This document shows positions 1 through 51,020 of a DNA stretch of 51,020 nucleotides, in pieces. The notes beneath the pieces are model-generated. The model was not told the DNA's origin and made no database searches. It saw only the letters and a list, made by a program, of their open reading frames with translations. The translations under genes were made by a program, and so were the position numbers. The DNA is from Clostridia bacterium (GTDB lineage: Bacteria > Bacillota > Clostridia > Oscillospirales > CAG-272). Position 1 is the stretch's first letter; each line of letters opens with the position of its first letter. The stretch is taken from contig JAFVZL010000024.1 of NCBI GenBank assembly GCA_017508195.1, positions 1 through 51,020 of the forward strand. Reading direction: 5' to 3'.

Positions 1-40
1 ACTCGACTTGTCTCGCTCCTTATTTTCTGTCGGGCGCATC

Positions 41-65
41 GAAAAACAGTTATCAACTGTTTTTC
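41..65. terminator. Palindromic hairpin, probable bidirectional terminator
   Basis: Two perfect 11-base arms (GAAAAACAGTT and AACTGTTTTTC) enclose a 3-base loop. The T-rich outer end on either strand fits an intrinsic terminator. No gene is visible upstream inside the window, so it may end a gene lying before base 1. Confidence 0.55.
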
Positions 66-82
66 TCGCTTACCTAGTCGCT

Positions 83-132
83 CCACCACGGAAACGCCAC
101 CCAAACGGGTGGCTTTTTTGTTTCCGTGGTGG
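83..132 (+). terminator. Nested terminator hairpin in repeat copy 1
   Basis: An inner stem GCCACCC (96-102) / GGGTGGC (107-113) with a 4-base loop is followed by six T. It sits inside an outer perfect stem CCACCACGGAAAC (83-95) / GTTTCCGTGGTGG (120-132). The inner stem plus T-run is a typical intrinsic terminator. The outer arm is missing from copy 2 on its left side. Confidence 0.6.
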
Positions 133-247
133 ACCAACTAGTCCCTAAGAGTCTAGTTTCCGCGACCTTGCGGAGCGGAAATAGGTTCGCATTCCCACCG
201 TAGAGCGCGTAGTGCTTGCACTTAAGCGGCAAGGTGAGGAATATTGA
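92..247. repeat. 156-bp intergenic direct repeat, copy 1
   Basis: This copy is nearly identical to 277-432, offset by exactly 185 bases with only a few substitutions. It begins with a GCCACCC/GGGTGGC hairpin followed by a T-run and ends near GAGGAATATTGA. Minus-strand open frames through both copies are short and simply mirror the repeat, so I treat the region as non-coding. Confidence 0.75.
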
Positions 248-276
248 GAGCGAAGCGAGCAACGACCTAGTTGCAC

Positions 277-432
277 AAACGCCACCCAAACGGGTGGCTT
301 TTTTGTTTTCGTGGTGGACCAACTAGTCCCTAAGAGCCTAGTTTCCGCGACCTTGCGGAGCGGAAATAGGTTCGCATTCCCACCGCAGAGCGCGTAGTGC
401 TTGCACTTAAGCGGCAAGGTGAGGAATATTGA
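277..432. repeat. 156-bp intergenic direct repeat, copy 2
   Basis: This is the second copy of the unit at 92-247. It keeps the GCCACCC/GGGTGGC hairpin (281-298) and T-run but lacks the left outer arm that encloses this hairpin in copy 1. The stretch 433-555 after it holds no gene. It contains a weak GGCAG/CTGCC hairpin followed by T residues near 456-487. Confidence 0.75.
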
Positions 433-559
433 CGCCTCGCGTCAAAATCCTAGTTGGCAGAGATTTACTCTTGCGGCTGCCTCTTTTTGGGCTTTCTGAG
501 ATGCAATTATAAAAAAACAATAAAAGATGTGATAAACACAAGATATAGTGACTATTATA

Positions 560-588
560 TTGACAAAATGAATCAGATAATATATAAT
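560..588 (+). promoter_or_regulatory. Consensus sigma-A promoter of the toxin-like module
   Basis: TTGACA (560-565), a 17-base spacer and TATAAT (583-588) match the housekeeping consensus exactly. The expected transcription start is about 595, where the sequence reads GTGGAAAC. This places a roughly 160-base structured leader before the small peptide at 755. Confidence 0.8.
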
Positions 589-705
589 TAAGCCGTGGAA
601 ACTCACCGTCAAACGCAAATTTCATTATTTGACGGCTTGATGGTAAAAAAGATGGTTGCCTCCGCAATATCTATCCCGCATGTGTGGGGTGAGAAGGGAG
701 GATTC

Positions 706-752
706 TGTGGTAGCCCCTCGTGCGGGAAATTCGTTTTCCGAGGAGGACCACA
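706..752 (+). promoter_or_regulatory. Stem-loop sequestering the Shine-Dalgarno of the small peptide
   Basis: TGTGGT (706-711) pairs with ACCACA (747-752), CC (714-715) with GG (745-746), and CCTCG (716-720) with CGAGG (739-743). Together these form about 13 base pairs with small bulges, with an inner GAAA/TTTC hairpin. The ribosome binding site AGGAGGA (741-747) is entirely inside the stem and the AUG (755) lies just outside. Such occlusion is typical of type I toxin mRNAs; its role here is inferred. Confidence 0.65.
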
Positions 753-754
753 AA

Positions 755-841
755 ATGTTTTCTGCTATTTTGAACATATGTACTATTGTTAGTGCAGTAG
801 TTGGTGTAGCCGCATTTGTGCTATACTTGTTTGATAGATAA
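755..841 (+). CDS. Small hydrophobic peptide, putative type I toxin
   Basis: This 28-residue open frame begins MFSAILN and ends LYLFDR. Its ATG follows the strong ribosome binding site AGGAGGA by seven bases. Nearly the whole peptide forms a single hydrophobic helix (about residues 4-25) with a charged Asp-Arg tail, as in Fst, TxpA and other small membrane-acting toxins. I see no clear sequence match to a named family. The arrangement is that of a type I toxin-antitoxin locus: a consensus promoter, a long structured leader that hides the ribosome binding site, a convergent antisense unit and a shared terminator. Toxicity is an inference. It could instead be a small regulatory or signalling membrane peptide. 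Longer in-frame starts upstream (656) lack a ribosome binding site and are rejected. Confidence 0.6.
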   Translation: MFSAILNICTIVSAVVGVAAFVLYLFDR

Positions 842-934
842 AAAGAAAACTAGCCATCTGTTAGCGGCAGATGGCTAGTTTAGTGAACAAATCACTTAAT
901 TAATCGACTGTGGCAACCATCTTGGGGTTTCCAC
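838..934 (-). ncRNA. Putative antisense RNA (antitoxin) convergent with the small peptide
   Basis: A minus-strand promoter at 941-970 predicts a start at about 934. The hairpin 847-881 followed by a T-rich run on the minus strand predicts an end near 838, giving an RNA of about 95 bases. It would be complementary to the 3' end of the toxin-like transcript, the geometry of RatA/TxpA and SR4/BsrG. Its first bases (GTGGAAAC) are the same as those of the sense RNA. No expression evidence is available from sequence alone. Confidence 0.5.
847..881. terminator. Bidirectional terminator of the toxin-like module
   Basis: Perfect 14-base arms (847-860 and 868-881) surround a 7-base loop. Minus-strand RNA continues into TTCTTTTT, a good terminator tail. 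Plus-strand RNA continues into TAGTGAAC, a weak tail, so sense transcripts may read through to about 934-945 where T-rich sequence follows. Confidence 0.75.
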
Positions 935-940
935 ATTTTT

Positions 941-970
941 ATTTTATCATACATATCACAATTTTGTCAA
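941..970 (-). promoter_or_regulatory. Minus-strand promoter of the antisense RNA
   Basis: On the minus strand TTGACA (970-965) is followed by an 18-base spacer and TAAAAT (946-941). The predicted start is the G at 934. Confidence 0.6.
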
Positions 971-1112
971 CACCATTTTGTATATTTTTACACTTGACAA
1001 AATAGAAAATTCATAAAAGTTCAGGCAGAACTTAAATAATAACCATTTTCGTTGTATAAAATGTACAATTTTCCAATCTTGGTTTTGTTAATATATCAAA
1101 AGGAGGATACCT

Positions 1113-1736
1113 ATGTACGATTCTAAAGAAATCGAAAGGATAGTAAAGAAAAAGAAAACGGCTATAATCATAGAGATCTCCGTAATTCTTGCTCTGATGG
1201 TTGCCGCTATGATACTGTTAATCTTAAACGTTAACGGCACGGTTACGTTTATCTCTATTGTAGCAGAATTGGCTTTGCTGTTTGCTATCTATAAAATTTT
1301 CGACGTGCAATCGCCATCAACATGGTTTTCTAAAGAGATCCGCGGAGTAAATATCAAAGAAGATGAGTATATAAGCAGAAAAGCATACGGTCCGGGGCTC
1401 CGATGGCATCAGGAGGGATCTCGTCCCGGTCCGCAGCCCTTTGCTCCGAATACCGGTGCGAACAAAAGAAGCACACCTCCTAACGTTCGCGGCAGGGTAT
1501 ATCTCCGACTTGATGACGGAAACGTTGTCGCTATATCCTCGCTTTACAAATCACACACCGAGCTGTTTTCGGAAGGTGATATTTTGCTCAAATATGCCGG
1601 AACGCAATTTCCCATAGTGGTGAGCAGGGAAATGAGTAAACAGCCTTGCCCGATTTGCGGGGAGATAAATGATATGTCGTCCGATGCTTGTCATACGTGC
1701 GGTCTTGTTATAATGAAGCCCGACAAAGAAAAATGA
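1113..1736 (+). CDS. Membrane protein with C-terminal zinc ribbon, unknown function
   Basis: This 207-residue protein has a basic N-terminus, two adjacent hydrophobic segments (about residues 15-38 and 42-62) and a soluble remainder. Near the C-terminus a zinc-ribbon-like pair CPIC (about 179-182) and CHTC (about 193-196) is clear. The middle part (about 115-165) resembles a small beta-rich domain. The start is the ATG preceded by AGGAGG. The gene is alone on its strand, bounded by the toxin-like module and the terminator at 1878. I do not recognise the family. The zinc ribbon is visible, but a role as regulator, membrane-quality sensor or other cannot be chosen. Confidence 0.75.
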   Translation: MYDSKEIERIVKKKKTAIIIEISVILALMVAAMILLILNVNGTVTFISIVAELALLFAIYKIFDVQSPSTWFSKEIRGVNIKEDEYISRKAYGPGLRWHQEGSRPGPQPFAPNTGANKRSTPPNVRGRVYLRLDDGNVVAISSLYKSHTELFSEGDILLKYAGTQFPIVVSREMSKQPCPICGEINDMSSDACHTCGLVIMKPDKEK

Positions 1737-1877
1737 ATGGATGCCGAAGACGGTAAAAGCTCGGTTGCCGAAGACGCTTAGAGCCGCTCTCGGGTGAAGC
1801 GCAAACACCACTGCCAAAATGCTCTGACGGTATGAAAAATCAGAGCATCGCAACCAAAAATTAAAATAGCATAATTC

Positions 1878-1919
1878 AGAGCGAAGCTACCGTTTTGCAC
1901 GGTATCTACGCTCTTTTTA
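1878..1919 (+). terminator. Intrinsic terminator after the zinc-ribbon membrane protein
   Basis: AGAGCG (1878-1883) and CGCTCT (1909-1914) enclose a further TACCG/CGGTA stem, followed by a T-run to 1919. The interval 1737-1877 holds no convincing gene. Confidence 0.7.
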
Positions 1920-1942
1920 TTATAATCTATTTAAAATAAAAT

Positions 1943-1958
1943 TTGGAAACCTTTCCAA
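1943..1958. promoter_or_regulatory. LacI-type operator 1 of the fructan operon
   Basis: TTGGAAACCTTTCCAA is a 16-base palindrome with a CC centre lying just upstream of the -35 box. A very similar palindrome lies at 1998-2013, 55 bases away centre to centre. The likely ligand is the LacI-family protein encoded at 9429. The sites lack the central CG of a catabolite (cre) box. Confidence 0.65.
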
Positions 1959-1964
1959 AAGTAC

Positions 1965-1993
1965 TTGCTTTTTTATTTTTGTTGGTATATAAT
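1965..1993 (+). promoter_or_regulatory. Promoter of the fructan operon
   Basis: TTGCTT (1965-1970), a 17-base spacer and TATAAT (1988-1993) form a good sigma-A promoter between the two palindromes. The predicted start, near 2000, falls inside operator 2. Confidence 0.7.
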
Positions 1994-1997
1994 GATA

Positions 1998-2013
1998 ATG
2001 GAAACATTTCCAA
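1998..2013. promoter_or_regulatory. LacI-type operator 2 of the fructan operon
   Basis: ATGGAAACATTTCCAA contains the palindrome TGGAAA-CA-TTTCCA and covers the predicted transcription start. Two half-matching operators on either side of the promoter suggest cooperative or looping repression, released by a fructose-derived effector (inference). Confidence 0.65.
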
Positions 2014-2081
2014 ACATATGATTGATTAGTGATTTTACATAATTTCAGTTAGGATAATTCGTTAGAAAAGAGGGTTCATCT

Positions 2082-3638
2082 ATGGCGAAGCTGTTATTAA
2101 GGCACGTTTACAAAATCTATCCCGGTGTCGGTAAGCCCAAAAAGGGGGATACGGCAGAGGCGAAGAAGAGAAGCGGTGATTTTGTAGCGGTCAAGGATTT
2201 TAATATGGAGATCAACGACGGTGAGTTTATCGTCTTTGTCGGTCCCTCGGGATGCGGTAAGTCCACTACTCTCCGTATGATCGCGGGTCTTGAGGAGATC
2301 AGCGGCGGCGAGCTTTACATAGACGATCAGCTCGTCAACGACGTGGATGCAAAGGACAGAGATATCGCGATGGTTTTCCAGAGCTATGCGCTTTATCCCC
2401 ATCTCACTGCGTACGGCAATATCGCATTCGGTCTGAGGATGCGTAAGATACCCGTGCCGAAGCTCGATAAAGAGGGTAATCAGATTGTCGATATCGACAA
2501 ATCGAAGATCCGCGAGATCAGTGCGAAGCTTAAGAGACTCACGCGCCAGTACGATGCGCTCCTTAAGGATACCACCCGTGCCGAAGGAGATATAGCTTCG
2601 CTGAAGGTGAAGATAGACGAGATGAGCTCCCGCATTTCAGCAGCTGCCGAGGATCAGGCAGCGAAGCTTACGGAAAAGCTTGCCGAGCTCGAGGATCTGC
2701 TGGAGCATACCGAAAACGACGTAGTCTACTTTGCAGAGAAGAAGACGATGCTCGAGAAGCGCATAAAGGATGCCGAGGCAGAGCTTGAATATTATAAGAC
2801 AACGCCCGTTGCTCTTGTGAAATATGTCCACATGAGCAAGGAGGAGATCGACGAGAAGGTGAAATGGGCGGCAGGAGTCCTCGGAATCGAGGAGCTGCTT
2901 AACTCGAGACCCGCCGAGATGTCGGGCGGTCAGAGGCAGCGTATAGCGCTCGGCCGTGCTATGGTGCGCGGACCTAAGGTCTTCCTTCTTGACGAGCCGC
3001 TGTCCAACCTCGATGCAAAGCTCAGGACCGCGATGAGAGCAGAGATAGTCAAGCTCCACAACCAGCTGAAAACGACCTTTATTTACGTTACTCACGACCA
3101 GATAGAGGCTATGACCATGGGTACCCGTATCGTGGTTATGAAGCTCGGTGTCATTCAGCAGATAGACACACCCACTAACCTCTTCGACTATCCCGAGAAC
3201 AAGTTCGTCGCAGGCTTTATCGGCACTCCGCAGATGAACTTCTTCGAGGTGGATATTCAGCGCGACGGCGAGATGCTTAAGGTCACCTTCGAGGACGGTC
3301 AGACCGTCGGTCTCAAGCTCTCCGAGCTGCGTACCATTGATGAGAGCTACCTCGACGGCACGACTCACAGCGTGTATCTCGGTATAAGAGGCGAGAATAT
3401 CAAGCTCGACGAGTCGGGCGTAAAGGCAACGCTCACCATCAAGGAGGTGCTCGGTAATACCACGCAGCTCTTCCTCAATCTCGGTAAGAAGGGCGAGGAC
3501 TTCATCGTCAGCGTTTCCGAGAGAAACAGCCTCGTACCCGGTGATGCGGTCGGCATAAGCTTCAGCGAGAGAGCTATACATCTTTTCGACAAAGAGAACG
3601 AGCTCTCTATCATGTCAAGAGAATACGGAAACAAGTAA
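2082..3638 (+). CDS. Sugar ABC transporter ATPase (MsmK/UgpC type) with coiled-coil insertion
   Basis: This cytoplasmic ATP-hydrolysing subunit powers carbohydrate import, probably with the solute-binding protein and permeases at 10441-13673. Visible motifs are Walker A GPSGCGKST (54-62), Q-loop Gln100, signature MSGGQRQR (280-287), Walker B with LLDEP (Asp304-Glu305) and the switch His338. The C-terminal TOBE/MOP-like regulatory domain runs from about 370. At 518 residues it is much longer than the usual 360-390. The excess is a charged, heptad-like helical stretch at about 128-248, between the Q-loop and the signature, plus a short Lys-rich insertion near 16-32. It is the first gene of the operon, with promoter and operators directly upstream. 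MsmK-like ATPases often serve several importers. Confidence 0.92.
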   Translation: MAKLLLRHVYKIYPGVGKPKKGDTAEAKKRSGDFVAVKDFNMEINDGEFIVFVGPSGCGKSTTLRMIAGLEEISGGELYIDDQLVNDVDAKDRDIAMVFQSYALYPHLTAYGNIAFGLRMRKIPVPKLDKEGNQIVDIDKSKIREISAKLKRLTRQYDALLKDTTRAEGDIASLKVKIDEMSSRISAAAEDQAAKLTEKLAELEDLLEHTENDVVYFAEKKTMLEKRIKDAEAELEYYKTTPVALVKYVHMSKEEIDEKVKWAAGVLGIEELLNSRPAEMSGGQRQRIALGRAMVRGPKVFLLDEPLSNLDAKLRTAMRAEIVKLHNQLKTTFIYVTHDQIEAMTMGTRIVVMKLGVIQQIDTPTNLFDYPENKFVAGFIGTPQMNFFEVDIQRDGEMLKVTFEDGQTVGLKLSELRTIDESYLDGTTHSVYLGIRGENIKLDESGVKATLTIKEVLGNTTQLFLNLGKKGEDFIVSVSERNSLVPGDAVGISFSERAIHLFDKENELSIMSREYGNK

Positions 3639-3640
3639 AA

Positions 3641-4963
3641 ATGAAAAAATGGCTTGAATTTTTCTTCCTCGGCTTTTTCTCGCACGAGCGTGCGAAGGAA
3701 GGCACGAAGCGTGGATATACAAACGTTTTCTTAGGCTTCCTTCTGGCTCTCTTATTTATATTCACGGGCTTTATCGGCGGATACACGCTTTCCTTTGGTG
3801 TGCATTACGGAAATTCTCCCGAGTTTAAGGATGTCGCGTATACACTGCTTGCGAATGACGATGAAGCGAAGCGCATCTACGCCAGGATAGAGAACGGTGA
3901 GATGAAGCTCGGAAAGCACGGCGGTGACTATACCGTAGGGCTTATCGTAAACACCCTGGATAATGAAGCCGATAAGCAGATATATGCAAAGAACGGCTAT
4001 AACGTTGTCGTTGACACGCGCCCTGCCGACACTCTTGCCGAGGTCGAGGTATATTGCATCTCAAACGACGGCAAGGAAACTACGATATCGTATGAGGAAT
4101 ATCTCAGCCTCAGCGAGGTCGCAAGGCTCAACTTCGACTATAAACTCAGATACACCGGCAAGGAGCTGGTGCTCGACGATAAAGCGGTCGCGGAATACAG
4201 AGCTTACGTCGAGGGGCTAGGCGGTGACGTCAGGGCAAAGAGCGATAAGGCGGCGCTTGACCTCAGCGCGGGGGAGATCACTCAGGATGAATATAACAGG
4301 GTGATCTATGAAGCCTACTTCACGAGCTATTACCCCGAGATAGGCGCATACGAGAGCACATCAAAGGTACCTCTATTAAGAAACTACTATTATCATGAAT
4401 ATATAAGTAAGAATATAAGTAACTATCTATTTATATTTGACGATTATATCACTGCATCCTTCAAGACGGCATCGGGCATCGACGTTTCCTTCTACGGCTT
4501 CTATTCGGAGCTCGGAGACGGTGCTGTTGTCAGAGAGGGAGCATCCTCTGCCGAGGCACGGGCTTCCGTAGACGGATTTATTACGGGCTCGTTCGGTGCG
4601 AACTGGTTTCTGAATGCTTACGCCTATTTGGTGAACACCGTTTCGATCGCACCCTTCATCGCGCTGATGATCCTTGTTGCAACGCTTCTCGGATATTCGG
4701 TAATGAAGCTTAAAGGGGTTGAAAGCATAGCCTCTCTCGGTGAGATGCTTAAGGTCGTGGGATCGTTCGTCTGGTTCTCGGGTGCGGTATCCGCACTTGG
4801 ATCGGTTGCGATATCCTTCTTCGTTTCACGAGGTCTGATAAACGCACTTCCGCCCGTCTTATTCTTCGTAACGCTTCTTGCAAGATCAATTGTATTCACG
4901 GTTATAGAGAGCAGGCGTTACAGGGAGCAAGCCGAGCAAAAAACCGAAAGCACGGAGGTTTAA
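3641..4963 (+). CDS. Membrane protein in the fructan operon, possibly DUF1189/YvdJ-like
   Basis: This 440-residue protein starts two bases after the ATPase gene stops, and its stop codon directly abuts the fructokinase ATG, so it is firmly part of the operon. There is one hydrophobic segment near residues 28-50, then a roughly 270-residue Tyr- and acid-rich region presumably outside the cell. Three or four transmembrane helices follow (about 328-425) and a polar tail. The topology recalls DUF1189 membrane proteins such as YvdJ, which sit in maltodextrin operons, but I cannot confirm homology. Codon use around 4374-4440 is strikingly AT-rich compared with the rest of the gene. A transport-associated or envelope role is plausible; the function is unknown. 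Confidence 0.8.
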   Translation: MKKWLEFFFLGFFSHERAKEGTKRGYTNVFLGFLLALLFIFTGFIGGYTLSFGVHYGNSPEFKDVAYTLLANDDEAKRIYARIENGEMKLGKHGGDYTVGLIVNTLDNEADKQIYAKNGYNVVVDTRPADTLAEVEVYCISNDGKETTISYEEYLSLSEVARLNFDYKLRYTGKELVLDDKAVAEYRAYVEGLGGDVRAKSDKAALDLSAGEITQDEYNRVIYEAYFTSYYPEIGAYESTSKVPLLRNYYYHEYISKNISNYLFIFDDYITASFKTASGIDVSFYGFYSELGDGAVVREGASSAEARASVDGFITGSFGANWFLNAYAYLVNTVSIAPFIALMILVATLLGYSVMKLKGVESIASLGEMLKVVGSFVWFSGAVSALGSVAISFFVSRGLINALPPVLFFVTLLARSIVFTVIESRRYREQAEQKTESTEV

Positions 4964-5869
4964 ATGTTAATTTGTATTGGTGAAATACTTGCCGATATGA
5001 TCGGCGAGGAGAAAAACGGAATTACTACATATGAAAGAAAGGCGGGCGGCGCGCCCTTTAACGTTGCCTGCGGCTTAAAGAAATTCGGAAGTGACGTTAA
5101 GTTCGTCGGCAGTGTCGGTGACGATCTCATAGGCAGCTACCTGATAAAGTACGCCCGGGATTTCGGGATGGATACATCTTATATTTCTAAAAATCCCGAC
5201 CGCAACACGACGCTCGCATTCGTGGAGCTGAACGAGGACGGTGACAGATCCTTCTGCTTCTACCGTAAGAACACCGCGGATCTCTGCATGCCCGAGGTCA
5301 GCGACGAGCTTATTGCAGCCGCCGATATCGTGTGCATCGGCTCGCTCATGCTCTCCGATGAGGGGTGTGTCAGATACGCACTCGATATAATTGATCGCGC
5401 ACATTCGGCAGGCAAGCTCGTTGCCTTCGACGTAAATTACCGCACCGATATTTACAGAGATACCGAAAGCGCGGTAAAAACCTACAAGAGGATATTATCC
5501 GTCGCGGATATCGTCAAGTTCTCCGAGGACGAGGTAGAGACCTTCACGAAGGAGTACGTAGAGAGCCTTCGGGATAAGCTGGTTCTTATAACCCTCGGTA
5601 AAGAGGGCAGCGAATGGCACTACAAGGGTAAGACGGGAAGGATGCCTACGATTAGCGTAAAGGTTGTGGATACGACCGGCGCGGGTGACGCATTCTTCGC
5701 AGGAACGTTAAGTATTATTGACAAAAACATGGATAACCCCTTCTGCGAGAGGGTTCTTAACGATGCTATAAGATTCGGAAACGTTGCGGGCGCGCTCAAC
5801 ACCACGGGCCGCGGAGCGATAGATAATCTTCCGGATCCCGAGACTATAAACAGATATCTCAGTGAGTAA
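4964..5869 (+). CDS. scrK: Fructokinase, PfkB/ribokinase family
   Basis: This enzyme phosphorylates fructose with ATP in the cytoplasm, feeding sugar released by the GH32 enzymes into glycolysis. The 301-residue length is normal for the family. The N-terminal substrate motif includes GGAPFNVA (about 28-35), and the C-terminal PfkB signature TTGAGDAFFAG carries catalytic Asp242. The ATG immediately follows the stop of the upstream membrane protein gene, with the ribosome binding site inside its last codons. Fructose specificity is inferred from context. A related ketose or ribose kinase is the alternative. Confidence 0.88.
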   Translation: MLICIGEILADMIGEEKNGITTYERKAGGAPFNVACGLKKFGSDVKFVGSVGDDLIGSYLIKYARDFGMDTSYISKNPDRNTTLAFVELNEDGDRSFCFYRKNTADLCMPEVSDELIAAADIVCIGSLMLSDEGCVRYALDIIDRAHSAGKLVAFDVNYRTDIYRDTESAVKTYKRILSVADIVKFSEDEVETFTKEYVESLRDKLVLITLGKEGSEWHYKGKTGRMPTISVKVVDTTGAGDAFFAGTLSIIDKNMDNPFCERVLNDAIRFGNVAGALNTTGRGAIDNLPDPETINRYLSE

Positions 5870-5883
5870 GATAGGGAGAGATC

Positions 5884-8800
5884 ATGAAAGTAAGTTACAG
5901 AATTTTATGTTTGATATTGGCTGTTGCCACCTGCTTCTCGCTTGCGGCGTGCAGCCATACCGTGCCCGAGGCGCAGATCCCCGGACAGTCCGAGTCGGGC
6001 AACCCCGAAATAAATACCGAAGGCGGTAAGGAGATCGGTAACGGCGATATACACTTTGAGTCGGTAAACGATTACGATAAAACCGTAAATGACGTCAATA
6101 TGGAAAGCAGCTCCGACAGCTTCGAGCTTCTCGATGTATCCTACGGTGAGAGCGACAAATTCGTCTATACCGCGACCGTTTCGTTTGAGAACGGTGTGGC
6201 TGCGGGTCTTGCCTTCGGCTCGGAGGATGGCTCCCACTACTGGGTATTCAACGTCGACAGACAGGCTAACCGTGTGAAGCTTATTTACTTCACGGAAAAG
6301 GACGGTGAGACTAAGGCGGTCGAGCTTCTTACCGATTACTTTATAGGTAACGATAAGATGACCGACAGCGAAAGACGCCTTGTAGGCTCTAAGGTCGCTA
6401 CGATCGACAAGGTTCAGCTCAAGGTGATCATCACACCTGGGGAGAATGAGGTAAACGCTGAGTTCTACGCCGACAATATCCGCAGGTTCGGAATTGACAA
6501 CACGATAGATCTCAACACGCTCGAGAAGCTTCCCGAGGGAGTATCCTACGGCGGCGGTAATATCGGCTTCAATTGCTTCGCATCGAAGATAAGGTTTGCC
6601 GATATCTACTTCGGTAAGAGTGATTATTCCTATTATACCGAGCTCTACCGCAACCAGTATCACTTCTCGCAGTACGCACACTGGAATAACGACCCCAACG
6701 GTCTTATTTACTACGGCGGCTACTATCATATCTACTATCAGCATCATCCCTACAACAACTATTGGGGTGAGATGTATTGGGGACATGCAAGAAGTAAGGA
6801 CCTTGCTCACTGGGAGCTTCTACCCATCTGTCTGTTCCCCGACGAGGATTGGGGCACGGGCACAGGTTATATGTGGTCCGGCTCGGCATATGAGTACAGA
6901 CTCGGTGACAGTGACGACGTAGACGTTCTCAACTGGTTCCCGAACGGAGGCGGTAACGGCATTATCGCATTCTACACCCGTGACGGCGGTATGCAGGATC
7001 AGATGATCATGTCGAGTGACGACGGCGGTATGACCTGGACAAAGCGCAGGATGATCCCCCAGACCGTTGCTACCGCAGCTGACGGCATCTATCACAAGGT
7101 CGCATGCCGTGACCCGAAGGTATTCCCACTGAGTGTTGAAGACGGCAAGACCACCGCTTGGGGCATGGTCGTTACGGGTCAGCAGGAAAATAAGGTCTGG
7201 TTCATGAAATCGGATAACCTTCTTAACTGGTCCTATGCAGGACAGTTCTCCTCAAATGCACCCGAGTGTCCCGATCTCGTTACACTGACTGCCGATGACG
7301 GTGAGGTGTATAACGTTCTTTCGCTCACTGCGAGAGATTACATAGTAGGTAAGATCGTTTACGACGGTAACACCGTCACCTTCACCGACAAGGACGGAGG
7401 TCCTATCGACGCGAGTGACTTCCGCAAGATGGACTTCGGACCCGACTCCTACGCAACTCAGACCTTCAGCATAAGAGACAGCGCGAGCGATTACTTCGGT
7501 AAGACGGTATCCATCAGCTGGTACGCAGGCGTTCCCGCAGACACGGACAGCGGCATTTATGCAAACGCGAGAAAGGTCTGGAACGGCAGCGGTATGACCA
7601 TCCCCGTTGTCTGGGGTCTTGCAAGCGAGGGTGACGATTATATCCTTACTCAGACACCCATCGTCAAGGACGGAGATGCTTTCGAGAAGGTAAACGTCGT
7701 CAGCGCCTGGGGTGAAAAGATCGACGGCTCGAGCGAAAACCTTCTTAAGAACGTAAACACGCACATATTCGAGATGCTTCTCGATATAGATAACCCGAAT
7801 AACGAGGCAATATCCATAAAGATAAACGTCGGTGAGGGTGAATACACAGAGATCGGCTGGAACGAGACAGACGGCTATTACGTAGACCGCAGAAATACCT
7901 CGTCGGCAGGTCTTAACATCAGAGATTACAGATTCAAATACACGTCGGGGCCGAGAAGCTTCGATAAGCAGAGCTTCTACATCCTCTCGGATAACGGCGG
8001 AGTCGAGGTGTTCTGCGACGACTTCAAGATTCCGTTCTACGTCCTCACGCTTGCATCCCCCTATTCGGTAAAGGCTGAGTTTTCGGTAGGCGGCGAGGTT
8101 ACGGTTGAAAACCTCGTAATAAACGAGATAGGATCGGTCTGGAGAGACGGTGAGACGGTCGACGGTGAGACGGTACTTTATGTAAGCGATACGTCGGTTG
8201 AGCTCGATACGAGCCTCACCAAGGAAAAAGAGGTGACCGCATACTCGACCTCGGGCGCAGAGATCGATTTCGAGATCGAGAGCGGCAGCAACATTATCGC
8301 GCTCGAAAAGACCTCGGGCGGAGTTAAGGTAAAGGCTCTCGGCGTCGGTAAGGCAACTATCGTTGCCACCTGCGGCAATCAGAGAAAGGCTATTGATGTT
8401 ACCGTATATAACGGTGAGGCGGACACCGACATCCCCTTCGGCTCTGACGGAATAGTTTCAGGCAACTGGATCGCGAAGGGCTCGGAGATAATCGGCACAA
8501 GCCCTGCGGGTGACGGATATATACTCTCCACTCTCGAGGCATCCGATTTCAACTCCTCCGTATCCTTCTCGCTTGATGCGGTTGCGGCAGCGTTCATTTT
8601 CAGAGCAAAGGCTGATATGAGCGACTATATCATCTTCAACTACGATAACAACGAAAAGGTAGTCAAAATGTGGTCTGCTCGCGGTGAGATCGGAAGAGCA
8701 GATGCGCGTGATATCGACACGGCAAACGTGGTGCTCAGAGTCGAGGCTGTCGGCAGCTCGGTAAAGGCGTATATCAACGGCAGACTTGCTATTGATACCG

Positions 8801-9354
8801 TTCTCGCGGAGAGTGAGCCCAAGGAAGGTCTGTTCGGTCTGAACGTATATTCGGGCAAGGCAACCTTCAAGTCGGTGGTAAACTTCAACGAGGATTACAC
8901 CTACGGCGGTACGGGCAGCCTTACCGTTTCGGGTGACTCTAAGCAGGTAATAACCTCGCTTTATAACAAGACGCTGAAGAACACCAAGGTCGACGGTGCA
9001 TTCTACGTAAGCGACGGCAGAAATCTCGTTATTTCTCCCGAGTACTTCGAGCTTTTACCCGTAGGAGTTTACACCTTCAAGGCGTACGGTGCGGCCAGCG
9101 CGTACGAGTTCAACGTAAACGTTACGGCGGTCAGCGAAACCAAGCTTAAGGATATCGCTATTGATAAGGGCTGTAACGCAGTCATCTATCTCGGAAACGT
9201 AAAGGCTGAGTCTGTAAAGCTTAACGGCACGGTGCTCACCGAGGAGCAGTACAAGATAGAGAATTATACCCTGACTATTGATAAGGACCTTTTGACAAAA
9301 GATATCAACGAGGTAATAATAGACGGCAAGACCGTTACAGTTACGTTGGTATAA
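5884..9354 (+). CDS. Multidomain GH32 lipoprotein, probable levanase/exo-inulinase
   Basis: This 1156-residue protein hydrolyses beta-fructan outside the cell. A signal peptide ends in lipobox LAAC (Cys23). A concanavalin-like beta-sandwich spans about 55-240. The GH32 five-bladed propeller starts near 255 with nucleophile motif NNDPNG (Asp270), CRDPK (Asp410, transition-state stabiliser) and ECPD (Glu461, acid/base). The GH32 C-terminal sandwich follows to about 765. A Big_2-like Ig domain lies at about 770-850. A domain at about 855-1000 resembles CBM66, the levan-binding family. A final Ig/X2-like region lies at about 1010-1156. The ATG has GGGAGAG upstream. It follows fructokinase by 14 bases. 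Domain order and the CBM66-like module favour exo-acting levanase; inulin or mixed specificity is possible. Confidence 0.92.
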   Translation: MKVSYRILCLILAVATCFSLAACSHTVPEAQIPGQSESGNPEINTEGGKEIGNGDIHFESVNDYDKTVNDVNMESSSDSFELLDVSYGESDKFVYTATVSFENGVAAGLAFGSEDGSHYWVFNVDRQANRVKLIYFTEKDGETKAVELLTDYFIGNDKMTDSERRLVGSKVATIDKVQLKVIITPGENEVNAEFYADNIRRFGIDNTIDLNTLEKLPEGVSYGGGNIGFNCFASKIRFADIYFGKSDYSYYTELYRNQYHFSQYAHWNNDPNGLIYYGGYYHIYYQHHPYNNYWGEMYWGHARSKDLAHWELLPICLFPDEDWGTGTGYMWSGSAYEYRLGDSDDVDVLNWFPNGGGNGIIAFYTRDGGMQDQMIMSSDDGGMTWTKRRMIPQTVATAADGIYHKVACRDPKVFPLSVEDGKTTAWGMVVTGQQENKVWFMKSDNLLNWSYAGQFSSNAPECPDLVTLTADDGEVYNVLSLTARDYIVGKIVYDGNTVTFTDKDGGPIDASDFRKMDFGPDSYATQTFSIRDSASDYFGKTVSISWYAGVPADTDSGIYANARKVWNGSGMTIPVVWGLASEGDDYILTQTPIVKDGDAFEKVNVVSAWGEKIDGSSENLLKNVNTHIFEMLLDIDNPNNEAISIKINVGEGEYTEIGWNETDGYYVDRRNTSSAGLNIRDYRFKYTSGPRSFDKQSFYILSDNGGVEVFCDDFKIPFYVLTLASPYSVKAEFSVGGEVTVENLVINEIGSVWRDGETVDGETVLYVSDTSVELDTSLTKEKEVTAYSTSGAEIDFEIESGSNIIALEKTSGGVKVKALGVGKATIVATCGNQRKAIDVTVYNGEADTDIPFGSDGIVSGNWIAKGSEIIGTSPAGDGYILSTLEASDFNSSVSFSLDAVAAAFIFRAKADMSDYIIFNYDNNEKVVKMWSARGEIGRADARDIDTANVVLRVEAVGSSVKAYINGRLAIDTVLAESEPKEGLFGLNVYSGKATFKSVVNFNEDYTYGGTGSLTVSGDSKQVITSLYNKTLKNTKVDGAFYVSDGRNLVISPEYFELLPVGVYTFKAYGAASAYEFNVNVTAVSETKLKDIAIDKGCNAVIYLGNVKAESVKLNGTVLTEEQYKIENYTLTIDKDLLTKDINEVIIDGKTVTVTLV

Positions 9355-9428
9355 GACCCATAAAAATCCTGTAAATGTAAACCGTTAGTTAGCAAAAAGT
9401 CAGAGATTTTGATTTGGGAGGTGAAAAA

Positions 9429-10397
9429 TTGGAAACAACGATAAAAGACGTAGCGAAATACGCGGGAGTCGGAGTAGGCACCGTATCGAGAGTTATAAAC
9501 AATGAAAAATCGGTAGGTGCCAAGACCCGTGAAAAGGTTCTCGAGGCTATGAAGGCACTCAACTATTCAAGGAACAATATGGCGTTCCGCTTAAGGAAAA
9601 ACGAAACGCGCATAATTGCTCTGCTCGTGCCCGTCATAAATCACCCCTTCTTCGCAAAGCTTGCGTATTACATAGAGGACGAGGCGAGCAAATTCGGCTA
9701 TTCCGTCCTTCTCGTATCGTCGCAGCAAAAGGTCGATAAGGAGAACGAGATCATAACGAGGATCAACCAAAGAGAGGTTGATGGAGCAGTTTTCGTTACT
9801 CACTATATGCATGAAGAGGACGATCTTTTGGGATGTCCCATCGTATCTATCGACAGGAGCTTCGGTGAGAATATCCCCTACGTTACGAGCGACAACTATG
9901 ACGCTACGAAAAATGCAATAAAATATATGATAGATCACGGGGCCGAGAGGGTGGGCTTCATCGGCTCGAAGCCTCTCGTTCCCTCGGAGGTCTCCGAAAG
10001 AGAGCGCGCGTACATTGACGTTATGGAAGAATACAGCATGACGCCGAGGCTCGTGAATGAGGTCATACAGCACGGAGAGGAGACGATTGTCGTTTCGGAC
10101 TTCATCGAAAAATATCCCGACGTTGACGGAGTTTTCGTTTCGGGATATACGCTCTCTCAGGTCTTTTACGAGGCGGCAACCTCGCTCGGCAAAAAAATAC
10201 CCGACGAAATGCAGATCGTATCATACGACGGCATCTTCAAGCAGTGGGGCATAAGCAATATTACGAGCGTCGAGCAGCCCATTGAGGAGATGGCAAGACA
10301 GGTCGTAAGACTTCTTATTAAAAAGATACGCAATGAAGAAACCTGTCAAAGAACGGTTCTCAAGACCAAGTTCGTGCTGGGTACTACCACAAGATAA
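9429..10397 (+). CDS. LacI-family transcriptional regulator of the fructan locus
   Basis: This is a 322-residue repressor-type protein. The N-terminal helix-turn-helix and hinge (about 3-60) begin TIKDVAKYAGVGVGTVSRVI, the canonical LacI head. A periplasmic-binding-protein-like effector domain follows to the end. I place the start at TTG 9429, five bases after the ribosome binding site GGGAGGTG (9416-9423). An upstream in-frame TTG at 9414 would put this site inside the coding region. The gene lies within the operon, so regulation would be autogenous. Its likely sites are the paired palindromes at 1943-1958 and 1998-2013. The effector is probably fructose, sucrose or a fructo-oligosaccharide (inference). 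Confidence 0.9.
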   Translation: METTIKDVAKYAGVGVGTVSRVINNEKSVGAKTREKVLEAMKALNYSRNNMAFRLRKNETRIIALLVPVINHPFFAKLAYYIEDEASKFGYSVLLVSSQQKVDKENEIITRINQREVDGAVFVTHYMHEEDDLLGCPIVSIDRSFGENIPYVTSDNYDATKNAIKYMIDHGAERVGFIGSKPLVPSEVSERERAYIDVMEEYSMTPRLVNEVIQHGEETIVVSDFIEKYPDVDGVFVSGYTLSQVFYEAATSLGKKIPDEMQIVSYDGIFKQWGISNITSVEQPIEEMARQVVRLLIKKIRNEETCQRTVLKTKFVLGTTTR

Positions 10398-10440
10398 TGA
10401 TTAATTAACATAAAAGCTTAAGGCTGAAAAGGAGAAAATC

Positions 10441-11760
10441 ATGAAAAAGGCTTTAATTTCAATCGTTTCGTTTTTACTCATGCTCACGATGCTGTTCGGT
10501 ATGATCGCGTGCGGTCCGACAGAAACCGAGGGTGAGGCGGGAGCGACCGACACCGAGGGTAACATCATCGTAAAGATCATGTTCCACGTTGATAAGTCCT
10601 CGACCGAGGGTCAGGCGTACCAGAAGAGAGTAAACGCCTTCAACGCGGCATACAAGGACCAGAAGATCAAGGCTCAGGCGATCTTCAAGGCGCGCAGCGC
10701 AGGCGCATCGGGCTATGAGACCGAGCTCCAGAACAATCAGACCGAAGGCACTCTTGCCGACATCATTACCTTTGATGCACCTAACACGGCTGCATACGCG
10801 ACCTCGGGTCTGCTCTACGATATCAGCTCGCTGATCTCCGCTGACGAGCAGTCGAAGTTCTATTCTCTCAACAAGTATAACGGAAAGCTTTACGGTATTC
10901 CGATCCAGGAATCGAGCGCAGGATTCTTCTATAATAAGAAGATCTTCCGCGATGCGGGCATTAACGTCGACGGCATCACCGCTGAGAATCCTTGGACTCT
11001 CGAAGACTTCAAGGACGTTTGCGCGAAGCTCAAGGCACACGGTGTCACCGCCGTTGATATGAGAATCGATGCGACCAAGGATGAGACAGCACCTTATCTT
11101 CTTTATCCCTTCATTTACGCAAACGGCGGCAGCTTCGTCTCCGAGGACGGCTATACCGCAAACGGATATTACAACTCCGCCAACACGGCGAAGGGCTTCC
11201 AGTTCATCAAGGATCTGATCTCGGCAGGATATACCTCCTACGCGATCGGCTCTACCGATTTCTTCACAGGAAAGGTCGGTATGTATCTTTCCTCGGGTTG
11301 GACAATTCCCGATCTTGACAACAAGTACAGAGAATACTTCAGCTCGCGCGACGATTGGGGTCTGTTACCCTATCCCAAGGGCACCGAGGCTGCAAGCGCA
11401 ACGGGCAGCTGGTCCTACGCTATCACCAACAACCATCACACCGACAAGACCGCGAGCCTTGAACTACTCAAGTGGATGACCTCCGCAGAGAGCTCTAGAG
11501 CTATCACCGACGCAACCGGTATGATCCCCGCGCGTAAGGATGCAGTCAAGGATTATGCACCCGGCTCTCCCGAGTACACTCTTATGAAGCAGCTCGAGCT
11601 TAGCGGTACGGAGCGTCCCGTGACCGTTGCATATCCCACCTTCTCCACTACCTTCAACCAGATAATCTTCGGACTCGATAACGGAAACGTCACCGATCTT
11701 CTCAACTCGGCGACAAAGACCCTTCAGGACGCAATAGACAAAATAAAAGAGCGCGGATAA
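10441..11760 (+). CDS. Sugar ABC transporter solute-binding lipoprotein (family 1)
   Basis: This 439-residue binding protein is anchored to the outer face of the membrane. A hydrophobic signal ends with lipobox MIAC (Cys24), followed by a flexible Glu/Gly/Thr-rich linker. The rest has the two-lobe organisation of MalE/UgpB-type proteins, including the typical segments IQESSAGFFYNKKIF near 155 and SSGWTIPDL near 282. The ATG follows AAGGAG by eight bases. It lies directly before two permease genes, so it should deliver sugar to that importer. Fructo-oligosaccharide specificity is inferred from the surrounding GH32 and fructokinase genes. Confidence 0.93.
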   Translation: MKKALISIVSFLLMLTMLFGMIACGPTETEGEAGATDTEGNIIVKIMFHVDKSSTEGQAYQKRVNAFNAAYKDQKIKAQAIFKARSAGASGYETELQNNQTEGTLADIITFDAPNTAAYATSGLLYDISSLISADEQSKFYSLNKYNGKLYGIPIQESSAGFFYNKKIFRDAGINVDGITAENPWTLEDFKDVCAKLKAHGVTAVDMRIDATKDETAPYLLYPFIYANGGSFVSEDGYTANGYYNSANTAKGFQFIKDLISAGYTSYAIGSTDFFTGKVGMYLSSGWTIPDLDNKYREYFSSRDDWGLLPYPKGTEAASATGSWSYAITNNHHTDKTASLELLKWMTSAESSRAITDATGMIPARKDAVKDYAPGSPEYTLMKQLELSGTERPVTVAYPTFSTTFNQIIFGLDNGNVTDLLNSATKTLQDAIDKIKERG

Positions 11761-11782
11761 TCCATATCCGTAAGGATGAAAT

Positions 11783-12754
11783 ATGACTGTTACATCTATT
11801 GTTATATTTTTGTTGTTCCTCTTTGCCTTCGGCGGATTCGTAATATACGATCTTCTCACCGCAAAGCGGCATAAGGAGGTATACCGTGTTAAATCCACGG
11901 TGACGGCGTATCTTATGCTGCTGCCGTCTGTGGCGCTTGCCTTTCTGTTTATATTACTTCCTATATTATATTCGCTCGGCTACGCCTTTACCGATTACTA
12001 CCTTCTTCAGCCCGACAAGATAGGCTTCGTATTCCTTGATAATTTTGCCGAGATCTTCGAGGAGATCTCGACGAAGGGAATGCTATACAATGCAATAATC
12101 AACACGCTGACATTCGTGGTCGGAGTTGTGCCGCTTCAGATAGGTCTGGCTCTGCTCCTCGCGCTTTTCGTAAACCGTCCGGGCATCGGAAGCAAGATAT
12201 TCAAGGTCTGCTTCTTCGCACCCGTTGTAATTTCTCTTTCGGTTACGGCGTTTCTTTGGGAGCAGATACTCGCACCCGGTCCCGGCGGACTTCTGAACTC
12301 GATGCTTTCGGTGTTCGGAGTGGCTCCTCACGACTGGCTGCGTGATCCCGCGACGGCGATGCCCTGTATCATAGTGCTCAGTGCATGGCAGGGCTGCGGA
12401 TATCAGATGCTGATATTCCTCTCGGGTCTTTCAAACATCAGAAAGGACCTTTACGAGGCGGCGTCGCTCGACGGTGCAAATGCATGGCATAAGTTCTGGA
12501 ACGTGACATGGGTAGGACTTCGCTCCACCTTCGTCTATATACTTATCACCGTGTTTATCGGTGCTTGCAGAATTATGACTCAGCCGATGCTTATGACGGG
12601 CTATATGGAGCATACCGTCACGCTGTCCTACTATATGTATAACAGCGGTTATACCGAGCGGCTTGTCGGTGAATCCTCTGCGGTTGCGCTCTTGATGACG
12701 ATATTTATCGGCGGCATAACGCTTATGCAACGCAGACTGTTCAGGGAGAAGTGA
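11783..12754 (+). CDS. Sugar ABC transporter permease, MalF/UgpA type
   Basis: This 323-residue inner membrane protein has an N-terminal helix (about 3-22) separated by a basic stretch from the conserved permease core of six helices (about 45-318). The EAA loop that docks the ATPase is visible as YEAASLDGANAWHKFW (about 231-246). The ATG has a GTAAGGA ribosome binding site. The stop is one base before the partner permease ATG. The extra N-terminal helix distinguishes it from the shortest UgpA homologues. Confidence 0.92.
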   Translation: MTVTSIVIFLLFLFAFGGFVIYDLLTAKRHKEVYRVKSTVTAYLMLLPSVALAFLFILLPILYSLGYAFTDYYLLQPDKIGFVFLDNFAEIFEEISTKGMLYNAIINTLTFVVGVVPLQIGLALLLALFVNRPGIGSKIFKVCFFAPVVISLSVTAFLWEQILAPGPGGLLNSMLSVFGVAPHDWLRDPATAMPCIIVLSAWQGCGYQMLIFLSGLSNIRKDLYEAASLDGANAWHKFWNVTWVGLRSTFVYILITVFIGACRIMTQPMLMTGYMEHTVTLSYYMYNSGYTERLVGESSAVALLMTIFIGGITLMQRRLFREK

Positions 12755-12755
12755 T

Positions 12756-13673
12756 ATGGATACACGAACAAAGGAACTACAGAACTTCAGGCCGAACAAG
12801 ACGCCTGCCAAAAAAACCGTTAAGGAAATTATATATCACGTTGTCGGTATCGTGATCTCGGTTATATTTGTTCTTCCGATCGTTTATATGATAGCGACCT
12901 CGACAAAGAGCGAGAGCGCCTATGCCGCGAGTGTGGGAACACTGAATATGTTTTTACCCGACTTCGCGAACCTTGGAGTAGCGTTTGAAAACTACGGAAA
13001 CGTTTTGCTTAACTACGATATCTGGAAATACGCGCTTAACAGCTGTATATACGCTCTTATAGTTATAGTGCTTAACATTCTGGTGAACGGCCTTGCGGGC
13101 TACGTTATGGCGAAGCTCACCTTCCCCGGAAAGAAGCTGTTATCGTTTATGATAATATTCCTGATAGTCGTACCCGTTGAGACCTCTATCATACCTCTTT
13201 ATTCGATAGTCAAGATCATGCTCGGATTAAAGCAGCAGATGTCTGTGCTCGGCGTGATCCTGCCTGCGACGATAAGCATATTCAACATTTTCCTGTTTAT
13301 GCAATTCTTCGAGAACATACCGAAGGAATACGAGGAGGCGGCAAGGATCGACGGAGCGAGCACGCTCGACGTGTTCTTCAAGGTCATAATGCCTCTGTCG
13401 AAGCCGATAATAGCAACCGTTGCGGTATTCTGCTTTATCGGTGTGTGGAACGATTATCTCTGGCCGTCCATGATACTTCCGTCGGCAGATGACGGCTCGT
13501 GGCCGCTCCTACCGATACAGACAGCGCTTATCACCATCAAGAGTATCGAAAGCATTACTACGGGTGAGATAATGGCTTCGCTCGTGATCACGAGTATTCC
13601 TATCTTCGTGATATACGTTGCGGCACAAAAATACATTGTACAAGGCTTTGGCACGTCCGGGCTTAAAATGTGA
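12756..13673 (+). CDS. Sugar ABC transporter permease, MalG/UgpE type
   Basis: This 305-residue second permease has about six transmembrane helices and the EAA motif EEAARIDGASTLDVFFKV (about 193-210). It begins one base after the upstream permease stop, which suggests translational coupling, and ends with the family-typical QGFGTSGLKM-like tail. With the genes at 2082, 10441 and 11783 it makes a complete CUT1-type importer whose ATPase is encoded at the operon head rather than beside the permeases. Confidence 0.93.
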   Translation: MDTRTKELQNFRPNKTPAKKTVKEIIYHVVGIVISVIFVLPIVYMIATSTKSESAYAASVGTLNMFLPDFANLGVAFENYGNVLLNYDIWKYALNSCIYALIVIVLNILVNGLAGYVMAKLTFPGKKLLSFMIIFLIVVPVETSIIPLYSIVKIMLGLKQQMSVLGVILPATISIFNIFLFMQFFENIPKEYEEAARIDGASTLDVFFKVIMPLSKPIIATVAVFCFIGVWNDYLWPSMILPSADDGSWPLLPIQTALITIKSIESITTGEIMASLVITSIPIFVIYVAAQKYIVQGFGTSGLKM

Positions 13674-13680
13674 GGATAAT

Positions 13681-16197
13681 ATGAATTTTAAGAAACTTCT
13701 GGCATTAATAATGCTTTCTGCAATGCTGATCGTCGGCATGGCGGGATGCGGTGAGACTCCCGATCCGGGACCCGGCACGGACCCCGAGGATGGTAAGAGC
13801 AGCCTCGTTCTGAATTATTCGCTCGATGAGTCGAGCGGAAGTCTTACGAAGGAATCGGTCAGCGGTACGGATTATCTTATCAATTACGTCTTTAACGCTC
13901 AGAACAGAGACGATCTTTTCAAGGAGCCGAATGACCCTCTGAGAAGACCCGGAGTAAAGGGTAACGCCCTTTATATGGACGGATTCTCCAACAATATTGT
14001 AAACAAGGACTTCGTCGCTCCCTCGTCGGCTATCACGATGTCTGCGTGGGTAGCACCGAGAGTATTTGAGAACATCGTTTATTACGACGGTGCATCGGAT
14101 GCCGCGGGACACACCCGTCTTACCTCTATTATTAATAAGGGTGATATCGAGATGTGCGAGGGCTTCCTTCTCGGATACGGCCGTCTCGGTTTGTGGGGTA
14201 TACAGATGGCACTCCACAACGAGGAGACGGGCGAGGACTTCGTGATCGGCTTCTACGATCCGATAAACGCGCTTCCTCTTTACGAGTGGTCTCACGTTGC
14301 GGTCACCTTTGACGGTGCTACCGGTTATATCGGTCTGTTCTATAACGGAGAGAAGTCCTACGAGGCACTTATCCCCGAGCTCGTTTCGACGAGCATCATC
14401 TCCACAGAGGAGCCCCTTCGCGTGGGCTGCTACGTAAGCCCTCAGATAGAGTTCGGTATCAGAAGACAGATGGTATCGGGTCTTCTTGACGAGGTTTCGA
14501 TCTACTCCTCGGCACTTACTCCGAAGGATATCGGTGAGATCTACAACGACACAGACAGAGATGAGGCTCACCCCTATCTCGATTGGAAGGACATCGCTCT
14601 CGACCCCACGGTCTACGAGGGTGACCGCTACCGTCCTCAGTATCACGCAATTCCCCCCGCGGTATGGATGAACGAGCCTCACTCGCCCTTCTACTACAAG
14701 GGAATGTATCACGTATTCTATCAGCATAACCCCGCAGGACCCTATTGGTCTCAGATACGCTGGGCTCACATAGTCAGCGAGGATATGGTCCATTGGAAGT
14801 ACGTCAAGGATGCCGTAGTTCCGACCAAGGGCATCTGTCCCGAGGGTATCTGGACGGGCGGCGCTTGCATAGGACCTGACGGCACGCCGTGGCTCGCTAT
14901 CACGGCAGGCACCAACACGACGACCTGGACGGGTCAGAACGTTGCCTTCGCACACGCAAAGGATCCCGACGATCCCTATCTCGTTGAATGGGTGGTCGAG
15001 GATAAGCTCGTTATCACTCAGCCGAGCGATGACACTCAGGGCGAGAGGGAGCAGTTCCGCGATCCCTTCGTCTGGTACGATGGCGGTACATATTATATGA
15101 TGGTCTCCACCTCTATTCCCGGTGCGGGCGGCTCGGCGGTTATCTATACCTCGCCGAATATGAGAGAGTGGGAGCATCGCGGATATCTTTATCAGTGTGA
15201 TTACGGCAGATATCCCGAGCAGGGTGCGCACTGGGAGTGCGTTGTAATGCTTCCCATCAGCACCAAGGACGGCTCGCAAACCAAGTACATTCTCTTCGAC
15301 TGTCCTCAGTACACGGTAGACGGCTACACCGTTGAGTGCTACTACTGGATAGGAACCTTTGATAAGGAAAGCTGCAGATTTATTGCAGACGACGATAAGC
15401 CGAGGCTCTTTGACCTTGGCAGAGGCGTATATACCGGTCAGAACGGCTTCTGCTACCTCACCGATGAGGATAGAGCGGCAGGTAAGACCGATTACGAGGA
15501 CGGAAGGACCATCCTCTACGCCATAGCTCAGGGTAAGGATGCGGGTACTGCACAGAACTACACCGCAGGCTGGGCGCACAACTTCGCAATTCCGCTCGAG
15601 CTCTGGCTCACCGATGACGGTAAGGACGTTATCCGCGAGCCCATAAAGGAGATCGAGTGCTTAAGAAAAGAAACGCTTTATTACTACGACGGTGCGGGTA
15701 AGACCGCAGACGAGATCAACAAGGACATAGCAGATATCCGCGGCGATATGCTTGAGATCAGAGCAAAGATAGAGCTCGATCCCACGAGCCCCGAGTATTC
15801 TGCGGGTCTGTTCTTCAGATACAATCCCAACGTCGTTGACGGCAGGACTGAGAGAAGTGAGCTCAGATTCTTCGAGGGCGGCGTCCTGTTAGAAAGAATT
15901 CAGTCCTCTATGCTCGATTACGTTAACCGTCAGCCGAGCCACACGTGGGGTAACGTGAAGAGGGAGTATGAAATAACCATACTGCTTGACCGCTCTATGG
16001 TGGAGGTATACATCGACGGAGCTATCAGCTTCACGATGAGAATATATCCGAAGTACGGTGATTCTGATTATCTGAAGGTCTACGACAACAATGCAAATAT
16101 CAAGTTTACCGAGCTCGCGATCTATCGCATGGGCAGTGCTTACAGTGACGAGGTTACACCTCCTTACTACGGCAACATGGGCAACTTAGGTGAATAA
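13681..16197 (+). CDS. GH32-family lipoprotein with N-terminal LamG-like domain and variant nucleophile motif
   Basis: This 838-residue exported lipoprotein has lipobox GMAGC (Cys23). A LamG/concanavalin-like domain covers about 40-290. A GH32-type propeller begins near 320, and a C-terminal beta-sandwich runs from about 670. The RDP motif (QFRDP, Asp461) and the EC motif (HWEC, Glu519) are intact. However, the nucleophile motif usually written WMNDPNG reads WMNEPHSP, with Glu332 where the catalytic Asp normally lies. It may be a divergent fructan hydrolase or transferase (levan fructotransferase-like enzymes are a possibility) or a binding protein. I choose the ATG at 13681 after TGAGGAT. 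A longer frame from 13618 would overlap the permease gene and lacks a ribosome binding site. Confidence 0.88.
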   Translation: MNFKKLLALIMLSAMLIVGMAGCGETPDPGPGTDPEDGKSSLVLNYSLDESSGSLTKESVSGTDYLINYVFNAQNRDDLFKEPNDPLRRPGVKGNALYMDGFSNNIVNKDFVAPSSAITMSAWVAPRVFENIVYYDGASDAAGHTRLTSIINKGDIEMCEGFLLGYGRLGLWGIQMALHNEETGEDFVIGFYDPINALPLYEWSHVAVTFDGATGYIGLFYNGEKSYEALIPELVSTSIISTEEPLRVGCYVSPQIEFGIRRQMVSGLLDEVSIYSSALTPKDIGEIYNDTDRDEAHPYLDWKDIALDPTVYEGDRYRPQYHAIPPAVWMNEPHSPFYYKGMYHVFYQHNPAGPYWSQIRWAHIVSEDMVHWKYVKDAVVPTKGICPEGIWTGGACIGPDGTPWLAITAGTNTTTWTGQNVAFAHAKDPDDPYLVEWVVEDKLVITQPSDDTQGEREQFRDPFVWYDGGTYYMMVSTSIPGAGGSAVIYTSPNMREWEHRGYLYQCDYGRYPEQGAHWECVVMLPISTKDGSQTKYILFDCPQYTVDGYTVECYYWIGTFDKESCRFIADDDKPRLFDLGRGVYTGQNGFCYLTDEDRAAGKTDYEDGRTILYAIAQGKDAGTAQNYTAGWAHNFAIPLELWLTDDGKDVIREPIKEIECLRKETLYYYDGAGKTADEINKDIADIRGDMLEIRAKIELDPTSPEYSAGLFFRYNPNVVDGRTERSELRFFEGGVLLERIQSSMLDYVNRQPSHTWGNVKREYEITILLDRSMVEVYIDGAISFTMRIYPKYGDSDYLKVYDNNANIKFTELAIYRMGSAYSDEVTPPYYGNMGNLGE

Positions 16198-16206
16198 GGA
16201 GGGAGT

Positions 16207-18678
16207 ATGCGTAAAGTATTAATTACATTTTTAAGCATTTTATGCTTGTTACTGCTATCCTTCGGTCTCTCGGCTTGTACCGAGACGCCACCCGAGACAC
16301 CGCCCGCCGTGGACGACGGTCAGATAATTAACGGCGGATTTGAGTCTGCCGATCTCTCGGGATGGACCATAGAGTACGGAGATGCCTTCGACGACGATTG
16401 CATATCCTCAAAGGAGAGCTTCACCTTCGCTGACGATGCGAATAACAACGTTATTTCGATCAACCATACCGGCAATTGGTATCTCACGGGTAAGGGTTAT
16501 CACGGTAAGTATTCGGGCGCGAGAACGGGCGCTATCCGTTCTGTGGCGTTCACCGTACCCGACGACGGTTCGGTAAGCCTTAAGCTTGCGGGCGGTGCTC
16601 TGACCGTAGGAAAGGGCACGGGAGCACCCGAGAAGGCAAGGGAAAGACTTTGCTTCGTCGGCTTCTATCTTAAGGAGAACGATAAGCTTATCGCTATGCA
16701 GACCAACGAGTACTTCCACGAGCATACCGAAAGCTACATTATCCCCGAAAGATACGCATCGGGCGTATATAACACCGATAACTTCTATGAATATTACCTC
16801 GATCTCTCCGAATATGTCGGAAAAGAGGTATACATCAGAGTAGTTGATAACGATGAGAGCTACTACTACGGATATATCGCGGTAGACGATATCAGAATAG
16901 GTAGCGATGCCGAGCCTCAGGTCGAGGGTGAGTTCTTCACCAAGGTCACCGACTACGTCGATGATATCGATGCTCCTTCCGTAAACGAGATCAAGAACGG
17001 CAGCTTTGAGACCGGCTCGCTTGCGGGCTGGACGGTCGTTGAGGGTGACGCCTTCTCGAACGAGGGAGTAAACACCGAGAGCGTTTGGTGGAACGAGAAT
17101 ATCACCTACTCGCGCGACGGTGACTATCATTACGGAAAATATATGCCCTCGGCAACGGGCGTCATGCGCTCCTCGGAGTTTGTCCTCGGCGGCTCGGGCT
17201 ACGTCAGCTACAAGCTCGGCGGCTGCTCCGATAACAACGCTACCTATATAAGATTTATGGTAAAGCGCGGTGAGGAGGCAGTCGAGGTTGCGAGATACTC
17301 CAACTTCAAGTATTGGAATTTCCAGTTCCCCTACGTACAGAATGGTATGCGCCTTCTGAATCTTGTTCAGTATTACGCGGATCTTTCCGCATACATCGGT
17401 GAGACGATGTACATCGAGGTTATCGATAACAACACCTCACCCGACGAGCTCGGCTGTATCGTGCTCGATAGCGTCAAGACCTATTGGAAGGAAAAGCCCC
17501 TCTGGATAGACAGCGAGTCCTTCCTCGCAAGATACGAATCCGACGTTATAATCAAGAGCGAGTATCAGGTAGAGAACGGCGGATTTGAGACGGGTGACCT
17601 TACCGGCTGGACCCTCGAGGGCGGTAATATAGGTAAGGTAACGAACGCATACGGCTGGTGGAGAGAGAACTTCCCCTACAACAAGAAGGGCACCTACCTC
17701 TTCTCGGGTATCGTAGACGAGGGCGCGGGTATCCTCGAGTCGAATAAGGGAACTCTTACGAGCTCCGCGTTTATCGTCGGCGGCTCGGGCTATATCACCT
17801 ATATGCTCGGCGGCGGCGGTAATCCCCTTGAATGTTATATTTCCATTATTGATGCCGAGAGCGAGGAGGAGCTTCTCCGCTTCTCGAACAGACTCTTCTC
17901 TGATAGAGGCACAGGCATAATCAACAACGGAAGCAACCTCGCGAACATGGTGATGTACAAGGCTGACCTTTCCGAGTACATGGGCAGAAGCTTAAAGATC
18001 CGCTTAGTAGATAACTCCGAGAGCAATTGGGGACTGTTTACCGCAGACAGCTTCGTCACCTATTATAAGGATGCTGCCGGTGTACCCGAGAAGGCAAACC
18101 TCGCTATCGATATGCCTCGCGGCATACTCGGTGAGGATAACGTGTACCAGGTCCTCAACGGTGACTTTGAGTCGGGCGATCTCACGGGTTGGACACTCAG
18201 CTCTGTGGGTGATGACGGTGAGATAGGCTACGTATCCTTGCAGGACGTATTCTGGAGAGCGAGCGAAAAGCTCTACGGCAAGGACGGTAAATTCCTCTTC
18301 AGCGGTATTGAGGACGTCAACGGTAATATGGAAGCGGCTCACGGCACTCTCACAAGCTCCGAGTTCACCGTTGGCGGCTCGGGCTATATCACCTTCAAGC
18401 TCGGCGGCGGCTATAACGACGAGTGCTATATTGAGATAGTCGATGCCGCAACCGACGTGGCAATAGCAAAATATCACAACGATAACGCGGACAGCTACGA
18501 GGGAAGAATGTTCCTCTTCAAGGCTGATCTATCCGAGTTTATGGGAAAAAATGTTTACATAAGAGTAGTGGATAACGCTTCTGAGGCTTGGGGATGCCTT
18601 GCCGTTGACAGCTTCATCACCTACTATGAGTCGGCCGACGATCTTCCCGAGGCTGCTCTTATCGAGAGCAAAATATAA
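16207..18678 (+). CDS. Lipoprotein with four CBM38-like modules, putative fructan-binding protein
   Basis: This 823-residue lipoprotein has lipobox LSAC (Cys24) and no recognisable catalytic domain. Four related modules start near residues 41, 262, 456 and 650. Each opens with a motif like NGGFETGDLTGWT, has a central SS.F.VGGSGYITY..GGG segment and closes with a VDN....G....D pattern. This pattern resembles CBM38, the inulin-binding family of cyclo-inulooligosaccharide fructanotransferase, though I cannot run the search. The ATG at 16207 follows GGAGGG. It sits nine bases after a GH32 gene and before two further proteins with the same modules, suggesting a cell-surface fructan capture role. 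Confidence 0.82.
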   Translation: MRKVLITFLSILCLLLLSFGLSACTETPPETPPAVDDGQIINGGFESADLSGWTIEYGDAFDDDCISSKESFTFADDANNNVISINHTGNWYLTGKGYHGKYSGARTGAIRSVAFTVPDDGSVSLKLAGGALTVGKGTGAPEKARERLCFVGFYLKENDKLIAMQTNEYFHEHTESYIIPERYASGVYNTDNFYEYYLDLSEYVGKEVYIRVVDNDESYYYGYIAVDDIRIGSDAEPQVEGEFFTKVTDYVDDIDAPSVNEIKNGSFETGSLAGWTVVEGDAFSNEGVNTESVWWNENITYSRDGDYHYGKYMPSATGVMRSSEFVLGGSGYVSYKLGGCSDNNATYIRFMVKRGEEAVEVARYSNFKYWNFQFPYVQNGMRLLNLVQYYADLSAYIGETMYIEVIDNNTSPDELGCIVLDSVKTYWKEKPLWIDSESFLARYESDVIIKSEYQVENGGFETGDLTGWTLEGGNIGKVTNAYGWWRENFPYNKKGTYLFSGIVDEGAGILESNKGTLTSSAFIVGGSGYITYMLGGGGNPLECYISIIDAESEEELLRFSNRLFSDRGTGIINNGSNLANMVMYKADLSEYMGRSLKIRLVDNSESNWGLFTADSFVTYYKDAAGVPEKANLAIDMPRGILGEDNVYQVLNGDFESGDLTGWTLSSVGDDGEIGYVSLQDVFWRASEKLYGKDGKFLFSGIEDVNGNMEAAHGTLTSSEFTVGGSGYITFKLGGGYNDECYIEIVDAATDVAIAKYHNDNADSYEGRMFLFKADLSEFMGKNVYIRVVDNASEAWGCLAVDSFITYYESADDLPEAALIESKI

Positions 18679-18726
18679 TCGATCAATCAAAGCATAAATA
18701 CAAAATTTCTTAAGAAAGGAGAAGAC

Positions 18727-18864
18727 ATGATAAACCTTAAAAATACCCCATATGCTTCACCGGAGCTCGAGGTTATCAGGCTGGAGCGAGCGGATATACT
18801 GACTGCGTCCGGCGGCGGGTCTGACGGATACGTGTCGGATGACAACGTAGACGACGAATGGTAA
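18727..18864 (+). CDS. 45-residue peptide of the PELEVI...DILTAS type, unknown function
   Basis: The ATG is preceded by a strong AAAGGAGA. The peptide starts MINLKNTPYASPELEVIRLE, continues with ADILTASGGG and ends in an acidic Asp-rich tail closing EW. No signal peptide is present. Short peptides with a PELEVI..-type core followed by D[IV][IL]T.SGG recur in gut Clostridia and Bacteroidetes genomes, as far as I recall, and have no established role. Leader-peptide-like architecture (helical acidic leader, then a Gly/Ser/Asp-rich core) makes a modified peptide conceivable, but no maturation enzyme is seen nearby. It lies between two CBM38-like genes in the same operon. Confidence 0.65.
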   Translation: MINLKNTPYASPELEVIRLERADILTASGGGSDGYVSDDNVDDEW

Positions 18865-18900
18865 TTATCTGAAACAAAAAACATTTTGAAAGGGAAAGAT

Positions 18901-21243
18901 ATGAAAAAGACAAATTTTGCAAGAATATCAGTTCTTGTGCTTTCTATCGCAATTCTCCTTGTGTGTGCTATGGCAGTCACCGCGATGGCGGCAGATGTAT
19001 CGACCGCTGAGTTCGGAAGCATCTCCGTTGCATACGGCGACAAGGTTGCTATCCGCGTTGCGGTAGATGCGACCAAGGAAGAAATTGAGAACGGCGACAT
19101 CACCGTATCCTACACACTTAACGGCGAAACCAAGAACGCTACCTATAAGGAAACCGATGAGAACGGTACCGTATGGGTAATGACCGAGGGCATCGCGGCA
19201 TACGATCTTGCCGAGGTTGTCAGCTTTGATTCCTACATAGGCGAAACTCAGGTAGAGTCCGGCCGCACGTACAGCGTGGCGCAGTTCCTTTACAGAATGC
19301 TCTACACCGGAAAAGAGATATCCGATGAGTACAGAAATCTCTACGAGGCTCTTCTTGCATACGGTGAGGCTGCACAGATCGCTCTTGATAAGAACGCTGA
19401 TGCGCTTGTAACCGATTCCACCATTGTATTCACCAAGAACGCTGAGGTTAAACTCGGCACAGGCAGCTACGTTTTCGCTCCCGCAGCTGATGCTGAGATC
19501 GTTCCCGTATGGAACGGTAACATTCCTTTAGGCTCTGAGCTCTGCGGATGGAACATCATTGATAACGGTGTCGAGAAGGCTGTTGAGCTCGGCTTCACCG
19601 CTTCGGGTGTAGTTGAGGTCGTAAGCCCCGTATACGCTGAGCTTGATCCCACCCCCTTCATCCTTGCTAACGGCGGCTTCGAGTACGGTCTTGAGGGCTG
19701 GACTCTCGTCGGCAATATCGGTAACGTAAGTGCTGACGCAAGCTATTGGACTAACGAGAATGACGGTAACGGCTATGCATTCGGTAAGGACGGAGAGTAT
19801 ATGTTCTCCGCTTATGCTCCCGGTGCTTCCGAGGGTGCGGTAGGTACTCTCACAAGTTCAAGCTTCACCGTTGGCGGCTCGGGCTTCGTAACCTTTAAGC
19901 TCGGTGCTATGAAGGACGGCAACTACGTTTACGTAGACGTTGTTGACGCAGAAACTAAGGAAATACTCGCTCGCTACTACAACGGTCTTTGGGCAGATAC
20001 CACCGACGGAATGAAGAGCGGATGCACTCTCGTTGCTTACAAGGCTGACCTCTCCGCCTTCCTCGGCAGAAACGTATTCTTCCGCATCAGCGATAACGCA
20101 GACAGCGGCTACGGCCTCTTCTTCGCTGACAGCTTCAACACCTACTATGTAACCGAGCCCGAGGGCTTCAATGATGCAACCCCTGTAAATTACGAGGTTT
20201 CGGGTACTATCTACGATCTGTTTAACGGCGGCTTCGAGTACGGTGACGTACAGGGCTGGTGGAACAACGGTGAGCCCGGTAAGGTAACGGGTGCAGACGC
20301 GTTCTTCAGCGGAGTCGCGTACGGCAAGGACGGCAACTTCCTTTACAGCGGAGTTGAGGATCACGGCGCAGGTAACGGCAGAGAGGGTAACACCGGTGTG
20401 CTTACGAGCTCTGTATTCGAGCTTGGCGGAAACGGCTATATCACCTATATGCTCGGCGGCGGTAACGCACTTTGCTACGTTCAGGTCATCGACGCTGCAA
20501 CGGGTGAGATCCTTGCAAGATACCGTCAGCAGGCGAGAAACGATGCGGTTCTCGTAACCTACGTTGCAGATCTTACCGAGTATATCGGAAGAACTCTCAG
20601 AATTCAGGTCGTTGATAAGGCGACGAGCGATTGGGGCTGCGTATCCTTCGATAACGTAGTGACCTATTACGACACTATCCCCGAGGGCCTTAGCGCTATC
20701 GACGTAAAGGGCGAGCTCGTTAACGGCAGCTTCGAGGACGGAAATCTTAACGGCTGGACAATGAACATCACCGAGGCAGGCGCTCACAACACCGTTGGTT
20801 GGGTAGCTGATACCGAGATCGATGCAGAGTGGTACGCTAAGAACGATGATACTAAGGATGGAAACTTCCTCTTCACCTTCGCAAGACCTGGTGACGTCAA
20901 CTGTGAGAACACCAAGGGAACTCTTTCGAGCTCGACCTTCGTTCTTAATCAGAACTCCTACGTTGCCTTCAAGTTCGGCGGCGCGGGCGGATCGGTCAAC
21001 CATGACGTGCACGTTCAGCTTTGCCTCGCTGACGGAACGGTTATCGCAACCTTCTATAACGATGCTGAGGGTAAGGTCAACACCAGAATGAACGCTTACT
21101 TCTACCAGTATACGGCAGAGGCTGCAGAGTGCTTCTTCAGAGTAGTGGATAACTCCACTGGTGACTACGGATGCTTCGTAGTTGACGATTTCAGAGTAAA
21201 TCTCGAAGAGGCTCCCGAGGGCTTCATCCCCGCTATTCAGTAA
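18901..21243 (+). CDS. Exported protein with three CBM38-like modules
   Basis: This 780-residue secreted protein has an N-terminal signal peptide ending in an AMA-type signal peptidase I site (about residue 31) and no lipobox. Residues about 33-210 form a domain found in clostridial surface proteins, with a helical part containing QFLYRMLY and LLAYGEAAQ. Three modules start near residues 255, 439 and 605. They carry the NGGFE...GW opening, the VGGSGFVTFKLG-type core and the closing VDN/SDN...G pattern. The ATG at 18901 follows AAAGGGAAAG. No anchoring motif is visible at the C-terminus. The last 1.46 kb are almost identical in sequence to the end of the gene at 21446. Confidence 0.8.
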   Translation: MKKTNFARISVLVLSIAILLVCAMAVTAMAADVSTAEFGSISVAYGDKVAIRVAVDATKEEIENGDITVSYTLNGETKNATYKETDENGTVWVMTEGIAAYDLAEVVSFDSYIGETQVESGRTYSVAQFLYRMLYTGKEISDEYRNLYEALLAYGEAAQIALDKNADALVTDSTIVFTKNAEVKLGTGSYVFAPAADAEIVPVWNGNIPLGSELCGWNIIDNGVEKAVELGFTASGVVEVVSPVYAELDPTPFILANGGFEYGLEGWTLVGNIGNVSADASYWTNENDGNGYAFGKDGEYMFSAYAPGASEGAVGTLTSSSFTVGGSGFVTFKLGAMKDGNYVYVDVVDAETKEILARYYNGLWADTTDGMKSGCTLVAYKADLSAFLGRNVFFRISDNADSGYGLFFADSFNTYYVTEPEGFNDATPVNYEVSGTIYDLFNGGFEYGDVQGWWNNGEPGKVTGADAFFSGVAYGKDGNFLYSGVEDHGAGNGREGNTGVLTSSVFELGGNGYITYMLGGGNALCYVQVIDAATGEILARYRQQARNDAVLVTYVADLTEYIGRTLRIQVVDKATSDWGCVSFDNVVTYYDTIPEGLSAIDVKGELVNGSFEDGNLNGWTMNITEAGAHNTVGWVADTEIDAEWYAKNDDTKDGNFLFTFARPGDVNCENTKGTLSSSTFVLNQNSYVAFKFGGAGGSVNHDVHVQLCLADGTVIATFYNDAEGKVNTRMNAYFYQYTAEAAECFFRVVDNSTGDYGCFVVDDFRVNLEEAPEGFIPAIQ
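19780..21243 (+). repeat. 1.46-kb coding duplication, copy A
   Basis: The three-module 3' part of this gene aligns without gaps to 23828-25291 at a constant offset of 4048 bases, with scattered, mostly silent differences. The similarity drops abruptly before about 19780, within the first module. Confidence 0.85.
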
Positions 21244-21319
21244 TACTGAATATGCTCTCACCCGACAAGGGGAGAGGGTAAGATAAACAGCTACGGTGGG
21301 TGCTGCGGTTAACCGAGCG

Positions 21320-21351
21320 CCCACGGGATAAGGCTTATCCCCCGCCGTGGG
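21320..21351 (+). other. GC-rich hairpin in the 21244-21445 intergenic gap
   Basis: CCCACGG (21320-21326) and CCGTGGG (21345-21351) enclose a GATAA/TTATC stem. No T-run follows, so it is not a standard terminator. It could stabilise the upstream mRNA or attenuate expression of the next gene. A second, weaker CTCTC/GAGAG pairing precedes it near 21255-21280. Confidence 0.4.
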
Positions 21352-21445
21352 GTGGGGGAGAAGCAAATAACTCTATATAGACGCGCTTAAATGTAAGCGC
21401 AAAAAGATCCAGCAGCTCTAATAAATAATTAGGGAAGAAACAATA

Positions 21446-24400
21446 ATGAAAAGATCATTTATAACAAAAGCTTTAATTGCAGCACTGATCGTTCTTACGG
21501 TCGTGCTTTCGGCTGTCAGCTGCGGTAATAATCCCGCAGACTCTTCGGCAAACAAGGAAGCTCTTATGGCAGAGATCGCTCTCGAGATAACCGAGCAGGG
21601 CGATTACACAGCCGCTTCTTATAACGCCTATGTGGCAAAGCTCGGCGAGGCAAAGGACATCGCTGACGATGCGGCGGCTACCCAGGATGCCGTTGACAAG
21701 GCTCTGGCGGCACTCTCTGAGGCAAGACTCGCTCTCGCGGTAAGAACCGTCGAGACAGTGGAGGGCGGAAAAAAGGAGATCACGATCATTCCCGATACCC
21801 CGCGCGAGATCGTTATTGCCGATTACATCAATACAAACGGCTTAAGCAAGATCACCTATACGATAAAGGCAAGTAACGCGGTCGTATCCGTGGGTGAGGT
21901 TGCAAACGGCAAATTTGCTATTACGGCAGGTTCCGTAAATAAGCCTACCGATCTTACTTTATCCATCGCGGCACTCTATGACGGTGTGGAAAAGGCAAAG
22001 GTCGAGCTTACTGTTCATATCTCCGATGACGTAGCACCCACTCTTAAGGGTGAGGAGATCGTTAAGGAGTATGACTTACTTACTTATGAAAACAAGGATG
22101 AGGTCACTATTGACTTCGCGGAAAACGTAAATAACCCCAGCTCCCTCGAGCTTATCTACACCGTAAAGCGCGGTGACGAGGCTCTCGAGCTTGACGGCTC
22201 TCGTTACGTATACAGCTTCGGCAGCTATACCACCGAGTATGCTTATGAAACCTTCTCTGTAACGGTTGCTTACACTGCAAACGGTGTCTCGGGCACTCTC
22301 GAGTACACCTATAAGCTCGGTGTAAGAGATACGCGTGCGTACGGTGTTCAGAACGGCGGCTTTGAAAACGGACTTGACGGATGGACCTACACGTCCGACG
22401 ACGATGCTCCCTTCGGCGGTATCGATAACAAGGATACCTTCTGGGATCAGGGCTTCGCTATGAATAACGTAGGTAATTACTTCTCTGCATACGCAGAGGG
22501 CGCTCACGAGGCATCGATGGGTACGCTCGCATCTCCTTACTTCGTTGCAAAGGGTGATTACGCTACCTATATGCTCGGCGGAGCAGGTAACCCTAACGTT
22601 TATATCACTATTGAAAACAAGGCGGGTGAGGTGCTCGCACTTTACCGCAATACCAAGTTCAGAGATCTGCCCGCGGGTGAGTTCACTCTCGATGAGCAGT
22701 TCGCTATGGTTGGCGCGACGGTATTCGTCTGCAACCTCGTAACCTATAAGGTAAGCATCTCCGAATTCGAGGGAGAGGAAGTAAGATTCGTTATCCACGA
22801 TCACGCATCCTCCGGTTGGGGAGTTGTGTTCTTCGACGAGCTCGTCACCTACTATTCCGACTCCGAGTCTGTTCCCGAGAACGCAGTTCTCGCTGAGAAT
22901 CTTCTCGCTGACAAGACCGAGCTCCTTGCCGAGATCGCTCTCGGTGTCACCGAGCAGGGTGACTACACCGCTGATAGCTACGCCGCTTACTCGGAAAAGC
23001 TTGCTGAGGCTAAGCTTGTTGCAGCTAACGTTGCGGCTACCGAGGCAGAGGTCGATGCGGCACTCGAGGCACTCACCGCGCTCCGCAAGGCGCTCGCACT
23101 CAGACCCGTTCTTGCGGTAGAGAACGATAACAATAGCCATAGACTTATCTCGGGCGACTCGCTTGAGATCATCCTCGCGGATTATATCAACGCTAACGGC
23201 TTAAGCAAGATCACCTACGAGCTTCTTGCAGATAAGGCTGCGCTCATCATAGGCACAGTCTCGGACGGTAAATTCACCGTTACTGCGGCTGACGTAGACG
23301 AGGCTGCCGATGTCACACTGACTATCGGCGTTTATTACGATAACAGTCTTGCTCTTACCGTAACGCTTACGTTCAAGGTGACCAACGACGAGATCCCCGT
23401 TCTGCTCGAGGACGAGATAGTCAGCGAGTACGACGTATACGAGCTCGGTAACAAGGAGAGCATCCTGCTCGACCTCTCAAAGAATGTTTACAGCACGGGC
23501 AGCCTTGCACTCAGCTACTCGGTAAGCTACGGCGGAAGCAGCGTCAATCTTGACGGCTCCGAGTACACCTTTAACCTCGGTGAGTATAACGATAAGACTA
23601 CAAACGAGGTAATTACCGTAACCGTTTCCTACACGGCAAACAGTGTCGCACAGTCGATCACCTATACCTACATTCTTAAAATGACCGACAGCACCGCATA
23701 CAGACTCGCGAACGGCGGCTTTGAGAACGGCCTTGACGGCTGGGATAAGGTCGGCAATATCGGAGATGTAAGCACAGATAAGAATTATTGGGTAGAGGAG
23801 TGGGAGAATAACGGACTTGGATACGAGTTCGGTATGGACGGAGAGTATATGTTCTCCGCTTACGCTCCCGGTGCTCTCGAGAGTGCGGTAGGTACTCTTA
23901 CGAGCTCCACCTTCACCGTTGGCGGCTCTGGCTTCGTAACCTTCAAGCTCGGTGCTATGAAGGACGGCAACTACGTTTACGTAGACGTTGTTGACGCAGA
24001 AACTAAGGAAATTCTCGCTCGCTACTACAACGGTCTTTGGGCAGATACCACCGACGGACTGAAGAGCGGATGTACCCTCGTTGCTTACAAGGCTGACCTC
24101 TCCGAATTTATGGGTAAAGAGGTATTCTTCCGCATCAGCGATAACGCAGACAGCGGCTACGGTCTCTTCTTCGCTGACAGCTTCAACACCTACTACGTAA
24201 CCGAGCCCGAGGGCTTCAATGATGCAACCCCCGTAAATTACGAGGTTTCGGGTACTATTTACGATCTCTTCAACGGCGGCTTCGAGTACGGCGACGTACA
24301 GGGCTGGTGGAACAACGGTGTGCCCGGTAAGGTAACGGGTGCAGAGGCGTTCTTCAGCGGAGTCGCGTACGGCAAGGACGGCAACTTCCTTTACAGCGGT

Positions 24401-25291
24401 GTTGAGGACTTCGGATCGGGTGTATTACTCGAAGGAAATATGGGCGTGCTTACGAGCTCCGTATTCGAGCTTGGCGGAAACGGCTATATCACCTATATGC
24501 TCGGTGGCGGTAACGCACTTTGCTACGTTCAGGTCATCGACGCTGTAACGGGCGAGATCCTTGCAAGATACCGTCAGCAGGTGAGAAACGATGCGGTTCT
24601 CGTAACCTACGTTGCAGATCTTACCGAGTATATCGGAAAAACTCTCAGAATTCAGGTCGTTGATAAGGCAACGAGCGATTGGGGCTGCGTATCCTTCGAT
24701 AACGTAGTGACCTATTATGACACTATCCCCGAGGGCCTTAGCGCTATCGACGTAAAGGGCGAGCTCGTTAACGGCAGCTTCGAGGACGGAAATCTTAACG
24801 GCTGGACCATGAACATCACCGAGGCAGGCGCTCACAACACACTTGGTTGGGTAGCCGATACCGAGATCGATGCAGAGTGGTACGCCAAGAACGACGGTAC
24901 TAAGGACGGAAGCTTCCTCTTCACCTTCGTTACTACCGGTGACGTCAACTGTGAGAACACCAAGGGAACTCTTTCAAGCTCTACCTTCGTTCTTGAAAAG
25001 AACTCCTACGTAGCCTTCAGGTTTGGCGGCGCAGGCGCAGCGGTCAACCATGACGTGCACGTTCAGCTTTGCCTCGCTGACGGAACGGTTATCGCAACCT
25101 TCTATAACGATGCTGAGGGTAAGGTCAACACAAGAATGAACGCTTACTATTACCAGTACACGGCAGAGTTGGCAGAGTGCTTCTTCAGAGTAGTGGATAA
25201 CTCCACGGGTGACTACGGATGCTTCGTAGTTGACGATTTCAGAGTAAATCTCGATGAGGCTCCCGAGGGCTTCATCCCCGCTATTCAGTAA
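21446..25291 (+). CDS. Giant lipoprotein with FIVAR-like, Ig-like and CBM38-like modules
   Basis: At 1281 residues this is the largest protein in the locus. A signal peptide ends at Cys26 (SAVSC). The first block has a FIVAR-like helical domain (about 35-95), two Ig-like domains (about 100-300) and a CBM38-like module starting near 300. A second block repeats this order: FIVAR-like about 490-555, two Ig-like domains, and a module near 753. Two more modules start near 941 and 1105. It has no catalytic motif. The FIVAR-like and Ig-like parts probably act as spacers that hold binding modules away from the wall. The start has GGGAAGAAAC before the ATG. It lies between another module protein and a cytoplasmic GH32. 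Fructan binding is inferred. Confidence 0.82.
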   Translation: MKRSFITKALIAALIVLTVVLSAVSCGNNPADSSANKEALMAEIALEITEQGDYTAASYNAYVAKLGEAKDIADDAAATQDAVDKALAALSEARLALAVRTVETVEGGKKEITIIPDTPREIVIADYINTNGLSKITYTIKASNAVVSVGEVANGKFAITAGSVNKPTDLTLSIAALYDGVEKAKVELTVHISDDVAPTLKGEEIVKEYDLLTYENKDEVTIDFAENVNNPSSLELIYTVKRGDEALELDGSRYVYSFGSYTTEYAYETFSVTVAYTANGVSGTLEYTYKLGVRDTRAYGVQNGGFENGLDGWTYTSDDDAPFGGIDNKDTFWDQGFAMNNVGNYFSAYAEGAHEASMGTLASPYFVAKGDYATYMLGGAGNPNVYITIENKAGEVLALYRNTKFRDLPAGEFTLDEQFAMVGATVFVCNLVTYKVSISEFEGEEVRFVIHDHASSGWGVVFFDELVTYYSDSESVPENAVLAENLLADKTELLAEIALGVTEQGDYTADSYAAYSEKLAEAKLVAANVAATEAEVDAALEALTALRKALALRPVLAVENDNNSHRLISGDSLEIILADYINANGLSKITYELLADKAALIIGTVSDGKFTVTAADVDEAADVTLTIGVYYDNSLALTVTLTFKVTNDEIPVLLEDEIVSEYDVYELGNKESILLDLSKNVYSTGSLALSYSVSYGGSSVNLDGSEYTFNLGEYNDKTTNEVITVTVSYTANSVAQSITYTYILKMTDSTAYRLANGGFENGLDGWDKVGNIGDVSTDKNYWVEEWENNGLGYEFGMDGEYMFSAYAPGALESAVGTLTSSTFTVGGSGFVTFKLGAMKDGNYVYVDVVDAETKEILARYYNGLWADTTDGLKSGCTLVAYKADLSEFMGKEVFFRISDNADSGYGLFFADSFNTYYVTEPEGFNDATPVNYEVSGTIYDLFNGGFEYGDVQGWWNNGVPGKVTGAEAFFSGVAYGKDGNFLYSGVEDFGSGVLLEGNMGVLTSSVFELGGNGYITYMLGGGNALCYVQVIDAVTGEILARYRQQVRNDAVLVTYVADLTEYIGKTLRIQVVDKATSDWGCVSFDNVVTYYDTIPEGLSAIDVKGELVNGSFEDGNLNGWTMNITEAGAHNTLGWVADTEIDAEWYAKNDGTKDGSFLFTFVTTGDVNCENTKGTLSSSTFVLEKNSYVAFRFGGAGAAVNHDVHVQLCLADGTVIATFYNDAEGKVNTRMNAYYYQYTAELAECFFRVVDNSTGDYGCFVVDDFRVNLDEAPEGFIPAIQ
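23828..25291 (+). repeat. 1.46-kb coding duplication, copy B
   Basis: This is the counterpart of 19780-21243. The reading frame is preserved throughout and both copies end with the same codons and stop. The high nucleotide identity implies recent duplication or ongoing gene conversion. Confidence 0.85.
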
Positions 25292-25369
25292 AGACGTTAC
25301 TATTAACAAAATTAAACAATGCTCCCCTGCCCATCGCGGCAGGGGAGACAAAAGCGAGAAACAAAAAAT

Positions 25370-26731
25370 ATGGCAATAACCAAAACTAAAGCACCCGCCT
25401 TTCACGTAACGGGCGAGGTGGGCTGGATAAATGATCCGAACGGTCTTATATACTATAAAGGTAAATACCACGCGTTTTTCCAGCATAATCCCGCTGATAC
25501 AAAGTGGGGTCCAATGCACTGGGGACACGTTGTCAGCGACGATATGACAAATTGGGAATATCTTCCGATAGCTCTCGCACCCGGCGGTGACGGTGATAAG
25601 AACGGCTGCTTTTCGGGCAGTGCCATCGTTCACGACGGGAAGCTGTGGCTCTTGTATACCGGATTTACCGAGAACGAGGGCGGTGAGAGCATAAGACAGC
25701 TGCAGTGTCTCGCAGAGAGCTCGGACGGAATAAACTTTAAAAAGCACGGTATCGTGATCGGAGAGGACGTATTACCCGATGAGTATGCACCTGCCGATTT
25801 CCGCGACCCGAAGGTATGGCTCCACGATGGCATCTTCTGGTGTCTTATCGCAGCGAGAAGAAAAGAGGGAAGAGGAAGAATTCTTCTCTTCAAATCGAAG
25901 GATCTCTTTAAATGGGAGTTCGTAAACGATGTTTTCGGAGTCGACAGTGCGGGCATAATGATAGAGTGCCCCGACTATAACGAGGATGAGGGCTACCTTC
26001 TCTGGTGCGAGCAGTTCCAGCCGAACGAGGGGAAAATTCACCTCAACGTGCATACCTGCCGATACGCTGTCGGAAGGATAGATTATTCTACGGGCTTATT
26101 CTGTGAGGAGTCGCGCGGAATAGTCGACTACGGCTTTGATATCTACGCGCCGCAAACATTTGCTTACAAATCCGCGGTTATGGGCTGGCTTAACATGTGG
26201 GACAGGAACGTTCCGTCCGAGAAGTACGGCTTTGCAGGTATGCTTACCGTGCCGAGAAAGGTGTCCATCGAGGATAAAAGACTCTGCCAGGAGCCTATCG
26301 TAAGCTGTGAGAGCGCGTATAGCTGTGATGTCAAGGGAAGCATGACCGATCGGGTAAAGGTCGGTGTGGTCGTTATCAAGGCGACCGAGCTTCGTGAGCT
26401 CGGGCTTAAAATGCGCGTGGGCGGTGAGAATTACACCTATCTTACGCTTTCCGACGGCGAGTGGGTCTTTGACCGCTCCGTGTCTGGCGAGGCTATCGTG
26501 GGTGTAGAAAAGGATTCCGATACCCTAAACGGAATAAGACGTATGCCATTCTCGGGTAAGAAGGACGTGACACTGACTGTCGTTATGGACGAATTCTCTT
26601 TAGAGATATTCGAGGACGGCAGAGCCATGACCTCGACGGTATATCCCCCCGCGGATGCGCTGGGTCTTGAGCTTGTCGCGGATGCGGAGAGCTGTCATTA
26701 CGAGAGATACGATATTCAGCTGAAGGCGTAA
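25370..26731 (+). CDS. Cytoplasmic GH32 beta-fructosidase (sucrose/fructo-oligosaccharide hydrolase)
   Basis: This 453-residue enzyme has no signal peptide. It should hydrolyse sucrose (or its phosphate) and imported fructo-oligosaccharides inside the cell. All three GH32 catalytic motifs are intact: GWINDPNG (Asp22), FRDPK (Asp146) and ECPDY (Glu199). The C-terminal sandwich begins near 300. I choose the ATG at 25370 because it places the propeller start at the usual distance, although its ribosome binding site is weak. A longer frame from 25319 runs through an upstream GC-rich hairpin (25322-25347). It is the last gene of the fructan operon and is followed by a terminator. Because import is by ABC and not PTS, unphosphorylated substrates are more likely. 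Confidence 0.9.
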   Translation: MAITKTKAPAFHVTGEVGWINDPNGLIYYKGKYHAFFQHNPADTKWGPMHWGHVVSDDMTNWEYLPIALAPGGDGDKNGCFSGSAIVHDGKLWLLYTGFTENEGGESIRQLQCLAESSDGINFKKHGIVIGEDVLPDEYAPADFRDPKVWLHDGIFWCLIAARRKEGRGRILLFKSKDLFKWEFVNDVFGVDSAGIMIECPDYNEDEGYLLWCEQFQPNEGKIHLNVHTCRYAVGRIDYSTGLFCEESRGIVDYGFDIYAPQTFAYKSAVMGWLNMWDRNVPSEKYGFAGMLTVPRKVSIEDKRLCQEPIVSCESAYSCDVKGSMTDRVKVGVVVIKATELRELGLKMRVGGENYTYLTLSDGEWVFDRSVSGEAIVGVEKDSDTLNGIRRMPFSGKKDVTLTVVMDEFSLEIFEDGRAMTSTVYPPADALGLELVADAESCHYERYDIQLKA

Positions 26732-26810
26732 GCCTTCCGTGCGACCGTCGCGATATCCGCTCCAAAAGCCGACACGGCATATAGCTTAAAAATAAAAGTG
26801 AAATACTAAA

Positions 26811-26850
26811 GCCTCGGTGCGTGATTTATTCTGCCCGAGGCATTTCCTTT
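26811..26850 (+). terminator. Terminator of the fructan operon
   Basis: GCCTCGG (26811-26817) and CCGAGGC (26835-26841) form a stem with a 17-base loop, followed by ATTTCCTTTTCC. It lies 80 bases after the last gene of the operon. Confidence 0.7.
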
Positions 26851-26930
26851 TCCTCCGGACTGAATAAGCGTGCCTATAATATCGACCTTGACACGGATTA
26901 TCTGCTTTATTACCCGTAAAAAGTATTCTG

Positions 26931-26959
26931 TTGCAATATTTCGGGAGAGATGGTATAAT
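26931..26959 (+). promoter_or_regulatory. Promoter of the metallophosphoesterase gene
   Basis: TTGCAA (26931-26936), a 17-base spacer and TATAAT (26954-26959) form a good sigma-A promoter about 45 bases before the start codon at 27010. Confidence 0.7.
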
Positions 26960-27009
26960 GTAGATGGGTGAGCCGCGTGCCCGCCATGAAGATGAAGGAG
27001 GATATTACG

Positions 27010-28260
27010 GTGAGTAAATCCAAAAAGAAACTGTTGACCCTACTTATAATTATCGGAGCGATAGCTCTGCTTGTGGGAATAATATTCGGAGTTTGTGCTA
27101 TACTCAACGCGTCTTACATTGATGAGATGGAGAAGTACATAGACGGATACGACAGGGTAATCTATGAAGAACAGCTCAAACCGACGCTCGACGAGCGCGG
27201 CAACTATTCATTTACTACCGATGAGGAGTTCAAGGTCGTGCAGCTGACCGACGTGCATATCGGCGGCGGATTTCTGTACGGTGACGGAGATAAGAGAGCT
27301 ATTCACGCGGTGGCATCCATGATAAAGGAAGAAAAGCCCGACCTCGTTATAGTGACGGGCGACATATCCTTTGCCGTGCCGATGGCGGCAAATCTCGACA
27401 ACTCGATATGCCACGGCTTCTTCAAGAGGCTGATGGAGAACCTCGGCGTTTATTGGACAGTTAACTTCGGCAACCACGATGCCGAGAAGTATAACCCTTA
27501 TGACAGGGCGGCTGTTGCCGCGATGTATGAGGACGAGAGCCTTAAGTATTGCCTGTTTTCATCCGGTCCCGACGACGTTTTCGGTGAGTGTAACCACGTT
27601 ATAACCGTGAAGAACAGTCTCGGGCTTGTAACGAGCTCGTTCGTTATGATAGATTCAAACGCCTATACCGAGAACGATATATTCGGTCTTGGGTGGGATT
27701 ACGACAACGTACACGACGATCAGATAGAGTGGTACAGAGAGAATATCGAGTACTACACGGCAAAGAATCTCGAGGTCTACAACTCGCTTCCCGAGAGCCT
27801 GCGCCCCAAAGAATTTGACACGGGTGCGGTGAAAAGCTATATGTATATGCATATTCCGCCCGAGGAGATGCTGAAGACCTATAACGAAAAGCTGAAGGGA
27901 AAGCCCACCGACGCTGGTAAATACGGATTTGCGGGCGAGGGTGGACAGGTGGTGTATTCCTCTGACTATCCCGATAACCTTTTCGAGACTGTCGTAGAGC
28001 TCGGCAGTACGAAGGGCATCTTCTTCGGTCACGATCACCTCAACGCTCTTAAGCTCGAGCGCGACGGTGTGCTTATGTCCTACGGTCTCAGTATCGATTA
28101 TTCGGCTTATGCGGGATGGGCGGGATACCAGCGCGGATGTACGGTCATGACCTTCGGTGAAGACGGTATGACAGCTCACGAATTCTCAAGCTATTACTCT
28201 GGCAAATACGACAATCTTGGTGATAATGTAAATATGACTTTACCAAATACGTATCAATGA
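27010..28260 (+). CDS. Membrane-anchored calcineurin-like metallophosphoesterase
   Basis: This 416-residue protein has one N-terminal transmembrane anchor (about 9-30) and an extracytoplasmic phosphoesterase domain. The metal-binding motifs are complete: DVH (Asp81, His83), GD (Asp118), GNHD (Asn155-His156) and GHDH (His341, His343). The start is GTG 27010, preceded by AAGGAGG. An upstream in-frame GTG at 26968 has no ribosome binding site. Such enzymes cleave phosphomonoesters or diesters of nucleotides, lipids or wall polymers; the substrate cannot be told here. The gene has its own promoter and terminator and so is not part of the fructan operon. Confidence 0.88.
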   Translation: MSKSKKKLLTLLIIIGAIALLVGIIFGVCAILNASYIDEMEKYIDGYDRVIYEEQLKPTLDERGNYSFTTDEEFKVVQLTDVHIGGGFLYGDGDKRAIHAVASMIKEEKPDLVIVTGDISFAVPMAANLDNSICHGFFKRLMENLGVYWTVNFGNHDAEKYNPYDRAAVAAMYEDESLKYCLFSSGPDDVFGECNHVITVKNSLGLVTSSFVMIDSNAYTENDIFGLGWDYDNVHDDQIEWYRENIEYYTAKNLEVYNSLPESLRPKEFDTGAVKSYMYMHIPPEEMLKTYNEKLKGKPTDAGKYGFAGEGGQVVYSSDYPDNLFETVVELGSTKGIFFGHDHLNALKLERDGVLMSYGLSIDYSAYAGWAGYQRGCTVMTFGEDGMTAHEFSSYYSGKYDNLGDNVNMTLPNTYQ

Positions 28261-28270
28261 GCACAACAAA

Positions 28271-28303
28271 GGCGTCACCCCGGCGGTGATGCCTCGCTTT
28301 TTA
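28271..28303 (+). terminator. Terminator after the metallophosphoesterase gene
   Basis: GGCGTCACC (28271-28279) pairs with GGTGATGCC (28285-28293), including one G-U pair, followed by TCGCTTTTTAT. Confidence 0.75.
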
Positions 28304-28421
28304 TAAGGCGTGCGAGTGTACCTCGCTCCTTCAGACGTTTATTGTGGATTTTATTAATTCCCTTCGGTTTTCCATGAAGCTTTTGCGTCGGGCGGCAATG
28401 GGAAAAGGGTGACTTTGGCAC

Positions 28422-28450
28422 TTGCATATATTAATAAAATATGTTATACT
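28422..28450 (+). promoter_or_regulatory. Promoter of the FAD oxidoreductase operon
   Basis: TTGCAT (28422-28427), a 17-base spacer and TATACT (28445-28450) form a sigma-A promoter. The remainder of the gap 28303-28421 shows no feature I can name. Confidence 0.65.
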
Positions 28451-28451
28451 G

Positions 28452-28473
28452 AATTTGCTAAGTATAGCAAATT
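28452..28473. promoter_or_regulatory. Putative operator overlapping the transcription start
   Basis: Perfect 9-base arms AATTTGCTA and TAGCAAATT flank a 4-base centre directly downstream of the -10 box. The position is ideal for repression. No regulator gene lies next to it, so the binding protein is unknown. Confidence 0.55.
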
Positions 28474-28562
28474 GTCGGCTGAACGGTCTATGCCGTATTT
28501 CTTTTCCTTATTGATGGGTTCGGCTCTCGAACGGAAAAGATAAACAAAGACGGGAGAATTGT

Positions 28563-29912
28563 ATGAGCAGTGTTTTGTTTGATATCAAAAAGAGCTTTGG
28601 ATGCAATGTTTTTGTAGCGGGCGGCGGTGTCGCGGGTATCGCGGCGGCTATCTCCGCAGCAAGAGGCGGTGCTAACGTAATTCTCGCGGATAACAACGGT
28701 TATCTCGGCGGCTCTGCAACCGCAGGTATGGTAGGCACCTTCATGACCTGTATGGACACCAAGGGAGAGAAGCAGATAATCAAGGGCTTTTTTGAGGAGT
28801 TCGTTCTTGAGCTTTTAAAGGAGAACGGTGCTATCTATCACACAAGCTGCCCCGGCTCGGACAGTTACAGCGGCTACCGCGAGACGGGTCATATAGGCGT
28901 TACGCCCTATGACTTCGAGGCGTTCAAGCGAGTAGCGGAGAGGATGTGCCTCGAGGCGGGAGTCAAGCTCCTTTACCACGCGACTCTCGTAAAGGCGGAT
29001 GCCTCTGACGGGAGAGTCAGGAGCGCATATCTTGCATTAAAGGACGGCATTTATAAGATAGATGCAGACGTCTTTATCGACACCACGGGTGACGGCGCAC
29101 TCTCTTATCTTGCAGGGGCACAGACCATGTACGGTGACGAGGACGGAACTATACAGAATCCTACTCTTTTCTGCACGATAAGCGGCGTTGATAAGCCGAT
29201 GCTCGACGAGTACGTCAGAAACAGTAAGAACCCGAGAGAGAGGTTCTATATGGACCTTATCGAAGAGGGGCGCGAGAGGGGAGAGTTCCCCTGCGGAACC
29301 TATAAGCTCCGCTTTTTCGAGGGTCTTAACGGATATTGGAACGTAAATATGGCGCAGGTCGATGAGAATATTGACGTGCTTGACGGTGAAGTAATTACCG
29401 AGGCTGAGATATCGCAAAGAGCTCAGCTGGTTGAGATAATCAAGTTCTTGCGCAAGTACATTCCCTCGCTGAGGGATATAAAAATGGTAAGCTCGGCAGC
29501 GGCTCTCGGTATAAGAGAGAGCAGACGCGTTGTCGGCAACTATATTCTCACGGTCGATGACGTAAGCAATTCCACAGACTTCCCCGATAAGGTCGTCAGC
29601 TGTGCGAATTCTATTGACGTTCATTGCAAGGACCGTGTCAATTACCAGACTCGAAAGAGCGAGAAGAGCTACTACATACCCCTGTCATGCCTTATAGTAA
29701 AGGGCTTCTCGAATCTTCTCGTGGCGGGCAGATGCCTCTCGGCAGACAGATTCGCTCTCGCGGCGGTGAGAGTTATGCCCCCCTGCTTCGCTATGGGTGA
29801 GGCGGTCGGAGTGACATCGGCACTTGCCTTAGGAGTAGGCGGTGACGTAAACCGCGTAAACGTAAAGGACGTTCAGAAAATACTTTTAGAAAATAACGGA
29901 TGCCTGGATTAA
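28563..29912 (+). CDS. FAD-dependent oxidoreductase (FAD_oxidored family)
   Basis: This 449-residue flavoprotein has an N-terminal Rossmann dinucleotide motif (AGGGVAGIAAA, Gly20/22/25). It is followed by the GGSATAGMVG-type loop common in FAD_oxidored proteins of carbohydrate-degrading bacteria, and a C-terminal AGRCLSADRFA segment that closes the FAD site. There is no signal peptide. It is first in an operon with a TIM-barrel isomerase-like gene and a GH88-type gene, so oxidation or dehydration of a sugar or sugar acid is a reasonable inference. The exact substrate is unknown. The ATG is about seven bases after GGGAGAA. Confidence 0.85.
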   Translation: MSSVLFDIKKSFGCNVFVAGGGVAGIAAAISAARGGANVILADNNGYLGGSATAGMVGTFMTCMDTKGEKQIIKGFFEEFVLELLKENGAIYHTSCPGSDSYSGYRETGHIGVTPYDFEAFKRVAERMCLEAGVKLLYHATLVKADASDGRVRSAYLALKDGIYKIDADVFIDTTGDGALSYLAGAQTMYGDEDGTIQNPTLFCTISGVDKPMLDEYVRNSKNPRERFYMDLIEEGRERGEFPCGTYKLRFFEGLNGYWNVNMAQVDENIDVLDGEVITEAEISQRAQLVEIIKFLRKYIPSLRDIKMVSSAAALGIRESRRVVGNYILTVDDVSNSTDFPDKVVSCANSIDVHCKDRVNYQTRKSEKSYYIPLSCLIVKGFSNLLVAGRCLSADRFALAAVRVMPPCFAMGEAVGVTSALALGVGGDVNRVNVKDVQKILLENNGCLD

Positions 29913-29930
29913 GGCGGAATGGAGGATAAT

Positions 29931-30851
29931 ATGCTGAGAGTTGGCACACAGTCTGATCAATGGTATTCGGACAGCGATCCTGAGGGCTCGATCGTTTATT
30001 ACAAGTCCTGCGGATTTGATGCGGTGGATTTCAATCTCCATTGCTATATACCCATCGGTGAGCTCGAGAAGAAAGGACCGCCCTATACTTCGTTTTACGA
30101 TAAGAGCCTCGAGGAGCTCTACGAATACTTCCGCCCCCTTAAAGAGGCGTGCAAGAAGCATGACGTAGAGATAGCGCAGATACACGCGCCCTTCCCGACC
30201 TGGCTTTCGGGTCAGCCCGAGCTTAACGAATACATCGTATCCGTGCTCGAGAAGTGTATGGCTATATGTGCATTTCTCGACTGCCCCGGTATCGTCGTGC
30301 ATCCCGTTCACGGCACCGATGACGAGTGGGAGGCTAATATGTGGCTTTACAGAAGGCTCATCCCCGCCGCCAAGAAATACGGTGTGAAGATACTTCTCGA
30401 AAATATCTTCGGCAGATACAAGGGCAGATTTATACAGGGCAGAGTTTCGAGCCCCGAGCTCGCCTGCAAGTACTTCGACACCCTTACCGCTGAGGCAGGT
30501 TTTGATGCGTTCGGCTTCTGCTTCGACGTAGGACACGCCATTATTACCTGCCAGGATATACCCGCCTTCATAAGAACGCTCGGTCACAGACTGACAAACC
30601 TTCATATACACGATAACAACGGTCTTGACGACCTTCATCTTATGCCCTATACCTGTCTCACAACAGGCAACAATCTCGTATGCGACTGGGACGGTATCAT
30701 AGAGGCACTAAGGGATATCGGATACAGAGGCGCGCTCTGCTTCGAGACCTTCAAGAGTGTGAGAATTATGCCGAAAGAGGTGAGGGGCGAGGTCCTTAAG
30801 CTCATCTCGGCAATAGGAAGATACTTCAGCGACAGAATACTCGCGGAATAA
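29931..30851 (+). CDS. Sugar phosphate isomerase/epimerase-like TIM-barrel protein
   Basis: This 306-residue protein of the xylose isomerase-like (AP endonuclease 2) TIM-barrel family has characteristic metal-site segments: IHAPFP (about 80-85), ILLENI (about 151-156), FCFDVGHA (about 195-202) and NLHIHDN (about 222-228). These provide the His, Glu and Asp ligands. I choose the ATG at 29931 because GGAGG lies at 29921-29925. An ATG at 29919 precedes that site. It sits 18 bases after the FAD oxidoreductase and before a GH88-type gene, so it probably isomerises or epimerises a sugar or sugar acid in the same pathway. Confidence 0.85.
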   Translation: MLRVGTQSDQWYSDSDPEGSIVYYKSCGFDAVDFNLHCYIPIGELEKKGPPYTSFYDKSLEELYEYFRPLKEACKKHDVEIAQIHAPFPTWLSGQPELNEYIVSVLEKCMAICAFLDCPGIVVHPVHGTDDEWEANMWLYRRLIPAAKKYGVKILLENIFGRYKGRFIQGRVSSPELACKYFDTLTAEAGFDAFGFCFDVGHAIITCQDIPAFIRTLGHRLTNLHIHDNNGLDDLHLMPYTCLTTGNNLVCDWDGIIEALRDIGYRGALCFETFKSVRIMPKEVRGEVLKLISAIGRYFSDRILAE

Positions 30852-30877
30852 GAATGAAAGATGAGAGGGAAGGAAAT

Positions 30878-32125
30878 ATGAAAACGAAAATAACAGCAAT
30901 ATGCCTACTTTTAGTTACATTTCTCGGTCTTTTCCTCTCGTCTTGCCAGCCTGAGAGCCCCGAGCCTTACGTTAACCCGTATTACGGAGAGGAGCTTTCG
31001 CGGGAGAAGTTAGAGTTCGCTTTATCCGAGGCTATAAAGAAAATTGACGGAGCGCTCCCGACCTTTACCGATAAGTTTCCCTCGCACGCGAGCAAGAATA
31101 ACGTATACAGTGCGGTAGAGAATACGAGCGGATGGAATACAGGCTTCTGGACGGGAATGCTCTGGCACGCATATGAGCTGACGGGGGACGAAAGGTATAA
31201 GGACGTTGCTCTTTCGCAGATAGAGTCATATCACCGCAGAATAGAAAACAAGATAGGTGTAAATCATCACGATATGGGCTTCGTTTACGTTCCTTCGTGC
31301 GTTGCGGCATACAAAATCACGGGTGACGAGACGGCAAAAGAGGCTGCGCTGATGGCGGCAGACCATCTCATAACGAGATATCACGAGGGCGCGGGCTTCA
31401 TTCAGGCGTGGGGTGACGTTGGAGCTGATGATAATTACCGACTTATCATAGATTGCCTTATGAATATACCGCTGCTCTATTGGGCGAGCGAGGTGACGGG
31501 TGACGGCAGGTATCAGGAGATCGCCTACAACCACTTCAAGACTACGGTGAGCACCTGCTACCGCGAGGATGGCAGCACCTACCACACCTACTACTTTAAC
31601 AAGGAAACGGGTGAGCCATTAAGGGGTGTTACCGCTCAGGGTGCCGGTGACGAGTCGACCTGGTCGAGGGGTCAGTCCTGGGGAATGTACGGCCCTCTGC
31701 TCACCTACATATACGTTGAGGATGAGTCGGTGATAGCCACCTTTAAGTCTACTCTCAACTATTATCTTGCACATCTGCCCGAGGACTACGTTGCTTATTG
31801 GGATCTGTCATTCACAACGGGGGATGAGCCCCGCGATTCATCGAGCGCGTCTATTGCGCTCTGCGCCATCCTCGAGGGAATAAAGCATCTTGATGAGGGC
31901 GACCCCGACCGCGCGGTATATACCGCCGCTGCGAAAAATATCATGAATTCGCTTATAGACAACTATCTCGCGGCATCCCTACCCGAGGCGAACGGGCTTC
32001 TGCTCCACGGAACGTATTCAAAGCCGGGCGGCACAGGTGTGGACGAGATGAATATATGGGGTGACTACTTCTTCATGGAGGCTTTACACAGAATGCTCGA
32101 GCCCGATTGGGAGCTTTATTGGTGA
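30878..32125 (+). CDS. GH88/GH105-type unsaturated glucuronyl hydrolase-like lipoprotein
   Basis: This 415-residue lipoprotein has lipobox LSSC (Cys23) and an (alpha/alpha)6 toroid-type sequence. Conserved segments include GWNTGFWTGMLWHAYE (about 84-99), HHDMGFVY (about 129-136) and SRGQSWGMYGPL (about 265-276), matching GH88 unsaturated glycuronyl hydrolases. This suggests it removes an unsaturated uronic acid from oligosaccharides made by polysaccharide lyases, acting outside the cell. The ATG at 30878 is favoured because GGGAAGG lies just before it. An ATG at 30854 lacks such a site. No lyase gene is present in the window, so the source of the substrate is unknown. GH105 is the alternative family. 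Confidence 0.85.
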   Translation: MKTKITAICLLLVTFLGLFLSSCQPESPEPYVNPYYGEELSREKLEFALSEAIKKIDGALPTFTDKFPSHASKNNVYSAVENTSGWNTGFWTGMLWHAYELTGDERYKDVALSQIESYHRRIENKIGVNHHDMGFVYVPSCVAAYKITGDETAKEAALMAADHLITRYHEGAGFIQAWGDVGADDNYRLIIDCLMNIPLLYWASEVTGDGRYQEIAYNHFKTTVSTCYREDGSTYHTYYFNKETGEPLRGVTAQGAGDESTWSRGQSWGMYGPLLTYIYVEDESVIATFKSTLNYYLAHLPEDYVAYWDLSFTTGDEPRDSSSASIALCAILEGIKHLDEGDPDRAVYTAAAKNIMNSLIDNYLAASLPEANGLLLHGTYSKPGGTGVDEMNIWGDYFFMEALHRMLEPDWELYW

Positions 32126-32160
32126 GAGGGCGGCGTTTGCGCGAGCAGACTTCGCCTACA

Positions 32161-32232
32161 AGTAGTGAATTGTCAATAGAAGTGCAACACTTTTAAAGTA
32201 GTGAATTGTCAATAGAAGTGCAACACTTTTAA
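32161..32232. repeat. Two tandem 36-bp units resembling an IS30-family terminus
   Basis: Two exact 36-base copies stand head to tail (32161-32196 and 32197-32232), with a partial third start (AGTGAATTAG) after. They share GTGAATT and AAGTGCAACACTTTTAA with the outer end of the IS30-type element at 50883. This looks like a footprint of insertion-sequence ends without an element between them. Confidence 0.7.
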
Positions 32233-32240
32233 AGTGAATT

Positions 32241-32270
32241 AGAAAAGGCACCCACTCGGGTGCCTTTTCT
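32241..32270. terminator. Bidirectional terminator between convergent genes
   Basis: Perfect 13-base arms AGAAAAGGCACCC (32241-32253) and GGGTGCCTTTTCT (32258-32270) surround a 4-base loop. It serves the GH88-type gene on the plus strand and the gene ending at 32342 on the minus strand. Confidence 0.8.
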
Positions 32271-32341
32271 CGTTGTAAGAAGTATAGTATATGTATTTTG
32301 TATTTTTGTAGTAATTGTGACGGATTCGGGCTTATTCCCCG

Positions 32342-34234
32342 TTACCAATACAGATCGTTTCGGCTGATTCCGTAGGCATCAGCGGCACTGTCTGCATCGT
32401 TGAAGCCTAAACTGCGTGCGTTGTAGTCTGCTGAATCGTAACTGGTGTCGTTATCGTCACTGCTCGGGGAGAATGCGGATCCGTAATCGTATCCCGAGGA
32501 TGATGAGTAGCTGTCATCGTCATCATCGTTACAGTATCCTCCGCTGCTGTACCCGCCGCCACTGTATCCGCCGCCATAGCTCTCGTTGTAGCCATCGTTG
32601 TTATTGCTTACACCTGACGGGCGTCTTGGTGCTGACTTGTAGTCGAAGCTCTGGACAATTCGGCAGTAAAGTATCGATGGGCGTGATGATTGCGGAGCAG
32701 GCGGAGAGTCTTTTCTTGCCATGAAGAATATGAAGGAAAAGATTGCTCCGCCAATAGTGCATAAAATGCAGAAAATGAATGTTCCGGGGTATCCATCGCT
32801 CATGACCATAAGCGTTGTTGCGGTGATTTCAAAGGCGAGGATCGCTATCTGTGACAGAACTGTAAGCTTCTTATCAAAGGCGTTGGCAATACATACGGCA
32901 ATGGCGTAGATCAATGCTACGAGAAGAGGCATAACTGTATTTCCGTAGAATTCCTCACTGCCGGCGAAGCCGTAGACGTCGAGCTCGTCAAATTCGAGAA
33001 CGAACGGGAAGCCCGTAAATACGAGGATCGCCAGAAGCATTGCACAAGATACGGCAAGCTTTCCAAACTCGTCTGCATTAATCAGCGTTGCGACTGTCAT
33101 AAAGAAAATGGGCAGTGATACCGTGAGCATTGTAGCATAAAGCTCGGGATCGTCCCAACTGAGGTAGGTAAAGCTAGAGATGTTTAAGAAGTATACCGCC
33201 CCCGCGGCTGACAGGACGGTGTAGATCATCTTCGGGAATGTCTTTACTTTGAGTATCTCTTCGGCCGAGAAGCACTGTAATGCTGCTTTGGTGTAAAGCT
33301 TCTCGAAAAGGAATATGCCTGCATACCCGACAGCGAACATCAGGATATTGAAGAATGGATAGAATATCCAATAATCAAGCTCTACACCTGAGAACAGCCA
33401 TGCTGCGATGAGATACATTGCCGCAAACAGTATAGCTACACCCGTGCTGAGAAAATCGGTCATTCTCTGCTTTTTAGCAACAGCCTTATCCATTGTGCGG
33501 CGTGCCTTCGGATGGCACTTGTAGTTATAGAGCAAGCAATACGCCTCGCAGCACTTGCCGCGTGCAATCTCTTTTTCCGCGCGTTCGACAGTACTGTCAA
33601 GCGTTGATACAAGCTCGGTAGCGCGACTGTGGCTCTTGTCGAGCTTAACCTTCGCCTCCTCCATTGCTTTGAAACACTGCAGTTTTCTCTGCGTTTCGTA
33701 ATAAAAGATCGAGTTGTCAAATTTTTCTATTAATCTCTCATAGTATGTTGACAGATTGAATTGCTCCTCGAGCGTACAGTATTCGTATGCTTTTTGGATG
33801 TTGGAGTCCTCTTCCCATATTTTGATGAAGCGCTCTTTCTCCTTCTTAATAAACTCTCTGTAAGTGCTCTCAATACTGCGAGAGCCGATGCCGACGGCTT
33901 GATCTATATCCTTTTTCGTAAGGAAATGCTCGACCTCGTACTTGGCGTAACACTTCTCGATATCTTCATACATCCCGGCGGGATCCTCTGAGAGCGTGTA
34001 GCCGCAGATCGTATCCTCTGTCGGGATAAGAAAGTCGGCGGTAAGACGCTCAAAGGTTGGAGTTCTGACGCTTACGAGGAATAGTCCCTGGTAAGCCATT
34101 CCGCACTCGGGGTCCTCGTCGAGCGCCGTGAGAAGTGCACCCTTTGCCTCCTCGTAGCGTTCCTCGGAGAGTAGTGTGCGTGCTCGCTCGAGGTATTGGT
34201 CGCGCCTGTCTTTATCGACGGTTGCAGCTGCCAT
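32342..34234 (-). CDS. TPR-like, multi-transmembrane protein with Gly/Ser/Asp-rich tail, unknown
   Basis: This 630-residue protein has no named family that I recognise. The N-terminal part contains a TPR-like unit (about 10-50, YLERARTLLSEERYEEAKGAL). A charged helical cytoplasmic region follows (about 75-260). Seven or more hydrophobic helices span about 267-500. The C-terminal 100 residues are low complexity, with repeated GGGYSGGGYSSGG-type runs and Asp/Ser stretches. The start has AAGGAGAA upstream and a perfect TTGACA-17-TATAAT promoter. The layout resembles scaffold or secretion-linked membrane proteins of Clostridia; this is only an analogy. Confidence 0.8.
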   Translation of the reverse strand: MAAATVDKDRRDQYLERARTLLSEERYEEAKGALLTALDEDPECGMAYQGLFLVSVRTPTFERLTADFLIPTEDTICGYTLSEDPAGMYEDIEKCYAKYEVEHFLTKKDIDQAVGIGSRSIESTYREFIKKEKERFIKIWEEDSNIQKAYEYCTLEEQFNLSTYYERLIEKFDNSIFYYETQRKLQCFKAMEEAKVKLDKSHSRATELVSTLDSTVERAEKEIARGKCCEAYCLLYNYKCHPKARRTMDKAVAKKQRMTDFLSTGVAILFAAMYLIAAWLFSGVELDYWIFYPFFNILMFAVGYAGIFLFEKLYTKAALQCFSAEEILKVKTFPKMIYTVLSAAGAVYFLNISSFTYLSWDDPELYATMLTVSLPIFFMTVATLINADEFGKLAVSCAMLLAILVFTGFPFVLEFDELDVYGFAGSEEFYGNTVMPLLVALIYAIAVCIANAFDKKLTVLSQIAILAFEITATTLMVMSDGYPGTFIFCILCTIGGAIFSFIFFMARKDSPPAPQSSRPSILYCRIVQSFDYKSAPRRPSGVSNNNDGYNESYGGGYSGGGYSSGGYCNDDDDDSYSSSSGYDYGSAFSPSSDDNDTSYDSADYNARSLGFNDADSAADAYGISRNDLYW

Positions 34235-34278
34235 AAAAATTCTCCTTGTTGTTAAGTGTTTAAGAGTCTTACATAAGT

Positions 34279-34307
34279 ATTATACCGAGTATACGCGGCG
34301 TTGTCAA
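34279..34307 (-). promoter_or_regulatory. Consensus promoter of the TPR/membrane protein gene
   Basis: On the minus strand TTGACA (34307-34302), a 17-base spacer and TATAAT (34284-34279) match the consensus exactly. Confidence 0.75.
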
Positions 34308-34311
34308 GGTC

Positions 34312-34336
34312 TATAAAAAAGAGCACTCCCGTGCTC
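34312..34336 (-). terminator. Minus-strand terminator upstream of that promoter
   Basis: GAGCAC (34321-34326) and GTGCTC (34331-34336) form a stem followed on the minus strand by six T. It would block antisense transcription coming from the plus-strand genes beyond and insulate the promoter. Confidence 0.55.
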
Positions 34337-34492
34337 GATAATTCGCTATGCAAGCCGAGCCGGGTTCGCCTCGGGACATTTTATTAAAAACTCTTATAAC
34401 AGACACGCGCTTATTGAATTGCGCACGCGCTTATGGTATAATGGAATAAAGCAGAGGCTGTGTTTTTACAAAAGAAGGGGGTCAGAGGGTAT

Positions 34493-34927
34493 ATGGATAA
34501 CAAAAGATATAAGCCGTATTTTGATAAGCTCTATCTGTTTATCGTACTGCCGACCGTGGCGATACTTGCTGCCGCGACTACAATTGTTTGCATTTTCCCC
34601 GATATTATCGCGATTTGCGTGATACTTTTCACCGATGCGCTCGTTATTTACTTTCTTGTATCACCCCTTTTCGGCTATGCCGAGCTCGGTGAGAGGTCGC
34701 TCTTTATTAAGTACGGACTTATTATGAAAAGGGAAATACCCTATGAGAAGATAAGAGAGGTCACGAAGGAAAGGCGATTTTATTCCGAGGCGATTATGTC
34801 GCTTAAATGTGCTATGCCGCACCTGCATATCAAGTATGGCAGCTTCGACGTTACCGATATCAGCGTTGTCGGTATGGATGAGCTTCTTTCGGAGCTTAAC
34901 GCGCGTATCGGCAGGTGTGAAGAATAA
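34493..34927 (+). CDS. YyaB-like bacterial PH domain membrane protein
   Basis: This 144-residue protein has two hydrophobic segments (about 11-32 and 36-56) followed by a compact beta-rich domain. That domain has LFIKYGLIMKREIPYEKI and a LHIKYGSFD-type strand, which fits the YyaB-like PH domain (bPH_4). The family is membrane-associated and its function is not known. ATG 34493 is used because it begins the conserved part and has AGAGGG nearby; the spacing is short, so an upstream GTG at 34460 remains possible. A -10 box TATAAT near 34436 indicates its own promoter. Confidence 0.72.
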   Translation: MDNKRYKPYFDKLYLFIVLPTVAILAAATTIVCIFPDIIAICVILFTDALVIYFLVSPLFGYAELGERSLFIKYGLIMKREIPYEKIREVTKERRFYSEAIMSLKCAMPHLHIKYGSFDVTDISVVGMDELLSELNARIGRCEE

Positions 34928-35016
34928 AAGCATATACCACTTGAATAAAAATCTTTGAACCGCTATCACCTCGGGTCTGTTAACAATTCACTTGTTTCTG
35001 AAAGGAGAATTACATC

Positions 35017-35472
35017 ATGAAAAGAACGAAAAAGACAATTACAGCGATACTTCTCATCCTCACCTTAATATGTACGACGATGCTGACCGGCTGTTCGGAA
35101 ATGAGCTCCGCTGCCGATGTAACGGTAAAGGATTTTACCGATGCAATCGCAAATGAGGATTACGAAAAGGCACTCAGCCTTATGCATCCATCATACAGAA
35201 GCGACGTCAACAAGCTTTCTGACTCTATCGCGAACGTTGAGCAAACTCTCGGCATAGATTTTTCAAACGGTGTTGAGTTTGAAAGCACGGTTGGAATGCA
35301 CGTCTATTTTGGATTAAACTTTCCTCTCGGACCGCTGACCGAAACCACGATGACCTACTACATAACTGTTGGTAGTGTGAAGATCGAGATGCAGGCTGCG
35401 GTGGTAAACAGCTTTGGCGGCAGCGGAATTTCGGCTTTCATTTGCAAAAACAGAACTGTTACCGTTGTATGA
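35017..35472 (+). CDS. Small lipoprotein with DUF4878-like fold, unknown function
   Basis: This 151-residue lipoprotein has lipobox LTGC (Cys26). The mature part begins with a VKDFTDAIANEDYEKALSLM-type helical stretch followed by beta strands, the pattern of NTF2-like/DUF4878 lipoproteins. A strong AAAGGAGAA precedes the ATG. It is followed 20 bases later by the C39-like protease gene, and the two may be co-transcribed. No specific role can be assigned. Confidence 0.75.
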   Translation: MKRTKKTITAILLILTLICTTMLTGCSEMSSAADVTVKDFTDAIANEDYEKALSLMHPSYRSDVNKLSDSIANVEQTLGIDFSNGVEFESTVGMHVYFGLNFPLGPLTETTMTYYITVGSVKIEMQAAVVNSFGGSGISAFICKNRTVTVV

Positions 35473-35492
35473 TCGTAAGTCAAGAGGATACC

Positions 35493-36152
35493 ATGAAATA
35501 CGCAAGCTACCGCCTTACGGGCGATGAAAGAATACCCGCCGTGGTGAGCATCGGGGATAGGGAGACTCCCGTCTGGATGCAGCAGCTATGGGACGAGGGA
35601 GAGTGGGCAGAGTTTATTGTCAGAAACGGCTGCGGACACTGCTGCTGCGCTATGGCGCTCCGCCTTTTTGGTGTGGATATTGATCCGCACGCTGAGTACT
35701 CTCTTTGCCGCAGTCTTTGGGGCGAGCCCGAGAAGGAGGGGGAGCACAGACAGGGAAACTTCCAGTCGATAGTAGGTATCGTCAAGATACTCACCCGATT
35801 CGGTGTGCCAGCCCAGTGCTATGGCGTTGCCGACCGCGATGAGGCGGCATCTCATATAGACTCGGCATTAAGAGAGGGAAAGACGGTAATATTCGAGTCG
35901 CATCCTACCGAGGATTTCCCGGGTAACCCATTCTCTACGGGTGAGCACTGGGTGATGGCGGTGGGATACACCGAAAATGGTGAAATACTCATTGCAAACA
36001 GCTCGCTCCGTGCCGTTAAGACGGGTATTCAGCTCGTTGATATCGATACAGTCAGACGCGCGCTCTATCTCGGCTCCTCTCCCGAGGATATGACGTGGGG
36101 AGAGTGGCGCGATGAGTTTAAGCACGGTACGGGATATATCATCGTAGGATAA
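35493..36152 (+). CDS. C39-like papain-fold peptidase
   Basis: This 219-residue protein matches the C39-like peptidase_C39_2 group. The catalytic Cys47 lies in NGCGHCCCAMAL (normally NGCGPTSLAM), His152 in GEHWVMAVGY, and an Asn follows in IANSSLR. There is no signal peptide or ABC transporter domain, so it is not a complete bacteriocin exporter. I choose the ATG at 35493, preceded by AAGAGGA. A longer frame from 35442 would overlap the lipoprotein gene. Three consecutive Cys residues after the nucleophile are unusual. The substrate is unknown. Confidence 0.75.
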   Translation: MKYASYRLTGDERIPAVVSIGDRETPVWMQQLWDEGEWAEFIVRNGCGHCCCAMALRLFGVDIDPHAEYSLCRSLWGEPEKEGEHRQGNFQSIVGIVKILTRFGVPAQCYGVADRDEAASHIDSALREGKTVIFESHPTEDFPGNPFSTGEHWVMAVGYTENGEILIANSSLRAVKTGIQLVDIDTVRRALYLGSSPEDMTWGEWRDEFKHGTGYIIVG

Positions 36153-36156
36153 CCAA

Positions 36157-36178
36157 GCCCGCTATCGGGCATAATTTT
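36157..36178 (+). terminator. Terminator after the C39-like peptidase gene
   Basis: GCCCG (36157-36161) and CGGGC (36166-36170) form a short stem followed by ATAATTTT. Confidence 0.5.
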
Positions 36179-36260
36179 AAAAAACTTCTTCGGAGAGCAA
36201 TATGTAATAAAACATAAAAGCTTATATATAAGAAAAGGTAGAGTATAACATATAAGAACA

Positions 36261-36284
36261 AAAAGCGCGCCGAGGCGCGCTTTT
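36261..36284. terminator. Bidirectional terminator between convergent genes
   Basis: AAAAGCGCGC (36261-36270) and GCGCGCTTTT (36275-36284) enclose a 4-base loop, with T-rich tails on both strands. It separates the plus-strand peptidase gene from the minus-strand gene ending at 36352. Confidence 0.75.
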
Positions 36285-36351
36285 TCATTATGCTTGGAGC
36301 GATGGCTAGAGAGCAAAGCAGCTTTGGCGGGGAAAGCTCTTTTCTTCAAGC

Positions 36352-36948
36352 TTACCAAGTGGGCTTCTCTGCGGTGTGGGTGAATACTAAGCGATAAATG
36401 TAGCCGCTCTTTTCCTCGTCTTGGTCATAGTTGTACTGCAATAAACGGGGCGTTTTTGCAATACTGACTGTAATACCATCACTCTCGAGAAGGTGTTTAA
36501 CCATAGTTGCACATGCCAATGCGAAAGTGTTTTGCCTTGAAGTTCCTTTTATAATTGGTAAATTGTTCTCATCAAAATATAGAACGCTATAATAAACGGG
36601 GTCTCCGAGATTTCTCCAATTATTAATAGCCATGCTATATACTTCGCCCAGCTCCCTTCCAAGCTCCATTCTCGACTCGTAAGCAAAGAAGTCGAAGGTT
36701 TGGTCATCATACGGATTCTTTTCAATCAAATCCTTGCATATACCCTTTGCATACGAGAGCCATTCTATCATTATGGGCTTTTCACCAAATTTAGCTAGCC
36801 ATTCATCGACTTCTTTTGACCTTTTAATTTCAGCTTGCTTTTTTGCCTCTTCCAAAGCTTTTGCTTTCTTTTTTTCGTTGTTCTTTTTGATGATGATTAC
36901 AATCAGAACCACAATTGCTATCGCAAGTAAAACAAATACAAATTCCAT
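36352..36948 (-). CDS. N-terminally membrane-anchored protein of unknown function
   Basis: This 198-residue protein starts MEFVFVLLAIAIVVLIVIII, a single transmembrane anchor. A highly charged Lys/Glu helical linker follows (about 24-50), then a soluble C-terminal domain with no motif I recognise. The ATG at 36948 is preceded by AAAGGATG, eight bases upstream. The open frame extends further upstream to 37089, but that part would be translated through a terminator hairpin and lacks a ribosome binding site. A long untranslated leader is likely (see 37008-37249). Confidence 0.7.
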   Translation of the reverse strand: MEFVFVLLAIAIVVLIVIIIKKNNEKKKAKALEEAKKQAEIKRSKEVDEWLAKFGEKPIMIEWLSYAKGICKDLIEKNPYDDQTFDFFAYESRMELGRELGEVYSMAINNWRNLGDPVYYSVLYFDENNLPIIKGTSRQNTFALACATMVKHLLESDGITVSIAKTPRLLQYNYDQDEEKSGYIYRLVFTHTAEKPTW

Positions 36949-37000
36949 TTCAACATCCTTTCTTTTGCTGTCAATTCTCTTCGCGCACCCCTCCCGCCAA

Positions 37001-37031
37001 ATAAAAAGTGCGCCGACCGAGATCAGCGCAC
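37001..37031 (-). terminator. Terminator hairpin within the leader of the 36352-36948 gene
   Basis: GTGCGC (37008-37013) and GCGCAC (37026-37031) form a stem. On the minus strand it is followed by TTTTTAT, 60 bases before the start codon. A 9-base stem, 37038-37046 with 37104-37112, lies just upstream in the same RNA. This could be an attenuator or the end of an unrecognised short RNA. Confidence 0.5.
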
Positions 37032-37220
37032 AAAAACGCAAATTCCAGTCGTCGCCAAACAAACTATATACAGATCGGGCATATTGCATACTCTTTCATG
37101 TACGGAATTTGCATTTTATCAAATTCATATCACAAAAGAGTATAGGCAAAAAAGGGTATAAGTATCCCATAAAGAAAAATACACCCATATACTGTATATT
37201 TAGTTTGTTTGGCACTTCTA

Positions 37221-37249
37221 ATCTTAGCATAAAGTGAAGGGAAAATCAA
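37221..37249 (-). promoter_or_regulatory. Probable promoter of the leader and the 36352-36948 gene
   Basis: On the minus strand TTGATT (37249-37244), a 17-base spacer and TAAGAT (37226-37221) form a plausible sigma-A promoter. The rest of 37032-37435 contains no gene. A plus-strand -10 box TATAAT at 37368-37373 serves the next gene. Confidence 0.45.
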
Positions 37250-37435
37250 TAGATTTTAAAAAACGGGGTGTCTAGGAAGCGTAAATCGGATGAACGTATG
37301 CGTGCGTAGTAATATTTTTTTGATTAAAAAATCTTCAAAACTACTTTAAATCGATGATTTGGCGTGCTATAATTGGGGTGAAGGACGAGTGCGGTGAAAG
37401 AGCGCACGCATAACATATGCAAAGGAGTTTTTTGT

Positions 37436-38080
37436 ATGAAATTTTTTATCGACACTGCGAATGTGGATGAGATAAGGGCAGCGGCAAGGCTCGGTGTCAT
37501 TTCGGGCGTTACAACAAATCCATCGCTTATTGCGAAGGAGGGCAGACGCTTCGAGGACGTTATTGCCGAGATAGTAGAGATCGTCGACGGTCCTATCAGC
37601 GCGGAGGTGGTTTCTCCCGATGCCGAGGGAATGGTAAAGGAGGCTAAGGCTCTCGCCGCCATTCACAAGAATATCGTTATCAAGGTCCCGATCTGTGAGG
37701 AAGGGCTCGTCGCGGTCTACGAGATGAGCAAGCTCGGCATCAGGACCAACGTGACGCTGATTTTCAGCCCCACTCAGGCACTGCTCGCGGCGCGCGCGGG
37801 CGCATCCTACGTCAGCCCGTTTATAGGCAGGCTCGACGATATATCCGACGATGGCTCGGAGCTTGTCGAGGAGATCGCTGATATATTCGCAATTTACGGT
37901 ATCGAGTGTGAGATAATTGCGGCAAGCATCAGAGGTCCGCAGGACGTTGTAAGAGCTGCAAAGGCGGGAGCAGATATCGCGACCGTGCCTTATAAGACCA
38001 TCAAGCAGATGATAGGTCATCCCCTCACCGATAGGGGAATAGAGAAGTTCAATAAGGATTGGGCAACTCTCAAGGCGTGA
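37436..38080 (+). CDS. fsa: Transaldolase-like fructose-6-phosphate aldolase
   Basis: This 214-residue cytoplasmic enzyme belongs to the short transaldolase/FSA group (normally about 215-220). The start [13 protein letters not shown], the GVTTNPSL motif (about 27-34) and the Schiff-base lysine in IVIKVPI (Lys83) are all present. It either transfers dihydroxyacetone units in the non-oxidative pentose phosphate pathway or cleaves fructose 6-phosphate. The ATG follows AAAGGAG. A longer frame from 37394 has no ribosome binding site. It is a single gene with its own promoter and terminator. Confidence 0.9.
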
Positions 38081-38096
38081 TTCGGGCACAAGTGAA

Positions 38097-38139
38097 TAAA
38101 AACGGCACGGGTACTGCTCCATAGTAGTATCCGTGCCGT
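38097..38139 (-). terminator. Minus-strand terminator of the GtrA-GH5-GH3 operon
   Basis: Imperfect 17-base arms (38102-38118 and 38123-38139) form a hairpin followed on the minus strand by TTTTTATT. It lies past the end of the GH3 gene. Confidence 0.65.
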
Positions 38140-38146
38140 AATAATA

Positions 38147-38190
38147 AGAGGAAAACCGTCAGGGTGCTGCGGTTTTCCTCTCTTTAATTT
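38147..38190 (+). terminator. Plus-strand terminator of the transaldolase-like gene
   Basis: AGAGGAAAACCG (38147-38158) pairs with CGGTTTTCCTCT (38170-38181), followed by CTTTAATTT. Each of the two convergent units is terminated only after passing the other unit's terminator. Confidence 0.65.
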
Positions 38191-38197
38191 GTGCTTT

Positions 38198-40630
38198 TTA
38201 TTCCTGCTTTGGGAGCTTGGTGCATTTCTCGGGGGTGATAAGGAGCCATATGCCCTTGAACGGGTTGTTGTTCGCTATGGCGAGAAGCCCCTCTGCGCGT
38301 CTGTGCGACAGCATTCCCTCACTGGTGTTGGATAGGGCTCTTAAGCTTATCGAGAGTATCGTTGCATAGGAAAAATCGAGGTTCTTTATTGCGGTCGTCT
38401 TTTCCGGTGAGTCCTTCTTCATCTTTAAGAAGAAGCGCATAACACCGACCCCGAAGCCGATAAGACCCTTCAGGAATTTTCCGCCGAGAGTGCGGTAATC
38501 ACGCAGGGGCGTGTTAAGATTATAGGGGCGTTTCGTCTCCTCGAGCACAATCTCATCACCAAATATTTTCGAGTAATCGGTATCGGTGATGGCAAGCATA
38601 CGCTCACGGGTGGAATAGCACTCACGGGTATGATGGTCGGATGAAAGCTCCTTGCCCTCTATCTCGAGTTCTGCCTCGAGAATAGGCGTGTTTACGTCGC
38701 TTGCGATAAGAAAAGTATATCTGCCGCCCTCGAGCGACCACTCGCCCGATACGTAGCGGCATAGGTCGTACTTGGGTACGGTGAGGGTTATCTCACGCTC
38801 CTCACCCGGTGCAAGCCTTACCTTCGTAAAGGCGCGAAGCTCGCGCACGGGCTTTACGAGCTCTGTCAGGGGTGCATCAACGTAGAGCTCGGTGACCTCG
38901 GATGCGCTGACGGTGCCGTCATTTTTTACCTTGACCCTTGCACTAACGGCATCTCCATCGTCACTGACAGTGAGATCGCGATAGGAAAAGCGTGAATAGG
39001 AGAGGCCGTATCCGAATGGATATCTAACCGGCACACCGAAGCTTGAATAGTAACGATAGCCAACGAAAAGGCTCTCTTTGTAAACATCATTTGTCGTTTT
39101 TGTGTATTCTTCGGCAAAAGGAACGTCGGAATACTTATACGGCCAGCTCTCGGCAAGTCTGCCCGAGGGTGACTCGTCACCGAAGAGAAGCGCGTAAGTT
39201 GCATCACCGCCGGACTCGCCGGGAAGATACATATTGAGTATCGCCGCACAACCCTCGGCATCGTCGAGCTCGACGGGGCTGCCGCCGTACATAACGAATA
39301 TCACCCTCTTGCCGAGCTCGGTCAGCTTCCTTAAAAGCGAGCGCTGATTCTCGGGTAAGAGCATATCCTTGCGGTCGAAGCCCTCGGACTCCGCATTCTC
39401 AGAAAGGCCGCCGAAGAAGAGCAGAGTGTCGAAGCTCTCCGCCCTTGCGAGTGCTTCGTTTTCAAGCTTCTGGCTTGGGGTGCTGTCATTCGCGACAAAG
39501 CCCTTAAGATAGGTGTATTTTACTCCTGCGTCATCGAAAGCCGACTTGGGTGAGGTGAGCTTATAGGGGTTGAGCAGTGACGAGCCTGCGCCCTGATAGC
39601 GCATATTCTCGAACATCTCACCGATGACGAGATATTCTCCGTCCTTCCGTAATGGCAGAGTATTACTCTCGTTCTTTAAGAGCACGGCGCTTTCGATAGC
39701 CGCCTTTTTCGCTAAACGCGCGTTTTCCTCGAATGGGGCGGTGCAGTCCCGCCTGTTTTCGAGCGCTCGTCTGACAATGGCAAGCACTCGCGACACCGCC
39801 GTATCGACTACGCTCTCCTCGAGCTCGCCCGATCTCACGGCATCGATGATTGCCTGTCTGTTGTAGCCGATATCTCCCGGCATCTCGAGGTCGAGTCCTG
39901 CCTTAAGTCCCTTGACACGGTCGTTGACTGCGCCCCAGTCGGACATTATAAGGCCCTCGAAGCCCCACTCGCCTCGCGGTATATCGGTAAGGAGCTTGCG
40001 GTTCTCGCTCGCGTACTCACCCGCGACCTTGTTATATGCACACATAAGCGTGGCGGGTTTTGCCTTTTTGACAATGCGCTCGAAGCCGCGAAGGTATATT
40101 TCGCGCATAGCGCGCTCGTCAACTATGGAGTTGCCGAAGTATCTGTTCGTTTCGTTGTTGTTGCAGGCGTAGTGCTTCACCGATGTGCCGACACCGCGGC
40201 TCTCGATGCCACCTGCGAGCGCGGCACCCATCTCTCCCGTGAGGAGAGGGTCCTCGGAGAAGTACTCGAAGCTTCTGCCGCACAGGGGATTGCGCTTTAT
40301 ATTGACTGCGGGGCCAAGAATCAGGTCGACTCCGTAGTGATTACATTCCTTGCCCATTGCAACGCCCATCTCATAAAGCAGCTCGGTATTGAATGAGCAG
40401 GCTGTCGAGGCGGCGGTGGGGAATGCTGTGGAAAGCTCGGTCGAGCCGAGGCCCACGTCCTTTGAGTCGGCTCTCTTTTTTCTTAAGCCGTGAGGCCCGT
40501 CGGTAAGAAATATCGACGGTATGCCGAGCCTCGGTATCGCTACCGTATGCCATGATTTATGACCGCTAAGAAGCGATGCCTTTTCCTCGAGGGTGAGCTC
40601 CTTTAAGAGCTCGTCTGTGCTTTTCATCAT
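38198..40630 (-). CDS. GH3 beta-glucosidase
   Basis: This 810-residue glycosidase has no signal peptide. The N-terminal barrel carries the nucleophile in MSDWGAV (Asp231). The alpha/beta sandwich domain follows, then a fibronectin type III-like domain (about 580-690). A roughly 115-residue C-terminal extension, common in clostridial GH3 enzymes, ends the protein. It should remove terminal beta-linked glucose from oligosaccharides in the cytoplasm. Its ATG overlaps the stop codon of the GH5 gene (ATGA) with AAAGGAGA just upstream, indicating translational coupling. Xylosidase or other specificity cannot be excluded. Confidence 0.9.
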   Translation of the reverse strand: MMKSTDELLKELTLEEKASLLSGHKSWHTVAIPRLGIPSIFLTDGPHGLRKKRADSKDVGLGSTELSTAFPTAASTACSFNTELLYEMGVAMGKECNHYGVDLILGPAVNIKRNPLCGRSFEYFSEDPLLTGEMGAALAGGIESRGVGTSVKHYACNNNETNRYFGNSIVDERAMREIYLRGFERIVKKAKPATLMCAYNKVAGEYASENRKLLTDIPRGEWGFEGLIMSDWGAVNDRVKGLKAGLDLEMPGDIGYNRQAIIDAVRSGELEESVVDTAVSRVLAIVRRALENRRDCTAPFEENARLAKKAAIESAVLLKNESNTLPLRKDGEYLVIGEMFENMRYQGAGSSLLNPYKLTSPKSAFDDAGVKYTYLKGFVANDSTPSQKLENEALARAESFDTLLFFGGLSENAESEGFDRKDMLLPENQRSLLRKLTELGKRVIFVMYGGSPVELDDAEGCAAILNMYLPGESGGDATYALLFGDESPSGRLAESWPYKYSDVPFAEEYTKTTNDVYKESLFVGYRYYSSFGVPVRYPFGYGLSYSRFSYRDLTVSDDGDAVSARVKVKNDGTVSASEVTELYVDAPLTELVKPVRELRAFTKVRLAPGEEREITLTVPKYDLCRYVSGEWSLEGGRYTFLIASDVNTPILEAELEIEGKELSSDHHTRECYSTRERMLAITDTDYSKIFGDEIVLEETKRPYNLNTPLRDYRTLGGKFLKGLIGFGVGVMRFFLKMKKDSPEKTTAIKNLDFSYATILSISLRALSNTSEGMLSHRRAEGLLAIANNNPFKGIWLLITPEKCTKLPKQE

Positions 40631-42060
40631 GAAGCATCTCCTTTAAGGTGCTCTTTTATAACCTCGACAAGTATGCCGTCGAGCTTGTATTTTCCGCCGT
40701 TCGTTCCGTCATCGGTCTTTTGAGTGCTCCACTCTGCCATTATCTCCTCATAGGTGGCGGTGCGCAGATCGAGCTTCAGCACGTAGTCCTCGACGGGAGT
40801 GTCCTTATCGTTCTCGAGGTTCATCTTATAAACCGCAACGCCCCAGGAGTTATCCCACCAGCCGACGGATACTATCTTGTAGCTCCATACAGTCCAGCCG
40901 AGGCCTGTATTCTCGTACATATCGAGGTACTCGAGCCATGCGTCCTTATCGTTGAAGAAGTTGAACTCACCGACGAGCTTCGGCACGTTGTAGTCCGACG
41001 AGATGCGAAGCGCGTACATGAAATCGTAAAAGAGCCAGTTAGGAAGAGTATCCGACGACCAGTTATAGAAATGGTACTGATAGAGCACGTTATCCCAGCC
41101 GTAGCGGGCGGGGTCGGGAAGAGAATTGAAGTACCATACGCCCTCGATGGATACGGTATGATATTTATCTACCTCGCGGATGGAGTCGTAGAGTCTGTCC
41201 ATCACCTGCCACTGAAGCTCTCCCGTGCCGACCTCGGTGCGCTTCGTGGGCTCGTTCACAAGGTCGTATGCGAGGATGGTGGACGCGAGATCGGCTCTCT
41301 CGGTAACGTAATGCTCGGCAATGTTTTGCCACAGCTCGCACATGGATGCGATATAGGTTTCATTCTCCCAGAAGTCCATATCCCTCGTTCCGCAGTGCTC
41401 GTAGCCGCTCTGTCCGCCGACAACACCGTGCATATCGAGAATGACTCGGAGATCGTGCTTCTTTGCAAGCTCGAGGAAGTAATCGACCTTTTCAAAGGCA
41501 TCCTCGCGCATGACGAGTGCCTCGTCAGCACCTTCCATGAAGTTGCGGTAATACATCGGGAGTCTTATTGTGTTAAGACCGAGGTTCTTTATATGGATAA
41601 AGTCTGCCTCGGTGCAGTAGGAATAGAAGTAAGCATCGTTAAGTGCCTCGACCTGCTCCTCGGTAAAGCGGCTCGCAAGCACGGCATCGAGCTCCTCTTG
41701 GTATATTTCCTCATACTCCTCGACGATGCCCTGCTCGTTGACCTTTTTGAAGCTTCCGTCATCGTTATAGAGCGCGCCGAGAGAGTTGACCGTCATCCAG
41801 CCCTCGGAGATAAGGAGATTGCCGAAGTTGATTCCCTTTATCTCAAAGAGGTTTCCATCCTCATCGTAAAGAGCCTTGCCGTCGGCAACGATGGTTTTTA
41901 AGTCACCGTCAGCGTACACGCGCTCGATCCTTTCGGGTACGTCATAGTTATAGGTGGTGCGGTAGATATGACCCGCGCCGATGAAGCATAGAGCTCCGAG
42001 AAGCGCTACGCCAACTGCTATAAGAAGGGATATCGCGATAATCTTGATTGCCTTTTTCAT
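40627..42060 (-). CDS. GH5-family glycoside hydrolase, membrane-anchored
   Basis: This 477-residue protein has an N-terminal transmembrane segment (about 6-31) that probably anchors it outside the cell. The (beta/alpha)8 barrel shows KGINFGN (about 73-79), NTIRLPMYY (about 172-180), VILDMHG (about 212-218), acid/base Glu270 in DLVNEPT and nucleophile Glu365 in VGEFNFF. It likely cleaves beta-glucan or another beta-linked polysaccharide. The start has TAGGAGAGAA before the ATG. The stop overlaps the start of GH3, so the pair would process a polysaccharide outside and its oligosaccharides inside. Confidence 0.87.
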   Translation of the reverse strand: MKKAIKIIAISLLIAVGVALLGALCFIGAGHIYRTTYNYDVPERIERVYADGDLKTIVADGKALYDEDGNLFEIKGINFGNLLISEGWMTVNSLGALYNDDGSFKKVNEQGIVEEYEEIYQEELDAVLASRFTEEQVEALNDAYFYSYCTEADFIHIKNLGLNTIRLPMYYRNFMEGADEALVMREDAFEKVDYFLELAKKHDLRVILDMHGVVGGQSGYEHCGTRDMDFWENETYIASMCELWQNIAEHYVTERADLASTILAYDLVNEPTKRTEVGTGELQWQVMDRLYDSIREVDKYHTVSIEGVWYFNSLPDPARYGWDNVLYQYHFYNWSSDTLPNWLFYDFMYALRISSDYNVPKLVGEFNFFNDKDAWLEYLDMYENTGLGWTVWSYKIVSVGWWDNSWGVAVYKMNLENDKDTPVEDYVLKLDLRTATYEEIMAEWSTQKTDDGTNGGKYKLDGILVEVIKEHLKGDAS

Positions 42061-42113
42061 TTTATCATTCTCTCCTATATATAGTTTGTTGTTAATAATT
42101 ATTTACAAAACTA

Positions 42114-42872
42114 TTAGTTTTCTGCCTTTTTCGGGTCCTCGAAGATAATTTTAAACACGAAGAAGAATACCGCCATGGAGATAAAGCCCGTGAGGTTCGT
42201 CTTTATGAAAGCGGTTAAGGGAGTGGGGAAGCGCCAGTATATACAGAAGATGTTGAGGAAGCCCCAGACCGCGTTCACGAAGATCGACACGAGTATCCAG
42301 CCGATGAAGTACCAGAGTGCCTGATACCACGGGTTTCCGTGTGACTTGAAGGTTATGTTTCTCTGAAGCGGAAAGTTTATGCACTGCGCGGTAAAGACCG
42401 CGATCTCGAAGGCTATGAAGTTACCAAGACCGCCGCCGACAATGACCTCGCCCACCTCGTTATACAGTACAGGCTCGTTGAAGATACCGAATATTGCTTT
42501 AGTTCCGTCTGCCCACGTCCAGAGCGTTACCTCGGGCCACACGAAGGGGACCGAAGCCAGGGACTCGAATGCGTAGGGGAGAAAGAGCATAACGAGGAAT
42601 TGCCACACGGTCACGCTTGTGCTGAACACGATAAAGCTGCAGAACTGCGCGATAAGCTTAGCCGCCTTCGGGTGCTTACCCTCGAAGCCGCGCCACGCGC
42701 CGACGAAAAACCTCGCGAATTTGCTATCCTTAAAGCCTTGCCAAAGGCTTTTTTTGTTATTTTCATCTGCCGCAGCGCTCTCATCCACATCGCCTGCCGC
42801 ATTTTCGCACGCGACAGCGATCTTGCCGCCATCTGCGTTATCGATTTCTTCGGCTTTGATCTTTTCTTCCAT
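42114..42872 (-). CDS. GtrA-like multi-spanning membrane protein
   Basis: This 252-residue protein has an acidic N-terminal cytoplasmic region (about 1-50) and four or more hydrophobic helices. The segment INFPLQRNITFKS (about 164-176) before the third helix matches the GtrA family, which flips lipid-linked sugars in cell-envelope polysaccharide synthesis. It lies 53 bases upstream of GH5 in the same direction and may share its transcript. The ribosome binding site is weak (AGGACGA). The long insertion with a Trp-rich loop (about 107-150) is atypical for short GtrA proteins. The link to the glycosidases is unclear. Confidence 0.72.
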   Translation of the reverse strand: MEEKIKAEEIDNADGGKIAVACENAAGDVDESAAADENNKKSLWQGFKDSKFARFFVGAWRGFEGKHPKAAKLIAQFCSFIVFSTSVTVWQFLVMLFLPYAFESLASVPFVWPEVTLWTWADGTKAIFGIFNEPVLYNEVGEVIVGGGLGNFIAFEIAVFTAQCINFPLQRNITFKSHGNPWYQALWYFIGWILVSIFVNAVWGFLNIFCIYWRFPTPLTAFIKTNLTGFISMAVFFFVFKIIFEDPKKAEN

Positions 42873-42986
42873 AAATATATCGTCCTATAAAAGAGTAATG
42901 GTTATTGTGAAAATTATCCTTATATTTCTATTTTACTCTATTCATCGCAGGAAATCAAGATAAGAATAATGCGCGGATGGGAAAAG

Positions 42987-43114
42987 AAAATAGAAAATGA
43001 AAATAAAAGCTAATTGGAAGAAAGCGAAGCTTTCAACATTATTGTGTGTAAAAGAATAGGGTGAGGCAAAAATACCTCACCCATAATATTTTCATTTTCG
43101 GTTATCCCAAAAAT
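42987..43114. repeat. Hairpin repeat element, copy 1
   Basis: A unit of about 128 bases is bounded by the inverted repeat GAAAATGAAAAT / ATTTTCATTTTC. It contains an internal hairpin GGGTGAGG (43059-43066) / CCTCACCC (43075-43082) and ends with a 27-base sequence (43088-43114) repeated exactly at 43385-43411. No coding capacity is seen. Confidence 0.65.
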
Positions 43115-43276
43115 CGCCGTGCTCGGTGAGAGAATTCGGAGTGGAAATACTCGTTATTCGACCCGAATCTGCACAGAGTTTGGATAGAGGCAGCGGTTTG
43201 AGCTAGGGAGTTTTGGTGAGAAATTTTCGTTCTTCGACCCGAAGCTGTACGAGTGTACAGCGAGAGGGAGAAAACG

Positions 43277-43411
43277 GAAATAGAAAATGAAAAACGATAA
43301 AAACGGGGAAAACCATAGGTTTTCAACCTTTTTAAGTCTACTTAAAAAGCAAAAGCGAGGCACAATTTGTGCCCCGCAATTACTATTTTCATTTTCGGTT
43401 ATCCCAAAAAT
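43277..43411. repeat. Hairpin repeat element, copy 2
   Basis: This copy has the same boundaries as 42987-43114. Its internal hairpin has a different sequence, GGCACAA / TTGTGCC inside a GCG...CGC base. The spacer between the copies (43115-43276) holds a degenerate direct repeat around TTCGACCCGAA (about 43157 and 43235). Either element could act as a terminator for the kdgK-type gene. Confidence 0.65.
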
Positions 43412-43423
43412 ATCAGCTCAAAC

Positions 43424-44449
43424 TTAGCGCTGGATACGTCCGGATCCATCGCCCCCCGCAAGCTTCTCAACCTCAGCAACGGTAACCATATTATAGTCAC
43501 CCTCGATAGAGTGCTTGAGAGCGGATGCAGCAACTGCGAACTCAACAGCAGCCTGAGAGCTCTTGCCGGAAAGAAGCGAGTAGATAAGGCCGCCGCCGAA
43601 GCTGTCGCCGCCGCCTACACGGTCGATGATGTGGAGATCGTACTTCTTGGAGAAGCAGTACTCGTCAGCCTTAACGTCGTAGAGCATAGCAGACCAACCG
43701 TTGTCGAATGCGGAACGGCTCTCACGGAGAGTGATAGCAACGTACTCGAAGCCGAACTTGTCAGCGAGCTGCTTAGCAACCGACTTGTATCCGTCGTGGT
43801 TGAGCTTACCGCCGTAGATATCGGTAGCCTCTGCCTCGATGCCGAATACGTCCTTAGCGTCCTCTTCGTTGGAGATGCATACGTCAACGTACTTGCAAAG
43901 CTCGGTCATAGCTGCGCGAGCCTGATCTCTGGTCCAGAGCTTACCGCGGTAGTTAAGGTCGCAGGAGATCTTAACGCCCTTTGCCTTAGCTGCAACGCAA
44001 GCATCCTTACAGATCTCAACTACGTTTGCACCAAGTGCGGGAGTGATACCGGTGAAGTGGAACCAATCAACGCCCTCGAAGATCTCATCCCAGTTGAAGT
44101 CCTCGCGGGATGCCTTGGAGATAGCGGAGTTAGCACGGTCGTAGATACATACGGAGCCACGCTGCGATGCGCCCTTCTCATTGAAGTAGATGCCTACTCT
44201 GTCACCGCCGCGAACGATCTTGGTGGTATCAACGCCGTAGCGGCGAAGGCTGTTAACAGCTGCCTGACCGATTGCGTGAGCGGGGAGCTTGGTAACGTAG
44301 GTTGCATCAATGCCGTAGTTAGCAAGGGAAACGGCAACGTTTGCCTCACCGCCACCAAAGGTGAATTCTACGTGATCGCACTGTACAAATCTCTCGTAGT
44401 TGTAGGGCTGAAGACGGAGCATAAGCTCGCCAAAGGTAACAACTTTCAT
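43424..44449 (-). CDS. kdgK: 2-keto-3-deoxygluconate kinase-type sugar kinase (PfkB family)
   Basis: This 341-residue cytoplasmic kinase starts MKVVTFGELMLRLQP with the GGGEANVAVSLA motif (about 32-43), typical of KdgK. The C-terminal signature reads DRVGGGDSFGGGL, with the catalytic Asp in GGGDS. It would phosphorylate 2-keto-3-deoxygluconate from uronate breakdown, consistent with the GH88-type enzyme elsewhere in the window. The start is preceded by AAAGGAC and an upstream promoter at 44502-44530. Codon use is strongly optimised, suggesting high expression. Other sugar specificity is possible. Confidence 0.85.
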   Translation of the reverse strand: MKVVTFGELMLRLQPYNYERFVQCDHVEFTFGGGEANVAVSLANYGIDATYVTKLPAHAIGQAAVNSLRRYGVDTTKIVRGGDRVGIYFNEKGASQRGSVCIYDRANSAISKASREDFNWDEIFEGVDWFHFTGITPALGANVVEICKDACVAAKAKGVKISCDLNYRGKLWTRDQARAAMTELCKYVDVCISNEEDAKDVFGIEAEATDIYGGKLNHDGYKSVAKQLADKFGFEYVAITLRESRSAFDNGWSAMLYDVKADEYCFSKKYDLHIIDRVGGGDSFGGGLIYSLLSGKSSQAAVEFAVAASALKHSIEGDYNMVTVAEVEKLAGGDGSGRIQR

Positions 44450-44501
44450 TTTTGTTTGTCCTTTCGGTATAATAATTTTTATTTTTGTTGCATACGGTTA
44501 T

Positions 44502-44530
44502 ATTGTAGCATAGGTATTGCTCAAAATCAA
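44502..44530 (-). promoter_or_regulatory. Promoter of the kdgK-type gene
   Basis: On the minus strand TTGATT (44530-44525), a 17-base spacer and TACAAT (44507-44502) form a sigma-A promoter. Confidence 0.6.
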
Positions 44531-44568
44531 TAGAGCACAAAATTTTTTAGTTAACAATTGAGGAAAAA

Positions 44569-44808
44569 TTAAGCTCTGAGCTCGTTATGGCATTGCTCGC
44601 AGAGCATCTTGCCCTTGAACTCCCTTACGGTGTCAGAACTTCCGCAGAATACACACACAGAGGTATCCTTCTTCATGACGATGGCATCTCCCTCAAGATG
44701 TATCTCTAGAGGTGTTTCTGTGGTGATATCCATCTTTCTGCGCATTTCCTTGGGGATGACGATTCTGCCGAGCTCGTCAACACAACGCGATATTCCGCTG
44801 GACTTCAT
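44569..44808 (-). CDS. AbrB/SpoVT-type transcriptional regulator with C-terminal zinc finger
   Basis: This 79-residue protein has an AbrB/MazE swapped-hairpin DNA-binding domain at the N-terminus (ISRCVDELGRIVIPKEMRR, about 5-23). It is followed by a four-Cys zinc-finger-like segment, CVFC and CEQC (about 51-54 and 70-73). AbrB-type proteins are transition-state regulators in spore formers. The start is the ATG after GAAAGGAG, not the longer frame from 44844. It is divergent from the spoIIIA operon, and its promoter lies in the shared region, so a regulatory link is plausible but unproven. Confidence 0.85.
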   Translation of the reverse strand: MKSSGISRCVDELGRIVIPKEMRRKMDITTETPLEIHLEGDAIVMKKDTSVCVFCGSSDTVREFKGKMLCEQCHNELRA

Positions 44809-44834
44809 TTTTCTTCTCCTTTCGTTTTTTCTAT

Positions 44835-44864
44835 ATTTTACCATAATATCATAATATTTGTCAA
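44835..44864 (-). promoter_or_regulatory. Promoter of the AbrB-type regulator gene
   Basis: On the minus strand TTGACA (44864-44859), an 18-base spacer and TAAAAT (44840-44835) form a strong sigma-A promoter. A sigma-E promoter for spoIIIAA should lie nearby, but I see no convincing match. Confidence 0.65.
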
Positions 44865-44900
44865 GATGTGGAAATAATTGCCGAGAGCAAGGAGTTATAT

Positions 44901-45797
44901 ATGATTAAGGAAAGAACAGAACAAACAACAAAAACGAGCCGTCTTAAGATGGCACTTTCGTATTTACCGAGGGGTGTGGCTCTCGAGATATCCGAGATAT
45001 CAAGGAGTGTCCGTAATATTGAGAGCGGTATCAGCGAGATTCGCTTAAGAGCCGACGGAGTATCCTCCGTTATTGTACACGGGGTGGGGTATCCGCTGTT
45101 TTACCGTGCCACCTATGCCGAGCTCGAGGACACGCTCTCGAGGCTCACGGGCGGTGCGGTATACGCTCACCGCGACAGTATTGCAAGGGGCTACATAGTG
45201 GTGTCGGGGATGCGGGTTGGCGTCTCGGGCGTTGCAAGGTATGACGGTGAGAGCGTAGGGGTAGGTGAGATCTCCTCGCTCGTTTTCAGAGTAGGTAGTG
45301 CCGAGTGCGGCTTCGGTCAGGAGCTGTTCCGCGCCTGGCGGGGACGGGGCATGCCGAGCATGCTCGTGATTGCACCTCCGATGGGCGGAAAGACCACGGC
45401 GTTAAGGTCTCTTGCCGGATACATAGGCCGTGGGCGTTCTCCCATGCGCGTTGTGGCGGTCGATGAGCGCTGCGAATTTGATCCTAACGATTATAAGGAG
45501 TCGGGGGTTGATATTCTAAGGGGGTACCGCCGCTCGGTGGGTATCGAGGTCGCGTACAGAACGATGTCTGCCGAGGTGATAATTACCGACGAGGTGGCGG
45601 ATATTTCCGAGGCTGAGGCTCTGCTCGGTGCGCACGGTGCAGGAGTGAAGCTCATATGCTCGGCACACGCGCAATCCGTAGAGGATATATTAAAGAGAAA
45701 ATGTCTTACTCCGCTTCTCGAGTGCGGTGTATTCGGCTGCGTTGCCGAGATAAGCTCGTCACACGGCAGATACGGCTTCGGTTTTTTTGATATATAA
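44901..45797 (+). CDS. spoIIIAA: Stage III sporulation protein AA (secretion-type ATPase)
   Basis: This 298-residue cytoplasmic ATPase belongs to the SpoIIIA-SpoIIQ channel that joins mother cell and forespore. Walker A is PPMGGKTTALRSLA (Lys164) and Walker B is VIITDEVAD (Asp230). Start ATG 44901 follows AAGGAG. A longer frame from 44868 overlaps the ribosome binding site. It is the first of eight collinear spoIIIA genes. The length is close to that of Bacillus SpoIIIAA. Confidence 0.93.
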   Translation: MIKERTEQTTKTSRLKMALSYLPRGVALEISEISRSVRNIESGISEIRLRADGVSSVIVHGVGYPLFYRATYAELEDTLSRLTGGAVYAHRDSIARGYIVVSGMRVGVSGVARYDGESVGVGEISSLVFRVGSAECGFGQELFRAWRGRGMPSMLVIAPPMGGKTTALRSLAGYIGRGRSPMRVVAVDERCEFDPNDYKESGVDILRGYRRSVGIEVAYRTMSAEVIITDEVADISEAEALLGAHGAGVKLICSAHAQSVEDILKRKCLTPLLECGVFGCVAEISSSHGRYGFGFFDI

Positions 45798-45799
45798 GT

Positions 45800-46282
45800 A
45801 TGAAATATGTAGGTATTTTCTTTGCGACACTCGGCACGCTCCTTGCAGTTTTGCTTTACAGATCAGCCCTTTCGCACAGAGCTGTTATTGCCGAGGAGCT
45901 CAGAAGACTTGTTACTCATATACGAGCGAGGGTGTCGGATTATCTCGAGCCGCCCACCGTGTGGGCAAAGTCCTTTGTCTCGGATATCCCCGAGGTGGAA
46001 AAAATGCTGAATGAGATAAGAGGCGGCAGCTCAACCGTTGCTGCGTTCAACAACGCTTTTTGCGGGATATCGCTGCCTGTTGAAATAAAGGAGCTTCTGA
46101 GTGGGTTTTTCTCGAGGCTCGGGAGCGATTCGATAGCGAGCGAGAGGCGTGAGATACTAAAGGGCGAGGAAAGACTCGTCTCTCTTCTCGAAAGGGAAAA
46201 GAAAAGGAGCGGAGAGAGCGGTACCGTGGCATCGGTTATCGCCTTTCTCGTGCTTGCGGGCGGTATAATAATCGTCATCTAG
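45800..46282 (+). CDS. spoIIIAB: Stage III sporulation protein AB
   Basis: This 160-residue protein has hydrophobic helices at both ends (about 1-20 and 143-160) and a helical cytoplasmic middle, resembling GspF-like SpoIIIAB. It starts two bases after spoIIIAA stops. It anchors the SpoIIIAA ATPase to the membrane in the family model. Confidence 0.87.
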   Translation: MKYVGIFFATLGTLLAVLLYRSALSHRAVIAEELRRLVTHIRARVSDYLEPPTVWAKSFVSDIPEVEKMLNEIRGGSSTVAAFNNAFCGISLPVEIKELLSGFFSRLGSDSIASERREILKGEERLVSLLEREKKRSGESGTVASVIAFLVLAGGIIIVI

Positions 46283-46301
46283 CTGCTCTTCTGAGGTGAA
46301 A

Positions 46302-46496
46302 ATGGGAATTGAGTTGATACTGAAAATAGCGGGTGTCGGCATGATAGTCACGGTGCTGTGTCAGATCCTTTCCAAAGCAGGAAGGGACGAGCAGGCAACC
46401 CTCGTATCTATCGGCGGTATAGTGATAGTGCTTTTACTTCTCGTTGAGCAGATATCTCTGCTCATAAACACGCTCATCGAGGTGTTCGGTCTGTGA
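46302..46496 (+). CDS. spoIIIAC: Stage III sporulation protein AC
   Basis: This 64-residue membrane protein has two transmembrane helices around a short polar turn (SKAGRDEQ), as in other SpoIIIAC proteins. Start ATG 46302 follows GAGGTG. Its stop overlaps the GTG start of spoIIIAD (GTGA). Confidence 0.88.
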   Translation: MGIELILKIAGVGMIVTVLCQILSKAGRDEQATLVSIGGIVIVLLLLVEQISLLINTLIEVFGL

Positions 46497-46876
46497 GCGG
46501 TATTATTTTCGGTGCGGGGCTTGCACTCTCCGCGCTCGTTATGTATATTTTGCTTGATGCTATGGGATACCGCGGCGCAAGATTACTGACTGTTACGGCT
46601 ACGGTAATGCTTTTCGTCCTTGCTATATCGGCTGTGCCCCAGCTTATCTCGTCTGTAGAAATCATCTCTGAAAGCACAGGTATCGGTGATACGGTCGGGT
46701 GTGCCATGCGCATTTTGGGCATCGGATACGTGTCGGGCATCTCGTACGACGTAGCTCTTGATATGGGCTCAAAAGGACTTGCAAGTGCGGTGATGATGTT
46801 GGGGAGAGTCGAGATGCTTCTCGTTATTACGCCGTATGTGACCGAGGTTGTGAAGCTTGCGGTGGAGCTTATATAG
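46493..46876 (+). CDS. spoIIIAD: Stage III sporulation protein AD
   Basis: This 127-residue protein with about four hydrophobic helices has the normal size for SpoIIIAD. It begins at GTG 46493, overlapping the spoIIIAC stop codon by three bases, which indicates translational coupling. Confidence 0.87.
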   Translation: MSGIIFGAGLALSALVMYILLDAMGYRGARLLTVTATVMLFVLAISAVPQLISSVEIISESTGIGDTVGCAMRILGIGYVSGISYDVALDMGSKGLASAVMMLGRVEMLLVITPYVTEVVKLAVELI

Positions 46877-46877
46877 T

Positions 46878-47918
46878 ATGTATAAAGTAAACAATTGTTA
46901 TAATAACGATGCAATTTCCGAGCTTGAGCAGGGATTTTTTGATGTCCTGCCTGAGGGATATGATACATTCGGCGACGTTGTATCGCTGTCGAAGCTCGGT
47001 CCGGATGCGCTTCTCGGAGAGCTGCTATCCATATTTTCCGCGAGGGGCGGGGAGATACTCTCCTTCTTTCTTCTGGCTTTTGGCGCATCGGTGCTCATAT
47101 GGCTGTCGGGGACACTCTCGCACGGTTTTTCAAAGATAGCGGAGGGCGGCGTATCCTGCATATCCTCGGTTGCTATATTCGGTGCTCTTTATCCTCTGTT
47201 CTTATCGGTTGGCGAGGCGCTTGGGTCTATAAGTGCGTTTTTCTCGGCACTCGTGCCGATACTGTCATCCTTTTTAGCACTTGGCGGAGCCGAGGGGAGC
47301 GCATTATCTCTCGGTGGCGGTATGACGCTCACCGCCTGGCTTATAGGAATGCTCTCGAGCGAGCTTCTTTTGCCGATAGTATCTGCTGTTTTTGCTGCCT
47401 CCGTGGTGTCGGGTGCGTACGGTGGAGCCTTGTCACGGCTTGCGGACGGTATAAAGAAAACCTATATACGGGCTATCGGCTTCGTGGGGGTGGGTGTCGC
47501 GGCTCTCTTTGCGTTACAGACCTACATAGGTACTACGGCTGACGGATTAAGTCTGAGGGCTGCAAAGTTCGCAGCAGGCGGTCTCGTGCCCGTCGTCGGA
47601 AATACGGTCTCGGGCGCTCTCGCAACGCTTATCGGGGGGCTCTCCTCGCTAGGCGGTATAATAGGTGCCTCGTCGGTGGCGGTGATAGTGGCAATGGCAT
47701 TATCTCCCTTCGTTATCCTGTTACTCTATAAGCTTGCTCTGTTTTTGTGCTCGCTTTTTCTCGATTATTCGACACGGGGCGGGGGTACATCCTGTATTTC
47801 TGCGTTTTCAGGCGCTCTTGACGCGCTTATTGCCGTTTATTCGGTGACGGTTATAATCTATATTTTCGAGGTTGTTCTCGTAATATGCGGAGGGGGTGCG
47901 GTGTATGGATGGAATTAG
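46878..47918 (+). CDS. spoIIIAE: Stage III sporulation protein AE
   Basis: This 346-residue polytopic membrane protein is the main membrane component of the SpoIIIA complex. A polar N-terminal region (about 1-60, with ELEQGFFDVLPEGYDTFGD) is followed by seven or so hydrophobic segments. Bacillus SpoIIIAE begins with a signal-like segment; none is seen here after the ATG at 46878. A longer frame from 46857 adds only seven residues and no signal. It overlaps spoIIIAF by 14 bases. Confidence 0.88.
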   Translation: MYKVNNCYNNDAISELEQGFFDVLPEGYDTFGDVVSLSKLGPDALLGELLSIFSARGGEILSFFLLAFGASVLIWLSGTLSHGFSKIAEGGVSCISSVAIFGALYPLFLSVGEALGSISAFFSALVPILSSFLALGGAEGSALSLGGGMTLTAWLIGMLSSELLLPIVSAVFAASVVSGAYGGALSRLADGIKKTYIRAIGFVGVGVAALFALQTYIGTTADGLSLRAAKFAAGGLVPVVGNTVSGALATLIGGLSSLGGIIGASSVAVIVAMALSPFVILLLYKLALFLCSLFLDYSTRGGGTSCISAFSGALDALIAVYSVTVIIYIFEVVLVICGGGAVYGWN

Positions 47919-48375
47919 CGGATATATGCTTCTTGCTCTCGGACTCTCGGCATCGCTCGGGCTCATCTGTGCTTTGTCGCACCCTTCGTTTTCAAAAGAG
48001 ACCGAGATGGCGGTTGGTGTGCTCTGCCTTTTTGCGATGGCAAGCCCCGTTCTTAGCCTCGTAGGTAACCCTTCGGTTATCCCCGAGCTGCCCGACGGCT
48101 CTTACGCGGAACACTTTGGCGGAATAACCGAGATAGGAGAGGGGGCGTGGCTCGAGGGTGTGGCAAGCTATCTTTCAGACGAATATTCGGTCTCGGCTGA
48201 GGATATTACGGTATATGCTGAGAATTTCGACTTTTACACGATGCGTGCAGATTATATCCGCGTTTCACTCTCGGGTGCGGGCGTGTTCGCGAACCTGCAC
48301 GCAATGCGCGATGATATTTTAAGGAGCTTTGTCGCTGAGGGCGGCGGCTGTGAGGTGGTGATGAATTTTGGGTGA
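47905..48375 (+). CDS. spoIIIAF: Stage III sporulation protein AF
   Basis: This 156-residue protein has two N-terminal transmembrane helices (about 6-25 and 33-52) and a soluble C-terminal domain, matching SpoIIIAF. I choose the ATG at 47905 after AGGGGG (47891-47896). A GTG at 47896 overlaps this site. Its end overlaps spoIIIAG by eight bases. Confidence 0.85.
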   Translation: MDGISGYMLLALGLSASLGLICALSHPSFSKETEMAVGVLCLFAMASPVLSLVGNPSVIPELPDGSYAEHFGGITEIGEGAWLEGVASYLSDEYSVSAEDITVYAENFDFYTMRADYIRVSLSGAGVFANLHAMRDDILRSFVAEGGGCEVVMNFG

Positions 48376-48772
48376 CAAAAGGCTTGAGGGCATGGCGGAA
48401 AGGACCGTGGGATTTGTTAAAAAGCACTCACGGCTGATCATAATAGTGCTTATTATACTTCTCGGGGTTGCACTTATCGCGATGGGGTCGGGCGGCTCGG
48501 GTAATACGGTGACGGGTGAGTACGACAGCACGGAGGAGAAGCTGACCGAGCTATGCTCGAGGGTACGGGGTGTAGGCGAATGTCGCGTGATGGTAACGTA
48601 CAAGGAAAGTCAGTCGAGGTTCGGCTCATCTCAGTCGGTGGGCGTCGTAGAGAGCGTTGCGGTCGTCTGCAAGGGTGCAGACAAGAGCGAGGTACGAGCT
48701 GAGCTCACGTCTATGCTCTGCGCCCTGTTCGGAATACGGTCGAGCAGAATACATATCTCGAAAATGAAGTAA
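48368..48772 (+). CDS. spoIIIAG: Stage III sporulation protein AG
   Basis: This 134-residue protein has one transmembrane helix (about 24-41) and an extracytoplasmic ring-building domain with LTELCSRVRGVGECRVMVTY (about 58-77). It is shorter than the Bacillus protein (about 229 residues). The start is TTG 48368, inside the end of spoIIIAF. Confidence 0.85.
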   Translation: MGDKRLEGMAERTVGFVKKHSRLIIIVLIILLGVALIAMGSGGSGNTVTGEYDSTEEKLTELCSRVRGVGECRVMVTYKESQSRFGSSQSVGVVESVAVVCKGADKSEVRAELTSMLCALFGIRSSRIHISKMK

Positions 48773-48899
48773 TGACGGTTGATATTTCAAAAAGCGGCAA
48801 ACGAAGATGTACGCCGCAAATGATGAAAAATCAGTCATAAGTCAGGAATATCGCTCATAGATTTTACCATAAGCAAAACCAAAAGGAGAAACGGATAAA

Positions 48900-49448
48900 A
48901 TGAAATTTGAAAAGCTCAAAAAGTTCTTCTCGTCGAAGGCAACCAAGACCGTGGCGGTATTTCTCGCGGTACTGCTCATAGGAGTCGCGGTGTACGTGAA
49001 TTACCGACTCTTCTACGATCCCGTCGGAAATATGGGATACGGTGACAACAACATGGACGGTTCGGATTCGTCCTTACAGACCGGCGGCGGTGCAGAGGAT
49101 GAGGATTACTTCACCACCACAGCCCTCAACCGTCAGCAATCGCGCGACGAGGCTATCGACGTTCTCAAGCTTGTGACCGAGTCCGAGGAGGCAAGCGAGG
49201 AGGCAAAGGCCGAGGCAAATGCCGCTATATCCAAGATCGCGGTGGATATCCAGAACGAGACCAACATCGAAACGCTCGTCAAGGCGAAGGGCTTCGAGGA
49301 TTGCATAGCCATCATATCCGACGGTGCGGTAAGCGTTATAGTCGGAGCCGAGAGCCTTCTTGCATCCGAGGCGGCTCAGATATTCTCGATAGTCTACGAT
49401 ACCACCGGCATTGACCCCGAGAACATCAGCATCGTAAACAAGGCATAA
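48900..49448 (+). CDS. spoIIIAH: Stage III sporulation protein AH
   Basis: This 182-residue protein has one N-terminal transmembrane helix (about 17-36), an acidic linker and a C-terminal YscJ/FliF-like domain that pairs with SpoIIQ across the septum. The segment from about 110 to 182 with IAIISDGAVSVIVG is typical. The ATG follows AAAAGGAG. A gap of 127 bases separates it from spoIIIAG; I see no gene in it, and it could carry an additional promoter. Confidence 0.88.
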   Translation: MKFEKLKKFFSSKATKTVAVFLAVLLIGVAVYVNYRLFYDPVGNMGYGDNNMDGSDSSLQTGGGAEDEDYFTTTALNRQQSRDEAIDVLKLVTESEEASEEAKAEANAAISKIAVDIQNETNIETLVKAKGFEDCIAIISDGAVSVIVGAESLLASEAAQIFSIVYDTTGIDPENISIVNKA

Positions 49449-49470
49449 AAGAGCCGTGCTAAGGACGGCA

Positions 49471-49517
49471 GGAGCAGGGAACCGCGTTATGGCTTCGGTA
49501 TCCTGCTCCGCTTTTTT
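49471..49517 (+). terminator. Terminator of the spoIIIA operon
   Basis: GGAGCAGG (49471-49478) and CCTGCTCC (49502-49509) enclose a 23-base loop, followed by GCTTTTTTG. Confidence 0.75.
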
Positions 49518-49676
49518 GCGTTTTGTGTATCTATGGTGAAGGATGAACGGTTGATTTAGAGCAAAAATGCGTCTTATTTGTGGTTTTTTCGGCGAATTAC
49601 GCATTTTTTACAAAGGCACATTTCAAAACGGGCGCAAATATCGTCACATTTTATTTAATTTTGTGTCCCGCGGTTG

Positions 49677-49705
49677 TTGACTTAGTGACGTGTTTATGCT
49701 AGAAT
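49677..49705 (+). promoter_or_regulatory. Promoter of asd
   Basis: TTGACT (49677-49682), a 17-base spacer and TAGAAT (49700-49705) form a sigma-A promoter about 40 bases before the ATG. Nothing else is seen in 49518-49676. Confidence 0.65.
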
Positions 49706-49745
49706 ATAAGCATATTTTCAAAAATACTTATTTAGGGAGAAAAAA

Positions 49746-50828
49746 ATGGAAAAGCTTAAAGTCGGTATAATCGGTGCTACGGGCATGGTAGGTCAGAGAT
49801 TTATCACCCTTCTTGCCGATCATCCCTATTTTGAAATAAAGGCGCTTATCGCAGGCCCGAGATCCGCAGGCCGTAAGTACAGCGAGGCGGTTGCGGGCAG
49901 ATGGAAGCTCGCGGCAGAGTGTCCCGAGTGGATAGGTGACATGGAGGTCATCTCATCCGAGGAGATAGATAAGGTCAAGTCCCTCGTTGACTTCGTATTC
50001 TGCGCTGTCAATATGTCGAAGGCTGAGACCCTCGAGCTCGAGGAGAGATATGCCAGAGCCGAGATCCCCGTCGTTTCCAACAACTCGGCAAACAGATGGA
50101 CGCCCGACGTTCCCATGGTCATTCCCGAGGTCAACGATGCACACCTTGCGGTCATCGATGCACAGAGAAAGAGACTCGGTACCAAGCGCGGCTTCATTGC
50201 GGTAAAGCCTAATTGCTCGATACAGTCCTATGTCGGAGCACTCACTCCGCTCCTTAAGTACGGTATCAAGGAGATAGTCGTAACTACATATCAGGCTATA
50301 AGCGGTGCGGGTAAGACCTTCAACGAGTGGCCGGAGATGATAGATAACCTTATTCCTTACATCGGCGGTGAGGAGGAGAAGAGCGAAAGAGAGCCCATGC
50401 GCGTGTGGGGCGAGGTAAAGGACGGCGCAGTCGTTCCCGCTACGTCTCCCGTTATTACCGCTCAGTGCCTCCGAGTTCCCGTAACCGACGGCCATATGGC
50501 AGCGGTATTCGTTAAATTTGAGAACAAGCCCACCAAGGATGAGATCCTCGAGTCCTGGCGCACCTTCAAGGGCAAGCCCCAGACTCTCGGTCTGCCCTCT
50601 GCTCCCGAGCAGTTCATAACCTACTTTGAGGAAGATAACCGTCCTCAGACGGGTCTTGACCGCGACCTCTTTGGCGGCATGGGCGTATCCTGTGGAAGAC
50701 TTCGCGAGGATGCTCTTTACGACTACAAGTTCGTGGGTCTGTCTCACAATACTCTGCGCGGCGCTGCGGGCGGTGCTGTGCTTATCGCCGAGCTGCTTTA
50801 CAGAGAGGGATATCTTACCAAGGCTTAA
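49746..50828 (+). CDS. asd: Aspartate-semialdehyde dehydrogenase
   Basis: This 360-residue cytoplasmic enzyme reduces aspartyl phosphate to aspartate semialdehyde, which feeds lysine, diaminopimelate, threonine and methionine synthesis. The N-terminal NADP-binding motif is GIIGATGMVGQRF (about 8-20). The active-site Cys157 lies in KPNCSIQ, and SGAGKTFNEWP follows near 195-205. This pattern fits the archaeal/fungal-type subgroup seen in many Clostridia. The ATG is preceded by GGGAG. It is monocistronic, bounded by a promoter and a terminator. Confidence 0.93.
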   Translation: MEKLKVGIIGATGMVGQRFITLLADHPYFEIKALIAGPRSAGRKYSEAVAGRWKLAAECPEWIGDMEVISSEEIDKVKSLVDFVFCAVNMSKAETLELEERYARAEIPVVSNNSANRWTPDVPMVIPEVNDAHLAVIDAQRKRLGTKRGFIAVKPNCSIQSYVGALTPLLKYGIKEIVVTTYQAISGAGKTFNEWPEMIDNLIPYIGGEEEKSEREPMRVWGEVKDGAVVPATSPVITAQCLRVPVTDGHMAAVFVKFENKPTKDEILESWRTFKGKPQTLGLPSAPEQFITYFEEDNRPQTGLDRDLFGGMGVSCGRLREDALYDYKFVGLSHNTLRGAAGGAVLIAELLYREGYLTKA

Positions 50829-50843
50829 AATTTAAATACTATG

Positions 50844-50875
50844 AGGCTGTCTCGGGTTATGAGACAGCCTTTTTA
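50844..50875 (+). terminator. Terminator of asd
   Basis: AGGCTGTCTC (50844-50853) and GAGACAGCCT (50861-50870) surround a 7-base loop and are followed by TTTTTAT. Confidence 0.85.
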
Positions 50876-50882
50876 TACGTTG

Positions 50883-51020
50883 GTGAATTATACTATCAAG
50901 TGCAACACTTTTAAGAAAAAAGAACACTCATATTGAATCCTGTGTTATAATGAAGTTACCACACACCAAAACAACAAGGAGAACAATATGAGCTATACCC
51001 ATTTTACCATAGAAGAACGC
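50883..51020 (+). mobile_element. IS30-family insertion sequence, left end only
   Basis: The terminus-like sequence GTGAATT...AAGTGCAACACTTTTAA (50883-50914) is followed by a TATAAT box, AAGGAGA and the start of a transposase. The remainder lies outside the window. The same terminus sequence appears in the tandem repeat at 32161-32232. Confidence 0.7.
50988..51020 (+). CDS. IS30-family transposase, N-terminal fragment
   Basis: Only 11 residues are visible, MSYTHFTIEER, cut by the window edge. They match the typical start of IS30-family transposases, a helix-turn-helix DNA-binding region that recognises the element ends. The ribosome binding site is AAGGAGA. Confidence 0.72.
   Translation, partial: MSYTHFTIEER

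What the first reader, a model, noticed from the sequence alone, without database searches (positions are those of the whole stretch)
560..970. Candidate type I toxin-antitoxin module not obviously of a named family
A perfect TTGACA-17-TATAAT promoter drives an RNA from about 595. Its only convincing frame is a 28-residue hydrophobic peptide at 755-841. A convergent promoter (970-941) predicts an antisense RNA of about 95 bases overlapping the 3' end. A perfect 14-bp hairpin (847-881) serves as shared terminator. This is the organisation of TxpA/RatA, BsrG/SR4 and Fst/par, but I do not recognise the peptide sequence.
Basis: partly seen in the sequence, partly recalled or inferred. Interest (0 to 1): 0.85.

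Follow-up and report, generated by a model that had tools for sequence, protein, structure and literature searches.

The report
Candidate Clostridia toxin-antitoxin RNA module family
A short stretch of a Clostridia genome seems to make two overlapping, oppositely directed RNAs, one of which encodes a tiny membrane peptide; the same layout recurs in other genomes, so it looks like an undescribed family of RNA-controlled toxin-antitoxin switches, though toxicity has still to be tested.

Summary
A perfect promoter (560-588) precedes a 28-residue hydrophobic frame (755-841); a convergent 11-of-12 promoter (970-941) predicts an antisense RNA of about 95 bases. Two corrections: hairpin 847-881 has a U-run on the antisense side only, and the sense RNA probably runs to a second terminator (909-945) whose arms pair with the mRNA's own 5' end. 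I found 22 complete modules in 17 genomes (window included), 16 of these genomes in seven families of the window's class. In the 21 aligned, the 5'-3' clamp, a hidden ribosome site, a hydrophobic frame, an antisense terminator by the stop codon and a convergent promoter recur. Pairing co-varies (20 of 54 pairs change on both sides, 7.6 in shuffles); the frame looks under purifying selection (pooled pN/pS 0.26, pairs not independent). Rfam, Pfam, NCBIfam and PHROGs gave no convincing match. Fst/par's direct repeats and bidirectional terminator are not met in the window. Unusual: inverted repeats, AUU/AUA at the start position in 7 of 22, a leader start site in 16 of 22. Best reading: an undescribed type I toxin-antitoxin family. 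Transcription and toxicity are inferred.

The parts
560..588 (+). Sense promoter TTGACA-17-TATAAT
   Evidence: 12 of 12; 10 to 12 of 12 in 20 of 21 modules scored
595..604 (+). 5' closing arm 1, at the start of the mRNA
   Evidence: pairs with 925-934 in the MFE; helix 1, 98.4% of cells paired, 3 of 9 pairs changed on both sides
605..644 (+). 5' leader hairpin (605-612 with 637-644)
   Evidence: MFE; variable in sequence and length among relatives
649..660 (+). 5' closing arm 2 (AAGAUGGUUGCC)
   Evidence: pairs with 912-923; helix 2, 95.2% of cells paired, 2 of 12 pairs changed on both sides
696..709 (+). Candidate leader start site: GGGAGG, then GUG at 707-709, in frame with the peptide
   Evidence: GGAGG-3-AUG/GUG in 16 of 22 modules, the window having spacing 5
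706..752 (+). Stem that hides the ribosome site (706-711 with 747-752; 716-719 with 743-746)
   Evidence: MFE; helices 4 and 5, 86.8% and 86.7% of cells paired, 9 of 17 pairs changed on both sides
741..746 (+). Ribosome site AGGAGG
   Evidence: sequence
755..841 (+). 28-residue hydrophobic peptide (putative toxin), ATG to TAA
   Evidence: frame recurs in relatives; pooled pN/pS 0.26 within four close groups, window not among them; the basic tail of the relatives is lost here through a 2-base insertion before the stop
838..881 (-). Antisense terminator: hairpin 881-847 and U-run 846-838
   Evidence: helix 6, 98.0% of cells paired, 5 of 12 pairs changed on both sides
840..934 (-). Predicted antisense RNA (antitoxin), about 95 bases
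   Evidence: inferred from promoter 970-941 and terminator 881-838; folds with z -5.6
909..945 (+). Predicted sense terminator, holding the 3' closing arms (912-923, 925-934), then a T-rich tail
941..970 (-). Antisense promoter TTGACA-18-TAAAAT
   Evidence: 11 of 12; 10 to 12 of 12 in 21 of 21 modules scored

Best explanation
A type I toxin-antitoxin module of an undescribed family. The long RNA (about 592-945) is the mRNA of a one-helix membrane peptide. It is made in a shut form: the ribosome site is held in a local stem and the 5' end is clamped onto the 3' end by two helices. The convergent antisense RNA (about 934-840) covers the mRNA's 3' third; it probably makes first contact through the loop of the hairpin by the stop codon, pairs along the 3' part and marks the duplex for RNase III. 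If antisense supply stops, residual mRNA is opened, perhaps by ribosomes that start at the leader site, and peptide is made and enters the membrane. Shown here: anatomy, recurrence, co-variation, sign of purifying selection on the frame. Inferred: transcription, antisense action, RNase III, opening by the leader site, toxicity.
For: Window fold z -10.6, two relatives z -6.0 and -6.5. Model R2 covered only the 5' leader, yet each complete R2 hit (55 and 78 matches, read) also carried the antisense terminator hairpin and 3' arms; the convergent promoter scored 10 to 12 of 12 in 21 of 21 (L176 not scored). Both clamp helices, the hidden ribosome site and the stop hairpin are in the MFE of 21 of 21. 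Co-variation: 20 of 54 pairs changed on both sides against a shuffled mean of 7.6, 0 of 500 shuffles as high; 93.5% of cells paired against 39.7 to 45.2% when slid. Frame: Sd/S 50.0/348.2 against Nd/N 46.0/1253.8 pooled over 18 pairs; a basic tail in 21 of 22, the window excepted. Antisense U-run 7 to 9 T of 10 in 21 of 21. Tandem copies 553 and 600 bases apart in one genome.
Against: No transcript or growth data. The peptide matches no known toxin family. Without the 3' arms the ribosome site is no easier to open in silico (mean 7.4 kcal/mol full length, 8.2 without), so a hok-like switch by 3' trimming is not supported. The window's peptide lacks the basic tail. L128 has no in-frame standard start. 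The sense side of the hairpin is also T-rich in L124 (7 of 10) and three G999 copies (6 of 10), so a two-way terminator is not excluded there. The pN/pS pairs are not independent; L170-L171 runs the other way and L172-L173 is without change. Related sequences can exceed the shuffle control without structure (tool's own caution).
Confidence: 0.77

Rival explanations
1. A non-toxic small membrane peptide (a regulator of a membrane partner) whose synthesis is tuned by an antisense RNA.
For: The frame looks selected with no proof of toxicity; one copy in the window's genome; nine of ten flanking frames tested in nine loci are ordinary metabolic or unknown-function genes.
Against: Sporadic presence (10 of 391 genomes of the class; 3 of 196 of the family; own genome counted in both), different neighbours, tandem copies and layered repression fit toxin-antitoxin modules better.
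Confidence: 0.14
2. A structured RNA pair in which the RNA is the product and the peptide is incidental.
For: RNA elements are better conserved than the peptide; AUU or AUA at the start position in 7 of 22 and no standard start in L128; in the window the A-run that gives the antisense U-run is kept although it lies outside the peptide frame.
Against: pN/pS 0.26, hydrophobic core with an Ile/Val/Leu-Cys motif in 21 of 22, ribosome site at normal spacing.
Confidence: 0.06
3. A small transposable element, the inverted closing arms being its terminal repeats.
For: Inverted arms at both ends; repeats beside the window's copy.
Against: Both promoters lie outside the arms and recur; one match in 15 of the 17 genomes; L161 and L174 lie between similar flanking genes.
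Confidence: 0.02

Closest known systems
TxpA/RatA, BsrG/SR4, YonT/SR6 of Bacillus subtilis
   Same: Antisense RNA over the mRNA's 3' end (YonT/SR6: abstract in the listing, PMC5848175; TxpA/RatA and BsrG/SR4 recalled); small toxin with charged end (PMC6563280, section 5 read)
   Different: No family match found for the peptide; peptide 28 to 34 residues; mRNA ends clamped by two co-varying helices; one of the nine loci checked lies beside a phage gene, whereas several B. subtilis modules sit in prophages (PMC6563280)
Fst/par (pAD1 RNA I / RNA II)
   Same: Convergent promoters, peptide of about 30 residues, stem that hides the ribosome site; contact at a terminator loop is only presumed here
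   Different: par has direct repeats DRa/DRb and a bidirectional terminator (PMC7472228, passages); here the repeats are inverted and the window's hairpin has a U-run on one side; no PXXXG motif
hok/sok
   Same: Translationally inert mRNA and a possible coupled leader frame, as mok for hok (PMC5668327, passages; 5'-3' pairing in hok recalled)
   Different: Antisense lies over the 3' end; removing the 3' arms does not open the ribosome site in silico
C. difficile CD2517.1/RCd8, CD2907.1/RCd9, CD0956.2/RCd10
   Same: Convergent overlapping type I modules in Clostridia (PMC6563280, section 4 read)
   Different: These three toxins have 50 to 53 residues (34 to 59 over all C. difficile modules) and lie near CRISPR arrays, two of them in prophages (same review); phage records gave no match to L127. 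Direct sequence comparison not done

Membership tests
Type I toxin-antitoxin (general) | Small hydrophobic peptide encoded on one strand | tested here: met
   28 residues in the window; frame recurs and looks selected
Type I toxin-antitoxin (general) | Antisense RNA from its own promoter overlapping the mRNA | tested here: inconclusive
   Predicted from promoter and terminator in 21 of 21 modules scored; no transcript seen
Type I toxin-antitoxin (general) | Peptide toxic when over-expressed, relieved by the antisense RNA | not testable with these tools
   needs an experiment
Fst/par | Direct repeats DRa and DRb | tested here: not met
   The repeats found are inverted: 5' arms pair with 3' arms
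Fst/par | Bidirectional intrinsic terminator | tested here: not met
   Window 8 T against 3 of 10. L124 (8 and 7) and three G999 copies (7 and 6) could work both ways
Fst/par | PXXXG motif in the peptide | tested here: not met
   absent from the peptides printed, by eye
Hol_Tox (PF16935) | Match to the curated profile | tested here: not met
   One of seven relatives scored 9.9 bits against a cut-off of 23.3, E 0.92; the window peptide was not listed
TxpA/BsrG of B. subtilis | Sequence similarity of the toxin | tested here: inconclusive
   No Pfam or NCBIfam match; TxpA and BsrG not compared directly
Known Rfam family | Score at or above gathering threshold | tested here: not met
   Window 0 matches; eight relative loci only an unrelated tRNA; ten sub-threshold matches, best E 0.0041, taken as chance
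hok/sok | 3' trimming opens the translation start | tested here: not met
   Mean opening cost 7.4 full length, 8.2 kcal/mol without 3' arms; in silico only

The most novel reading that the evidence does not exclude
A type I family built on inverted rather than direct repeats, so that mRNA and antisense RNA carry nearly the same sequence near their 5' ends and compete for the same 3' target: the mRNA's own 5' end acts as a built-in antitoxin in cis that the antisense copies in trans. In several lineages the toxin starts at AUU or AUA, codons that initiation factor IF3 is known to discriminate against (recalled), which would tie toxin output to the state of translation initiation.
Probability: 0.3. 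Interest if true: 0.8.

Novelty: new variant of a known kind. Interest (0 to 1): 0.62.

Why it matters
A 2019 review says that experimentally validated type I modules in Clostridia were restricted to C. difficile (PMC6563280, section 4). This candidate family reaches seven families of the window's class and its leader model finds it at E down to 1e-28, so it can be annotated. If the AUU/AUA starts and the mimicry between the two 5' regions hold, it would be an unusual form of toxin control and would make a link between initiation fidelity and toxin release testable.

Tried and rejected
Shared terminator: rejected for the window. Fst/par membership: rejected (see membership test). Hok-like switch by 3' trimming: tested, not supported. 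Phage or plasmid origin: two patterns from the window and L044 found nothing in viral contigs; plasmids gave no match; phages gave eight weak hits covering 7 to 11% of the query, taken as chance. A relative (L127) gave none in phages or plasmids at E 0.01, and a leader pattern none in viral contigs.

Searches that gave little: DNA search of 69 genus genomes matched 14 genomes, own included; the 14 other rows are pieces of 23 to 42 bases, 12 of them at the promoters, and a script found no convergent pair in those loci. The peptide search of 196 family genomes listed 22 rows: the window, L044, and 20 others (E 0.036 to 0.83) that were screened by that script only, two of them also read. Pattern GTGGNNRCCRTC... 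in 395 family genomes gave 21 places, one real and already known; that pattern could not match the window itself. Pattern TTTCCACAT... matched 74 of 245 order genomes, own included; the others were not examined. Of 22 genome-contig hits I printed eight and took two, L112 and L113; the other 14 were judged by title only. R1 matched 185 of 291 genomes at E 1 or better; I read four loci and took three, and R1 missed modules that R2 later found in some of the same genomes.

Rows dropped: L168 (contig ends inside it) is left out of all counts. L176 was found after alignment A6 and is in none. In one search the start of L172 and L173 was set to an internal ATT; one search shows ATA at the conserved place.

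Full report
WHAT IS THERE. The perfect promoter 560-588, the 28-residue frame 755-841, the convergent promoter 970-941 and the 14-pair hairpin 847-881 are present. In the window the hairpin is followed by a U-run on the - strand only (8 T of 10 against 3), so it would end the antisense RNA; the sense RNA has a better terminator at 909-945. Folding 595-942 gives a closed molecule, 595-604 with 925-934 and 649-660 with 912-923, z -10.6, 0 of 100 shuffles as stable. The antisense RNA folds with z -5.6. The class is taken as Clostridia because a genome of the window's own family (G154) is the record titled Clostridia bacterium RGIG4737 (contig of 24,080 bases).

RELATIVES. The peptide search gave one true relative in another genus, L044 (32% identity, E 0.47), recognised by its convergent promoters 342 bases apart. 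A pattern scan of genome contigs gave 22 hits, two taken as real: L112 (Clostridiales SIG387, read in full as L124) and L113, which is the L044 locus under its public name (roe deer rectum). A sequence-only model of the first 82 or so leader bases of three copies (R1) gave three more full-length matches, E 3e-5 to 1.2e-4, among 291 class genomes. A model of six leaders (R2) then matched 10 of 391 class genomes, 8 of 38 genomes of family f42, 3 of 196 of the window's own family and 1 of 16 of f40; these sets overlap, and include the window's own genome. In all: 22 complete modules in 17 genomes, 16 of them in families f1, f36, f40, f42, f43, f55 and f92 (that of SIG387 is not told). One genome holds six copies, one cut by a contig end, with two tandem pairs. 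The spread is sporadic.

CONSERVATION. In the 21-module alignment A6, of 54 pairs in six helices, 93.5% of cells are paired (39.7 to 45.2% when partners are slid), 20 pairs have changes on both sides (shuffled mean 7.6) and the covariation score is 0.220 against 0.161; 0 of 500 shuffles reach any of the five measures. The structure was taken from folds of these same sequences, which favours it in the slide control, and related sequences can exceed the shuffles without structure. The two long-range helices are paired in 98.4% and 95.2% of cells; five of their 21 pairs have double changes, nine never vary. Both are in the MFE of 21 of 21. The second leader hairpin (helix 3) is not in the window's own MFE. 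The antisense promoter scores 10 to 12 of 12 in 21 of 21 (weakest L044, p 0.06 by base shuffles); the sense promoter 10 to 12 in 20 of 21, L172 failing because an apparent 25-base duplication moves the promoter upstream. R1 and R2 contained the sense -10 box, so that box is not independent evidence; the 3' parts are. In 14 of 21 modules the antisense -10 ends 18 bases or fewer before GTGG; in 7 (L127, L159, L160, L161, L170, L171, L174) it lies 35 to 40 bases out, with another hairpin between, so there the antisense RNA does not begin like the mRNA, and the sense RNA may end later.

PEPTIDE. The frames encode one hydrophobic stretch, with an Ile/Val/Leu-Cys motif in 21 of 22 (not L124), and a basic end in 21 of 22 (not the window). 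The codons of that tail are, on the other strand, the U-run of the antisense terminator, and in most relatives the stop codon lies at the foot of its stem. In the window a 2-base insertion ends the frame before the tail, while the A-run is kept. pN/pS pooled over 18 pairs in four close groups is 0.26; pairs are not independent, L170-L171 runs the other way, L172-L173 has no change. Codon at the conserved start place: ATG 13, GTG 1, ATT 5 (L126, L161, L162, L174, L176), ATA 2 (L172, L173), none in L128. In L162, L173 and L176 no standard start precedes the hydrophobic stretch; in L126 the first is a TTG five codons in; in L161, L172 and L174 standard codons exist upstream in frame, so there the AUU/AUA reading is less forced. 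ATT members lie in four families (f1, f36, f42, f55), which makes sequencing error unlikely.

LEADER. GGAGG-3-AUG/GUG lies just before the strand that hides the ribosome site in 16 of 22 modules: a four-codon frame in 10, a start followed at once by a stop in 4, longer frames in 2; the window has GGGAGG-5-GUG in frame with the peptide. It could serve to open the stem, as mok does for hok, but this is a suggestion. R2 covers the site and so biases its hits; of the six copies found before R2, three (L044, L126, L127) have the exact form.

MECHANISM. Freeing the 5' arms costs 22.9 kcal/mol on average, so the clamp should form. It does not itself control the ribosome site in silico (7.4 kcal/mol full length, 8.2 without the 3' arms; the site is mostly paired in 21 of 21 MFEs). 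More likely it protects the RNA, or keeps the 3' target from the antisense RNA until strands exchange. RNase III and a kissing loop are inferred from known systems.

CONTEXT. Ten flanking frames in nine loci: nine metabolic or unknown-function genes (citrate synthase, AzlC, fructosamine kinase, TP methylase and others), and a phage tail gene beside L162. L161 and L174 have similar left and right neighbours.

KNOWN OR NOT. Rfam: nothing at threshold for the window or eight relative loci except a tRNA. Pfam, NCBIfam, PHROGs: only weak matches, the best E 0.0052 (DUF308, below its cut-off). PADLOC was not searched. Paper searches showed no such family in their listings; of the papers, sections 4 and 5 of PMC6563280 and passages of PMC7472228 and PMC5668327 were read. 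Most subscription papers are not held, so an existing description cannot be excluded.

Noticed in passing
window 74-460: Two copies, 185 bases apart, of a repeat with a terminator-like hairpin. Partial copies lie at the ends of contigs C16, C28 and C34 of the same genome, so the repeat may have broken the assembly.
   Followed up: partly
window 2082-26731: Large carbohydrate cluster: transporter genes, a LacI-like regulator, a sugar kinase and enzymes that read like glycoside hydrolase family 32 (fructan use). Named from reading the translations, not searched.
   Followed up: no
L164 and L165: Tandem pairs of the module 553 and 600 bases apart with nearly identical peptides, in a genome with six copies.
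   Followed up: partly
L044:1261-1296 and 1758-1790: The L044 module is flanked on both sides by nearly the same hairpin sequence, perhaps insulating terminators.
   Followed up: no
L128:1513-1864: RNA layout intact but no in-frame standard start codon for the peptide; the ATG at the place is out of frame.
   Followed up: partly
window 1113-1736: The gene downstream encodes 207 residues, seemingly with a membrane segment and a zinc-ribbon-like end; Pfam hits are below cut-off.
   Followed up: no
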